Assembly (NCBI GenBank): GCA_003864495.1
Contig: ML133409.1
Coordinates: forward strand, 646,966 to 710,965
Direction of reading: 5' to 3'
Length of the DNA stretch: 64,000 nt
Origin: Nemopilema nomurai
Lineage: Eukaryota; Cnidaria; Scyphozoa; Rhizostomeae; Rhizostomatidae
Shown here: positions 1-64,000 of the stretch, piece after piece
Position numbering within the stretch: the stretch's first letter is position 1
Layout: every line of letters starts with the position of its first letter
Notes under the pieces: generated by a model
The model's database searches: none
The model's input: the letters and a program-made list of their open reading frames with translations, nothing else
What the model was told of the DNA's origin: nothing
Position numbers and translations under genes: made by a program

Positions 1-516
1 ACACGTTACCCAATCTCAATATAGTCCTCCCAGGTCGGACCAAATAACGTTTTCCACGTCCACGTGCAACCGGGCCTCGTTCAGTTTCAAGTCGGCAATG
101 ACGTTTACGAGAGTATAACAAAGATGATAAACTGTTGTAAGATAACGGTGGGGGATTCACAAACATCATCAACCTAGAAACAATCTTAATTTGGCTAGTT
201 CGCGGAAAGGAAATTTAGCCCAGTTTACCAGTTGATATGTTTTTAGATTGTCAGCGTTTTATGAGCATATCTTCACGGGATGTGCTAACTTTATTCAAAA
301 GTAAACACCAGCTTCACATTCCCGTGAAAATGCCCAAGTAAGCTTTTGTGTTGTACGTTTTGCCACAAACACTTTCAGCCATTCCAAAAATTGGCAGATT
401 ACAGGTAAAAGTCATGACTGCTGTAGGCGACTTTTGCGATATACTGGGGCACCGTTGCAAAAAATTTTCACAGATAAAAATAGGAAAACAAGGTAATATA
501 ATGCCTAAAAACTTAC
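1..516. other. Presumed intron 1 of the left-edge glycosyltransferase-like gene
   Basis: Sequence downstream (on the minus strand) of the exon 1 donor. I found no second exon with convincing similarity. The corresponding exon 2 of the neighbouring paralogue is poorly conserved stem sequence and could be missed. Confidence 0.4.
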
Positions 517-838
517 CCAAGTCGTTGGCACTGGTGCACGGTTTCAGCGAATCTGGCGCCTGACTTGGCCTAGATGTAATTTCTTGCCGGGATGTAGTCT
601 TAACCAAAGCTTGCACGTTTTCGTGGGATCGGACATAGGCGTTGTTGGATGGCATCGATTCCTTGGTGAGCAATGGCGATGAATATCTTTGCACCGAGAT
701 TACTTGACTCCCCATCACGCCATGTTTTAAACGTTCACGAACGCCGTCGTGGAAGAGCAAGAGAAACGGCAACAACAACACAATTAATACTGGAAAGCGA
801 ATTTGATACTTGACGGCCTTGGCGATACGAGAAATCAT
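517..838 (-). CDS. First coding exon of a second beta-1,4-galactosyltransferase-like gene (partial)
   Basis: ATG at 838 opens a 107-codon exon ending at a GT-AAGT donor (516-515) in phase 1. The product starts with a short basic cytoplasmic piece, then a hydrophobic signal anchor (about residues 14-30, rich in L/I/V/F), then a Ser/Thr-rich stem. That is the layout of type II Golgi glycosyltransferases. The exon ends in CTSANDLG, matching in position, phase and pattern the CTKGKKLG end of exon 1 of the complete B4GALT gene 12 kb away on the same strand. I infer a tandem paralogue whose catalytic exons lie beyond the left edge. No catalytic motif is visible here, so the family call rests on exon structure and neighbourhood. 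Another type II glycosyltransferase is possible. Confidence 0.55.
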
Positions 839-1227
839 GGCTTTTGGTGTTGATCGCTTCTTTGCTCACGAAAGGAAAGCAGCTATGCAGGTTCCAATAG
901 AAATAGCTAGCAACCGGATAGAAAATTCTTGAGACGGACGAGCATCGTTGCCCAGCTACAACCAACTTTTTAAATGAAAGACGATCAAAGTTTTTTCAGA
1001 CGACTGACATTATTTGTCATGTCTTTTAATTCGAAAGCAAGTGGTTCTATAGAAGCAACAATTTTTTAAAGGAATTCTTTTGTGATAGATATTGGATTCT
1101 GCTAGTTCCAAACAAAACGTAAAGGAATGACGTCAGATTAAAAAGATCTTTATTGTTTTCTGCGGCGCTTGAGATGGAAATAAACACTTGCTAACTCCAC
1201 TTAACATTCCAAGACAACCTGGAATGA
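839..1227. other. Upstream region of the left-edge gene, nothing recognised
   Basis: Between the ATG at 838 and the transposon that begins at 1228. It must hold the promoter and 5' UTR of the left-edge gene, but I see no specific motif. Confidence 0.3.
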
Positions 1228-2127
1228 GGCCCTGTTTACACGATACCGTTTTCATTTGATATCGGATTCGGTTTCCCAATCCGATATGCAATTTCTCCCT
1301 GTTTACATGATACCGTTTTCATATCATATCGGATTGGGGCTCTGTCTACACGAATACGTTTTGGGTGGGCGCTGCGGGAATTTCGCCTTTGTTCTACATT
1401 CTCTGCGCAGTAGCATTTTGTTATTTTGCCAAGGAAGCCATCTAGCCCACGTTACTCGGCTCGATAGCCGCACCAAACTGGGTACGAACAAAATGAAACG
1501 AAACTTAAACAGCTAAACTGATATTTTGTATGAAATTTAAAGGTATAGTCGATCATATAAAAGGCAAAAATTATGCAAAAATGTACACAGGTCCGCGTTA
1601 CTCGGAGAATCCTCCATGTCTGACCCGGGGGTGATTGCAACTTCTAACTTCTATTTCTAACTTTTAGATTAACAGCTAACAACTTTTTAGCTTAATAGCT
1701 AAAATTGTAATTCGCTGTAGTACTGTTAGAATTTAAGGGCCATCTCGGCCTAGATACTTGAATTGCAAAAAAAAGATTTTATTAAAAAGTCACCAATCAA
1801 GGCTCGTCATAAACAACGCAACATTTTAGTTACACGTGTTCGTTTTCATTACATTGGTCGAGACTGGTTTGAATTTTTTTGAATCATTTTGTTTTGATGT
1901 AAAGAAATTGGAGGAATGAAACTGGCTATATTTTGTTATTGCTAGCGGTGAGCTACACGAATGTCCTTCATGTACGGCTGTTACAACATGGCCGCTTGCT
2001 GAATGTATGGCTGAATGTCTGGCCGAGAAGCCGCTGTGTCTTGAAATAACTTCTATCTATCATCGCGACAACAACGCATCGAAACGGCTTTGGCGGCACT
2101 TCAGAACTTAATTTTGATTGACAATCC

Positions 2128-2172
2128 CTATACTGGGGCTCGACCGTATACTGGGGCGCCCTATACTGGGGG
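2128..2172. repeat. Three short direct repeats of TATACTGGGG inside the Harbinger element
   Basis: The decamer TATACTGGGG occurs three times within 45 bases, separated by 6-8 bases. It lies inside the transposon. No function is evident. Confidence 0.7.
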
Positions 2173-2293
2173 AAACGTTACCAACGTTAGCATCTAGGCG
2201 CCAAATCTGAAGCTTTCAGGGAACAAGAACTTTGCGAAATTATAACTAAACTAACTCAGTATGGGGAAAGAGAAAACCAAAGAAGATATTTAC

Positions 2294-2471
2294 CTCCATC
2301 AGACAAATAATAAAGCGTCAGAGCTAACTGTTTTTCAGGTGACATAGGAATCCTCATGTTGGTTGTTTGCAATGTGATGAATGGACGAAGTTCTGAACAA
2401 AGTTTAAGAAAGTTCGTTCGTGAAATTCTCAAATTTTTCTTCCATTCATTATCCATGGATATCCCATTCAA
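2294..2471 (-). pseudogene. Harbinger-type transposase fragment (N-terminal part)
   Basis: Fifty-nine codons resembling the region just before the DDE nuclease of HARBI1-like transposases: a helix with ISRTNFLKLCSELRPFI, then TNMRIPMSPEKQLALTLYYL and SDGG. A plausible GT-AAAT splice donor follows at 2293-2292. The upstream frame is interrupted by stops near 2477, and no downstream exon with DDE residues was found before the left end. The fragment is broken and probably inactive. Confidence 0.7.
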
Positions 2472-2996
2472 CAGGTTTAGCCATCAAACATTCGCCCTTC
2501 CTGGATTCTCCCAAAACCTTCTATTTGCTCTTTTTTTCTAACTTTACTAACTGCAGGCCTAGACGACAGTGAAATCATTCTCCATAAACTTTTTCTTCTG
2601 GCAATATAGCACATGTATAAATTGTTAAACAACTGGACATTCAAGGCCATAGCATTCGCGATACTATGATTATAGTCATGAGAGAGCTGATTGTCGAGTT
2701 GTAGGCGTCCATCTTTGAATATTTTGTTTTTCAAAAAGGCGCCAAATGTGCAAATGAACACGATACTGTTTCTGATAATGAGGCATCGTTTTCATTTCAT
2801 ATCGGATTCGGCTGTTTACACGAGAACAGAGGCATATCGGATTCATTTTAAAACGCATTGAGATCGTTTTCATTTGAAAACGCAAAAACGGTATGAAGCA
2901 TATCGGATTCATTCGTTCTCGTGTTAACAGAAGGCCAATCCGATATCAAATGAATCCGATATCAAATGAAAACGGTATCGTGTAAACGGGGCCTGA

Positions 2997-4249
2997 ATAC
3001 ATTCATTCAAATGTCAGCCAGGTAGTGGAATAACAAACTACTGACTTGAGATGTATTACCTCTATATTGTGCCTCTATATAATATATTGTGGCTCTATGC
3101 ATTGCTGGAGAAGTGAATACTTGCATAGATAAATATTATATTGCCAATCGTTTCCAAGCACCAGCGTACAATTCAAAACTAAAATCTGTTGGCATAAAAG
3201 GCTAGATTTGTTGTCAAAATATGGCTGCTTGGTGCCTATCTAGGCTGAACAAATTCGGTAAGCACGTTTCACAAAAAAGCTTACAATGAATTATCTAAAT
3301 TCAAATAAAAGGAAAAGAAATGTGGAATAAGACCTGCTGAACATAGTGCAAGGACTTTGAAGAGAATCGCATGATTCCAAATTCATGTTCCATACAACGC
3401 GGCAAGATTTTCTAATAATTTCATTGAGAGATGTGGCAATTTATGCTCATTTTAGAACTATATACCGCCAAAACGGAAGTTAAAATGAAAAACTGAGTTC
3501 ATTTCTAAACATTGCCTGTAAGAATTAGCTATAATAGAGCAATTATGTTCTGGTAATTGTTCAACAAAATAGTGGTTGACCAGTGTTATCAATGCATATA
3601 TTTCAGTCTCAAAGCTTCTCAAAATTGAATATTTGAATGCTTAGTTAATTTGAAATGTTTCACATGATTTCTTCGATACCTATTAGCTTAGGAGAGCAGG
3701 ATGTCCTCACAAGAAGGAAATAAAAGTTTCCAGAGGTAACATGATAGTCTTTACCTTCAAGAATAAATTGAATAGAATTTATCTAAAAACCACCTATTAT
3801 TCTATACTAAATATGCATATAAAACAATAAAGAATGGAATAAAACCAAATTTCGTTACTTTTTTGTACTTTCTCCTATCCTGATTTTCTAGTTCTCTCTG
3901 TGTGAATAATGATGAACGCAAGCAATGTGCAATTTTGGACGCCAAAATATGCATGAACATACCAAGATGAATCAAATCAAGAAAGTTCAAACTTATGCTA
4001 TACATGGCGCATCAATATGGCAATCATTCCAAATGAAAGAATCCTGCCAAACAACAACCCTGGCTTAGAATATAAATTTTCATAAGATAAGGACAAATTG
4101 ATCAACGGCTTTAGTTTCTATTCGCTAGTTAACAACCTAATGCAACGACAAATAGTTCTGACTTTGTGGAGGAGCGCTTGCATGCACTATGGTTGGTTTT
4201 TTAACTTTGGACATGTGTAATGATATGCCAATTGATATGATATGTATGT
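2997..4249. other. AT-rich intergenic stretch, nothing recognised
   Basis: No open frame with protein-like composition and no structured repeat was found between the Harbinger and hAT-like elements. Confidence 0.5.
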
Positions 4250-6823
4250 CAGTGGCGGATACAGGAATTAATTTGAGCGGGTTCCAAAGGGGGGCGGGGG
4301 CGTAGCCCCGGGAATTTTTTAGAGACCACGCCCTTAAAATAGCGGGAGAAAGTGGCAACGCCCATATTCACTAGCGAAATGAGCTTGTCGAGAGAAAAGA
4401 AGATGAATGAAATGTTAAGATATAAAGCAAAGTGTAATGAAAATATCAATGAAATAAACTCTAAAATTTTGGCTTCCTGTCCCCCAAATGGTACAATAAC
4501 AACCATTTGTATTATCTGCTTAAAGCAGGGGTCCCATGGGGTGCCACCCACTCTTTGTTGCAGGATTTATTTGTTGCAGCAACAGCTCTTTAAAACAGGG
4601 TAATAATTGACAAGGCAAGGCAAATATCAATGATCAGCAACAGTTCTTTAAAACACTGCAATAACTGAAAAGGCAAATATCAATTTCTTGCTTTATTCCT
4701 TTATTCTTAATTCCTTTATTCTTGCTTCAGAATGACCAATTTTCTTTGCAAAGAATAAACATGGAACACAAGAACACCCATTTGAAAATTTTCAAATAGC
4801 AAGCCAAGGAAAATCATTCAGCCAACTGAGTAGGAATTTTCTGGATTTGCCACACTCCAGTTTAAGAGGAAATTCAAAATCTTGTGGAGGGACCCAACCT
4901 TTAGGAAATCTGCAAGCTCAGAATCTTCTAGTAGATGTATTCCAGAAAAGACAAAGTGGCCAATTGATATCAAAAGAACTAACCATTCCAGAAAAAAAGA
5001 GCAAAGTAAGGTTTCTTTTCAGGGGTTGCTGAGTCACCAATGATACAATCAAACTCTTGTATTCGCTTTGCTCCCTTGGAAATACTTTTTTCTAATCAGT
5101 TGATTATTTCTTTAGAGAGTCTTTTGGGAGGCAGATTCAACTTTGTTTGAACAAATTTAGGTGCTGATACAGAAGTATGGGATTTACATGTTTTGCCTTG
5201 AGAATCTTCACCAATAAGAAGGATTGGGACAAAGTGGTTTGGATTAAAAGTATAATGTGAAGCTGTGCTGACATAGCCACACCTTGTCCAAAGAATGTGA
5301 ACCAATTGCTGACCTGTAACAAATTGTGGCAATATTTCTATGTTTAAAAAATGATTAGTTGCATTGTTGCCTTTAGGGTAATGGGAATAGATTTTGGTGG
5401 AAATAGCAGAATGAAGACCAAGGTGCAAGGATGGTTTGCATAAATAATTCAATGGCTGTGAGAATTCTTAGAGATGAACTGAGACTTTCATTTCCACATA
5501 AAGCAATAGAGCAAGCATTAAAAAGACAATTCCCATCACCAGTTGTTCTAAAATGAAAAATTATTTCACTCTGATAGTCAAATTATCACAACACTAAAGC
5601 TTTTAGTTTGCTGTATGCATATGCCTGGTAATATGATGATGAGAAAAGACCACCAAGGATGCAGGAACTATGGAATGGAGTGCTAAAATAATTACTTCAG
5701 CTCATACTACGGGTAAATAAATACTAATACTCGTGGGGTGCCAAGGAGGAGGGCTCATATATGATACTTCATACTTCAGGCTGGCAGGTCAATGAATGAA
5801 TTCTGAGCTGGTAACCGTCTATTGTGTGAATGAGCAGTTTTAAATGATTTTGTATACACAACATACAATATTCAACACAAATGTAAGTAAAGAGGAAAGA
5901 CAGGTGTGGCATTTAGAAGTTGCCAAAGTGTGACTTTTAGGACAGTACCCCTGCTCATAGTTATAGACCTAACCGTGCATTTTGTCAGTCTCGGGTTTTT
6001 TACAGTTTTATAAGAGAGTGTCTTCGTTAAATTTAGCAAGGCTTCATAGTCAGAAACAAAAAGTCTTAACGAACTCTGCCGCAAATACTTTGCTCTCCTT
6101 TTGAGCAAGAGAAAACATTGAATATTTCATAAAACCGTCATAAAACCTGTGGAAACCGAGTCCTCGGGAAGTTTTGAAATATCAAAGCTCTTTACTTCGA
6201 TATCCTTTTAATGTGACTTTTTCATTTTGTCTAAAGTTTGGTAATCTTCACCTACAAGTGCTGCAAGCAGCTCCTCGTAGTCACGCTCTAACGTCGCCAT
6301 TATGATCACGGAAGCACGCATGGTCAGCGGTCAGAACCTTCGAATGGAAACCTGAAATGGGTTCCAAGAGGGTTCCTTTGTTTGTGGCTAAAACAATCTA
6401 TTACAATAAATTGCCATGGCTACGACAGGGTCCCTTTCTTTCAAAATACAATATGGTACAATGAGCTGCCATGGCTACGACAGGGTTCCTTTCTTTAGAG
6501 GAATATAATACGTTACAAAAGATCACCATAGCTACGACAGGGTTCCTTTCTTTTATAATACCATATTTAGAGACTACATAATGCCGTATAAGGAATCCAT
6601 ATTGCCTGAGTGCAGACTTAACTATCCGTTACGAAGGAGAGCCAATACGGAACCTAGAATCCATATTATATTGAACCAGTAAAAGGCAATCAACCTTTCA
6701 CGACAACCTTCACGAAGGTAATCGGTGATGGAGTCTTTTTAGATAACTAATCTAAGGAATATTTTCTTAAAAAAATCTGACAGGGTTCCGGAACCCTTGG
6801 AACCCGGTCTGGATCCGCCACTG
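4250..6823. mobile_element. hAT-like DNA transposon, about 2.6 kb
   Basis: Left end CAGTGGCGGATACAGG and right end (reverse complement) CAGTGGCGGATCCAG form terminal inverted repeats, and both continue into a related GGGTTCCAA motif. A perfect 8-bp duplication ATGTATGT flanks the element at 4242-4249 and 6824-6831, as expected for hAT elements, which duplicate 8 bp. No hAT transposase or dimerisation domain is recognisable in the short internal frames (for example 5096-5452 minus), so it is probably non-autonomous or a decayed copy. The family call rests on target-site length and the CAGTGGCG-type end. Confidence 0.85.
6350..6560. repeat. Tandem repeat of about 61 bp near the right end of the hAT-like element
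   Basis: Units containing CTACGACAGGGTTCCTTTCTT (one base varies) recur at roughly 6420, 6475 and 6532, with a weaker copy before. The GGGTTCC core is shared with the element's subterminal sequence, so the array may have grown out of the terminus. Confidence 0.75.
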
Positions 6824-6831
6824 ATGTATGT

Positions 6832-7184
6832 GTTGTTGGGGCTTGGTGGAGGTGCATGATATGTAGGGCCGACTATTTCTAAATGGGGGATTTGGTAGCA
6901 AAATGAATTCTCTGATTGCGAAGTGAGTAGGTTAACTGACAAGAAATGATTAATAAACTACTACTTGTCTCTAGGTGAGTTTTCATAGAAAATCTTAATT
7001 TTACTGCTTAAAATTTTATGTCTTAAAGCTTCTTGAGGCTTTTCCTAATCTTCCCAATTCTGCCTTTGACTAGTATCTAGATAGAACTGATCATTCTTTA
7101 GCCTTGATGGCATCAGTGCTGATTCAGCACCAGTGTATTCATGCAATAAACTGGCGGTAAACCACTTTCGAACACATACACTGG
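6832..7184. other. Downstream flank of the B4GALT gene, nothing recognised
   Basis: Region between the hAT-like element and the B4GALT stop codon. It presumably contains the 3' UTR. No clear AATAAA on the minus strand was picked out. Confidence 0.3.
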
Positions 7185-10100
7185 TCAGGAATCATTTTCT
7201 CTTCTTGTGGGATCGAAAGATGAACTTCTAATTAGATCAACATAAATTTTTGTATAAAGGGCATGCTCGAACGAGTCTTTCACTTTGTACAGTAAAGAAT
7301 TCAGCCCATCTTTGACGGTATGGTCAACAGCTTTCTTTAGGGTATCGAATCTGCAAGAAAACATAACTTACTAATAGCGTTTGCGTATCAATTTTGTCAG
7401 CTTTTTGCCACCCTCCGACGGTTGCAAACTTGGAGGCTCGTCCGACAAAGATCTGTTTAACATGTGCACGAATTGTGCATGCTACTTTGAAGTTCTACAG
7501 TGCAGAAAACCTGTACACATAAAGCAACCTGCAAAAAGTAGCCAAGAAAACAGATCTTCACTAATTGTGGTCGACAGCAGAAAGTATTTTTAGTAGTGAC
7601 TTCACATTTACACAGATAATCTGGATCGCCTGATCAAGGAAAACATCGTTGTGTATAAATACAGCATGAGAATAATCTTTGCATGGCTACAAAATTAGAG
7701 TCAGTTTATTGAGTTACCTTTCATCGTCAACCTCTGCTTGATTGTGTTTAATCATTGTGTAGCGGGCTTTTTCCATTGCCGGTCTCTTTAGAGTCAGTTC
7801 ATTTTGAACCAACCTAGGATAAAAAGTGCCTAAAAGATTTCTGACTCAGTCATTGTAGACAGTCATCTGGGTTTAGAAAATTATATGGCTAGAGGGAAAG
7901 TCGCAGCTGCAAAAGAATGAATGTCTGAATCGATTATCTCAGCATAGATCTTAAATGCACATGGTTCAAGTAACTGATTATTGAATAATTTCAGCCTAAG
8001 CCTAGGAGCTTATAACAAATATCACCGTGTTTACCTTTGGTAGAGATTGTCATCTTCAGCGCCCCAACCCCAGAAGACATTTGAAAAGCCATTGATCTTC
8101 CAAAAATCGCTTTCTGTGAACATCACAACGCCGCCAAATAGCGTGTCAGAGATGAGCCTGGAATTGAAAGCACATGGGTATCGACATTTTCATTTTCGAT
8201 TGATGACACTGATCAGCAAGAATAATCGATAGCCAGACGAGGAGGCAAAGGCGGGACCTCGAAAATTACGACCTCTATAACGAGACATAACCTCTAAATT
8301 ATGATCTCTAAAACAAGACATAACCTCTAAAATTATGACGTCTAAAACGAGACATAACCTCTAAAATTACGACCTCCAAAATGAAAAACATAACCTCTAA
8401 AATTATGTAACTATTCAGCGGATGACGTGTGACCATAACATGTGATCATGATCAGTCACATGTGACCAGTGACTGAGCTAGGTAGAGAAAACTGGAAGAT
8501 ATCTTGATTACTGCCCTGGACGCACGCGAACATGGATAGGGTGTCATGACGTTTGCCAAGCCCTCTAAACGGCGAATGTCTTGACAAACATCTAAAGTTT
8601 CACTAAGTGGCTGGGGCTTTTCATGCTAATTAACACATTCATATGGCTAGCACTGACATGACGTAAATGTTTTTATTTCAGAACAATTTCGCACGATTTG
8701 ACACTCCGAATAGAACGGGTATTTTCTCAAGATTTCATTGGATTGAATCAGGGCTACTCAAGTACGCAAGAAAAAGTCTAGATATTCGATGTTTGGTATG
8801 ACGAAAAGCATGCAGCGGAAAGCATTCACCAAGATTTAACAAACTAGCTGAACATTGAAAACCTGCATCATTTCGAAGGAAGACCTGCAGGACTTGTTAG
8901 CTCGGGATCACTAACTTGTGGATCCCAACCTACGGGAATAGGATATCGCGCTGACAAACAAGAACACATACTGGTACTCGAATTTATTCACCGCCACGGA
9001 CATGTGAGCCGGAGAGAGATGACATCCATAGAAATTTCGATCGTCCTCGGGTATTAGATCAACGTCGTGGAAGATGAAACACGTGAAGTTCGCGCGTTTC
9101 AATGCCTCTGCGAAGCCGACGTTCATCAGTTTCCCTCTGTTGAATTTTTCGTTATCGGCCTAACAAAAGAAGTACAGTCTAGGATGAGTGGGCAGCAGGG
9201 AATCTTTAAATTTTCATCTTATGGATGGCTCGAAGCAAAAACCTACCTCCAAGGGCAACAAATCCTTGCTTGCTTTATCAAAACAAATACAGTCTAGGAT
9301 GCGTGTGCAGCAGGGTATCTTTACATTTTCATCTTATGGATGGCTCGAAGGAAAAACCTACCTCCAAGGGCAACAAATCCTTGCTTGCTTTATCAAAACA
9401 AGTACAGTCTAGGATGCGTGTGCTGCAGGGAATCTTTACATTTCCATCTTATGGACGGCTCGATGCAAAGACCTACCTCCAAGGGCAACAAATCCTTGCT
9501 TGCTTTATCAAAATTGCAAGAAATTTGCAGAAGAGGTTAAGTCATTGCCAGAGCTATCAATAAACATATTCAAAAACATACAGTTGATAGGTAGTAGAAA
9601 TGCAGAGATGTGATCGTGGTTCCTTCTTTCAGGCTCTTGATTTCATTTGAAAATGGCTAGGCATTTGTCAATGGGTCTACGAATCTAGTACAGCGCGAGC
9701 TCACTTTCAAAAGTCTTTCAGTGCAAAGCTTTAGAAATTAGACGTCATTCAAGCATTTCCCTACGGTGAAATTTGAGCATTCAAGCCCATGAAAGCTCTC
9801 AAACGTTGGTTACATGTATCCCAGTCCTACATAAAAACCGCTTCTTTGAGTCGTTCTTGTCATGGCCTAGGCCACTATAAAAGACGTCCGAAGCCTCCTT
9901 TGCGATAGGACACAGGGCACAGGTGTTCGGGCTATGAATAATGCCAAGATTCATTAAGAACCAGACCTGTTCTATGACGAACACTTGGAATGCGATATTC
10001 TGTCGCTGCAACATCGGGTAGATCTGTCGCAGAAGCAATTTCAGGTGCTCTTCCCGATCGCGGTAAGGAACGATGATTGCTGTCTGGGAGAATAATCATA

Positions 10101-13076
10101 AACATTATAAAAATGCATAGAAATATCAAAATAGAAATTCTTTAAAAACCAACTCATGTTCATTATGAATTGAAGATGTTACCGACAACTAGTAGCATGT
10201 AATTTTTATAACGTCTGCTGCTTTGCCTTGAATGTATTATTAGCTATTTATTATACTTAGAGGAATCATTTTCCAGCTCTAAAGTTAATCAAGGTTTCGA
10301 TGATTTACTTCGGAGGAAGACGAGAACAACACGTGCGTTTGAAAGCGTTCCGAATTTTCTTTGTGCAATACTCTCTGGATGTCGAGAACTGTCCTTCGTC
10401 AAGCGTGCTCTCATGACCTTGACGGATTCATCTGCCGTTTCTGAGTCTCTATCTCCCTCAACACATGCAGATACAATGGCCAATGATTGATAAAGATAGG
10501 CACCAGAGGAGACACTCCTTCCACTCAAAAAACATTATCCAACCATTCGCCAAATGTTTGCACATTTTCTGCGTCACATTCTCTTTTGACCATTACCTTC
10601 GTGATGTTTCTTTTACCAAATTAAACACCTCTTCATTGCACACTTCTCTCCAGCGGTCCGCCATAACCCATCACACAACATGGATTTATTTGAACATCAC
10701 GCTGATCGAAATTCTTTGGGAAGCGATGCGAAGGAGCACATGATTGGCGGTATTGTGGCCAATCAGCGTACACTTATATCCTCTTTTTGGTGCTAAAAGC
10801 CCTAGCCTAGTCTTTGTGTAAGCCTTGTTTTCGGATACGCCTCGTTTTCATATGAGCCTCGTTTTTGTGTAAGCCTAGTTTTCATGTCAGCCTCGTTTAG
10901 GTGCCAAAAGCCCAAGCCTCGTGTACTCAGATATGAAGGCTTTACACCCACGCCATTAAAGCATTTCCAGACCGTTTTAGGAGCTCTAACCAAATGAAAT
11001 CATGCCTGAGATCAAGCACCCGGATACGTGACACATAAAACAGTACTTACTCTTACTGTGGGGACACAGTTCCGGGGGTTGATAAGATCCACCACTTTGC
11101 ATGAATTTGAGCTCTTCTTTCAGCTGCTCCCAATCGATGCTTGTTTCATTGACGAAGAGTCGACCGACTGTCGAGAAATGTTGAGAAAATGACGACTTTG
11201 CAAGCATTGACAAATGGCACACTCAGTAATGGGGCTTCTTTATGATTTGCCTCTGATGCACACGAAAAGATGCGAGTCAATTTGCAGTTTTTATAAATAT
11301 TGGTACCTAGAAAGCAAATGCGTCTGTAATGCCTTCAGTAAATAACTTCCATAATGCAACCTCTTAAACTGCTTCATGTTCCTGTTTATAAGTGTTCACC
11401 ACACATTTGTCAAAGCAATGTTAAAAAGGTTATTATCACAATTATCTCATGTTTTTGGTTTTCATTAGAAAGAAATTGCTAAAACATGATTGTTGCATGC
11501 ATAGAATACGTTTTTGTTCAACCCTCCCAAGAGTATATGGGTGCGAAAAAGAGTGCTTGATTTATTTTGTCAGTTTTTGGTCATTTATCGATGCTATTTT
11601 GATATTTTGTGAAGGTTTCCAGTTCCTTAACAACAATCATTTGACACCCGGCATCTGGATATAATTATTGACAGGTACTGACGTCTTTGGCTGGCTCGCT
11701 TACCGGTACGAGCCTTTATTCGCCGATGGCTTAGTTTTAGACTTTTTGAAGCATTTGAGAGAAAATCTAAAAGTTGCTCTGAATTGCACAAAATTTCTGG
11801 CAGTTTCCCGCTAAACGCAAAGCATTAAAAAATGGCATAGGTTTGGCACAACTCAAATTCATATCACGTCACATCACATACTTCTTGCGTTCGTTATCTT
11901 TGGCATTCTTAGGGGAAAGGGGCCGTAACAAGACGATCGTTACAAAATAAGATCGCTTAGTACTCACAGGCACAAAGTTGCTTTCCACTTACTGATCACA
12001 TGTTAGAGAAGAAAGATGGCGCATCGTAGAATAGACTTGCATTGAAAGACGTTGGCACGATTACCTTTTCGTAATGTATAATTTTCCATGTTGATACATT
12101 GGCTCTGCCAATAAAACAGTTTCGCTGCCTTCTAGTCCGTTTACCTTCCCAGCGATATCCCTGATCACGTGAGGCAATCGAAGGAGCAGAGCTTTGATTT
12201 GATTCGCTGATATTCTCCGGTAGCGTGGACAAATTGATTCGCGCCACTTTAACTACGCCAATGCCCTTTGAGTTTTGTTCGTGAAAAATGACCCTTTTAG
12301 CTCAACTGATTTTGGGAGAACAGAAAAACTGAACAGAAGACCCAAATAAGAATTACAGCGCCAGCAAACAGTTGCAGTCAAGGAACTCCAGCGAGAAATT
12401 TCATCCACTAACGCCAAGTCATTAAAATCAAACAACGTGGCAAACAGCCAAGTACAAAGTTTAGGCTAAAATCTAAAATAGTTAATTCGAAGTAAAGAGT
12501 AACCCTCCAAAGAAAAGAATATTTTTCCGGCAAAACATACAAGCAGAGTGTCTCAACTACAGTTATGAAAAATTAATCTAAACTAAAGATAATGAGCCTT
12601 GGTCCAGTGTCCACGAGAATACACGGATTACGAGAGGTTTCTTGAGGAGCGCTTGGACAATAACCTTGCATGGTTCCTTTTAAAAATACAAGATTTATCT
12701 GCCTACACAGCGCCTTGTGGGATAAAATATTATCTCTTAAAATAACAAGGCGCAATACCGCCGGATAATAACTTAATCTTGCAAAGGACAATATTACTTA
12801 CAGTAAAAAGACAACGAAATAGTCGAAACTCTCTAAAAGCTATAGCTCACCGAGTTTTTTGCCTTTTGTACAGTTCTCTAGAGCCACAGATTCCTCTAAC
12901 GAAATCGGAACACTTTCCTCATTTGAAATGGGTACCTTTACAAACCTCTTTTCAACAAAGATCCTACCGTACTCCGCCGGTATACCCTTATGGAAAACCA
13001 CAATGACCAGCAGAAATAAGGCCAAAAATGCCACCAATTGCAGCAAGGACCGCCTTTGCTTCATACGGTTAAACAT
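7185..13076 (-). CDS. B4GALT: Beta-1,4-galactosyltransferase, complete 8-exon gene
   Basis: Golgi enzyme transferring galactose (or GalNAc) from a UDP-sugar to GlcNAc-ended glycans. Coding exons on the minus strand: 13076-12851, 12252-12145, 11167-11051, 10079-9967, 9159-8972, 8157-8035, 7813-7718, 7350-7185. All introns are GT/AG with consistent phases, giving about 378 aa. Visible features: a type II signal anchor after the first ATG (LLQLVAFLALFLLVIVVF), the SGGSYQPPELC stem-domain junction, IIVPYRDREEH at the start of the catalytic domain, HDVDLIPEDD (metal-binding DVD, about residues 220-222), and GWGAEDDN (about 281-288, the family WGWGxEDD motif). An in-frame TTG at 13118 lies upstream, but the first ATG is 13076. 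Exon 2 (stem) is supported only by splice sites and phase. The subfamily (B4GALT1-4 versus others) is not resolved, so no number is given. Confidence 0.93.
8250..8407. repeat. Tandem repeat, unit about 36 bp, in B4GALT intron 5
   Basis: Four to five diverged units built around GACATAACCTCTAAAATTA followed by a GACCTC/GACGTC variant, head to tail. Intronic, with no coding sense across units. Confidence 0.8.
9172..9514. repeat. Minisatellite: three copies of a 115-bp unit in B4GALT intron 4
   Basis: Units start with TACAGTCTAGGATG at about 9172, 9287 and 9402, giving an exact 115-bp period with only a few substitutions. The array begins within 15 bases of the acceptor of exon 5 (exon starts 9159). 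The long open frames seen across it are a by-product of the period, not a gene. Confidence 0.95.
10802..10890. repeat. Short imperfect repeats (AGCCTCGTTTTCATATG type) in B4GALT intron 3
   Basis: Five or so diverged units of about 18 bp with the core GCCTCGTTTT / GCCTAGTTTT. Only the repetition is clear. Confidence 0.65.
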
Positions 13077-14772
13077 CGCAGCTATTTTGGAGATAAATCT
13101 GCCGGTTCCCGTTGGCAATGAGAAGAAATCGAGGTAAAAATAGTTCAGTTGAAAATATAGAAATACGGAAATACTTGAACGGCATCTTGCCCTGCCCTAG
13201 CAACACATTACTTTCCTAGAACAGCATAGGCCCAAGGAAACGCAATTTAATGTTTTCTAACGTGGCGAGTTTCGTAACTGGACGAAGCGGAGAATCCGGA
13301 CGCTCAGGTGAATTAGCCGGTACATTTATGCGGATCGATGGGTCTACTGTAAAAGCAACGCCCATCTTAACTACCTTTAAGGCGGATAATATTTATCCGG
13401 CACAGTGTTAACCAGGCACATTGGTCTCTCACCAAACCAAAGGCTCAGGCGCGGGCAAAACAAGCTGCCTAGAACTAGTTTCCTTTACTCAGTGTTAGTA
13501 GGTACATGAAAGATGTTAGTCTATGTGCTCGATGAAGACATGACATTTGACAATTGACAAATGCCTCCCGCCTTCTTGAAACTCTCCATCGCAGTGTTAA
13601 GCTTTGCTATGAGTAAGCTACAAGTAGTGGAGTGATGCCTCACTGCTTGGCTATTAAACGGGAAAAAATCAACGGAAATTTCAATAGAAGATGAGTTTAA
13701 TCAGCCTAGGAAAAGTCGAAAGTGTCTTAACTGTCTTGACGAGTTTTACGTCATATATCGAAGTTTTCAACCATGTCAGTTGGAATGGAAAATCCTAGAA
13801 TCGTCTAAACGAGAATGTATTCAGAAGTTCAATTTCAGCATATAAGAGGCCAGGTTAATACCGTATATCCTCGAGAGCCCCAATGACTGGCTGGTTTTAA
13901 GTGGGGAATGTCTTGTGTTGTTTCATTCAATAGTACTTGAGAAACGTGGTGTTTGCAAACACTTTGCAAAAAATACGAAGCAAAAATGTCCGACGGATAC
14001 CACAAGAAGTGTTGGGATTCTGCATAGAAACGTTTTGCATTCTTCTAAGCAGCTATCAGGAAATATTGCCATAGCGCCAAGACTAGCGAGCAAACACGCA
14101 TTCGGTGGCCTAATTCTGCGCAAACAAAACCACGTGGATGAATCTCTGGCGTACCATTTGCCGGAATACAATTGCAAGGGCGTCGTCTGACAACAAAGCC
14201 AAGCTACTAACAAGTGCTTGAAGAATCCCGCCCCGTCCTGTGCGAAAAAAAAGCAACCTATTGGGTGAACAGACGTGACATTAAGGACGCAATAATGCAA
14301 ACATATCTGTTTATCATTAGCTAATTGCAAGAATGCGTTTTGCTGCGTAAAATAAACATCTGCACGAAAGGACTCTTGATGTACTAAAATCTGAGAAACA
14401 CTCCATGCATAAGGGACTACAAGGTTTAGCGCGTTATGATATAAAAACCGATCTTCTCCAACTCTTCAGTGTCTTTCTTTGGACTGATAGAACTAAAATG
14501 TTGACCAACAAAAACCACCCAAAATATGACGAAACGATCAAAATCTCAACATGCTTTTTGTCAACCAAATATAAGAATATTACAGTTTTATATAATTCAA
14601 TTTACCAGAAATCAGCCCTGAGATATTATGAGATTTTATGAAATATGAAATAGCTTCACGGGTATTAAAATGAATCACTGCAACGAACTTCCAAACGCGC
14701 GATACATTATCGCTAAAAGCTTTGTTTTCCAATAATTTGAAAATGCGATTTCTCAATTAACGCGTGTTAACT
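13077..14772. other. Intergenic region between B4GALT start and FTSJ3 end
   Basis: B4GALT starts at its right-to-left 5' end here, and FTSJ3 ends at 14773. Overlapping open frames on both strands at 13915-14330 (up to 135 codons) have no recognisable domain, no splice context and mirror each other, so I do not call a gene. Confidence 0.4.
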
Positions 14773-17700
14773 TTATCGGCCCTTCTTTCCTTTAGCCTTT
14801 TTACCCCGGCTCTTCGTCTTTTCTTTGTTCTTCATTGCTCTTATGTCTTTCTTCATTCTCGGATCAACAACTTTGTATAGCCCCTTCACACCAGATGGCC
14901 TCGGATATTTCTTGCCGGCTTAAAAAGAAAATCGTTTTTACATAAGATAATTGAAGACTGACAACATTTACTAAGCGAATTTAATCAAGAGAATTGTACT
15001 TTTACAATATGAAAGAAAATTCACTTACCAAGGCCCTTCTTTGCGACAACATATTTCCTCTCGATTTTCTTCTTACTCAGTAACCCAGCGTTCTTGTAAA
15101 TCCTAGGGAAATTCATAAAAATATTAAAAATTCTTGATATAAAAAATCCTCAATGATTTCTCGAGTTTCTCAAGGTCATTTCATCTAACCACAATCAAAT
15201 CAGCTGGAATGCATAATAAAATTTCTATATAGATAAATGGTATAATATGCATACGATTTTATTTGAGACATCTTTTCTTTTTCTGATACGTCTTGGGTTT
15301 CCAATATTGTGTCAGCCTTTTTGCGGACCTTCTCCATTTTCTTCATCATCTACAGTTGGAAGAAATTCAGATATCGATAATATCTTCATCAAACTGCCTT
15401 CATCATCAATTACATCAAGAAAGTAAATGAAAGATCTGAAACAGCCAATGTCTATTTGAGAAGGGCATGATACAATACTAAAAGCTTTCAACCTCTCCGA
15501 ACTAAACTACGCTAGTATGCAAAAATTATCTTTTCCTTGCTTCTTACTATGGTGAAATTTCTCACCACAAAACATTTACTCACAAAAGTGATTCTTTAAA
15601 AATTTCAATCCTAGTCCATAAATCTCTAAAACCGAACGAGAGAACTGAGATAAAAGTGGAATGTCTTCCGTCAACTTTCAGTGACTGTGAAACGAAGAGT
15701 TACCAAAGTGCTAGCATTAGCTTCTACAAGAACAAACACTGTACAGAGAATGCGACCAACTGTAACCAAAATTCACCTTTCGTTTTTTCCTTGCTTGCGC
15801 TTCCACCACTTTCTTCATAGGCCTGGCATTAATGGCCTTGAGCCTTTCCTTGTAATAGAATACATCCTCTTTCGTAATCGGCAGCTTGATTGACGTGTGC
15901 TTTTTCTCCTCATCCGCGAACCACGCCGGCAGATTTTCATCACCGTAAGAGAATCTGGGAAACACAATTACTCGCATCAAACCTGATCTACAAGCTATTC
16001 AACTTGAACTAAATTAAATGTGTACATTCTCTGCCAAAAGTCTTGGAACACTTGCCCTAATTTACGCATCGCGCAAGTTGCCAAATCCCCGCCCCGCAAA
16101 CAATGTGGCGCAAAAGTGAATAATCCTAAAAACAAAAGTGAAGTATTCTCATGAACCTATGCCCTTCCCCTAAAGATGCAACATTGTTTAAGGGGGCAAG
16201 GGGGTTGCAGCTACCAAGGAGAGACGGAAATAGAACGAGGGTTGCAAAATCAAAAAAATATCACGGTGTTCCAACTACTTTTGGCAGATATTGTAGCTAT
16301 AATGTGTAGCCATACAAAATTGGGATGAATATTTCATTTTTCCACAAAAGTTAATAATGTGTTTTATAATTGATCGGTCTGGAAGCACTTGCATTTAGGC
16401 AGAGAAAAGATGTGGATTTTCTTGCTTTCTGAGGGAGAGAGATTTCTATTTCCGCAGAGAAAGACAGCGCACTTTGAGGCCGTGCAAAAGGACAATCTAA
16501 CACAGTTTGTTTCATTTTAAAGAGAATGTTCCTTTGTGCACCTCCAAAGTGTACATCACAATCTCTACATCCTCAGTTCGCCTTACTCTCTAGATGGCGA
16601 CATAACAACCATAGATAAAAAGTATATTGATAACAAATACAGAAGAATTTCAACATCCAATAGCATCTGGGAAATCTTTGAAACAATGGAGACTGGTAAA
16701 AAAGAGTCTGATTGGGGCTGGTAAATCCCTATTTGTCTAGAATTCATTGGAATCGCGTGACAGGCGACTTGCGGCTTTCAATTCTGTAAGGCAAGCTCTT
16801 TAAATAACCAATCTGACGGTTCTGTTTGGAGAAGAACTCTTGACTCAAAGAAAAACTAATTAAATTAGATGAGCACCTGTTGTATGCATCATCGACAATA
16901 TCTCGCTTTCGTTTCCTGGAGGTAGCCATGGCGGCACCAAGGGCCAAAGCCTCTGGAGTAAGGAATCGGCTGGCTACAATACAAAGAGATTGACGGCTTG
17001 TAAAAGAAGGTTTGATGACAACTAATCCAACAACATTTCATTCAGCAAAAACTCGGTTGTATGAAAAACAAAGACGTTAGCTCAAGAAGAGGGAGGGAGA
17101 AAGATAACGAGGAAGATAAGAATAATTGGTGTTATGTTCTGCAGATCGTGAACGGCTCTGGTGACTGGTGACTCACCTTGATGCTTTTGTGAAACTACTT
17201 CAAACGACCCCGGCTTCCCATCCGACTCTTTCTTGTCTTCAACAGTTTTTCTCCCTTGAGAGATGCTGCGGTCGTCGATTTCAGAATCATCACTGTCACT
17301 GTCATCTTTCTCGTCATCATCTTCCTCGTCATCATCTTCTTCTGCATTTTCTTTACCTGCATTTGCTTTACCTGCATCTTCTTTACCTGCATTTGCTTTA
17401 CCTGCATCTTCTTTACCAGCATTTTCTTTACCTGCATTTGCTTTACCTGCATCTTCTTTACCTGCATCTTCTTTACCTGCATCTTCTTTACCTGCATTTT
17501 CTTTACCTGCATTTTCTTCTTGCCTTTCATTCACCAACTCTGCGTTTGACTTCAGCTTTTGCTGATTCTTTTTAGCCTTCACCGTGTCAATTTCAGACTT
17601 TGTTCCAGTTTGTTCACCTAAAAGAACAAAATATCATCAACTAATAAATTTGATAAGACGGAATGAGCTCATGAGCCTGAGCAGACCCAGATAGGCTTCT

Positions 17701-20700
17701 ATTGACTGACGACGAATGTCATTTTCAAATATTCAGTATTCACTATAAGCGCCATCACTCTCCATACGCATCTTCGTATTCCTCAGTTACGTCACATGCC
17801 GTTTTTGCAACGGCCAATATCTAAATTAGCAAACGCGGTACACCACAAGCTCCCTCACTATTAGCACTGCAAGCATGCCCCTACAAGCATCCACCAATAC
17901 AACAAGATTACCGTAACAATTTACCGATGATGACAGCTCCCTTCTTCTTGTGATCTTTCATGATTTGCTCAATATCGTAGTCCTCAGCCGCCTCTTCTTC
18001 ATCCTCGATAGACTTGAAAATATCCTGAAACAAAACTAGGTTCTAGATATTTGCCAAATTGCTAATTTGTTAGAATAATTTCTCTTGATAATTTTCTTAA
18101 GTGACGTAAAGTATGAGAAGAAAAAGATCCATGTAAAGAACTATCTAGACAGGGGAAATTGCTTTGATAAACTAACCAAATACCTAATACCAATTCTAAA
18201 AACCAGAATTTTGTAGTATACTGATTATTGTTTTATTTTCCGAAATAGGCTCAAAAACTGAAAATCATGTGGTGGATAACGTCAATTAGAACCTTGAAAC
18301 GTACGAAAACTTTCATAACTTTTAAAATACTCTAAATATGAAAAAAAAATAGTCAATATTTGTCTAGCGCGTGAAGAGTTTTCATGTTATTCGTGAATGT
18401 TTTAGTTTAATTTTTGAGCAGCAACACTTAATCTCTAACTGATGGCAAACAGCTCGAATATTTGTCTTCTCTTGGTTTTTACATGTGGCTGTGTTTGCAA
18501 TATAAAGGTCCAGCTTTTTACAACAGTGGTCATAACAACTTGACAGATGAATTTCAATCAAACCCATTGATAAAAAGCTCTTAAATAGCATGCTGGCAAA
18601 AAATAATAGCTTAGAGTAATAATGAAAGGACACGAGATCATAAAGAATCACCTGTTTCGTTATAAACATATTCTAAAATGATGCCAGATTCTAAGATAAT
18701 GCCTTCCATTGAAACTTTTTTATAACTCTAACCCGAATCAAAAATTATGTAAACATTCGATTGCTTTCCTGTTTCCTAGTTGCTTTCCAGTGTCACAGAT
18801 AAGAGGTCTGTATCGAATGTTCCAGAGGATGTTCTTAGTGATTAAAACAGTAGTGCTGTGTCAAGAAGACCTGATGAGCCACTAAAACTAAAAACCAACT
18901 ACGGATCATAACCCAGAGCAACACGAGGGACTGAGCATTAGTCAACCATCAAGTTAATCAGCCCAAACCAACGAACATTAATGAAAAGACTCAGCGGGTT
19001 ATCACCACATCTTAGTCAAAGAAAGCTGCTATAGGGCATTTCTGTGTCTCTCGGTTCCAGCTTGGTAAAAATGAAACCAACCTTTTTGAACCACTGCGAT
19101 GTTTGGCCAGTCGCACCCTTGATGTCTGCATTGACCAATAGTGGATTGGTAGCTTCGGGCCTAGCATCAAAACCAGAGCTTAATGCGACTACATCATGGG
19201 ACAAATTCCTCGAACAACATCATAAACTGTCAAAAAGCCAACTATACACGGAAACCACTTGTGATCATAAGCAAGACATTAATCATAGAGTGTTAGATCA
19301 TAGATCACAAGCAACAACTTCCTTCTGGTCTTTAGTGAAACTGATTCCACCCGTTTTTGCAAACAGTTAAATAAACCCAACTAAACTTGAAAAACTACTT
19401 GTAATCAAAGGCAAGACCTATGATAAAAAAATCTTAAGCAAAACGTATGCATACCTTTTCTGTTTCTTCTTCAAACTTTCTACAACTTGTTTCTGCTCTT
19501 TAGTGAGTTTAATTGATTCATCGTCGATGTTTGGCCGCTTTGGTCCGTACATGTCGTCATCGTACAACTCATTTTCATCATCACTACTGCCCGAGTCGCC
19601 ATCTGATTCGAATTCCAAGGCATCTTCGTCGTCTTCGTGGTAAAGTTCTTCATCAGCATCATCATTCTGGTCTTCCCCTTTGCTTTCAACTTTACCCAAA
19701 TGCTACGTTTGAACAATAAGGAGATGATCACTTATACACTTTACAATAATAGGGTGCTATTATGATACAGGTTATAGCATTGTGACCAGGGTTGCAACAG
19801 ACCTTAACAATGAGACTATCACTATAGAAATAGAGAGGAAAGACCAGAAGAACTAATAAGAAAATGTAATGCACCTCCTTTGACTTTATCGCTGACAATC
19901 TGAAGAGATCCATCTCCACTGCATCATTGTTATCTCCAGCAGCTTTCTTTCCCAATCTCTCGCTCACTTTTTTCTTCATTTCACGATCACGCCTTTTCTT
20001 CCTATGATGAAAAGAAATCCCGATCTTCTGATTCTCATCGGCCCAGTAAATGGTAGACGTTAAGATTTTCTTAGGAAAACTTCATCCATTTAAACCCCAA
20101 TTTCTACTAAAACAGCTATGGGAAAATGCAAACTTTCGACAGATCGTTCTACACTGATTTAATAACAATTATCAAGAAATGGAACTAGGGAGAATTATGC
20201 GGCTAAAAGCCATTTACATTGACGATCAAAGATTTACTTCCTTGGATGCGAACCACTTTGTTCCACTGTCACTTTGTTAAAAGACCACACGTTTGACTAC
20301 TGTCATCACGGAGAAAGAGGAGGCAAAGGAGGCAAATGAGGCAAAAGAGGAAAGGTTAAGGAACGGGTAGAGCGGCTTGAATCTGGTGGGGAGCAGAGGC
20401 AGAGGGAAGACACTAACATAGGGACGAAATGATAGCGGGGGAGGGCTCACCCCATATCTGAATGAGATTAGTTCTGCAAGAATGACCACAAGCTTTTCAT
20501 ATTATTATTCTTAATTAGTATATCGAAACATAAGTAAATCGATTCTGACCTGCTACCCTTTATCATGCATGGTGCCAAGCTTTTTTTAAATTCTCTATGA
20601 AGAACGCGGAACTAATAGCACAGTAGGAAGAATGTAAACCACTACCTTTTTGCTTCGTGCCTTTCTTCTTCTTTCAGATCTTTAATCATTTTATCTAATG

Positions 20701-23700
20701 ACTCCTGATGAGAAAAAAACATAAAAATAATTTAAAGAAAGATAAGAGAACTAGGATAAAAGACAGAAATGGCATCGTTCTCTTGGTATAGATATAAAGG
20801 ATTCGCTTCAGGGAAAAAACCTAAGATGACATGGCTAACAATTGCTTCGTGCAAAACGTCGAAAAAATCATTCCCGCTCAGGCTTAACTGAGGCCTAACG
20901 ATGACTGTTCTAAAACGTTCTCACAACCCCACGTTGACATGGTTTTGTTCCTCCAAATTTATCTCCTATAGAGGAACTCTTTTTAAAAGGTGTGTTCCCT
21001 TGTCATTTTCTCTCACCTCTGTTTCTTCTTCATCTTCCTTAGCGCTCTCAGATTGATTCTCTGTTTCTCCGTCACTTATTTTCTTGGCGTCTTCTTCCTC
21101 TTTGCGAATCTTCTTCCTCCACGTAAGAATACCCCTGTAAGCAGAAAAGAAACAGTTACCTGAGGCCAATAACATCGTCAACAAAGTTTCCAGGTATCTT
21201 GGAATTGACCCTCCTACAAATTGACCAGCTTTTCAAATCAAGAACGAAAGAGAAAATTGAACGCTTCATAATGCCAGCAGAAGGGATTGTTTTATTAAAA
21301 AAATACTGGTCCTAAAAATTGGTATCAAACAGCATTCGTTACCAAAATTCAACAAAAATGGTCGGAATGTAGCTTCAAAGATGAACAACGTGTTGGAGTT
21401 ATATCTGCCAGTATACACTGATAGGAGATATCATTTCATATTAGAACAAAGGGTACTATAAGGCACTGACTTCAGTTCTTTCTTTCCAAGAACTTTTATA
21501 TCATCGCAGCAAATTTTTATTTCGTTCGTTGTTAAAGGGTGATTCAAAATCTTTTCATCATCCAAAATCAGCTAAAATCAAAAGACAATAGTAAAGAAAT
21601 GCAACCAGCAAGCGAGAAAATCAATATAAAAAGGGTTGCATCTTCAGTGTAAAATATTAAATGCTTCACTTGTATCTATTCTCTGACAATCGTGAACTAT
21701 AGGAACACAATCAGTAAGATTTGACGGGAATCGAAAGTGCAATAAGGCAAAAAAGGCCACTGAAATCTTGAATGACGATAATGGAAATATAGCCTATTAA
21801 TTGGGAAAAATCATAATAAAAGCAAAAAACAGCAAAATCCAATAAAAGTCGAATCTTTTTGGCCTGAAAAGGGAGATGACATAATTTATGATTCTAAGTT
21901 GAATAACATTTTGCACAGCTGACCTGATTTGTCGTCGAGAGCATTTCAATGGGATTGTCACAAGACATGAAATCGGAAACTTTGTTCGATGTAAACAGAG
22001 TGTAATTGCCTTCCTCATAACCATCCCTTTGGCGTTTGTGTTTCTGGAACAAACATAAAGAAACAGAAGAAAGTTAATAATGTTATGCTATTGAATAGAA
22101 GGTACATTGAACGGCTTTAACTAGCGATATAAAGAAGAAGCTGCAAAGTTTAAAAAAGGTTACCACACCAAGGTATTACTTCAGGATGGTCAGCCTGGTA
22201 ATTAACATGAACTTACCTCCGGCTTGAAGATGTCGATCTTTTGCTTTTTAGTCTCCTCGGTTTCTTTGAAGACGTGCTTCAAATCCAGTAATTTCTGGTC
22301 TAATTTAGCGGGTGCCAGAAAGCCCTAACAGATGTAGACGTATGGAGACATTATAGCTAGGCATTTGAAGGGGCAAATACATAAAATAATTGCAAATGAA
22401 ACACGAAAACTCATTTAAAAATATTCACTGTAAAAAGTAAACTTTAAATCTAGAGTTCTGCCCAAAGATGTATTGTTGCAAATTTTCTCAATGTACATAA
22501 TACGTTTAGGGCATAGTCATAAAAATTTGTAGGGCAACTCATTGCTGAGGTTAGAATGTACAAAGCTACCATAAAAGTTCATTTTTGCGACCTAAGAATT
22601 TCAACTTGATTGCGTATTGTATGTTTATGTTTCATCACGAGTCAAAACATGAAACAAAGCAGAACAAGAAAACATCCGTCCACTGGCTTCTAAACAGAAC
22701 AGTAAATCATTGGCTTCAAAATAGAACAGACAATGATAGCCCATTTGGCGTCAAAACAAGTTGTTTATACTACACTGCATATTTTTCATTGCATAATTTA
22801 ATAAGAAATGAATTGAAATCAAATGAAATCAGATATTATCACTTCTTCCACACTGCAGATAAATACGCTTTGAAACCACATTCATAAACATTTTGGAGAA
22901 AAGAAAATACATCCTGGTTGCCAAAGTCCACATAACCCAAATGGCTGCAACTATAGCGCCAAGCCTGGAAATATCTTAAAATTTAAAATTGATGGGTGAT
23001 GAGGATTAACATATAGCCGAAAATAAATTGCGCTATATAATTTTAGGTAGGAAGTAATTACGTTTACAGTGCGGAGGGGTGTGAAATGTGCCACATGTTT
23101 GTATGAAGCTTACAGGCCTAGGCTGCCGTAAACTGTTTAAGCATTATTGCGTAATACAACTTGGTTTAAGCTCCAGTCATGATGTGAATAAATCAATGTT
23201 TGACATGTTATATACCTGGCAAACAACAAATATTTCTGCTGATTCATTTCTTGAAGCCTAGAAGATAAAAAAGACTTTTGAGAGTTTCTTAAATATAATT
23301 TTAGAATTAACTTCCATATCATTTGTTGTAAAAATCAAACAGTGGTGATAAGGGCATTTCTCCATTAAAGTATAGCTGCAAATGGGCAACACCTTGAATA
23401 GGATTATTACTATAGGAAAGGCGGTTTACAACAACATAACAATGTTTTATTTTGTAACAGAAGGTTTTCACAAACATTTTCAACAGACAGAAACTTCCAT
23501 CGTTGATAACTATTGAGAACCAGTTAGAAATAACAAAGGGTGAAGGATTAGTTAACACTTGCTTTCTCTCCATATCGTCTGCTAAAAGAGAAATTAATAT
23601 AATCTTCATAAACCAAAAAATTGATTTCTAGCGCCATAATTTTGCGGAACTTCAAATGGATTAATAAAAACCAGAAGTGCTATGCGTGAAAACTCAATAT

Positions 23701-26700
23701 TAGTTGGCACTAAATTGAGATCGATCATGAACTGATAGGTACCTTATGCCTTATGACTTATGCCTTATGACTTATGCCTTATGCCTTATGCCTACCTGGG
23801 GTTTTGTAGCATGAACCTTCTTGAAAAGAGCTTGGAAAGCTACCAACAGATTGGCATAATCTTTCGATCGAAAAACCTATGAAAAGAAACACACAAAAAT
23901 AAAGAATGATTAAGGATGACTGGGCCTTCAAAGATATTTAGACTAGCACTCTTGTGATCTCTATTTCGTGATGGTAAACATATCTAATAAGCAAAAACAA
24001 ACAAAAATATATCTAAACAATACAAATGATTTGACACTACAGATGAAAAATACAAATGATTTGACATAAATTGAATGGTTTTTTCAAAGATACAGATTGA
24101 AATGTCAGGAAACTTATGGTTTTGCTTGTGAAATTAAAAGCTCACATAATCAGGTTTGCACATGTATGTATCACATTAAAAAGCGTGGATGATGTTGTAA
24201 AATGATTCTCTACAGTAGACATCACTGTCAACTCTTCTATGGCTTTCAAGTACAGTAACTGGAAAAAACTAGAAAACCGAGCTTTCCGAAAATAGTTATA
24301 ACAGATTCCAATATTAGCTCTTATATATTGAGAAAGACATGCTATATGGAAAGAGCAAACCTTTGTTATAAACCACCCTCCTTTGTTGAGAAACTCACAA
24401 GCTAGCTTCAAGGCTGACAGAGTGAGTTGAGCTGTAATAAAAGAGTTATATTTTCATACGTAGAAAAGGTGGGAAATACACTTTTACACTTTATAGTTAA
24501 ACAGTTTATACAGCAAGACAAAGAAACTTCAACAAATATTGATTCAAATAAAAGTACTAATTAAGGCATGGAAAACATAATTTGTCAATGTGACTGAAGA
24601 ATTAGCTAGAATACTGAATCAATATGGACTGGACCAAATGGATTCAGGAAAAAGAAATAAATAGCATAAACATTCTTAGTTTGGAGTCAAGAGAAAAACA
24701 TGCCATCTTAAAAGAACAAAGACAGAGAAAGGCTAACAAATACCTTGAGCGAAGGCATCCTGCACCCAAGCAGACCCAACATTTGGAGCTCCATCATTTA
24801 GAACACAGTCAGCCTTCCAGGTTTTTAACTCCTTTTTCAAATGCTGAAGAGATAATGCAACATTTATATAGGTAGTTAAGGATAAAAAGGATCCACTCAA
24901 AGCTAAAATTCATGCTCTTATTTCAAATAACTTGAAAAATCTTTTATTTTATTTTAACCATACCATCCATAAAAAGCAACAGTAATTGGTGCCTGTTCAG
25001 TTGTCTCATAACAGTCTGTGCCAACTTCATATCAGCATAACAATTCAGGCATCACCCCTTTTACAAAGTTAACATTTAATGTCAATGGATTACAGGTTCA
25101 ATAAACATTTTGTAGAAAACGTATAAACAATGAAAGTAATATCATCTTTTAATAAAAACAAAACTCCGACTAGTGGATAAACATATTAAATGAATTAAAT
25201 ATAAAGGCTTTGCAAATAATTTTGAAAAATATGTTTCAACTATGTTTTCACTGCCTTTCACTTTACTGAAATCTTTGAAAACTAAAAAACATAATAAAAG
25301 TGTTAAACTCTGCACTTATAGAAAGATTAAGCAAAATGATTTCTTTAAACTTTCATACCTGTCTACATGTTTCTGTGGTAATATCTGATGTGAATGTAGT
25401 GACATTTTTTATAGGTTTTATCGGAACAAGATCAACACCTGAAAAAGAATAATATTTTTGCAAAAAGTTATCAATAACAAGGAAATTATTTCCAAAGTAT
25501 ATACATAATGAAATTAGGTACTAGTTTGGTTTAGGTCTAGTTTAGGTACTACATAATGGTCAGTTTCCTGCATAAAGCTAAAATTGCAAATTTGATGTTT
25601 TTATTGCGTTGTCTACCCAGGATAAAGAGTACATGTTGCTTAGAGAAGGGTAAAAATGTTTTGTAGAGAAGCTTTAAACCATTTCTAAGAATAAAAAAAT
25701 AAGCATTAAACTCACCAAGAATGACACTTGATAAAGGCATAAAATTTGAAGCCACTTGTAGCCTGTAGGTTAAATTAAGCACAAATTCTGATAAATTAAA
25801 AAGCTTTGAAAATTTGGCACATGCATTTCAATATTTATTACCTGACAAATGATAAAAAGGGCAGAAAATCCATTACCAACAAGGTTTTTGTTAAGTAGTA
25901 AACCCAATTTAAGATGGAGTACTGCCATAGCCTCCATAACAATGTCCAAAGAACAACACAACACATTAACAAGTTACTATCGTGGATCTTTTGCAATCTA
26001 AATGGAAACCAAAGCTACTTTTTAGGAGCTTTATACTTGTTGTTTTTCTAGATAAAGCCAAAACCAAGATAACTGATTTGGAGGTAAGGGTTTCTAGATA
26101 ATTGACTCACTGGTGCTTACAGAAACAAACATGTTTTGATGCAATTAAAATGATGCTTAAAGTAGGATGTTCAAAGTACAAAGCTCTGGCAGAAGAAACC
26201 CAAAAGGAACAAGACACAATGGTTTAAATGTTATCTTCCAGTTACATCTAATGAATGAGATACACTTTAGAACTCTCACTGACAATGGAAATGTATTAAT
26301 TGAATTTTCAGCCTTAGGCTCTTTCTGGACAGGAAAACATTATATGAGAAGATTGATATTTGAAGAAAAAAGTGCTAGGCTATGAAACCAGATTGTCAAA
26401 GCTAATAGGAATTTTACCCCCAAAAATGGACTTCTAGATATTCAAATCCTGGTATTTTACACTTGATATTGGTTGTACTCACCATCCTCCAGGAGCAGCG
26501 CAAAGATCAATCAGAACTCTTGACTTTGAGAGAAAGTTGAACTTTCTGTTCAACTGAATAAGCTTAAATGCAGACCTTGCTCTGTAACCTTAAAAATAAC
26601 AATTCTACTATATATAATAGTTCTAGTGACTGCTAAAATGTAGTTTAAAGTTGGGTTTTTACACCAATCGATCCCATCCAGGGAAATATGGGAAATAAAC

Positions 26701-27122
26701 ATGCGGAATAATTGTTCCAAAATCTTCTTGGACACCTTGAAAAAGTGTGGTTTGTCAGTAAGTGGATGTTATAATGTATGTTTTGTTTAGGCCTAATGAA
26801 CTCCATTGAGATATTGCCTGAATAAACCAGAAGTACCGTTGAAAACTGTCGTACTGCGTGTACAATTTATTCTTCTGGAAGCAGGAAACTCTAACATTCG
26901 ACTAGGTATACTACCACTTCACAAAAAGTAAATTTAGAGGAATAGCATTGATGCATCAGGTAGATCTATTAGACCTTCTATTAGAAGAGACCATAGCAAG
27001 AAAGTGGCAGTAAATGAAGTCCTAGTGTAAGATCTTAATCATGAAGTATTCTTACCGGTCTCTTTAGCGAGGTGATAGTACTTATCCCGTCTGGCTTTTC
27101 CAATTTTCGGTTTCTTCCCCAT
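14773..27122 (-). CDS. FTSJ3: Pre-rRNA 2'-O-ribose methyltransferase FTSJ3 / Spb1, 23 exons
   Basis: Nucleolar SAM-dependent methyltransferase of 60S maturation. Exons (minus): 27122-27056, 26588-26483, 25762-25716, 25438-25359, 24843-24744, 24431-24361, 23876-23796, 23257-23216, 22324-22217, 22043-21924, 21571-21471, 21134-21017, 20704-20646, 20001-19875, 19702-19455, 19160-19082, 18024-17925, 17617-17177, 16973-16877, 15954-15777, 15349-15255, 15102-15029, 14918-14773. Lengths sum to 2685 nt (894 aa), every phase agrees. The protein starts [20 protein letters not shown]. The Rossmann methyltransferase domain has DLCAAPGGW and the K-D-K-E catalytic set (K31, D117 in [10 protein letters not shown]157 in GGWFITK, E192 in ESAEIF). 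Acidic middle region, then the Spb1 C-terminal domain ([47 protein letters not shown]) and a basic tail. Exon 18 carries a pentapeptide repeat. Confidence 0.97.
17342..17522 (-). repeat. In-frame 15-bp repeat coding Lys/Glu/Ala/Gly pentapeptides in FTSJ3 exon 18
   Basis: About eleven 15-bp units (plus-strand TTTACCTGCATCTTC with variants) code [10 protein letters not shown] or DAGKA. The length is a multiple of three, so the frame is kept. It lies in the acidic linker ahead of the Spb1 C-terminal domain, a region that varies in length across the family. Confidence 0.95.
23743..23793. repeat. Short tandem repeat (TTATGCC / TTATGACT) beside a FTSJ3 splice donor
   Basis: Seven or so heptamer/octamer units run up to within a few bases of the exon 7 donor (exon ends 23796, intron starts 23795). 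On the minus strand the intron therefore begins GTAGGCATAAGGCATAAG. Confidence 0.85.
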
Positions 27123-27351
27123 GTTTTTCTTCTACACGTGCAGTGATTTTCAAGAAGCCCAATTAATTTTGTCCCAAATGGAGGCTGTTTCGTTAAGAGG
27201 CAGGCAAATAATTGCACATCTACAGACGAACACGAGGCTGTGGAAAGATCTGCGGACTTCAAAAAAGGACCTATTTACGAATCGGGATTTAAACTAGTGT
27301 TTTTCGATGTCTTGAGGGATTTTTTAGAATCAAGAAAGAAAACAGAATATT
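27123..27351. promoter_or_regulatory. Shared divergent promoter region of FTSJ3 and INO80E
   Basis: Only 229 bases separate the FTSJ3 ATG (minus, 27122) from the INO80E ATG (plus, 27352). Both 5' UTRs and core promoters must fit here unless a 5' intron exists. I saw no TATA box at a telling position. Head-to-head housekeeping pairs often use a TATA-less bidirectional promoter, so co-expression is inferred. Confidence 0.6.
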
Positions 27352-30300
27352 ATGTCTGAATACATGTCAGGAGGATATCGTCAATGGCCTAATGAAGATA
27401 ATGAAGGGCCACAGGCCAAACAGAAATACAGGACACTGAAGAGAAAGTTGAGGTGTCTTTTGTACGAACAGGAATGCTTTCAAGAAGAGCTTAGGAGACT
27501 GCAAAGAAAGTTGCTCAGGGTCAACCGTGATAAAAGGTAAATCTTTAAGTATATAAGGTTTGTTTTAGGAGAATTTTCCAACCCATCTCATTGTTACTAA
27601 TGACAAGGCTTCGTTGTTAGTCAAGCACTTTCTGAGGTGTCAAGGTCACAAGCGTGGATTTTTTTGCTGGGTCCCATGAGGAATCCCATTTTACCCTTAT
27701 TGCACTACTAAGTCTCATTTCGTTTAAAATATCTACAATGTCTACTACTATAGAATTTAAAAATAATGTTTGAAGAAATTGTGTAGGAAGGTGCCTCGGA
27801 TTTTGCAACACTTGAGTTGTCTTTTGACTGTAAAATCCATCTTAAAAAACAATCAAACATTTTATGTTTTAGTTTGCCACAGTTTCCAGTTTACTATAGG
27901 AAGATTAATTGGCAAAATTAACTTTTGATTTTTTAGTGGACTGAAGTCTTCAAACACATCCCACTTTATTGTGGAAGTATTTTATTGAAATATACAGATT
28001 TATTGTATTTATTGAATTATAAGAATGAAGAAGTTCGGTGTGACCGCCATTTTGCTGCTTTCAGTGCACTTGTTTTTATCTTTTTCCAGCTTCTTGTTGG
28101 ATAGGCTTCTTCAGTATGAACCACCAGAATTTTCATCCTCAGGTGAATCACATTTCATTTAAATACCTTGAAGAAGTTCTAAACTTTGTGAAATATCATG
28201 AATGTTGACATAACTTTCCTTTTTATAAATGAAAATAGGAGTATGTATGACTAAAAAATAATTTTTTTGTATCCATTTGAAATATCTGGATATAAACCAA
28301 TCATGATATCAATGAAAAGATAGAAGTCATTGTGTCCAGTTTTAAGGTGATTCGCCTAGTAAGCAGTGAAACCCTTCACCTATATATATCCCAGCTAAGA
28401 CTGTTTAAATGGAAAACACTAGTTTTATTTGCTTTATTATAACTGACAGAACTTTTTTAATGCAGATGAGGAGGATACTGCATCATCTGCAGATGAAAGT
28501 CAGCATTTGAAGGTAACTATACTTGTATCACAGAAACTCTTATTCATGTCCTTGTAAGATGAATTAATATTCCAATGAATGTATGGTTTATAGAATTATC
28601 AACAAGTTTACTTTTATTAAAATTACTTTTCATAAAGTGGTGCAGTCAGTGGTGGATTTAAACAGTTGACATCCCCCTTTGCTGAGTTGAAGCTGGTCTG
28701 TCAACCTTTTTTGAAATTTTGCACCCTTTTTAGCAGTTTAGGCAAGTTATTGGAGAAAATATATTAATTTTCAATTAGACACAAAATTTTGCTGTTCTGA
28801 ATTAAACCCACATTGCATCAATAGAAGTCTTTGAGTTTTATCAAGCTCTTATTTTTCTAGATGATTAAAGCTATTTTAGATGTATATACTTTAAAATGTC
28901 CTTAAATGCTAAATAGTACAAAATGCTAAGTATTCTTTTGTATTACAAAAATATTCTTTTTGCATTGCAGAGTTACTGGAACAGCCAGATAGGTGGCCAC
29001 CATTTCGATGCAGTGTATGCCATTTTCCATATATAGCTCTCTCTGTTTTAAAGCTCTCAGATTTCAATGGCTAACTTGAGTATAATAATGAGATTGTATC
29101 AATCCGCTGTTGTAACATGGGAATTAAAAAATCAAAAATGACAGGAGTTGTTAATTTTAAACATGCCATCTCTGATCACTTTGCCTTCTTTGTGGGTCAT
29201 ACTTCAAAAGAACTTTTACAGAGTAGAAATTATTATTTCAGACCTTTGAAGAAAACATCCAATAATTTGCATGCAGCTGCTGGCGCCTCTTCACAAGAGT
29301 CTAAAAGCCAAGTTAAGTCAAAGAAGGTAAAGTTCACATGCACCATATGTTATGCTGTCATGTCTGTAAAGATAATCCGGACATAAGAAACTTATTGAAG
29401 ACTGAATCATTCCATTGTAAATAATATCACTTTTTAACACTGCCAGTTCCTTTTTTGTGATTTGAATTGATTGCAACACCACTTCATGAAGTATTTCTAA
29501 AATGAATTCCTTTTGTTGACTGAAGGATATTTATGTCCAATGGGTTTTGATTCTATAATCTGTTCAAAAAGTGGGAAAGCAGTTTTCAAAAACTATTGTT
29601 CCTCAATGTTTGTGAGCTTTAAATGTTTTGTTCACAGGAATTCTACCTTTCCGTGCTAATAATTCACTAAATAAAGTTTTTCAGATTCTCATTCATTTTT
29701 TCTCTTTTAGAATGCAGATAACATGGAGAAAGTTAGATGCAAGCACGTTGAAAATGTGAGTGTTTTTTACCTTGCGACAGTCTTGATAGTACATTCATTT
29801 ATTCTCACAGAAGGAAAATTCTTTCCATGGGGGTGATACCCAATTGTATTGAACCACTCTTAGTCAAAATCAAACTCCAGCTTGATGCTTCAAAAACCGT
29901 ACCTATAAATATATAAAAACCTGCAATGTCCCCAGTGATTGACTGAGGTATGAGATAATCGTTTCCTTGTCATCTCATTATTCAGTGGTTTAGCAAAGGT
30001 TAAGCAATGGCCATTGTCCTTTTTTAAGTATTTAATTTGCAAAGCAATTAAATGTCTGTAAAGTCAAGGAAAATTGCTTACTCTTTTGTGCAATGTTTTT
30101 TCTACATAGGCCTAAAAAACTTAAGTATTATCACCTAGAAAGTTTGATTTGTTTTGTAGTCAGTAAAAAACTTGTTTGCAGGGAAAGCAATGCTCTAAAA
30201 TGGTCAGCCGTAGAGTGAAAACTGGCCTTTGTCTAGTTCACAGAGGTGGAGACGTCAAGCAAGGTATATACCTGAAAATTTCATGCCCATCTTAAATCTG

Positions 30301-31747
30301 GTATGATTTTCAAAACAGCATTGAACAATTTGCTGCTAAGAAGTGTGGCAATTTGAGAATTATATTATTCTTCATGATATTTTTCCCAGCCCTGAAATTT
30401 TTCCAGATAAAGGGTTATCATATATTTTATATTTCTAAAGTTTTATGCCAGTGTTAACCCGTTCGTAGCAAATAAATATGTTGAACTTTTTGAAGTTTTA
30501 ATTCTGATATGATTCATGAAAAACTGGTTGGTTCCTTGTGACAGCCAAGTCTGGGAAGTCAGCAGCACAACAGAGAGTGAGCAGTACTGTCCACCCTAGA
30601 AGTACTTTGGATTTTTATACCCAGGTAAAGACATGTTTTTGATATTCATGAAAAATTTGGTCAAGATCTCATGTATCGCTGATAAATGCAGAGAATTTTA
30701 AGATTTTAAGAATCATGATTTTCATCCTGAGTTGAAACTTTGATAGTAATGTTAATAATGACAATGATAACAAAAATTGATTCTATGTAACCAAAAAAAT
30801 GTTTCTTAGTTTTAAGATTATTTTTGTACCCATTTGCTTGATTTTGCCATAAAGAAGGCCTAATGAACATTGCTGAAAACAGTTCAAGTCAAAACAATTC
30901 TTCTAAAAAATTCTGTTTTTTTCTATGCTATTTGAAGAGTTTACAGACATACCACCACCAAGAGAACACTTATTAACACAAATGTAACAACAGTAACTCT
31001 ACTTTTCAGCCAAATCCAATGATATCTGGTATTTCAGACGACCACTTGCCTGCACCAGCCTCTGCTGGTATCCAGGATGAAATTTACTCCATATCAAATA
31101 TCCATCATGATAGGTGGGTGGTTCATTATCTTGTTAATAAATTATTTTCCTGCCAATTCTTGCCCTATAAATGCTGTTATAGGCAAAGGCTCTTCTAAAG
31201 TTAGGTGTTAAGTAACGCTGATTGGTCAATTATAAACAATCACGCGCTCTGCTTATCACCCTGTAGTGTTTTCGATCCGCATTTGACTATTTCTTCTGTC
31301 AGCTTTTGGCTATTTTCTGATGTTTGCAGACTCTGAGGAGTGTCAGACGAAAAAGTACTTTAAGTATGCAAAAACTTGTTCCGCTTTTTCTTGCAACTGA
31401 AAACTAAAACTTTCGTTCTCAGATCGCGCATGAAGATGAGTTCAGCTTGCTCATTACCTTGAACTCATATACAGCCTAATCGACTTGTATCACGCTTCTT
31501 CTTAAGATTTTTAATCGATCGAAAATATTTTTTTTCCAAAGTGCACGTTGCAAATATACAATTATCTCATATATTTTGACAGCAGTATTCAAAAGTAGCA
31601 CAAAAGGACCTTGCCGTGTTGTCCTCAGTGTTGTCAATATTTGCGTCTTTTGTTTTCAGCCCCGCTGCAGATTCTCATGCTTCGTCCGACTTCCATAGTA
31701 ACATCTACGAAGGAGATGATGACCTTGTCATAGATCTTCCGGAGTGA
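27352..31747 (+). CDS. INO80E: INO80 chromatin-remodelling complex subunit E, 10 exons
   Basis: Metazoan accessory subunit of the INO80 nucleosome remodeller. Exons: 27352-27536, 28090-28142, 28466-28512, 28971-29014, 29242-29326, 29711-29755, 30182-30263, 30545-30624, 31010-31113, 31660-31747. They sum to 813 nt (270 aa) with all phases consistent. The N-terminal coiled coil ([20 protein letters not shown], then [26 protein letters not shown]) is very close to human INO80E. The acidic Ser-rich segment and the extreme C-terminus [12 protein letters not shown] also match. Between them this copy has C148-x8-C157-x12-C170-x2-H173 (ending KTGLCLVHR), which I do not recall from human INO80E and which resembles the C3H-type finger of INO80D and KANSL2. 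Confidence 0.93.
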
Positions 31748-33894
31748 CAATCTGACGTCATTGGTAAAAGTCAACGTCAATGGTGCTGCTGAGAGACTAT
31801 TTACGAAGAAAAATGACTTCACTAACAATTATCCGGACACTATCACATCGTGAGAAAGTGGACGGTTTCAAAAATTCCTCAACGATGCTCCCTATAATTC
31901 TTCACTTACATGTAGAAGTGACTTCTAAAATAAGGGCACCTCTGTTGCGGAAACTGGTAGAGCACAGCCCCAGGTGCCCATGAACTAACCTGGCTTGCTT
32001 GTAAATTTTTTGTGGACTTGGAATATTATAATGAGTCAAGCTGATTGTAATGCAAACTACTTATCATTTCTGCCACCAGCAAATCACAACAAGTCAGGAT
32101 CCTTCTGCCTACAAAGAAGGCTAGGATTCGACGACGATAATCCTCTGTAGCTTTATTTCAAAGATACTGGAAGATTACTAGATTATTGAATCAATTGTCT
32201 AAAGCCTGAAATACACGATCAGTTTTTATCAGTTTTTGACTGACAGTTTTCAGTTTTTCAAAAACTGATGTCCTTCATACGCAGTCAGTTTTAATCAGTT
32301 TTGGAATAAGTCCACGTTTTGCTTAGATCGGCTCTTTTTACAATGGATCAGAAAACAACTGCAGTTTATCTGGCTGCGGCTCTGGTCGTCAAAAAATGCG
32401 AAAATATCGAAAAAAGTAAACAAGGCCTGTTTGGGTAAAGCCATGGCCGAGTAGGCTTCCACGCTTCTATGAATTTATCTGTATTGACAACTTTCTTCGC
32501 CATCTTTAAATCGCACTTATCCACGCTGCTCTAAAAAATTGGCATCTTGCGCAAGGGGATTATAGGAACGCCAGCTTTAAACAATGGACTCTACATCAAT
32601 AAATATAAATCGCATCAGCTAAAACTGAAGGTCATTCAAGCATCAGTTTTTATCAGTTTTTGCTAAATACACAATCAGTTTTTGACTGGAAACTGAAAAC
32701 TATCAGTTAAAAACTGATAAAAACTGATCGTGTATTTCAGGCTTAAGGAGAACGAAAACGCAGTTAAAGCGTTTTAACTTTCCCTCAATTTTTTTTTACT
32801 TTCCACCAATTGAATGTACAAAGATTGCGTTGTAAAGCATGCTGTTATGTAGTTGCAATTTTTTTCTAACACTTCTAGTTTCGGCTGTGTTTTAAAGCAA
32901 CATGTTAAAGAACGAATCAAAAATAAGTTGGATCTAGATTCAATTTTTCAGGCCACTTTGAAGCATCAAATTATAGTCTATCAACAGATAATTTAACATC
33001 AACAACAGATAAGCAAAATTTACCTTTAATTGCTACGACATTTCTACAACTTTGCTTTACTATTAAGTCGACTTGATTACAACAAATTATTGATTTCGTA
33101 CAAAAAGCAACCCCTGGCTATCAGAAGTAAATCAAAGGTGTATTAGTCGAATTGGAAGTATGTCAGTTAATGCATAGTCAATGACAGGAGTTTGACAACA
33201 AGACGATTTACTGACAAGCTGCTTTGTGAAGGCTAGAGCCGTTGATTAGAGGATATTCGTTAGTGCCAAGCCCCTTTCACTTACTTAGTATATTATGAAT
33301 TAGTATAACTAGTATTGCACATTCAGACATATAGTGCAAATGCTAGAAAGTACTGTTTGTGACGTCATCATTAACACACTCATTCACTATGTCAGTTGAC
33401 GCTGGCTTTAACACCAAAGTGTATTTGAAATGTGCTACCAGCACCGCTGTTTGTGCACAGTCAAATCATCAATTATTGTGCACATATGACCTTTTCCTTT
33501 TTCATATGCTTACTGAAATCAATTTTCACTGCAGGGGTCAGAATGAAGTTAGAATAAAAATTTAATTTGTCGCAAAATGCTTCTCCGCAAAACAATAATG
33601 TTTTCAACTTAATCTAACAGATTATTGAAGAGTATAAAGGGAAGAAACTCGACGGTAGAAGAATGGTTTGTTATTCTGTTTAGAAAGTAAAGAGCTTTTA
33701 TTGTTATGGGTTACTTCATGCACAATAAAAAATTCATCTCGTTCTTTAGAAAAAAGCAAAGATTTTTAAAATCTACTGCTAGTCCAAACTGCTCAATTAC
33801 AATGAACTTAGTAACAAGGGCTACCAGTTCTTCTTCTACGCAGCACAAAAATCCAATGTTTTACAGTCGATTGTTCGGCCTCCGATCAGTCCAT
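31748..33894. other. Convergent intergenic region between INO80E and GTF2H3
   Basis: Apart from the inverted-repeat element at 32203-32743, I see no gene here. A minus-strand AATAAA at 33702-33697 lies 193 bases past the GTF2H3 stop and could be its polyadenylation signal. Confidence 0.5.
32203..32743. mobile_element. 541-bp MITE with long terminal inverted repeats, TSD TAA
   Basis: Left end AGCCTGAAATACACGATCAG and the reverse complement of the right end are identical over more than 30 bases, continuing into repeated CAGTTTTTATCAGTTTTT. The target duplication TAA is at 32200-32202 and 32744-32746. A TAA duplication and this size suit a Harbinger-type MITE. No coding capacity. Confidence 0.88.
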
Positions 33895-36800
33895 TCATTT
33901 CTTCTTTCTTTTCGGCTTGCTTCCCATTGGCAAGTCGGGCAGTTTAAACAAAGTTCTAAACAAGAAAGTGATTCTTATTGCTACGACTGTGAATAAAACA
34001 AAATTGCTTAGCGAACTCAACAAATGTTGCTGTGCATTTGAGTGGTAAATATCCTCAGGTAAGTAACCATGCTTATTTGCATTAAAAAATGCATCTCTTG
34101 GAACAATTGTCGAGCATTCACTGATCAAAGGTATCGGTAAAAATAACATTATTTATTTATACAACTAATGTGTGCGGTCGAACTTCAACTTTTAGCGTTG
34201 CAAACACAGAAATGTAAAAACCGGTTAATGAAACGTTATGATGTTTCTGTTTAAAAACTTACTGGCAAGTCATGCAGCGTGGGATGAATTTGCAATAAAC
34301 TGAAACAAAGAGTATACAAAAGTTAGCTTTGACTAAAAAAGACGTGAATCTTGAATCATTGAAATGGCGTGCAAATAATGATGCCATCATTGCGCACGGA
34401 ATAAAGGTAATGATGCCATCTTTGGTGCACACAAATGAGGAAAAAAGAAAGCTGAACTTTGAACTTTGATGCTTCATTGAGTGGCATACCTGGCCAAATT
34501 TAAAACGGTCCAAGGAAAAATTAGGCCCATATATGTTATACCTCTTACAAGGAAGGTTTTTATATGCAGGTAGTGTTTTCATAACAGTGCAACAAGATTA
34601 TGTGATGTATGCACAGCAACTGGCAATACCTACAATAAAATCTTTCTAAAACTGAAGAAAAGTCTGACATATTTTGGTGTAGCGGAAAATAAGGAAATTT
34701 CGATGCAAATAATTGCAGCAAGATTGTGATTCTCGCAAAGCAGTAGGACACTAAAGCCAATGCATCAGGCAAGGTTATGGCTAAAACAAAATTGTGAAAC
34801 CTAAGATCAAATTTGCGCTGTGACAAAGAGAAGTCTGCTTCAGCCATTGACAAAAACATTTCACAAAATCATCGCGGAATACAAAAGCTCCTTCCTTGGC
34901 ACCTCAGCAGGTAGAAAAGAAATTCTCGATATATAGACTCCGCATTAAAGGATTTCTTGACTCTAAAATAATGATTATATCGAATGAGAAGATGGATTGC
35001 AATTAAAAAAGTGTGTGTGTGTGCTATCAATAATGGGCAATATGGTGTCGCACTAGTACGTAGTGTTGCTTAGAACAAAAACTGATTAGTTCTACCAAAA
35101 TCTCAAAATTTTGGTAAAAAAGGGAGAGAATTTATCAACTACAGATACAATAGCGGTGATAATTGGAGCAGCAACTAATACTAGACATATTTCGTTTTAT
35201 TCTTAAACAAAACAAGATGGGGCTAATAATTACAATTCTCATCAATAAACGTGTTTAGCACTTTCCAAATGCAAACCATTGGTCAACAAACGACTAAGGT
35301 GGAAACTGGTTTTTGATATTGCTTTTTAACAAAGTTAGCATCCTATGCATAATTTCAAGTTGAAAATAGATTCCTTTAAAGAATCTTTTACAAAAACAAA
35401 AATGAAAAGAAGCAAATTGTAAAGATAAGGGAAATCCACATAAACACTGTATGACAACAGGCCTCAGCATCTCACCCCTATATCTCGAGATGGTGGTACG
35501 ACAAGGTATGGCTGTTTAAAAAGACATTAGAAACAGGGGGCTGCACAGCCAAGTCAAAGAAAAATTGGAAACGTGGGTTTCGATCAGCAACTAGTTATTT
35601 ATTCTCTCAGGTTTTGCACATTCCTGGAGAGTGTCGGTTGAAGAGTACTTTAAATTTGCAAAAATTATGGCCAGTGGTATTTAGAAATCAAATATAATTG
35701 GGAAACTAATGGTACTGTTGCCTTGGATCACGAGCGGAAGCAAACATGAAGCTGTTTGATCCATTTCTTGATTCAAAATCAGGGACGGCTTATAAAGTAA
35801 TCTGACAAGTAATCTAAAGTTAATTTCAAGGGTTTTCCAAACACCTCAACAATTAAAATGATTTACGGGGCGGCATCCAGTTAAAAAACAAAGGAAAGCT
35901 GATAGATCTAAGGTAGATGATCGCGAAGTTGAGGTAGCATTTGTCGCCAATATGACAAACAAAAAATTCATAATTCCATCTTTGCCTGATAAAGAATCGG
36001 ATAAATTTGATTGTTTTATTTCCAAGCATAACATTTGTTTAAAGATCAGATTCGGTAAATGCCAAATTCAGCTTGGTCACGCGGGCTAATGGGTTTCTAT
36101 ATAATCTAGACTCAAGTGCGCATTTTAATTCATGATCTGCTGTTGTGAAGAAGCAGGAAATAGGCGGAGGAGCGTAGCTGCGAAATCAACCTTTGGGCTA
36201 AGATTGTCGGTCACTATACTTCGACACGATTTTGGTTTAGTTGTATTGGTTTTGACGGAGGCGTCCGTAAGCAGCACAACAACAACACAAAACCGGAAAC
36301 ATGGAGTACCTGAATTGGTATTATGGAGGAATATCCACAAAACACCAAACTTGAGGAGAACTGTCAGGGAGGATTAATATTTCATGAGTATGCATTCTTG
36401 TACGCTTCACAAGATACAGGTCCATCCATTCATTCCCTTAATGCGTGTCTACGACAGCTGAATTGCGGTGGCTGTACTCTCAAAACTTTCTAATTGGCAT
36501 TATACAACGATCGGGTACCAAATTTGGCCCTTTTTAGAAGCTCTATGCACCGAAAGTGGACTCAAAAATCATGAACTCCTAGATCAAGCCTCAAAAGCCT
36601 CGCAATGAACCGAGATATAAAGGTCAGTGTTGTTTACTTATCTTTATTACCAAAAAACAATCCCTAATCAAGCAGTAATAATAACATTCAAGGTCAATAA
36701 TAATAAACTCTATCTGCCGAGCGGACGAAGTAAGGCCTAGCCGGTTCTCTCTCGTCTCCAGCCCATACTTTCATATAGACTTAACCATGCACAATTGGAG

Positions 36801-39800
36801 TTATACAGGTTGTTTGGCATACGTTCTAGCAGAAAAGCAACTTACTAGACTACAATGTGGTCAATAATGATTGAAGAGCACTGATAAATAGGAAAATGCG
36901 ATTGCAGACATTATCTGTAAAAGAGTACGAATACTGAACATTTTATTGACAATATTGAATTCCAAGCAAACACATGCTCACATAATACGAAAGCCAAAAA
37001 CACTTAGCAGCGGACATGACGTAATCGTTATGAAGACTTCTGCACTATTTGAAGACTATTTACTTCCAGAATACAACCTTGGCAGAAAACTAACCTAGCA
37101 AGAAAAGCAAAATTGAGGATATGTTTACATTGATTCAAAATTTCATATAAAAATGAATTTAAAATTGAATCTAATTTCAACTCTCTACTTTGGCTTCACT
37201 CGAGCCTTCATTAGAGTTGTTTACATGCCAAGGGAAATCATACTGAAACTTCACAATACAAAACCATGCCCCATATAATTGGATGAGTCATATTGCTGTG
37301 ACAAAATCAAAAATGCTAGAAAACTTTAGAGCGATGGCAGGTGCAAGTGCGGTGAAACGTAAAACCATTCAACTGCATAGCTTTTTACACGGTAGTGCCT
37401 CAAAATACCCATAACTTTTATTTAAAATTATGTAAAACAAATCAGTTTTCAACTTCAGCATAACTTTAAATTTACATTATTTCAAAAGGCGACAAAAGAC
37501 TTTGAGAAAATGGTTTTGTCTACAAGAAATCGTTTAACCCTGTCAGTCTATCAGTCTTAGCTTCAGTTCTTTCGGAGTCACCTCTTGGCTTTCTTGCAAT
37601 TGGTTAAATACTGGAGCAATGCACGTCAAAAACGCCAACAACTGGAAAGTCAACAAGACAGCTCTAATGTTAAACTTCCTTGAGCTTGTGTAAAGAAGAG
37701 ATTTCGGCTCGAATAAGTGGCAGGAGAAGGGCCAATTATATGTATGGCATGGAACAAAGGCAAGAGACAGTACCAGGTCCTTATTTTCAATTCAAAGCAG
37801 CAATAGGTAAAGAAGCCGGCATATCAATAAAGGATGACTTCTATTGACTATTTTGTGAATGGTCATACAGCTAATCAAACAATTCAAATGCAGATACAAC
37901 ATTAAACATACCTTATTAACAGCGAATAACATTGTAGCTGCATTGAACTACTTACTACTGCACAGTACAAAAGGCACAAATTCGCATCTCGTTGCACCCT
38001 GGATTCAGGCAGCTTTTCCTGAAGAAGAATACCTCCAAGAACGCATTGACGTTTGGTAAAGGTTACCAAGGCAGCGAAAAACTCATTAATACAGACTCAG
38101 ACGAACCGTTTGGTCGATCTCCTTCGCATGTGTGATGTCGCTCCGCCTTGCGAGACTATTGGCGAGACCTATTACAGGGTTGTCGGTGGTGCAGAGAGCA
38201 AGGTTTGGTAGCAAAATCCAAATACTTCGGATAGCATCCATTCTAATGATAACAATTCTGAACCATTGCTATATCAAACCTAAAGGTAGAGTGCTTGAAA
38301 TTAAATTGACATCTGGCACAAGGTGCAATTTTAGGAGGCGGAAAGATACAAGGCTGTAAGATGATGGAAAATAAGTGACTTCCAAATGATGCCACAGTGC
38401 AATGAAGCATTTCTACTGCATATGCGAGAACCGACAATAAATCAATTATTCACCTTGAAAAAGCTCTGTAAATAATACCTCAGTCGTCTGTAATAGCCAT
38501 GAGATTAAATTACGGTAACTAGCCATTTAATGAAATAACGCAGTGTCTTATTCCATGAATTGCCTTCTAGGATGAAAGTAAAGATTATACCAAGTAGCAG
38601 CAATTTAGAAATGATGAAGAAAGACAGACGAAAAGAGGAAAGTGATGCCGAGAACTCGAAGCCAACGATGCCAAATGATGTCCAGTACACTGTTAAGCCA
38701 CATGCACTCTTCAAAGAGCAGTGTTACCAGTACCTGAACTCGTCCACGACGCATGGCCTAAACAAGATTGCCAACGCACCGAACCTATTAGCGAAGGTCC
38801 TCTGGTCAATAATCGTCGCGTTTCTTCTATTCTATCTACTCTATGCCGTATACAAGTTGCATCAGAAGCTTCTTAAAGATGACGTCAAAGTGACAGTGCG
38901 AACTAACGTTGTCAATTCACTTGCCCTGCCAGCTATTACGGTTTGCGATGCAGGGCCTGTTCGCATTTTGTTTCCGGAAGCGGCTAAAAAGAACGCGACT
39001 CCATCGAACGTGACAGCAACAACACCTCTCGAAGACCAGATGGAGCACACTCGTCGCTTGATTCAAACGAAGAACCAAACCAACAATAGTCATGGTGCCA
39101 TCCCCTTCGTGCTGAAAGCAGCCAACGGAGAGATGCCATTGTGCCACCTTTCGGGGATATTTGCTCCTACCACAAACATTTGAAACACTTTTTGACGCTT
39201 CACAAAGGCCATTGCTTTACGTTTAACCACGACGGCAAGGCCAGGCAAGTGTTGAAGGGACCTGACATGGGTGTCTTCACGGTGTTTCATCTCGAGAAAG
39301 AGCGAAACCACACGACCAGCACCTCTGCGACATCAGTACACGGCGTTGAAATATACGTGCATGAACCGAACGAGAAAAACCCCACACACTACGGCGGCCT
39401 GCTAGCGGTACCGGGGCAACTTACGCGGATCAAACTAACAAAGACCGTGAACAGACGATTGGGGGCACCGTACCCGGACATGTGTAGACATTTGAACATC
39501 GAAGGCCTTACCCTACACGAATGCCAGATCGACTGCATCGCTAAGAGCCAGTACATGCGATGCAACGCGGTATCGCTACTGCTTCAAATCTACCTACACG
39601 ACGTAACTGCAACGGCGTGGAGAAATGGCGCGAAGATTCGTGAGCCCGCGACGACTGCTGAGTACGATTGCGTGGAAACTGTAACCGACTCCTATGCGAA
39701 TGGTGACATATCGTGCAACTGCGTTCTTCCATGTCACGAGGTCTCCTACGATACAGTGACGTCAACAAGCAAATGGCCGCTGAGTGATATCACTGACAAC

Positions 39801-42800
39801 ATTTTGCAACTAATTAAAACAAGACTAGGGATCGTGATCAAGAAAGAAGACGTTGATAGACAGCTTGTTGCAATTCAAGTGTTCTACGGAGACTTGCGGT
39901 ACAAGGAACTCAGGCAATATCCGGCGTATTCCACGGAAGAATTCTCCTATGACCTCGGTGGTCTCTTGGGGCTCTTGATCGGGGCATCGGTATTCTCAGG
40001 CATCGAAATGGCAATGTTTGTTCTTCACGCCATGCAGAGCCAAATAAGAAACTTATTTGAAAAAAGAAGCACCAATCAGTGAGGCCACTGGGGGCTACGA
40101 GACCTCCTCGGGGAATAATTTTAGGTTCCATTTGAGAATACTTCATGCTGAGTCGCAAGTGATAAAATAGATTGTGAACTTTTTATTTGTCGCGGGGAAC
40201 TACATTATGTAGTGGTTATATTTTGAATATATCATATTGATCATTAGACATATTTATCCATTACAAATCTACGCTCGATACGTTGTTGGTCAAATCAACT
40301 GTCAATTAACAAATGACCTCCTTAAACACATACCAAATAACATCCAATACTGTGAAATGATACATAAGGCATTGTATATTATTTTTTAAGCAGTTAACAA
40401 TTTATTCGACACTTTACGCATGCCATAAACGATTTCCCTTACTTCTAGCGCCGCAATAGCAAGCAAGTCTTTGGACCTACTAGAAGTTTCGAGGTTAGCC
40501 TACTTTGTTTACAGGGCAACAGGGATCTTTTAAAAATTCATCTCTAAATAATCTGAGTACGGAAAATGTCATCAAAGTAAATTAAAGTTTGGCCATCTGG
40601 GCATAGCCATAGGATACATCTTGCCTTTGATGAACGTTTTCATATTCATTTGAGGCAATAAGTTCCTTATAATCCTTCACATAAGGGCCTAATTGCCAAT
40701 TACAATATTCAACACACTTCTTTGAAGGACAAGATACGTAAAACTTTGCTTTGTAAAGCGCAAAGTTAAGCCGGATAAAGTTTCAATAGCTGCAAAGGGA
40801 AGCCTCAAAGTATGATTGTACTCTCTAACAAAGAAGGAATTCTATTTCTTCACAATCATTTCTGATAACTGACGAAAACTAATTTGATGACAAACTATAA
40901 CTACAGTGTAGACACGGGAATTCATCAACTAGCATTTCTGTGAGAAGACTAAATTCATTGCCAAACTGACCGCCTTTCGCATGCAATCCTAGTGAAACTC
41001 AACAAGGAACAAACTGATTTTATTATTTCGTTAATTATGTATGAATGATACTTGGAATTTTTTAAACCGGGTCAAAAAGAGAAGAATAAAAGTCTTTTTA
41101 CATGCTGAATGCGCAAGTATGTGGTAACGAGCCTTTTGTCAAATCCATTATCAGCTAAAGATGAACTGCTAACCGCTTTTCAATGTGAAATATTGCTTCA
41201 ATTAAGCAAAAAATGCAGTTCTTTCAGCCTTCACGGCTAACTTGATCAAAAACAAGCCCTTGTTTTGATAAAAATACTAACTTCCAGTCTTCATATTTTT
41301 TTATTGGAATTAATTGATTTCATAAGCTTGATCTCGATCTTGATTGTAACCGTTCAATGCAGTGAATTCTAACTGTTTTAATAGCATGCTTTTGGGTGTA
41401 TTCTTAGCAGACTTTGAAGCAAAAGACGAATGGTAATTGCCAAGGCTCTGGTGATGACCAAATTAGCAATGCTGGAAAACTATACGTAACGCCAACCAAA
41501 GGTACACTACAGAAACTATGCAGGTATAGATTATTGGTTGCTTTATTGTATTCCAACGAACATAGGAAAGTCGTCTCCCTTCTCTATAAAGGCATATCTC
41601 TAGAAGTAAAGAATTCAACACTGGCTGAAGGGGGATGGAACGTGGCGGACTGGAATCTAATCACTAATTTATGCTAATTATGCCTATGATGATTTTCCTG
41701 TTTGTATATATTGTAATCGCTGTTTAGAATCACGAGTCAGTTCATCACCTCAATACGAGTTGCACGCTATCTCTCGCTGTCGATCTCTGCCTACTCAAAG
41801 CCCATTACAACTGGTGGAAGACCCAGATTGCTATTTAGCATTTAGCAACGAATCTCGCCTTCACATTCGCACCAACATTGTCGTGCGCAGCAATAACGTA
41901 ATTCGTCGTACAGAAACAAACAGCACAGTCCTTCCCAAGATAAACGTCACTTGCACTTACTGGCTGTCGATCTCTGCCTACTCAAACCCCATTACAATCG
42001 GGGGGGGAGGGGGTTGGTACTATAAGGGTGTTGGCGGACATGGTGAGCTCTAAACAGACTTACTTGAAAGGCAGACTGAACAGACGAAACCAATGTCAAC
42101 CAGCTGGCGATGGCAGAAACAGGCGCCTCTGTAGTCAATTTGGACAGCCGAAGGCAGGACGAGAGACTTTCTGACTTGCGGATCAGGAAGAAACATCCAC
42201 TAGAAAAATAAACCACGTTTATATGCTTTGAATTGAGTTGGGGAGAACGCGAAAAATACCTACGATACTTATTCATCGATCAGATCTTTCTTCAGTAGCA
42301 TGTAATGCCATTTACAAAGCCTAAATATCTCCAATGATTGTCTATGAATTGACAAGAAACAGAGGAATCAAAAATTACATCTAAAATTATGGTTCCACTG
42401 TTATGAAGGATGACGAAATATGAAAGAGTAATCTTGCTATAAAAAGCTACTAAAAGGTGAAAGTAATCGCTTATGCATTGAAAGTATCATTCTGTAGTCG
42501 TGTTTTAGATCAATGTTAAAAGGCAGGGGGTAGTAATCATATTTTGCTATCTCTGGCATTGTCTTTTTAGTGTTGTATAGTTATTTCGTTATTTAGTAAT
42601 TCGTCATTGTAAACTTTTATATAGAATAAGAAGAAGTAATTGTCTTTTCAGCAAAACGCTTTTCTTTAATAATCTTTAAACGGACTAGCATGTTTCATTG
42701 GTTAGGGTCGATAGTGAATTAAAAGACGAATCAAGATATGAAAGCTTAGCCATTCAAGCACGCTGATTAATCAGGTACGAAAATCATCACTATATCACTA

Positions 42801-45800
42801 CATCACTACATCACTACATCACTACATCACTACATCACTTCATCACTATGAGAATTCCAGTATGATTTCACTTCAGAATAACGCTAACATGATCGAAATC
42901 ACTTCCTTTTGGGGATTGAAGCGATTCATCCTCAAATCGTAGTACCAGAGTATTTGGGATACTGATAGTAGGTGTATTTACATTCAACTGAAGCATTCTC
43001 GAGTTAACGCATTAAATACAATACCAATAAAAATTCTCATTGCTCCTTGGGTCACGGTTTATATCTGATAGTTTCAAAATAATGCGAACATTTATACTTC
43101 CCTATCTGAAAATCTGGAGGCTGAAAAGCATGTTCGGAATGTTTCATAGGCAACAGGATTTCTTACGAAGAACCAAAGAGTGAGGAAAAATAACCGACCC
43201 GAGCAAGACTCGAACTCACGACCCCTGACTTTGTACGGCAAGTCCAGAATGGTTTAAACGAGAACAGAATTCAAACAACAGCCTACCAACAAATACTGAA
43301 GGAGACCAGCAATTGATGTCACTTTGAGATAATTACCACCAGTAATGTCCGAAGCCTAGGACAAAGACGTCAAATGTCAGTTTGCAAATGAAAAGTGACA
43401 ATCAATGTCATAGATTGGAGAATAAACAACGGATAGCTATTAATCATGAAAACTAGAAAGATCACACTGGTTATCTGAATATATATTTTCATAACACCTG
43501 AACTCGCATATTTATCCCTGGGAAAAAACTTGAAACCATTGGATATAAGTTTCCTTCATTCATTCCGGCAAGAGTTTTATGGGAAGGTTAAAAAACAGCG
43601 TTCAAATCTAAGAAGTTTCTATCAGCAGTTTGAAAGTGTAATCGCAGTCGAAAATGTAGCAGCAAAGACAATTGATTTCATAAATTGAGTATTTGAAGTA
43701 GTGGCGAGCTGTCGAGTCTGTTGCATGCATCGTAATTCTATTTCATGGAAGATACGGGTTGAGAAAATCACCACCTGTTGCAAGTAGCCCGAGTCATCGC
43801 CCAAAACACAGCCATCGATGACGATGTTCTACAAAAAATAACAAACTTGAATGTAGAGATTCCTTACAAGGTAGAACACTACAATCGCAAAACTGTCTGA
43901 GTGTTAACAAAAAGCTTTTTTGATGGTATGTTAACCATTACTGTCACAATTCCTGGAGCAATGCCCTTTATAACATATAACTTGGCGAGTGAACTCTTGA
44001 AACCATCTTGTTTTGCATGACTTGAGGGGACTAGATGTTGTCCAATCGACTTCTTTCAGATAGGCATGATATTGACAACAAAACCACGAGTAATAAGAGA
44101 ACCATGGGGCGTGGAATTTCCTATTTTTGAGATTTCAAGCCCCTTAAAAAGTTCCTTAGTTGTAAAATGTTCATATGGTTTATGACTTATGGGTCGCAAT
44201 CGATTAAACGGTCAACGAAACTCGTGGATCATTTCCAAAAATTCTTTACTTCCTGATCATTTACTATGGCTACTGATTGAGATAATTCTGTCTAGACTTT
44301 GCAATGAAAAGATCAATACAAACTTGATACAAAAATTTTTTTGTCAATACATCAAGTCTCAAATGGTTGCAGAAAAAAACATTTGGCAGATAACACCACG
44401 AAAGTAGTTATCAGCCTAATACACCTTCAAATGAAAAATGTGGTTCTATTTACGTTTTTTTGTGCGGCAAAAATACAGTTCATGATAGGCATGTATTGCG
44501 AGGCAACGTCACCCGAACCCTTTACAATCTGAAAGAACAAACAACGCGTGTTTTAGAAAGTGCCTTGATATGCATGCAGCATCGTGAAATATGACATTGT
44601 GTTACTAATAATTGGTAACTGTTAATAGGGCAGGGAGTTACATCACTCAAAGCAGATGTTGCTAAAACAACTCATGTCATTTGAATCAAACAAAATCTTA
44701 GAAAAAATTTATACCTATATAAACTCGGTGTGCTTAAATTTAATCTTAGTGTGGTTCTGCTCAAGTTGATCAATAAATTCATTTTATTCCTTGTCGAATT
44801 CAAAGTTGTCCACAAAAGAAGCAAAAGTATAATAACGTACCAGAATTCTTGCGCTGAGACTTTCAACAGCTGAAAAAAAAATTTTGTTGACCATTATTGA
44901 CAGCAAATGGTGAACAAATAATTTTTCTCACACATCCTTAATTTCATCAACGGACCTACGTAGCCCCAAAGAAGGAGATACAAACAAAACACACTACAAA
45001 GGTACTGTATGATGTAAATACAAAAGCAATAAGATTCGGCCATGCTATTTGGATGTCTCTAAAAGTGACAAACATTAAATGTTGAGGGAAACAAAGCGTT
45101 TATTGGTACAGCTTCCATTTGAAGTATGAAGGATGGTCAGTTAAGAAATATATAAAACGTAGCCTAACGTGGCATAGTGAGTAAAAATGACTTCACTTAT
45201 CATCAAATAGTTATTAAAAACGTTCACTAAAACAGCAAATATGCTTTCATAAAATTCATAAAATTACCACTGCTTTCTTTCATGAGTCGATTGATATCTT
45301 TTCATTAAATCAAGGTGAACATCAGTAAACTAATTGTTTAGAAGTGATTTAGTTAAAATTTTATGACATATTTTTTCGGTTAGAGAGAGGCCGAGAAAAC
45401 TTTCTAAAAGTTTACTGGTCAAAACTTGAAGGAAAAACCGATAAACACGTTTGCTACCAAGAAGTTGCATTGTTGCTTTTAACGGCTTGCAATAAATCAT
45501 TTTAAACTTTAACCATTTGAGCTAAATTCATTCCAAACTTGGAGTTCATGACTTGCGCAAATATTGGTTCCCATTCCATATAGCAGTGAAGCTTGCCATG
45601 CAACCGTACAGGTGGTAATGTGAACAAGATTAGGATTAAATTCCATTCAAAGGATACAGCAGATTGCCTGTGTCATTGCACCAGAGAGCTTTGTCGCCTT
45701 GTCTGATTCATTGAAGACATGCCCTAAAAGGAGGAAACACATTTTTATAAAACGCTTGGGTATTTGTTCTTTTAATCGAGAAGATTGACCCTCGTCAGAC

Positions 45801-48800
45801 TTTGGTCACAAATAACAGATAATAATCTTCACTTGACGCTTAGATTGGTTCTAAATTATAGATACTCGGCACTCTTTGTAAATGTTACCTTCGGTAGCTT
45901 CGTCATAAACTCTCTTGACTTCATCCACAATATTATCGTCAAGTCTAATGAATTCTTCATATTTCCCATCACGGACTGAAGCAGGGTCATTTGTGCCGCT
46001 TTCCGTGCCTGGATAGACGAAGACGCTAGAAAAAACACAGAAAAAATTGGAAAGAGACATTTTCAAAACCTAAGCGTTGTAAACTGATGATGGTTTGAGG
46101 AGCAGGCGTGTGTGGTTCATTGGAAGTTTTTCTCCTGCTTCACATGCAAACTTAATTATACGTTTTTGTCACTTTCATACTGTGTGTTATTTTGTGTTTT
46201 GTTTAAACCTCATGTCTATTCTATAGAAGTCTCAACATAAACAAAGATATTCGCAAACACGTTTCTGATGCTAAGCTGTATATCACGAGCTTTTCCGAGC
46301 ATTTAAAAATCGTATCCTATATAAAGCGATTCTTTATAAACGTTTATACTAAAAACAAGAACCCATGTCTCTGAGTCATCTATTGGATAAAAGTTGCTTG
46401 AAGTTCAGACATAGGCAAATATAAGTCATGTTAATGGTAACAAGTTCTTTTCCTACGGAAACAGATATTTGCAACTCGCAATTTGCAAGCTGCCTCACAA
46501 AGTGAGAAAGAAACTCTATGTCAGTTATGCTCACACGCATTTAAAACTGAGCAAAAATACACCTCATAGGCTTAATAATTTTTTTCCTAACATTGATCCA
46601 CAACTCAGTATATACTAAGCAAGTATCACTGTGATTTCTGAAGTGTTCAAGTGAAAGATGCAGTTGCAAAATGATTTTTTGAGAGCAATTTTTGATATTA
46701 ACAAAGCCAAAAAACTTTTCTATGGATTACCTGGAATCACCATGGCATACAATAAAGCCAAGCTTGTTTGCATGCTTCATTAACAAATGCGAGTTAATGA
46801 ATACCATCAAGCTCTCCAGACAGTGTGTAAAAGACTCCTATGGCAAAAAAACATTTTTAAGGGAAAGATTAAAAAAAGTACCAATGATACAAACTAAAAG
46901 ACTGAATTTCTTTTATAGTTTGTTTGAAAATGTAAAAGCAAAAAAGAGCAGTTGCAGACACTTGGTTTTTTTTAGGGAAGAGGTGGGGTGGTTGTGCAAA
47001 ATTCGCAACCATGTCCTAGAGTTTAGAATAAAATTGAAGCAAAATAAAGATCAATGGCACTTGCACGGTATTGTACTGTTTTGGCTTGTGCTGCATTATG
47101 ATAATAAAACTTGAGAATAAAAGTTCCACCCCGTGGAAACATGTGATACAATACCTTTTTCCCTCTGAAAGAGGTGCAGCCTGTTGATGTGCATCCATAG
47201 GCACATTTTTCTAATTTCAAATGGTCTCTTAATTCTAAATCAATATTTTACACAAATATGGATATACGCTTTTATGAAAAAGTTCCTATGGAAATAATGT
47301 CCAATAGCCTGAGTGTACTCATCAGGAAGAAGACCTAAAGGAAGCAGTGATTCCAGCACAAAGGTTGTCAACCTCTACCTCACAGCCTTGCATGATGGTT
47401 TTCCTGCCAACATTTGAACAACCAATTTGGGGGCTTTAGAAACGCCTACTGGTGAAAATGTTTTGCAGACATGTTCAGATAACCATTTCTAACAGATTTT
47501 AAAAGAAATAATGGGTACCAAATTTGGTGGCAATCCTGCAGAAAATGTTTTGAAGTCTCATTCTAATTTTACTTTTGATGTTTGGCAATTGATAGATCAT
47601 CATGACTGAAGTTGTGTCACATCTATTGACAATGTCTTTTGTGGCGGAAATCAAAACAAAATTCATGCAACTGTTGCTGGCTTTTACTATTTCTGAAAAA
47701 TGTGAAATCAAAAACCTCTGCTAAAAATTAATTGTACTTCAAGAAGTTTCTTTCAAAGTGTTTGTGTAAAAAGTTTCCTTGGCAACATAACAAAGTCTTG
47801 CTAGGCAAGAAAATAAAATTTATGATGATAAAAAATGTTTCATTGTATCTACTCTAGTCGAAAAAGGCTGGTTGTTTGTTGTCGGCCAACTACCAAGTAA
47901 AAACAGATAAACCTTTGAGAACAGGATCATGGATCATAAAATAGTATTTGAAAATATTCATTGTTTGAAAAGAATGCATTTTTCATATACAGAACCCCAA
48001 GCCTAATTTACATGACAATCAGTGCACATGTAGATCAAAGATATTGATCATCAAATACCATCTAAGACATATATAGTTTGTTATTAGAGCTCTACATACA
48101 CTGGGAGTCACGCTCCCCATACCATAGAACCAAATTGACTTCATCAAGCAATTAGCAAATTAAGACCAGTCCTACAAATTAAGACCTCAAAAAGCATATG
48201 AATAAAGGTAGTTGATATTGTATGACAAAATCTGAAATCTCCAATGAAAACCAGGAGCAAATATGCTAGAAAGCTATCACTCCAAATGCAACCTTCAAGT
48301 AAGAAAACTTGGTGCATTGCTAGCTCTAATGCATCATGACTTTGTGACACTTTAGAAATGAACAAAAAGATGTCACAAAATTATTTTTTGAGGCACTGTT
48401 ACTTACACTTCACAGTTTCTGTACAAGCCAGTATTAGAATTTGTGATTAAGACTCATGATACAGCATATAAACAAACCTCTTCCTTTGCACCAGAGTCAT
48501 GCTTGCTCCACCATGCTGGATTAATATCGAAAATAGTGACCAGCAAGCTGGAAGAGTCATCTGTTAAGAAAAAAAAATATTTAAATAAAAGGTAAAACCT
48601 TATAACAGTTAACAGATACCCCAACATCAGATTGAAGTTCTGTCCTTCATTGACGAACATAGCTGCATACATTTTAGGGCTGTTCAATAATTACGAAACG
48701 CTAGAAGGGTGGGTGGTTCTTCAGGTTTTTGTGATGCAGATTGACGGTAAACGAGGATGGTGGGTAGTACTTATTTCAAGTCCATGGCGTCACGGTATAA

Positions 48801-49595
48801 AAAATTTTTAAATAAAGTTTTATTTGGATTTGTCAATAAAGATGTCGTTTTCCGTTTTTATGTCATGTAAAGAGTGCTTTATTGAAAATGTTTCAAAACA
48901 TTTGCATTTCGATTTCAAATGTTTCAAAACATTGGAAGTGATTGATCAACTTTTATCTAAACCAAAGAAGCGATTGACTTGATACATTTTGTTAATTTGT
49001 TATATGTTCAAAAGAAAACTTGCATTACTCTAATTCTTCATGTGTTGCATTATGTACTGGATTTTTTTTAGGAAGGGAGGGGGGTTGTCTCTGCCTAGAG
49101 TAACGTCACGCAAGGGGGTCTCACATGAAACCGTGATGGAGCGTGGACAAGGGGGGATGGGCGGTTCTAGAAACCAAACTTTAGCGTGACGTATTTATTG
49201 AACAGCCCCTTTAAAGCAACACCTTCAAATGGTTGAGACAATAAAATATGGTATGCCATACAACACCCTTTGGTTATACAAAGTCGCTTCAAAATTTATC
49301 ATTTAGAACCTCTCTAAAATGTCATTATATAGGTGTATGCAAAATTATGGAATCTAATGTACAACTATTGACAATAAAATAGAAAAATACTACTATTAAG
49401 ACTACCAGTTAAAAGAATAACTTGCAAAAACAAATCAAAGGAATGTCGTGTACAATTAATCAATCATCGGCGGAATTGATCATGAAATTAAAATTAAAAG
49501 ACAACATAGCGCGTACGTTTACTAATACATTATCCCGAAAAATTTATCATTTCTTAAGAATAAGAGCAAAATGAATTAAAATTACCATCATCCAT
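33895..49595 (-). CDS. GTF2H3: TFIIH subunit 3 (p34, Tfb4 family), 12 exons
   Basis: Core TFIIH subunit used in RNA polymerase II initiation and nucleotide excision repair; pairs with p44. Exons (minus): 49595-49586 (ATG plus 7 nt), 48560-48478, 46837-46731, 46025-45889, 45723-45658, 44869-44841, 44528-44454, 43828-43775, 43355-43287, 42199-42064, 34299-34263, 33955-33895. Sum 864 nt (287 aa; human is about 308), all phases agree. Landmarks: vWA-like domain with [35 protein letters not shown], then [11 protein letters not shown] and WMFLPDP. The C4 zinc ribbon is CSVC (C250, C253) on exon 10 joined to [11 protein letters not shown] (C258, C264, C267) on exon 11, 7.8 kb away, followed by a Lys-rich tail. 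Intron 10 encloses an opposite-strand channel gene. Confidence 0.95.
38572..40082 (+). CDS. Intronless ASIC/degenerin-type (ENaC superfamily) cation channel with a one-base frameshift
   Basis: Trimeric amiloride-type Na+ channel subunit of the plasma membrane; ligand (acid or peptide) unknown. First ATG after the TTG-led upstream frame is 38572. Features in order: gating HG dipeptide (THGLNKI, residues 61-62), TM1 about 75-93, post-TM1 [12 protein letters not shown], glycosylation sites, cysteine-rich domain with [20 protein letters not shown] followed by SKWP, pre-TM2 segment, then TM2 with the GAS selectivity filter ([18 protein letters not shown]). The first part is in one frame up to about 39156 and the rest in the next frame. 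One extra G in the GGGG run at 39153-39156 would join them as a single frame of about 503 aa. That may be an assembly base error or a genuine recent mutation. The gene lies inside GTF2H3 intron 10, on the other strand. Confidence 0.9.
41777..41997. repeat. Pair of direct repeats about 187 bp apart in GTF2H3 intron 10
   Basis: A 34-bp sequence beginning CTGTCGATCTCTGCCTACTC occurs at 41777-41810 and 41964-41997 with one mismatch; similarity extends a little upstream. The second copy runs directly into a G-rich tract at 42000-42017. It may be two ends of a small unclassified element. Confidence 0.6.
42786..42850. repeat. Microsatellite (ATCACTAC)n in GTF2H3 intron 9
   Basis: About eight units of the octamer ATCACTAC with slightly changed end units. 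Purely intronic. Confidence 0.95.
43195..43262 (-). repeat. tRNA-like relic, possibly a decayed tRNA-derived SINE
   Basis: On the minus strand, an 8-base loop closed by GACTT/AAGTC is followed by a T-arm-like GTGAG-TTCGAGT-CTTGC hairpin and a GC-rich tail TCGGGTCGG. This resembles the 3' half of a tRNA with a box B-like GTTCGAGTC. The 5' half (acceptor strand, D arm, box A) is not recognisable, so this is not a functional tRNA. Confidence 0.35.
48677..49209. mobile_element. 533-bp terminal-inverted-repeat element in GTF2H3 intron 1
   Basis: Left end GGGCTGTTCAATAATTACG and right end (reverse complement) GGGGCTGTTCAATAAATACG are inverted repeats. A TTTA direct repeat flanks it at 48673-48676 and 49210-49213. 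The four-base duplication leaves the superfamily open. There is no coding capacity, so it is MITE-like. Confidence 0.8.
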
Positions 49596-49775
49596 GCTTC
49601 AGGCCTGTAATTATAGAGTCCATAAATAATGAAGGACCGAGGAATATGTATCAGCCACTGATCTAGTGGTATCAACACGTGAAACTACAACAACAAATGA
49701 GAATACTTGCATGTTGTGAATACCTCGTTTTGGATATCAAACCTCGTTTAGCTGAAGAAAATTCTTTTTAGAAAT
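49596..49775. promoter_or_regulatory. Shared divergent promoter region of GTF2H3 and GPATCH4
   Basis: One hundred and eighty bases separate the two start codons (49595 minus, 49776 plus). As with FTSJ3/INO80E, a head-to-head arrangement of nuclear housekeeping genes implies a bidirectional promoter. No specific element was identified. Confidence 0.55.
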
Positions 49776-51131
49776 ATGGCTGCATCGTTCGCTGTGGAAA
49801 ATGGAAAGGATGTTGCGATCCGAAGTCAAATGACAAAATTCGGATGGTTAGAAGGAAAAGGTCTTGGTAAGAAAGAACAGGGAAGAAAGGAAGCAATTAA
49901 GGTTTCTTTGAAGAATAACAAAAATGGCCTAGGACTGGATCCAAGTGAGCAGTTTGTTTTTCATTGGTGGGATCACGTGTTCAATAAAGTCGCAAGCAGT
50001 ATCAAAATAGAAGAGAGTGGAGATGAGGTACGGAACGTCTTTGGCTTGATGATGTCTTCGAAGAAGAATTGGTGTTTTGATTTTTTTTCCATTGACCCCA
50101 ATGATTTAACCAAAATTTTGGTTGGACATGCATCTGATTGCATAATTTAATTTCAACGCTATAAAAATTTTAAGCCCTGTGCATGTTTTTCTGTAAGCTT
50201 TCAAGAAAGTGACCATGAGTAATTTCTTGTTGTTTTGAAGTTGGTCAAAGTTGAACAACAACCCCTCAAATATATACTGTTTTTATCATAACAGGTAACA
50301 ATTTCAAAGCATAAAGGTGATCAGCTTGCAGGACCTGTTAGCAGTAAGAGACCATCAAACGCAGCTAAAGGAAAGGAATTGTTGTATGGACGGTTTGTCA
50401 GGAGTGAAACCACTGTGGTTGGTGGCGAATTGGTAGGCACTGCTGACAAGCATTCTGAAAGCAGTGATGAAAGTGATGGAGAAAAAGACTTCTCTAACGC
50501 AGACACACTTGAAAAGGCATTCAGAATATCTGGTGGGATGACAGCACACAAGGCAGCTAGGCATGGTCATCAGTTGAATGGAAAATTAAAAAGACTTCAA
50601 GATCAGGAAGGTGCTTCATCAGATCATAATAGCAGCTCATCAAACCTTGCTAAGGAAGACTGTGTAGTGAAACAAAAGAAAAATAAGCGGAAAAGTAAAG
50701 ATAAAAAGTTAATTTCAACTGAAGATATTGCTGGTGAGCTGCAAAATGATGTACAAGATGAGCTGTCAAAAGAATGCATGGATGATAGGCTTCTCTTGAA
50801 GAAGAAAAAACCTAGTGAAAATGTAAATGAGCATGTTTGTAAAGAGTCTAGTGATAGAAAGCCTTCTTCAAAAATTGGGAAAGATGTTGATAGTTCAAAA
50901 AGAAAAAGAAAAGGAAAATCTGAAAAGGATGCACTTTTAAAGGGCTCTGTTGATACTGAATGTGGGACTGTGGTTGACAAAGGTACTAAAAAGAAGAAGA
51001 AGAAAAGAAAGCGAAACTCTTCATGTTGCGAAGAAATGAATAAGGACTTGGCAGATATAGCAGCTAATCAAGTTGAAGGCCAAAAACGAAAGAAAAAGAA
51101 GAAAGAGAAGAGGAAGAAAACAGAATGTTAA
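49776..51131 (+). CDS. GPATCH4: G-patch domain-containing protein 4, two exons
   Basis: Nucleolar/Cajal-body protein whose G-patch is expected to activate a DEAH helicase (DHX15 in human) during rRNA and snRNA modification. Exons 49776-50027 and 50295-51131, phase 0, 362 aa. The G-patch is at the N-terminus (FGWLEGKGLGKKEQGRKEAI), followed by GLGLDPSEQF and HWWDHVFNK, the conserved GPATCH4 extension. Exon 2 has LLYGRFVRSETT and MTAHKAARHG, matching the second conserved block, then a long Lys-rich tail with KKKKKRKR-type runs serving as nuclear/nucleolar signals. A possible AATAAA lies near 51424. The open frame continuing past 50027 in exon 1 is intronic. Confidence 0.93.
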
Positions 51132-52432
51132 CATAATTGTTGTCGAGGAAGGGAAGCTCTGTACCCATTGAGTTATGATTCTTTTTAGAACCTTTTCTCT
51201 GTTTCATTTTCTTGCAATATGATAGAAAGGCAATAACCTAGTAATTTTACTGCTTTTTTGTTGACTTATTGAAAACTTGATATGGAAGCAAAACTTTTAT
51301 GTAGCACATTGATTTGCTTTTAATATGATGGTAAAGTTCCATGTTGGAAGCTTTGACAGGTTTTTGAAGTTTTTGTTGACAGGTATTATATTTCTCTCAG
51401 AAATAGAGATTGATAGCCCATGAATAAATTCTCTATCTAAAATGCATCAGTTTAAGGGTCAGGCCTAACTATTGCATTGTCTTGAAATTTATTTGTTTAA
51501 CTCTAGTTTAATAGCTTGGTAAGGTTGCTTTTTTGCCATACATCTAGAAACTGTCCACTCATTACAACTGACCTGGTTATAGCTCATTCCATAAAACTCC
51601 CAGCAAAGTCTGTTTTCTGGTGGAAGAACACATTTATGGCAATGCTCTTTGCTGATTTCAAGGTCCTCAATAACGTTTATCAAAATACTTGTTGTTAAAC
51701 TCAACTATTCTGTTGAAAAGATTCAACAAATTTTATATTGTTTCTCCTAAAAAGAATTGAGCTTGAAAGTTTAGATTTATGAAAGATAATTCTATCAGCA
51801 ATAGTATGAACAGTAAGAGCAACTGAGGTGAGGTCGCTCACAATTGTCTAGAGTCCTTCTTACTTCCCGATGGCTCGCACTTTTACCTTTTGATAAGGCA
51901 AACTTCTGGTGATTTAGGCTGATATTTTCCTTGTCTACAAAAAGTTGTTTACTGTATTCAAGAAATACACCAATGGCTTGCACGAAAAAACCAATAGTGA
52001 TGTCAAAAAACATGACTATCTGGCATCACTTCTCTCGGGCCATACCTTAATGGCAACACACTATAACAGGGCCTCTGACAAAGGGGGGGCCATGGCCCCC
52101 TCACTTTTTTGTAAAACAATAGAGCTTTTTAAACATCTTTTGTTATAATTGTTAAAATCTCCTTTGGCCCCTCCACTTTCCAACCTGCATCGGAGCCCAT
52201 GTTTAATAACTAGCTAAACATTTTGATAGAAGAATAGGCATTTGCTGTTTCACTCTCTGGGCGCTGGTGTCTTACCTCCTCCAAATGTACCTAAGCGAGA
52301 CTTTTCCCCAGAACGAGATTGATCACATTGGGCCTACTTTTTTAAGGTGTTGCAACGAAACTCATGTTCTTGTTAGTTTTCTATTCAAAAATGAAAATAT
52401 AACTACTTCTCAATCGGATAGAGTGGTGCAAA
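51132..52432. other. Intergenic region between GPATCH4 and the STAND gene
   Basis: No gene seen. A GGGGGGGCCATGGCCCCCTC palindrome at 52083-52102 sits in sequence that looks like a mobile-element relic (GGGCC / GGCCC ends, 52065-52200), but no target duplication was found. Confidence 0.4.
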
Positions 52433-55400
52433 ATGCGGCTTGTTGCGCCCTTCAGTTGGATCCGTACTCAGAAGGTGCCAAACCTTGGCCCATCATGCGT
52501 GCAAGCGGTGCACACAGCGACAGCAACTTCACTTTTTGCAAGAACCAGAAGCACCAGAACGATTACGACAATCAAAGCAAATTGTTCATTTTATAAACCA
52601 AAGCACAGGCATGGCATTGTTCCTGGTTCTCGTGTAAGGAGACATTATAGTCAAAATATAGAAGACGGCACTCAGTCACTAACCTTCATGGAGAAAGTTA
52701 AGAAGTTCTGGAACGGGCCTACATTCAAATATTGGTTCATTGGAGTCACTGGATTCTCAACCTGGCTTGCCTATTATAGTCTTAATTCATACAAGAGCAC
52801 AAGAGTAAATGTCAACCTGCCATTAGTTATGCCCAATCATTTGATAATTGAGCGGGAAAATGAAATAGCTGAGGCTTTTAAGTGCATCCAAGATGCAGTA
52901 CCTGTTGGGAATAAGGTTAAATGCATTGCAATAAGTGGACCAACTGGCTCAGGTAAAAGTATTATTGCAAAGTCTGTGGTAGAGAGACTGATGACTGAGA
53001 TTGACTGGAATCCATTAGGGCTCCCAAAGTCCCATGTTAGCGTATCTTTAAGTGGTGAAAATCTGAGAAACTTTTACCTATCATTGCAAGCTTTTGCTGC
53101 CAAGATGAAAGTTAGACCATCAGAAATCAAGGAAAAAGTAGAGGCTTCAACTGAACCAAACTCATGCATTAGTAAATGCATGGCTATTATTGATGTTTTG
53201 AAAGAGAAGCTTGAAAAACATCCAAACTGGGTTTTTGTGGTTGATAACTTGCAGCAAGGGACATCTGAAGAAGTGGCAAGAGTTCTGCAGGACTCGTTCT
53301 CGACCCCAGTGTTGCAAATCCTGGAGCAAAGGAACATTGATTATAACTTCAGATGGATTCAATCTTGGAATGATACAGGGAATAAAACAATTCAAAATGG
53401 AACCAAGGTAACTTTTGTTATCACATTCCCCAAAAGCAGGCTTAAATTTTTCAATTTTTGTTCATTCTGCTATCTTTCTAAAGGTTACCTTTAGAGGATG
53501 CAGAACAAAGTTTTTTTTATGTGTAGCTACTAATTTACTTCAACTTGTGTTGTATCTGGTCTTGAGTTATAGGATACTCTCAATACCAACTAAAATGCTT
53601 CTGTAAGCTTTGTGGAGCTTCTTCTTGTGATGTTGAATATAAAATGATGCACATACTGACATTCTAGCAAAAAATATGGTGATTGGTTGTTGCTTCGAGT
53701 CTCTTATAATCGCCCTAGACAATGTATTATTTAGTATGCTTTTCTTATGGGAAGGTGCACTTTGGTGTACATTAGCAACAATGCCTGAGAATTTTGATAT
53801 CATAGGCCTGAACGTATTTTCAATGCAATGAGTAGGGGCTAATTCTTTTTTGATACCTTTCCTTTTTATTATTTCCAAAATATGTGGCCAGATAGATTGG
53901 ACAAAGTTATTCATGTTGAAATTGTGGATCTGAATCAGGAAGCCATACATAAACAGCCTAATGTTTCAATCAAGGAAAAACCCTATCTAGAATTTTTAAT
54001 CTAAAAATCTCCTTAGAATTGTTGCTAGTTGACTTTTATATGCACCAGTTAGATTTTAAGTGGCAATTTACAAGCATTGTCTATACCTAATTAAGACTAA
54101 ACCTGTTTTATTAATGTTAGAAGTCTTATTCACTTGCAAGATCTTGTTTTCTGTCCATAGATTGTCAGAGGCAGATGCAACTAAGCTTCTTAAAGATATG
54201 ATCAATATTGATGATAGTTCATTTGAAACTTCACCTGCTACAAAGTCATTATTGAAGAGACTGGCATACCATCCAATGGCAACAATATGTGCTGCTATCC
54301 TGCTCAGAGAAAAGCTTAAGGAAAATAAAGTCAAAAGTATTGATGGTATTCTTAGAGAACTAGTTATTGAAATTGCAAACTATGGGGGCCAGGTATTGAA
54401 GGACAGTCCACTTGGTCCAAGAGAAGGAGTAGCAGAGTCATTAATTATTGCTGAAACAGTCATCGCAATGGCTTTAAAAATGCTGTTAAATAACCAGCCA
54501 CATTTGAGTGCATCAATTGATCTTGTGTCTGCCTGCTCACCAAGAACTCCAGTACCATCTGTTTTTATCAGAAGATATCTTTCTCATCCTTCTCTGAAGC
54601 TGTCAAAACTTGAAAATCCTAATCAATCACATGATAGTTTACAGCAGATGTTTAAAGCTGGTTCTGGGACTCAAGATGAAAGCCTTGATCCCAAGGGAAA
54701 AGCATGGTCAAATAAAAGTATAACAGAATATGTTACTAGTGTTGAAGAATGGTTTTCAGAAATCTGGCAGGCCTTGAAGGAAGTATATAGCTTTTATTAT
54801 GGCAAGATACCAGAGCCAGCAGTTGATAACAGCATCAAAATTCTCCATGATTGTGAGCTTCTGTTGTCTTCCAAACTTCAGCCAGGAGGTAAGATGATAG
54901 GTTTAGATAAGAGGCATATATTTTTCAGATTGAAACATTGATTTTCAGATTGAAATTCTTTAAAATATTCCTTTTTTGAATATCTGAGATTGACTTGTGC
55001 CATCACTTATGGTTGTATTTGAAGAGTCACCTTAACCCTCTCCTCGTCATCAAACTTAAAGTGTATCACTAATATCAAAGTGTATCAAAAAAATGTTTTA
55101 ATTTGATTTGATCCAATTCTCAAATTGTTTTTTATAAATGGCTTTTTGCCAACCATGTGTATATATATGTGTACATTTGTAGTTTCCAGTGAATAATTTT
55201 TTTTAACGTAATAACTATTTAATGTTCTAGAAGTGGAGTCATATGCAATGCACCCACTGATATATGCAGTTGCCAGACAGCACTACTTGTCAAGGGCAGT
55301 ACCACTCTTGGAAGCATCCTTCCTGCAAGAAGACGAGGAGAGGTTCAGTAAACAACCTTGGTTTAAGAAGATGTCCAAGTATGATCCAAGCATAAGCTTA

Positions 55401-56405
55401 TTTCAGTACAGGAATGGACAGTCTAAAGAGCAGATAAGCTCAGAACAGGCCCCTAAATTTTCCCAGTTATACAACAATGCTTTGATTGATGTAAAATGTG
55501 TCCTAGGCGAACCTAATCTGCAATTCAACGAGACAGATTTTCGATTTTTGACTTCAGAAAGCCAAGTAAAGCATCTACAGTGTCATTTAAACAGGATAAT
55601 GGGATGTCTCAGTGAAGAAGTGAGAGTGTCAAAGCAGACCGTGTCTGGTAAAACAGCTACGAAGTACCTGAGTATACACGCAGATTACCTGCGGGAAAAT
55701 CATGCTCCCGAAATACTGGGAACGGCAGCTCAGATAACTGGTTTGTTAACAGCAGCAAAAGTCAAGTCAAGTTTTGAAAACGACTTGGAAAATGCCATAG
55801 GCGAAATAGAAAAGGCATTGAAACTAGTCAAGACACGTGATCCTGATAATTCTCTGGAGATTGCCAGCATTTTATGTCAGCTTGCAGCAATGTGCAATTC
55901 TAAGGAGGACCACGAAAGTGCACAAAAGTATTTGGAAGAAGCTGTAGACATCTACGAATCTCAAAGGAGAAAGGATGGCGAGTATAAACGACCTTTGGAG
56001 CTTGGAAAGGCCCTTGGAGCGCTTGGGGTTATCAAAGGAACTCTCGGGGAAAGGACAAAAAGCAAAGAATTGATTGAGAGGGGCCTAATGCTACAGCAGA
56101 CTGGTGCACCTGATCTTGCAGACGAGGCTCAGAGCAAGCACTTCGGAGGAGAATTCGCAAGCTCGTTGACTGACCTAGGACATGCATATGTCTCGCTGGG
56201 AATGCCTTTGTATGGTAAGAAGATTCTCAATTTATCCTTGATGGCACACAAGAACATTCATGGTGAGAAACACCCAGAGGTTGTCAGGACATTAACAGTT
56301 CTCAGTGTAGCTCATTTGATGGAGGGCCATAACGAGGAAAGCAAGAAGCTTCGAAAGGAGGCTGGGAAATTGCAATCCCAGCTAAATGCACTTCCTTTAT
56401 ATTAA
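52433..56405 (+). CDS. Predicted mitochondrial, membrane-anchored STAND P-loop NTPase with C-terminal TPR-like repeats
   Basis: Exons seen: 52433 to about 53409 (or slightly beyond), 54161-54888, 55231-56405. The phase of the second junction agrees (1). Between exon 1 (phase 0) and 54161 (phase 2) one short exon is still unplaced. Residues 1-75 lack acidic residues, are rich in Arg/Ser/Thr and end RRHYS, fitting the R-x-Y/S processing motif of matrix-targeting peptides. A transmembrane segment follows (about 99-117). Then Walker A GPTGSGKS (169-176), Walker B WVFVVD (266-271), a helical region, and SYAMHPLIYAVARQHY, which resembles the winged-helix end of NB-ARC/TPR STAND proteins. The last exon has TPR-like helical repeats (HESAQKYLEEAVDIYE, YVSLGMPLYGKKILN). 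I cannot name a characterised orthologue. A Yme2/RNA12-like or AAA origin is the main alternative. Confidence 0.78.
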
Positions 56406-57532
56406 TTTCCCCTGTTTGCTTCGATCGTACGCTTCTGATATATATCCTACCTGAATTGTGCGTGTCTCTCAGGAACAGTTTCTTACCACTTGCGTTAAAA
56501 ATGCATGAACTCTTAACTAGAGTAAACTGGAATATACGTCTGCCGTTTACGAAATAATAGCTGGATACATGTTGTTGCTTACGGGTCACTCGTTTGCGCT
56601 ATTGCAAGTGTCGTATTCTCTATTTTAAGCAGGAAAGAGCATTGCAAAAGTTTTTCCTTTAATGTCGGACTTTGTGGTAGGCTTATCCACCTTGATACCT
56701 AAAAGTCTTCATTGTCTTGCATGTGGGCTCCGTTCATATGAGAGCTTTGAAACCGTTCAGTGCTAAACCTTTCTGTAGAGGTTCTGATGGAATTTCCCGT
56801 TTCGATTTTTGGGACAGTTCAGTGTGTCGAAGTTTTTAATACGATTTCTCTTTCGACTTAGGTGTATTTTGTGCTTTCGTTTAATGCTAGTAGAAAAATT
56901 ATGCAATTAAGCAGAGTAGCGAGTAAGTTTGTTATCTTGCTACTAGTTTTCAACTTGATAAATTGAATATTTCTCGCCTGCCTTCCATTTTTGCACAAAA
57001 CTGGAACGTAGCTTTGCCTTCTCTGTTACCATTGCGTAAGCCCAAGACAGATTGTGACTGGTGACTCGAACCAATATTTGCCAAAATATTCCCTGTGTGT
57101 ATATTTTGGCCTCGACTATATTTTATACCAACTATTTTCGTTATCAATACCATGCGTATACAAATTTTGACAAGGCTAAATTTTTCCAACATGTAAATTG
57201 TTGATACAAAGTCGTGTGCTATTGAGGCATCACTTAGCAAAATGTGTGATCATATTTCTTGTTTTTGCTACAATATTCTGTGCTTCAATCAAAGCTGTAT
57301 GTATTTACTCGAAATTATTTAGTAGCGGGAAATGGTTTTCATTGCAGCAAAAAATTATTTGTTCCTTCTTCCATATTAGGGAAAGACAACAATAATATCT
57401 CTGAAATACGCATGCGCCCTTAGGCCTGATATGGCGTACGGTAGGAGAAAATTGTCGTGAACGGTGAAAGGAAGGTTAACTTCTGTTACTGTTTACGTTA
57501 ATTATTATAGAAAATAACAGTAAATCGGCGTC
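56406..57532. other. Intergenic region between the STAND gene and GIT
   Basis: Holds the 3' end of the STAND transcript and the 5' region of GIT. I see no further gene or structured repeat. Confidence 0.4.
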
Positions 57533-60500
57533 ATGACTCAACGACCAAAGTTTCGAGCAGCTTCGGAGATCTGTGCTGACTGCAGTGCGCCGGGTAAGTT
57601 AATGCGGTACGAAGGGTAGCGGCCTACTCGACTTTGTAATGAGGAAACAGATCAGTCCTCATTCTGCATGATTTTATCTCAGAAAATTTGGATTATTTTA
57701 TTAATAGTTTCTTTTACAAAATGATGATAGGATCATTAAACTGCAGAAGTTGATGTCGCTTTGATGTTTGTTTTAATGACTTATTCCATTATTTGCATCT
57801 AACGGGAGATCTTTGTGTTGATATTGAACGAGTGCAACAAAAGGCGAGGTGTCTTGAGGTGTCCTCTTGTACAAATTTCTCTTTCTTTGCCGTCCCGATG
57901 TTTGGATGAGGAGATTCTCAAAAAAGAAAACCGACTGTAAATATCATGCTACCAAAGGCACCCATCAAGCCCGCGTCTTTGGAAAAAATTACCAAAATAC
58001 TGTCCGTGAAATTAAACATTCTGTATAATTTTTTCAAGGAAGTTACTGCATTTAATGTTATGCTAATACAGTAGTAAATACAGAGAAGAGTTGTAAAGTT
58101 ATGTCTTAAAGTGGGACTGAATTAGAGGAAGGACCTTAAAGGTGTCCATTGCTCCCATTTAACTGTAATACTCAAATGGTGAAAGTTCACTCATAAATGA
58201 TTTGTTTATTAGGCAAGTTTTCATGATTGTATTGTTTTTTGTAAGGCCCGATTAATATGATCCGTTTTCCCCAACTCTTAGTTGAGTTAGAAAGTTAGCA
58301 GTGAATCTTTCAGTTCTAGTGTCTGTATTTAACCCCATAGCTATGATGCCCAGTGAACTTTGATGCCCAGTAGCTTTTCATATTCAATTAATATATTTAT
58401 TTTTCTAATTAAGGTAAATAATGATTACAGTCTATTTTTGGCTAACTCTAGGTATCATAGCAGTCTCTCAAAAACTATTTCCAGTTTTCCAAATCCAAAA
58501 CAGTTCCTCAAACCCAGTTTTCATTTGATCAAAGTTTGTTACCTGAACATCAAGAATGATTTGAAAACCCATTAAGCTTTTATAATGTAGTATTTTGCTT
58601 TATTTTTCTAAACCCAGAATGGATCATCTTTAATGAATTCAACAAAATTAATATACTGTGCCTTATTTCAAATAAGGTATTACCCCTTTTGTTTTTTAAG
58701 ATCATTGAAAATCAACATTTCTTTAAATTTTAGGTCCTGAATGGTCATCAATAAACAGAGGCGTCTTAATTTGTGATGAATGCTGTAGTGTGCATAGAAG
58801 CCTTGGCCGTCATGTATCACAAGTCAGGCATCTCCGTCTTGCCCCATGGAATCCATCTTTATTAGCGGTACACTTAAGATAAGATATCTAAATAGCTTGA
58901 TATAAGATATTTAGTTTGGTATGAATAATCTATTTTTACAAGTTTTGGTCTCAAAATGCTGGTCCACCTTTTGTAATTCATCAATTCTTTGTGAAGATAT
59001 GTGATATGATAGTAAGTTGATTATCTATATTTGCTATTGAGCATCAATCTAATTTTAAGCCTATTCTCTTTCATCTGGGCAAAAAAGATGTTCAGGAGAA
59101 TATTCACAGATTGTTCTGGTAGCCTTACATGGCACAATGCTGGAATCCTATTCCATATGATTGCCTTCAACTGTAATTGTATCTTCAAAAGTAACTGTAT
59201 ATTTCAGAATTCAATATGATAGGAATTTAAAATAATTTTGCATTTTCATCAGAAGAAATTTTAATTTTGATCTACAGATGGTTAGAAATCTAGTTAACAA
59301 TGGAGCTAATTTGATTTGGGAGCATTCATTATCAGATCCTGGGCAAATGAAAAGTGGAATCAGAAAGCCCAATCCTAAAGATGCAGTTCAGTGAGTTAAT
59401 TATTTTCATGTATGGAGAAACAACATTATTCAGCAATATTATATTTTCTAATGGTTGAAAAGTATATTCATGTATGTTTAAGAATTTGGTTGCTTGTTCA
59501 AGTGTCATTTGTTCACCAAGGAATTTAGATTTAACTGAGTTTAAACCAACCTATGACTGACATACTTTACCCTTGATCTTTTTTTGATGACATCTTCTAA
59601 CTAACTATTCATAACTAATCAAGTTAGGGCATCCAACATACCAGATTGTTCAAATTTATCAGAGGTCAAATATATATATTCATTATTTTTTACAAACAGA
59701 TAGTTTGCCTGTAAAAACTGGAGTGTCTCAACATTTAACAGTTTATATTACTCCTCCTTTTCCACTTATAATATTACTATTTTCATTGTAGCCCTGTGAA
59801 GTACAACTTCATAAAAGCAAAATATGAAATGCTGTCTTTTGTTCATCAACTTCCAATTTCAGATGACCTGTCAATCACAAATTTAAGCAAGGTTTGTTTG
59901 TTTTTATTTGTTGGCAAGGTTTTTTATGATTACTTCTCAGCTCTCTAGCAAAGCTAAAGCGATTTTATACCGTTTTTGATTTTGTCAAAAAAATTACAGC
60001 TTCTCATTTAACATGTAAATGTTCAATCTAATTGTTGATCAGTGGCATCTTCTATCACTTTTTATCCATTAATCTATTTTTTCTTGCACTCTGAGCATAC
60101 TTGGCCCTGCTCAGTATCATTGTAGAAGTAGATAACTGGTGGTAGTAATGGAACAAATGTGGTTTTGTTTTATTTTTATGCCTGTAAAAAGTTTTCAGTC
60201 ATCAGAATGGTTTTTAGAAGTTTTTTGAAGAACATGAAATATGGGCAAATTTGTTTTTCCAGCAATTATATTCAGCATCAAGAACTGGAAATCTTGAAAC
60301 ATCTTTGAGGCTTATTTCCTATGGTGCTCAAACAAACTTTTATCATATGGTAAGTCATCAGCCTTTTACATGTGAATTGCGTAATTTCTTTCACCAGCCA
60401 AACCTTAAGCAGTGTTGTGGTCTTTAGTCAGAATTACCAGGCATGGTTTGTAGTGTTACCTATATTGTTCTTTCTGCACTTAGGACATGGGCAACAGTCC

Positions 60501-63144
60501 TCTGCATGCAGCAGCAAAGGCTGGTCAAGCAACTCAGGTGGAACTCCTGATTGTCAATGGTGCTGATCCAAGTGCTTTGGATTCAAATGGCAAAACAGCT
60601 GCTGAAGTTGCTATGTGAGTAATTGCTGATTTGTATATCTGAATCACTTGTTTATATCCCATGTGACTTGACGTTCCAGCCACTAAATTCATATCAAACC
60701 ACTATTAAAGCTAAATGAAGACACTAAATGTTCTTTCATTTATTATAATCAAAGGTGCCTTTACATGCCATTAAATGCTGTCACAATTATAAGATGCTCC
60801 ATATCTGCAACATTTCAATGATTTTCTTTTTGTGACACAGGGAAGAAGGCCATACTGAAATCGGCTACCGAATTATCGAGCACATGTACGAGTTGACGGA
60901 TAGGCTAACGTTCTATCTATGTGGCCGAAGACCTGGTTAGTATGCCATATGGTATTGCAACTTTTATTACAATGGTATTACAGTGTTTTTCAAATTGACA
61001 TCATATATATACCGAATGCAACTTAAAACCCCTTATCAACTGCTGTTGACAAAAGCAAATTTAAAGTGTAGCACGAATTTCAAAGACTCCTTCTTGAGTG
61101 TTGGTCAGGAGTCAAACTACTCGGCACTATCATTAAAGACGAGTGGTACCAGTCGGTAATACTGAGTTAATCAATGTATTTTAATAAAGCAGCCACCCCT
61201 TTAAGTATGCGATAAGTGATCGGTTTCTTGGTCGTTTAAGCTCCCGGTGTAGGTTTATGCCGCAGTTTGATGAGTTTTACTTTAATGCCAAGAGATTAAA
61301 GAATTAAGATCATTTTGCTTATGCCATCTTTCTTTCAATTCTCAATTACTTTTCAGACCACAAGAATTCAATCAACTACTTCATTCCTGCTCTCGCAGAT
61401 AGGTACCCATAAAATACGTTCTTTCTCTGTGAACAAATGCTTTTTTATTAATATAGCGAAGAATTTAACTAGCAAAAGAAGAAGGAGGAATGTAGCTCTT
61501 TTAGTAATATTGAGCACTTTGCAGAATTAATGTGAATATGATAGGCTACGTCGACCAAGAATTTCTCAACTAAGATGTTTTTGACACAAAGGATATGTTA
61601 ATGTTGAAAGGTTTTCAGAAAATCGACTTGGCTTAGAAGCTTAAAATCAGTCTTTTTATAATATTACAGAGAAAACTTTGTTTCCGTAGCAAGAGGTTGG
61701 TTGTTTGTCAGCGACTGATTTAGGAAATATAATGCACAATTTTAACGATATTTTAACCTGTTTATGCTCTATGTATCTCCATCCCACAGAGAACCCTGGT
61801 AGCATAATGTAAAAGACTCTCCTTGTATTAGGTTCATCAATAGGGTCTTTCTTCTTTTAAAGAATACTCTTTTGGAGCCTTTTTGATCTTCTGCTAATCC
61901 CCTGGAATGCCACACATATTGGACAGAAGATCCTTGTAAAACAACGGATATCGCCATTTTTGTAATTAAAGACCCTAAATGGCTTTATGCGTCGAGAGGT
62001 GCCTCTGAGGATTTTTCCTAATACCAGCTGTGCCCAATCGTGTCTTGGTTTTGACTGGCGTCACGTGATGCCCTATAATTCTAGCATGCAGTACTTCTGT
62101 TGGCATTTAGCGAGTTGTCACAACAGTTGCAAAAAATTGATCATTACCTTAACCTCAATTAAGGAGATGCCGTCACAATTGTGACTGTAGACCGTGCGTT
62201 TTATAGAAATTTTCTTGTGGATTTTTAATACCTTTACTTGCTATAACCTCTTCCCCTTGCATTATCTCGCGTGATAAGGGTTTTCTGTATTATCAAAAGG
62301 CCCGGCCAAACTAGGAAACGAGAAACGATCTTCAATCATTCGTGTGACAGCTTTCTGGCCGAATTCGTCATTAGACATGGTGGCCAAACTGGAAAACATT
62401 TTGTGGAACATTCTTAAAACATGAATGTCATATGTCAATGTTTCCTAGTTTGGCTTGGCCTAAAGGACTCTTGTCTGAAGTATTGCCTTCTATAAAAAGC
62501 CTTTTCATGCACCCATTTGTAACTTCATTTAAAAACTTTTCAGAGGACTCGAGACGACGCCATTTGCCCAAGAGGCCAAACTGAAACTAGAATCGGTATG
62601 TCTAGTCATTATTTATGGATTAGTTCTGGCTGTAGGCTGGCTGCTTTTAAACTGGTGTGATTCGATCTGTTCTAAGCGAAAAACCCGATGCCATTTGATA
62701 GATATGACTCTTGATACAAACGGAGCGTAGCCTCCTTAGCGTGGCCTCCTTAGCGCTACCTCCTTGGCGCTACCTCCTTGGCGCTACCTCCTTGGCGCTA
62801 CCTCCTTGGCGCTACCTCCTTAGCGCTACCTCCTTGGCGTGGCCTCCCCAACATAACCTCCTTATCGTAGCCTCCTTAGTGTCAGCCACCTTAACCTAGT
62901 TTTCTAGGTGTAGCTTACTTTGCGCGAATTTGTATGTATAATGTGTCAGACTCTATCGTCTAAATGATTCTAGTTTCATGTAATATGGTAATTTACATCG
63001 TCTTTGTTTTCTCTGTCGAGATTTCTGTTTGAACGGAAACCGACCTGACATAAATAGTTTTTATTTCTTAGTTGACAGATCGGTTATTTGAAGAGCTAGC
63101 GTCGGACGTCTACGATGAAGTCGACAGAAGAGAAAACGATGCAG
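57533..63144 (+). CDS. GIT: ARF GTPase-activating protein GIT (partial, continues past the right edge)
   Basis: Scaffold and ArfGAP that binds PIX and paxillin at focal adhesions and endosomes. Exons: 57533-57593, 58734-58867, 59278-59390, 59792-59891, 60263-60349, 60484-60614, 60841-60935, 61357-61402, 62544-62595, 63072-63144. Phases are consistent; 297 aa are visible. The ArfGAP zinc finger is C14-x2-C17-x16-C34-x2-C37, followed by CSVHRSLGRH with the catalytic arginine. Three ankyrin repeats follow (RTGNLETSLRLISYGA, GNSPLHAAAKAGQATQVELL, and one more), then YELTDRLTFYLCGRRPDHKN. The first Spa2-homology repeat is LTDRLFEELASDVYDEVDRR. Exon 9 is a weakly conserved linker supported by splice sites and phase. 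GIT1 and GIT2 are vertebrate duplicates, so a single GIT is expected here. The paxillin-binding end lies outside the window. Confidence 0.95.
62725..62878. repeat. 14-bp tandem repeat, about 11 units, in GIT intron 9
   Basis: Head-to-tail units of CGCTACCTCCTTGG with edge variants (CGTAGCCTCCTTAG, CATAACCTCCTTAT). The middle four units are identical, the outer ones diverged, as in a locally expanding array. Confidence 0.95.
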
Positions 63145-64000
63145 GTACTTTTACACTACCACTTTTCATCTACTGTGCTGTATCATTTTGTTTGAAAATA
63201 GATGTTAGGGATTGAATAAAGCCCTATCAACAACCTTAGAAGAAATATCATAATCAGAACAATGACCATTAAGGTGGATAAACTGGTGATGGTGGTAATG
63301 CAGGCGTGAACAATGGTCAGTAATCTCACTGTTTTCAGAAAACCCCAGCCGTGTAATATTTTCTTCTTTTCACTAACTATGAAGGTTTACCATAATCAAG
63401 AAAAGTTTCCAATTCGAATTCGAATTCATAGGAGATAACATTCAAATGGCCGCTGATTTGCTTGCGTTTCTAGAAGTGAAGTGCTTCACGTAAAGCAGGT
63501 CCTGGACTAACATTCATCTTATTTTTTGATATCTTTTAATATCACTTTGTGTATTCATTCATCGCCGCCCTTGATCAGAGGGCATAAAATAGATTTATTC
63601 TAGCAGGCACGAATTTGATGGGTTCTAGGCAATAAGATGAATTTCATTTACATTGTCTTAGTTTTTTTTGTCATTTAATCATAAACTTTTAAACGTTTCC
63701 AAATATTCCCCTAAACCGTTTGCCCTTGGCTCCGTGTGAAATATCTTCCCTTTTATCGTGTCAAATAATTTACATCTTTCTCAACACAATCCCGCGATAC
63801 TAAGAAAGCTGATTAGCAGTTCCCTCCTTTATAACAAGATTACCTCATTACTATCGAAGGATAGGGCATGTGACATTATGTGAAATTCAATAACTGTAAG
63901 ATCTAATTAAGCTTTTCAGCCTTTAATGCATAAAACAGTTTCCACAGATGTTTAACGAAAGGCTCAACATAGCACATGGAGTTCTTCTCACTTAAAGTGA
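63145..64000 (+). other. GIT intron 10 up to the window edge
   Basis: Begins GTACTT after exon 10. No further GIT exon, repeat or element was recognised before the end of the window. Confidence 0.6.

Follow-up and report, generated by a model that had tools for sequence, protein, structure and literature searches.

A jellyfish gene for a putative mitochondrial, membrane-anchored NB-ARC-type STAND NTPase bearing a TPR sensor

The 64,000-nucleotide stretch of Nemopilema nomurai DNA analysed here (the window) carries a nuclear gene that probably encodes a mitochondrial STAND switch, in which a NB-ARC-TPR body is preceded by a presequence and one membrane helix. Assignment of the product to the STAND NTPases of NB-ARC type with a C-terminal TPR sensor is well supported. 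The gene looks like a conserved switch gene related to APAF1 and plant disease-resistance proteins, in which a mitochondrial address and a membrane anchor replace the usual signalling domain.

Results

Gene structure and the second haplotype

The gene is real and has three coding exons (Table 1), with an in-frame stop at 52400-52402 upstream of the start and the next ATG at 52433. The other haplotype (contig C47) aligns to the window at 95.6-97.7% identity in four long pieces spanning 27 kb, and its copy is open across all three exons, with the sensor-1-like strand in frame, giving a protein of 959 residues. The window copy as assembled runs into a stop at 332 residues; its exon 1 measures 975 bases versus 977 on C47, with one-base gaps around 53296 and 53316, about 20 bases apart. 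These two gaps may reflect a null allele or an assembly error. Over the 26,218 columns of the haplotype alignment, the window has 23 one-base gaps and C47 has 20, so that the window contig is not obviously the worse of the two. Outside the exons the alignment has 24 gap columns, and the haplotypes differ in coding sequence by 10 synonymous and 3 nonsynonymous changes, a sign of constraint. The search of 213 Mb, in which the best candidates were scored, found one locus per haplotype and, among those candidates, no second locus or tandem copies.

An earlier note on this DNA had supposed a missing exon between 53410 and 54160. There is none: the frame break inside exon 1 explains the gap, as indicated by the open C47 copy and by the relative P0001, which shows the "missing" protein part (WSKGTLIITSDG) inside exon 1 in another frame. 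In that frame, the donor at 53407 and the acceptor at 54161 join in phase. An open stretch of the intron picked by eye as a possible exon (DKVIHVEIVDLNQEA...) was rejected, as blastp against the 20 relatives matched it no better than chance (E 1.2 over 7 residues at best).

Table 1. Features of the gene in window coordinates; a slash marks a splice or putative cleavage point.
Feature	Position	Strand	Remarks
Coding exon 1: presequence, membrane segment and NTP-binding domain (first two putative)	52433..53407	+	donor AAG/GTAACT; two one-base gaps relative to the other haplotype
Residues 1-76, zero acidic residues, end RRHY/SQ; probable mitochondrial presequence	52433..52660	+	
YWFIGVTGFSTWLAYYSL, 18-residue run lacking D/E/K/R/H/Q/N; probable single membrane segment	52730..52783	+	starts within conserved PxxKYWxxG
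Walker A GPTGSGKS	52937..52960	+	GxxxxGK[ST] in 8/8 members
Walker B WVFVVDN	53228..53248	+	first acid in 8/8 members; next position N or Q in 7/8
Sensor-1-like strand WSKGTLIITSDG	53322-53357	+	encoded in another frame of exon 1 in the window copy
Coding exon 2: helical domain (HPMA motif, GxP-type) and the larger part of the winged-helix region	54161..54888	+	donor GGAG/GTAAGA
Coding exon 3: MHD-like motif, arm, TPR sensor, stop	55231..56405	+	
MHD-like motif SYAMHPLIYAVARQ	55239..55280	+	post-wing-hairpin helix begins at the motif proline in both models of relatives
TPR sensor, residues 701-959	55626..56402	+	most conserved part: 50/259 positions invariant in 8 members

Relatives

At least 20 relatives were found, seven of them near full length (P0001-P0007). 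Clytia (P0003) and Hydra (P0005; LOC100209216), both of them laboratory animals, carry orthologues, and localisation and knock-down are therefore directly testable. Three overlapping searches gave 1, 7 and 16 matches, each scoring the roughly 8,000 candidates with the most shared words and the third listing matches at E<=1e-20 only; the third did not return P0003, P0005, P0006 and P0007, which had been found before, and absence from anthozoans or bilaterians is thus not deducible. Composition and motif counts refer to eight proteins, namely the window protein as read from the other haplotype and P0001-P0007. P0008-P0020 were excluded: P0008, P0009, P0018 and P0020 lack the N-terminal half, and the remainder are 385-443 residues long.

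Evidence for the STAND class, NB-ARC type and TPR sensor

Sequence and fold comparison show a domain order of NB-ARC-type NTP-binding domain, helical domain, winged helix with MHD-like motif, arm and TPR sensor. The GPTGSGKS and WVFVVD motifs that the earlier note had reported are both present, and its NB-ARC-style block, SYAMHPLIYAVAR, sits in exon 55231-56405. In the GxP/GLPL-type motif of the helical domain, whose helices occupy 296-363 in the P0007 model, the proline is invariant (8/8) and PLA is found in six of the eight. The MHD-like position follows a predicted beta hairpin and reads HP[LIV] in 6/8 members including the window gene, and SP in the other two. The sensor-1 arginine motif, which we take to be of RNBS-B type, has lost its arginine in six of eight members, the window gene included, and is present as VTRE in P0006 and P0007. 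This arginine is a variable feature, and it is the fold and the remaining motifs that carry the assignment to STAND.

P0007 matched the Pfam NB-ARC family above its cut-off (35.4 versus 23.5) over model positions 6-244 of 248. NB-ARC was matched at E<=0.1 by six of seven members of set A1; the cut-off was not reached by the other six of the seven relatives or by window exon 1 (below it or unlisted), and the window gene was absent from the list of the genome-wide NB-ARC search. A family profile matched APAF1 (1z6t; profile positions 104-343, E 8e-4) and NRC2 (E 1.4e-3), with the AAA protein NSF outscoring APAF1 over the P-loop alone. A phmmer search of solved structures with P0001 returned TPR-type proteins only.

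Fold models were made for two relatives as whole proteins (P0001 and P0007). The top Foldseek match for both was PH0952 (6mfv), at E 1.5e-7 and 6.8e-11, and the list for the second model also held CED-4, Sr35 and NRC resistosomes. TM-scores to 6mfv were low (0.22-0.32), and the domain packing of 6mfv is therefore not matched. The 50 VIA-align rows held TPR and other helical proteins and no NOD protein, an absence that is uninformative either way. A PADLOC scan of P0001, P0003 and P0007 gave weak matches only (best E 4e-4). Taken together, the P0007 NB-ARC score, PH0952 as best fold match and the family profile matches bear out the STAND class with TPR sensor proposed earlier.

The TPR-like repeats were likewise confirmed, TPR_12 scoring 51.7 bits against a Pfam cut-off of 30.1; with PH0952 as top match for both models, this indicates a C-terminal TPR array after NOD and arm. 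Identity to P0001 is 73% in the TPR part and 45% in the NTP domain. Among NCBIfam models scanned with P0001, P0003 and P0007, an FxSxx-COOH system TPR protein matched the P0007 TPR part at 89.9 bits (E 1.4e-25), its cut-off of 300 not being reached. No recognised effector domain was matched. The Pfam scan of the window exons and P0001-P0007 listed NACHT for P0007 only, at 17.1 versus a cut-off of 26.7, and no LRR family.

An acid-free start, probably a presequence

In the protein of the other haplotype acidic residues begin at residue 77, in agreement with the N-terminus of about 75 residues without acidic residues described earlier, and the RRHYS motif is present. The first 19 positions are acid-free in all eight proteins. 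Summed over the eight, the first 30 positions hold 4 acidic residues; 100,000 draws of 30-residue windows from these proteins averaged 31 and never gave fewer than 9. The proteins are related and hence not eight independent tests. The acid-free start thus exceeds chance. The few acids fall in P0002 (1), P0003 (2) and P0006 (1), and within P0003 21% of all 30-residue windows are equally acid-poor. None of the 76 positions of the presequence region is invariant in the eight members, and R-x-Y/S or R-x-Y/A sites occur in the window protein, P0001 and P0007. This acid-poor, basic composition makes a mitochondrial presequence likely. The mitochondrial targeting proposed earlier thus gains support from a composition comparison over eight proteins, and the address is a probable one.

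A plausible, weakly hydrophobic membrane segment

A stretch of 14-18 residues free of D/E/K/R/H/Q/N precedes the NTPase in all eight proteins, being shorter in P0006 and P0007 (14-17 versus 18 residues), and is the longest such run of the protein in seven of them. The PxxKYWxxG motif is likewise found in all eight. Helices are predicted over the segment at 96-120 in the P0001 model, with low confidence, and at 69-96 in the P0007 model. By contrast, the Kyte-Doolittle mean over 19 residues is 0.4-0.9 in the eight proteins, below the usual membrane-segment threshold of 1.6, and on the Hessa scale the segment is the most hydrophobic stretch in only 2/8. The single membrane segment asserted earlier therefore keeps its conserved charge-free stretch, with a hydrophobicity weaker than claimed, and a weakly hydrophobic membrane anchor is plausible.

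Discussion

A possible mechanism

The composition kept across relatives suggests that the place of the effector domain would be taken by a presequence, cleavable on mitochondrial import, and a single membrane helix after it. From general knowledge of import, stop-transfer at the inner membrane would leave the NTPase and TPRs facing the intermembrane space and a short stub in the matrix. If PH0952 and MalT are a guide, the protein at rest would enclose ADP in a closed form that arm and TPRs keep in place. It would open when a conserved mitochondrial partner docks on the TPRs; ATP would then take the place of ADP, and the protein would cluster in the membrane to serve as a scaffold. Seven of the eight members lack the second Walker B acid and six the sensor-1 arginine, losses which suggest that hydrolysis is slow or absent, and the switch may therefore be set by nucleotide binding. 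If this holds, the jellyfish protein would be a STAND member in which no effector domain is recognised and whose output may be membrane clustering. A more specific version, in which an APAF1-like cell-death or stress switch of NB-ARC-TPR build sits on the intermembrane-space face of the inner membrane (the cytochrome c compartment) and not in the cytosol, reads a conserved respiratory or import component through its TPRs and is kept in medusozoans, seems unlikely as it stands.

Alternative readings

That the protein is instead a respiratory-chain assembly or protein-biogenesis factor using the STAND fold, like TTC19, BCS1L or Yme2, is a tentative but real possibility. The conserved TPR part would suit it. 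TTC19 serves complex III as an accessory factor with TPRs (PMC4391031), and the ATPase domain of Yme2, in which Walker B is atypical, lies in the intermembrane space (PMC9284673). However, a build of NOD, arm and TPRs is typical of a switch driven by an inducer, and a sequence match to RNA12 is lacking: PF10443 was unlisted for P0001 and the window exons (E<=1) and for P0002-P0007 (E<=0.01), with 0 matches in the genome. The profile match to RNA12 that the earlier note had named as a refutation thus did not occur.

STAND proteins are typical immune and death hubs, and a presequence on a NB-ARC-TPR body would permit the logic of a mitochondrial innate-immune or import-stress sensor, imported normally and signalling upon import failure or on foreign or damaged molecules. 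The precedent is NLRX1, a STAND protein with a mitochondrial address that acts in mitophagy upon import failure (PMC10837482). We regard this reading as rather unlikely, since NLRX1 itself is NACHT-LRR and not NB-ARC-TPR, no effector domain was matched, the 213 Mb search gave no further locus among its best candidates, and the most conserved part is the TPR sensor, the reverse of what an arms race would produce. With one place per haplotype and the TPRs most conserved, a mitochondrial switch or scaffold is likelier than a diversifying immune receptor, and a housekeeping or stress-surveillance role fits better than that of an arms-race immune receptor.

Quite improbable is a non-mitochondrial NB-ARC-TPR protein, cytosolic or in another membrane, with a coincidentally basic N-terminus: the membrane helix is weak and coral NB-ARC proteins mostly carry TPRs (PMC10236652), making the body ordinary for cnidarians, but the first 19 residues stay acid-free in 8/8 despite unconserved letters, and arginine-type cleavage motifs stand in several members just before the conserved membrane-proximal motif.

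Comparison with known systems

The preferred mitochondrial switch shares its NB-ARC-type NOD, by profile and fold matches, with the AP-ATPases APAF1, CED-4 and plant NRC and Sr35, which are cytosolic and have a CARD or coiled-coil effector and, where a sensor is present, WD40 or LRR. Archaeal PH0952 (Pyrococcus horikoshii, 6mfv) and MalT share the same order of NBD, helical domain, winged helix, arm and TPR, the domain order and mechanism of such a STAND-TPR protein being described for PH0952 in PMC6468293. MalT is a transcription factor and PH0952 presumably regulates transcription too, whereas the jellyfish protein has a putative N-terminal presequence and membrane segment, and its Walker B and sensor 1 are degenerate. 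Coral NB-ARC-TPR proteins likewise combine NB-ARC with mostly TPR repeats and are treated as amplified cytosolic receptors in PMC10236652, unlike the jellyfish gene with its one place per haplotype and presequence-like N-terminus.

Among mitochondrial proteins, NLRX1 resembles the proposed protein as a STAND protein whose N-terminus carries a targeting sequence for mitochondria (PMC10837482), and differs as a NACHT and LRR matrix protein without TPR. RNA12/Yme2 shares the P-loop NTPase domain and has the N-terminal parts proposed here, a presequence and a single membrane segment; it differs by its RRM and by having no TPR (PMC9284673). Setting it apart as a non-STAND family, as was done earlier, was mistaken, RNA12 itself being termed a mitochondria-associated STAND NTPase in PMC8195603. 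The same paper counts the mitochondrial DAP3/MRPS29 among STAND NTPases; this is a ribosomal protein of another STAND branch, set apart by description. The claim that no characterised animal protein has such an order of parts holds insofar as no mitochondrial NB-ARC-TPR protein was recognised among the papers listed by searches of an open-licence library, and needs qualifying in that mitochondrial STAND proteins are known (NLRX1, DAP3). The mitochondrial STAND NTPases in the literature covered are NLRX1, DAP3 and RNA12, none of NB-ARC-TPR build. If imported, the jellyfish protein would place a switch of APAF1/NLR type within the very organelle whose signals APAF1 receives on the outside.

Results

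The locus is one real gene with three coding exons, whose coordinates are collected with those of neighbouring features in the table. The earlier note had placed the outer exons correctly and postulated a missing exon after the NTP-binding part. Comparison with P0001 (a EukProt relative, 51% identical over 96% in protein search) located the absent piece within exon 1 in another frame, P0001 WSRGTVILTHDG and its downstream residues being the counterpart of window WSKGTLIITSDG at 53322-53357, and donor 53407 and acceptor 54161 are in phase when read in the WSKGTLIITSDG frame. An in-frame stop lies at 52400-52402, with no ATG from there to 52433. Given that 50-97 residues precede the KYW motif in the seven near-full-length relatives (P0001-P0007), a hidden upstream extension of the coding start seems unlikely, while an acceptor-like AG at 52420-52421, just upstream of the 52433 ATG, leaves it a small chance.

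Searching the assembly containing the window (213 Mb, 226 contigs) with P0001, scoring best candidates only, gave one further place, on contig C47. Because C47 is collinear with the window from 37042 to the window end, in the same order and in four long pieces, it appears to represent the other haplotype, apparently kept uncollapsed. Gene counts from this assembly (G000) may be inflated by such uncollapsed sequence. Exon 1 comprises 977 bases on C47 versus 975 in the window, and two single-base gaps about 20 bases apart in window exon 1 account for the difference. On C47 the reading frame stays open across 959 residues; the window copy as assembled, spliced at the same sites, would stop after 332 residues, the frame break reflecting either a null allele or a mistake in assembly. 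The haplotypes differ at 13 of 2,878 aligned exon sites (10 synonymous, 3 nonsynonymous) and at 15 of 1,300 intron and flank sites, with 2 gap columns inside exons and 24 outside. Fewer exon differences and gaps are the pattern expected for a constrained gene.

Coding exons and other features. Positions count along the window unless a contig is named.
Feature	Location	Strand	Basis
Coding exons 1-3	52433-53407; 54161-54888; 55231-56405	+	GT donors, AG acceptors
Probable second haplotype	G000:C47:78000-107999 vs window 37042-64000		95.6-97.7% identity
DEG/ENaC-type channel gene	38539-40082	+	Pfam ASC above cut-off, two open frames, model 1-113 and 165-455
G-patch domain protein	49776-51131	+	Pfam G-patch 46.4 bits vs 22
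Open frame, tandem five-residue repeats and acidic tract	17082-17633	-	Pfam Pentapeptide_2 33.3 vs 26.4
Other NB-ARC matches above Pfam cut-off, same genome	C91, C122, C9 (loci L012-L015)		four on three contigs

We regard the STAND-TPR body of the gene as secure. Pfam detected TPR repeats above cut-off in the window, with AAA_16, AAA_22, NPHP3_N and novel-STAND below it. NB-ARC also fell below cut-off in exon 1, and the gene was not among the matches of a genome-wide NB-ARC search, which listed four other loci. The NB-ARC model exceeded the cut-off in P0007 (positions 6-244 of 248) and reached E<=0.1 in six of seven members scanned. Against solved structures, phmmer with P0001 alone retrieved TPR-type structures only. 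A seven-relative profile matched APAF1 (1z6t, E 8e-4, profile 104-343) and plant NRC2, kinesin light chains across the TPRs, and NSF with other AAA proteins at the P-loop, NSF scoring higher than APAF1. Foldseek returned 6mfv (PH0952), a STAND protein with a TPR sensor, as top match for the fold models of both P0001 (mean pLDDT 67, pTM 0.52) and P0007 (72, 0.67), and additionally SAMD9, CED-4, Sr35, NRC3 and NRC4 for P0007 only. TM-scores of both models against 6mfv were low; therefore the match is one of individual domains, not packing.

Motifs were surveyed in eight members, namely the other-haplotype protein and P0001-P0007. Walker A, the first Walker B acid and the GxP-type proline occurred in all eight, the MHD-like HP in six, the sensor-1 arginine in P0006 and P0007 only, and the second Walker B acid in P0007 only. 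With both Walker B and sensor 1 degenerate, hydrolysis may be slow or absent. Both fold models begin a helix at the SYAMHPLIYAVAR proline, directly after a beta hairpin (wing), and SYAMHPLIYAVAR is identified by the motif survey as the winged-helix MHD-like motif.

The acid-free N-terminus noticed earlier held up, residues 1-76 containing no acid. Over the eight members, the first 30 residues contain 4 acids in total (none in five members, one each in P0002 and P0006, two in Clytia P0003), whereas 100,000 draws of windows from those proteins averaged 31 and never fell below 9. Taken protein by protein the signal weakens: 21% of P0003's own windows are equally acid-poor. None of 76 presequence positions is invariant in the eight members: composition is kept, letters are not. 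Three members, P0001, P0007 and the window protein, have R-x-Y|S or R-x-Y|A sites. Mitochondrial import is likely from these sequence features.

All eight members carry PxxKYWxxG, accompanied by an uncharged stretch. Its length is 18 residues in six members, 17 in P0007 and 14 in P0006. In seven of eight members it exceeds every other stretch free of D, E, K, R, H, Q and N, and linker plus segment are 61% identical between window and P0001 (NTP domain, 45%). The membrane segment proposed earlier thus stands as a conserved uncharged stretch but not as a strongly hydrophobic one, since its Kyte-Doolittle mean over 19 residues is 0.4-0.9 and the Hessa scale ranks it most hydrophobic in only two of eight members. 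It is probably a weakly hydrophobic, aromatic- and glycine-rich membrane anchor.

After the G-patch domain, directly upstream of the STAND gene, comes an open frame whose tail is rich in lysine; by eye the protein is probably GPATCH4-like. The DEG/ENaC-type gene switches frame at about 39090-39183, identically on C47, so this is not a one-contig error; it is either a fixed frameshift or a small unrecognised splice. The Pentapeptide_2 match is possibly a low-complexity match.

Discussion

Arms-race receptors usually show a sensor less conserved than the rest, and multiply. Here conservation peaks in the TPR part (identity of 73% with P0001 and of 51% with Hydra and Clytia), where 50 of 259 positions are invariant in the eight members; the NTP domain has 11 invariant positions out of 200. 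One place per haplotype was found among the best candidates scored. These two observations favour a conserved partner inside mitochondria and a role as switch or scaffold; stress sensing by the product is possible.

An RNA12 match, named in the earlier note as grounds for rejecting its proposal, did not occur: the RNA12 model had no match in the gene, in P0001-P0007 or in the rest of the genome, and RNA12 family identity is rejected. NLRX1 is described as the sole NLR known at mitochondria (PMC10837482), DAP3 and RNA12 are mitochondrial STAND proteins (PMC8195603), and a search of open-licence literature found no mitochondrial NB-ARC-TPR or STAND-TPR protein. Corals have amplified NACHT/NB-ARC families, the NB-ARC proteins mostly carrying TPRs (PMC10236652), whereas the jellyfish gene was found at one place per haplotype. 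Yme2 comprises a presequence, matrix domain, membrane segment and intermembrane-space ATPase (PMC9284673); this layout is similar to the one predicted for the jellyfish protein, and Yme2 likewise has an odd Walker B. PH0952 has the domain order NBD, helical, winged-helix, arm and TPR, and is locked twice, through its arm and through its sensor (PMC6468293); the order of domains is alike in the jellyfish gene.
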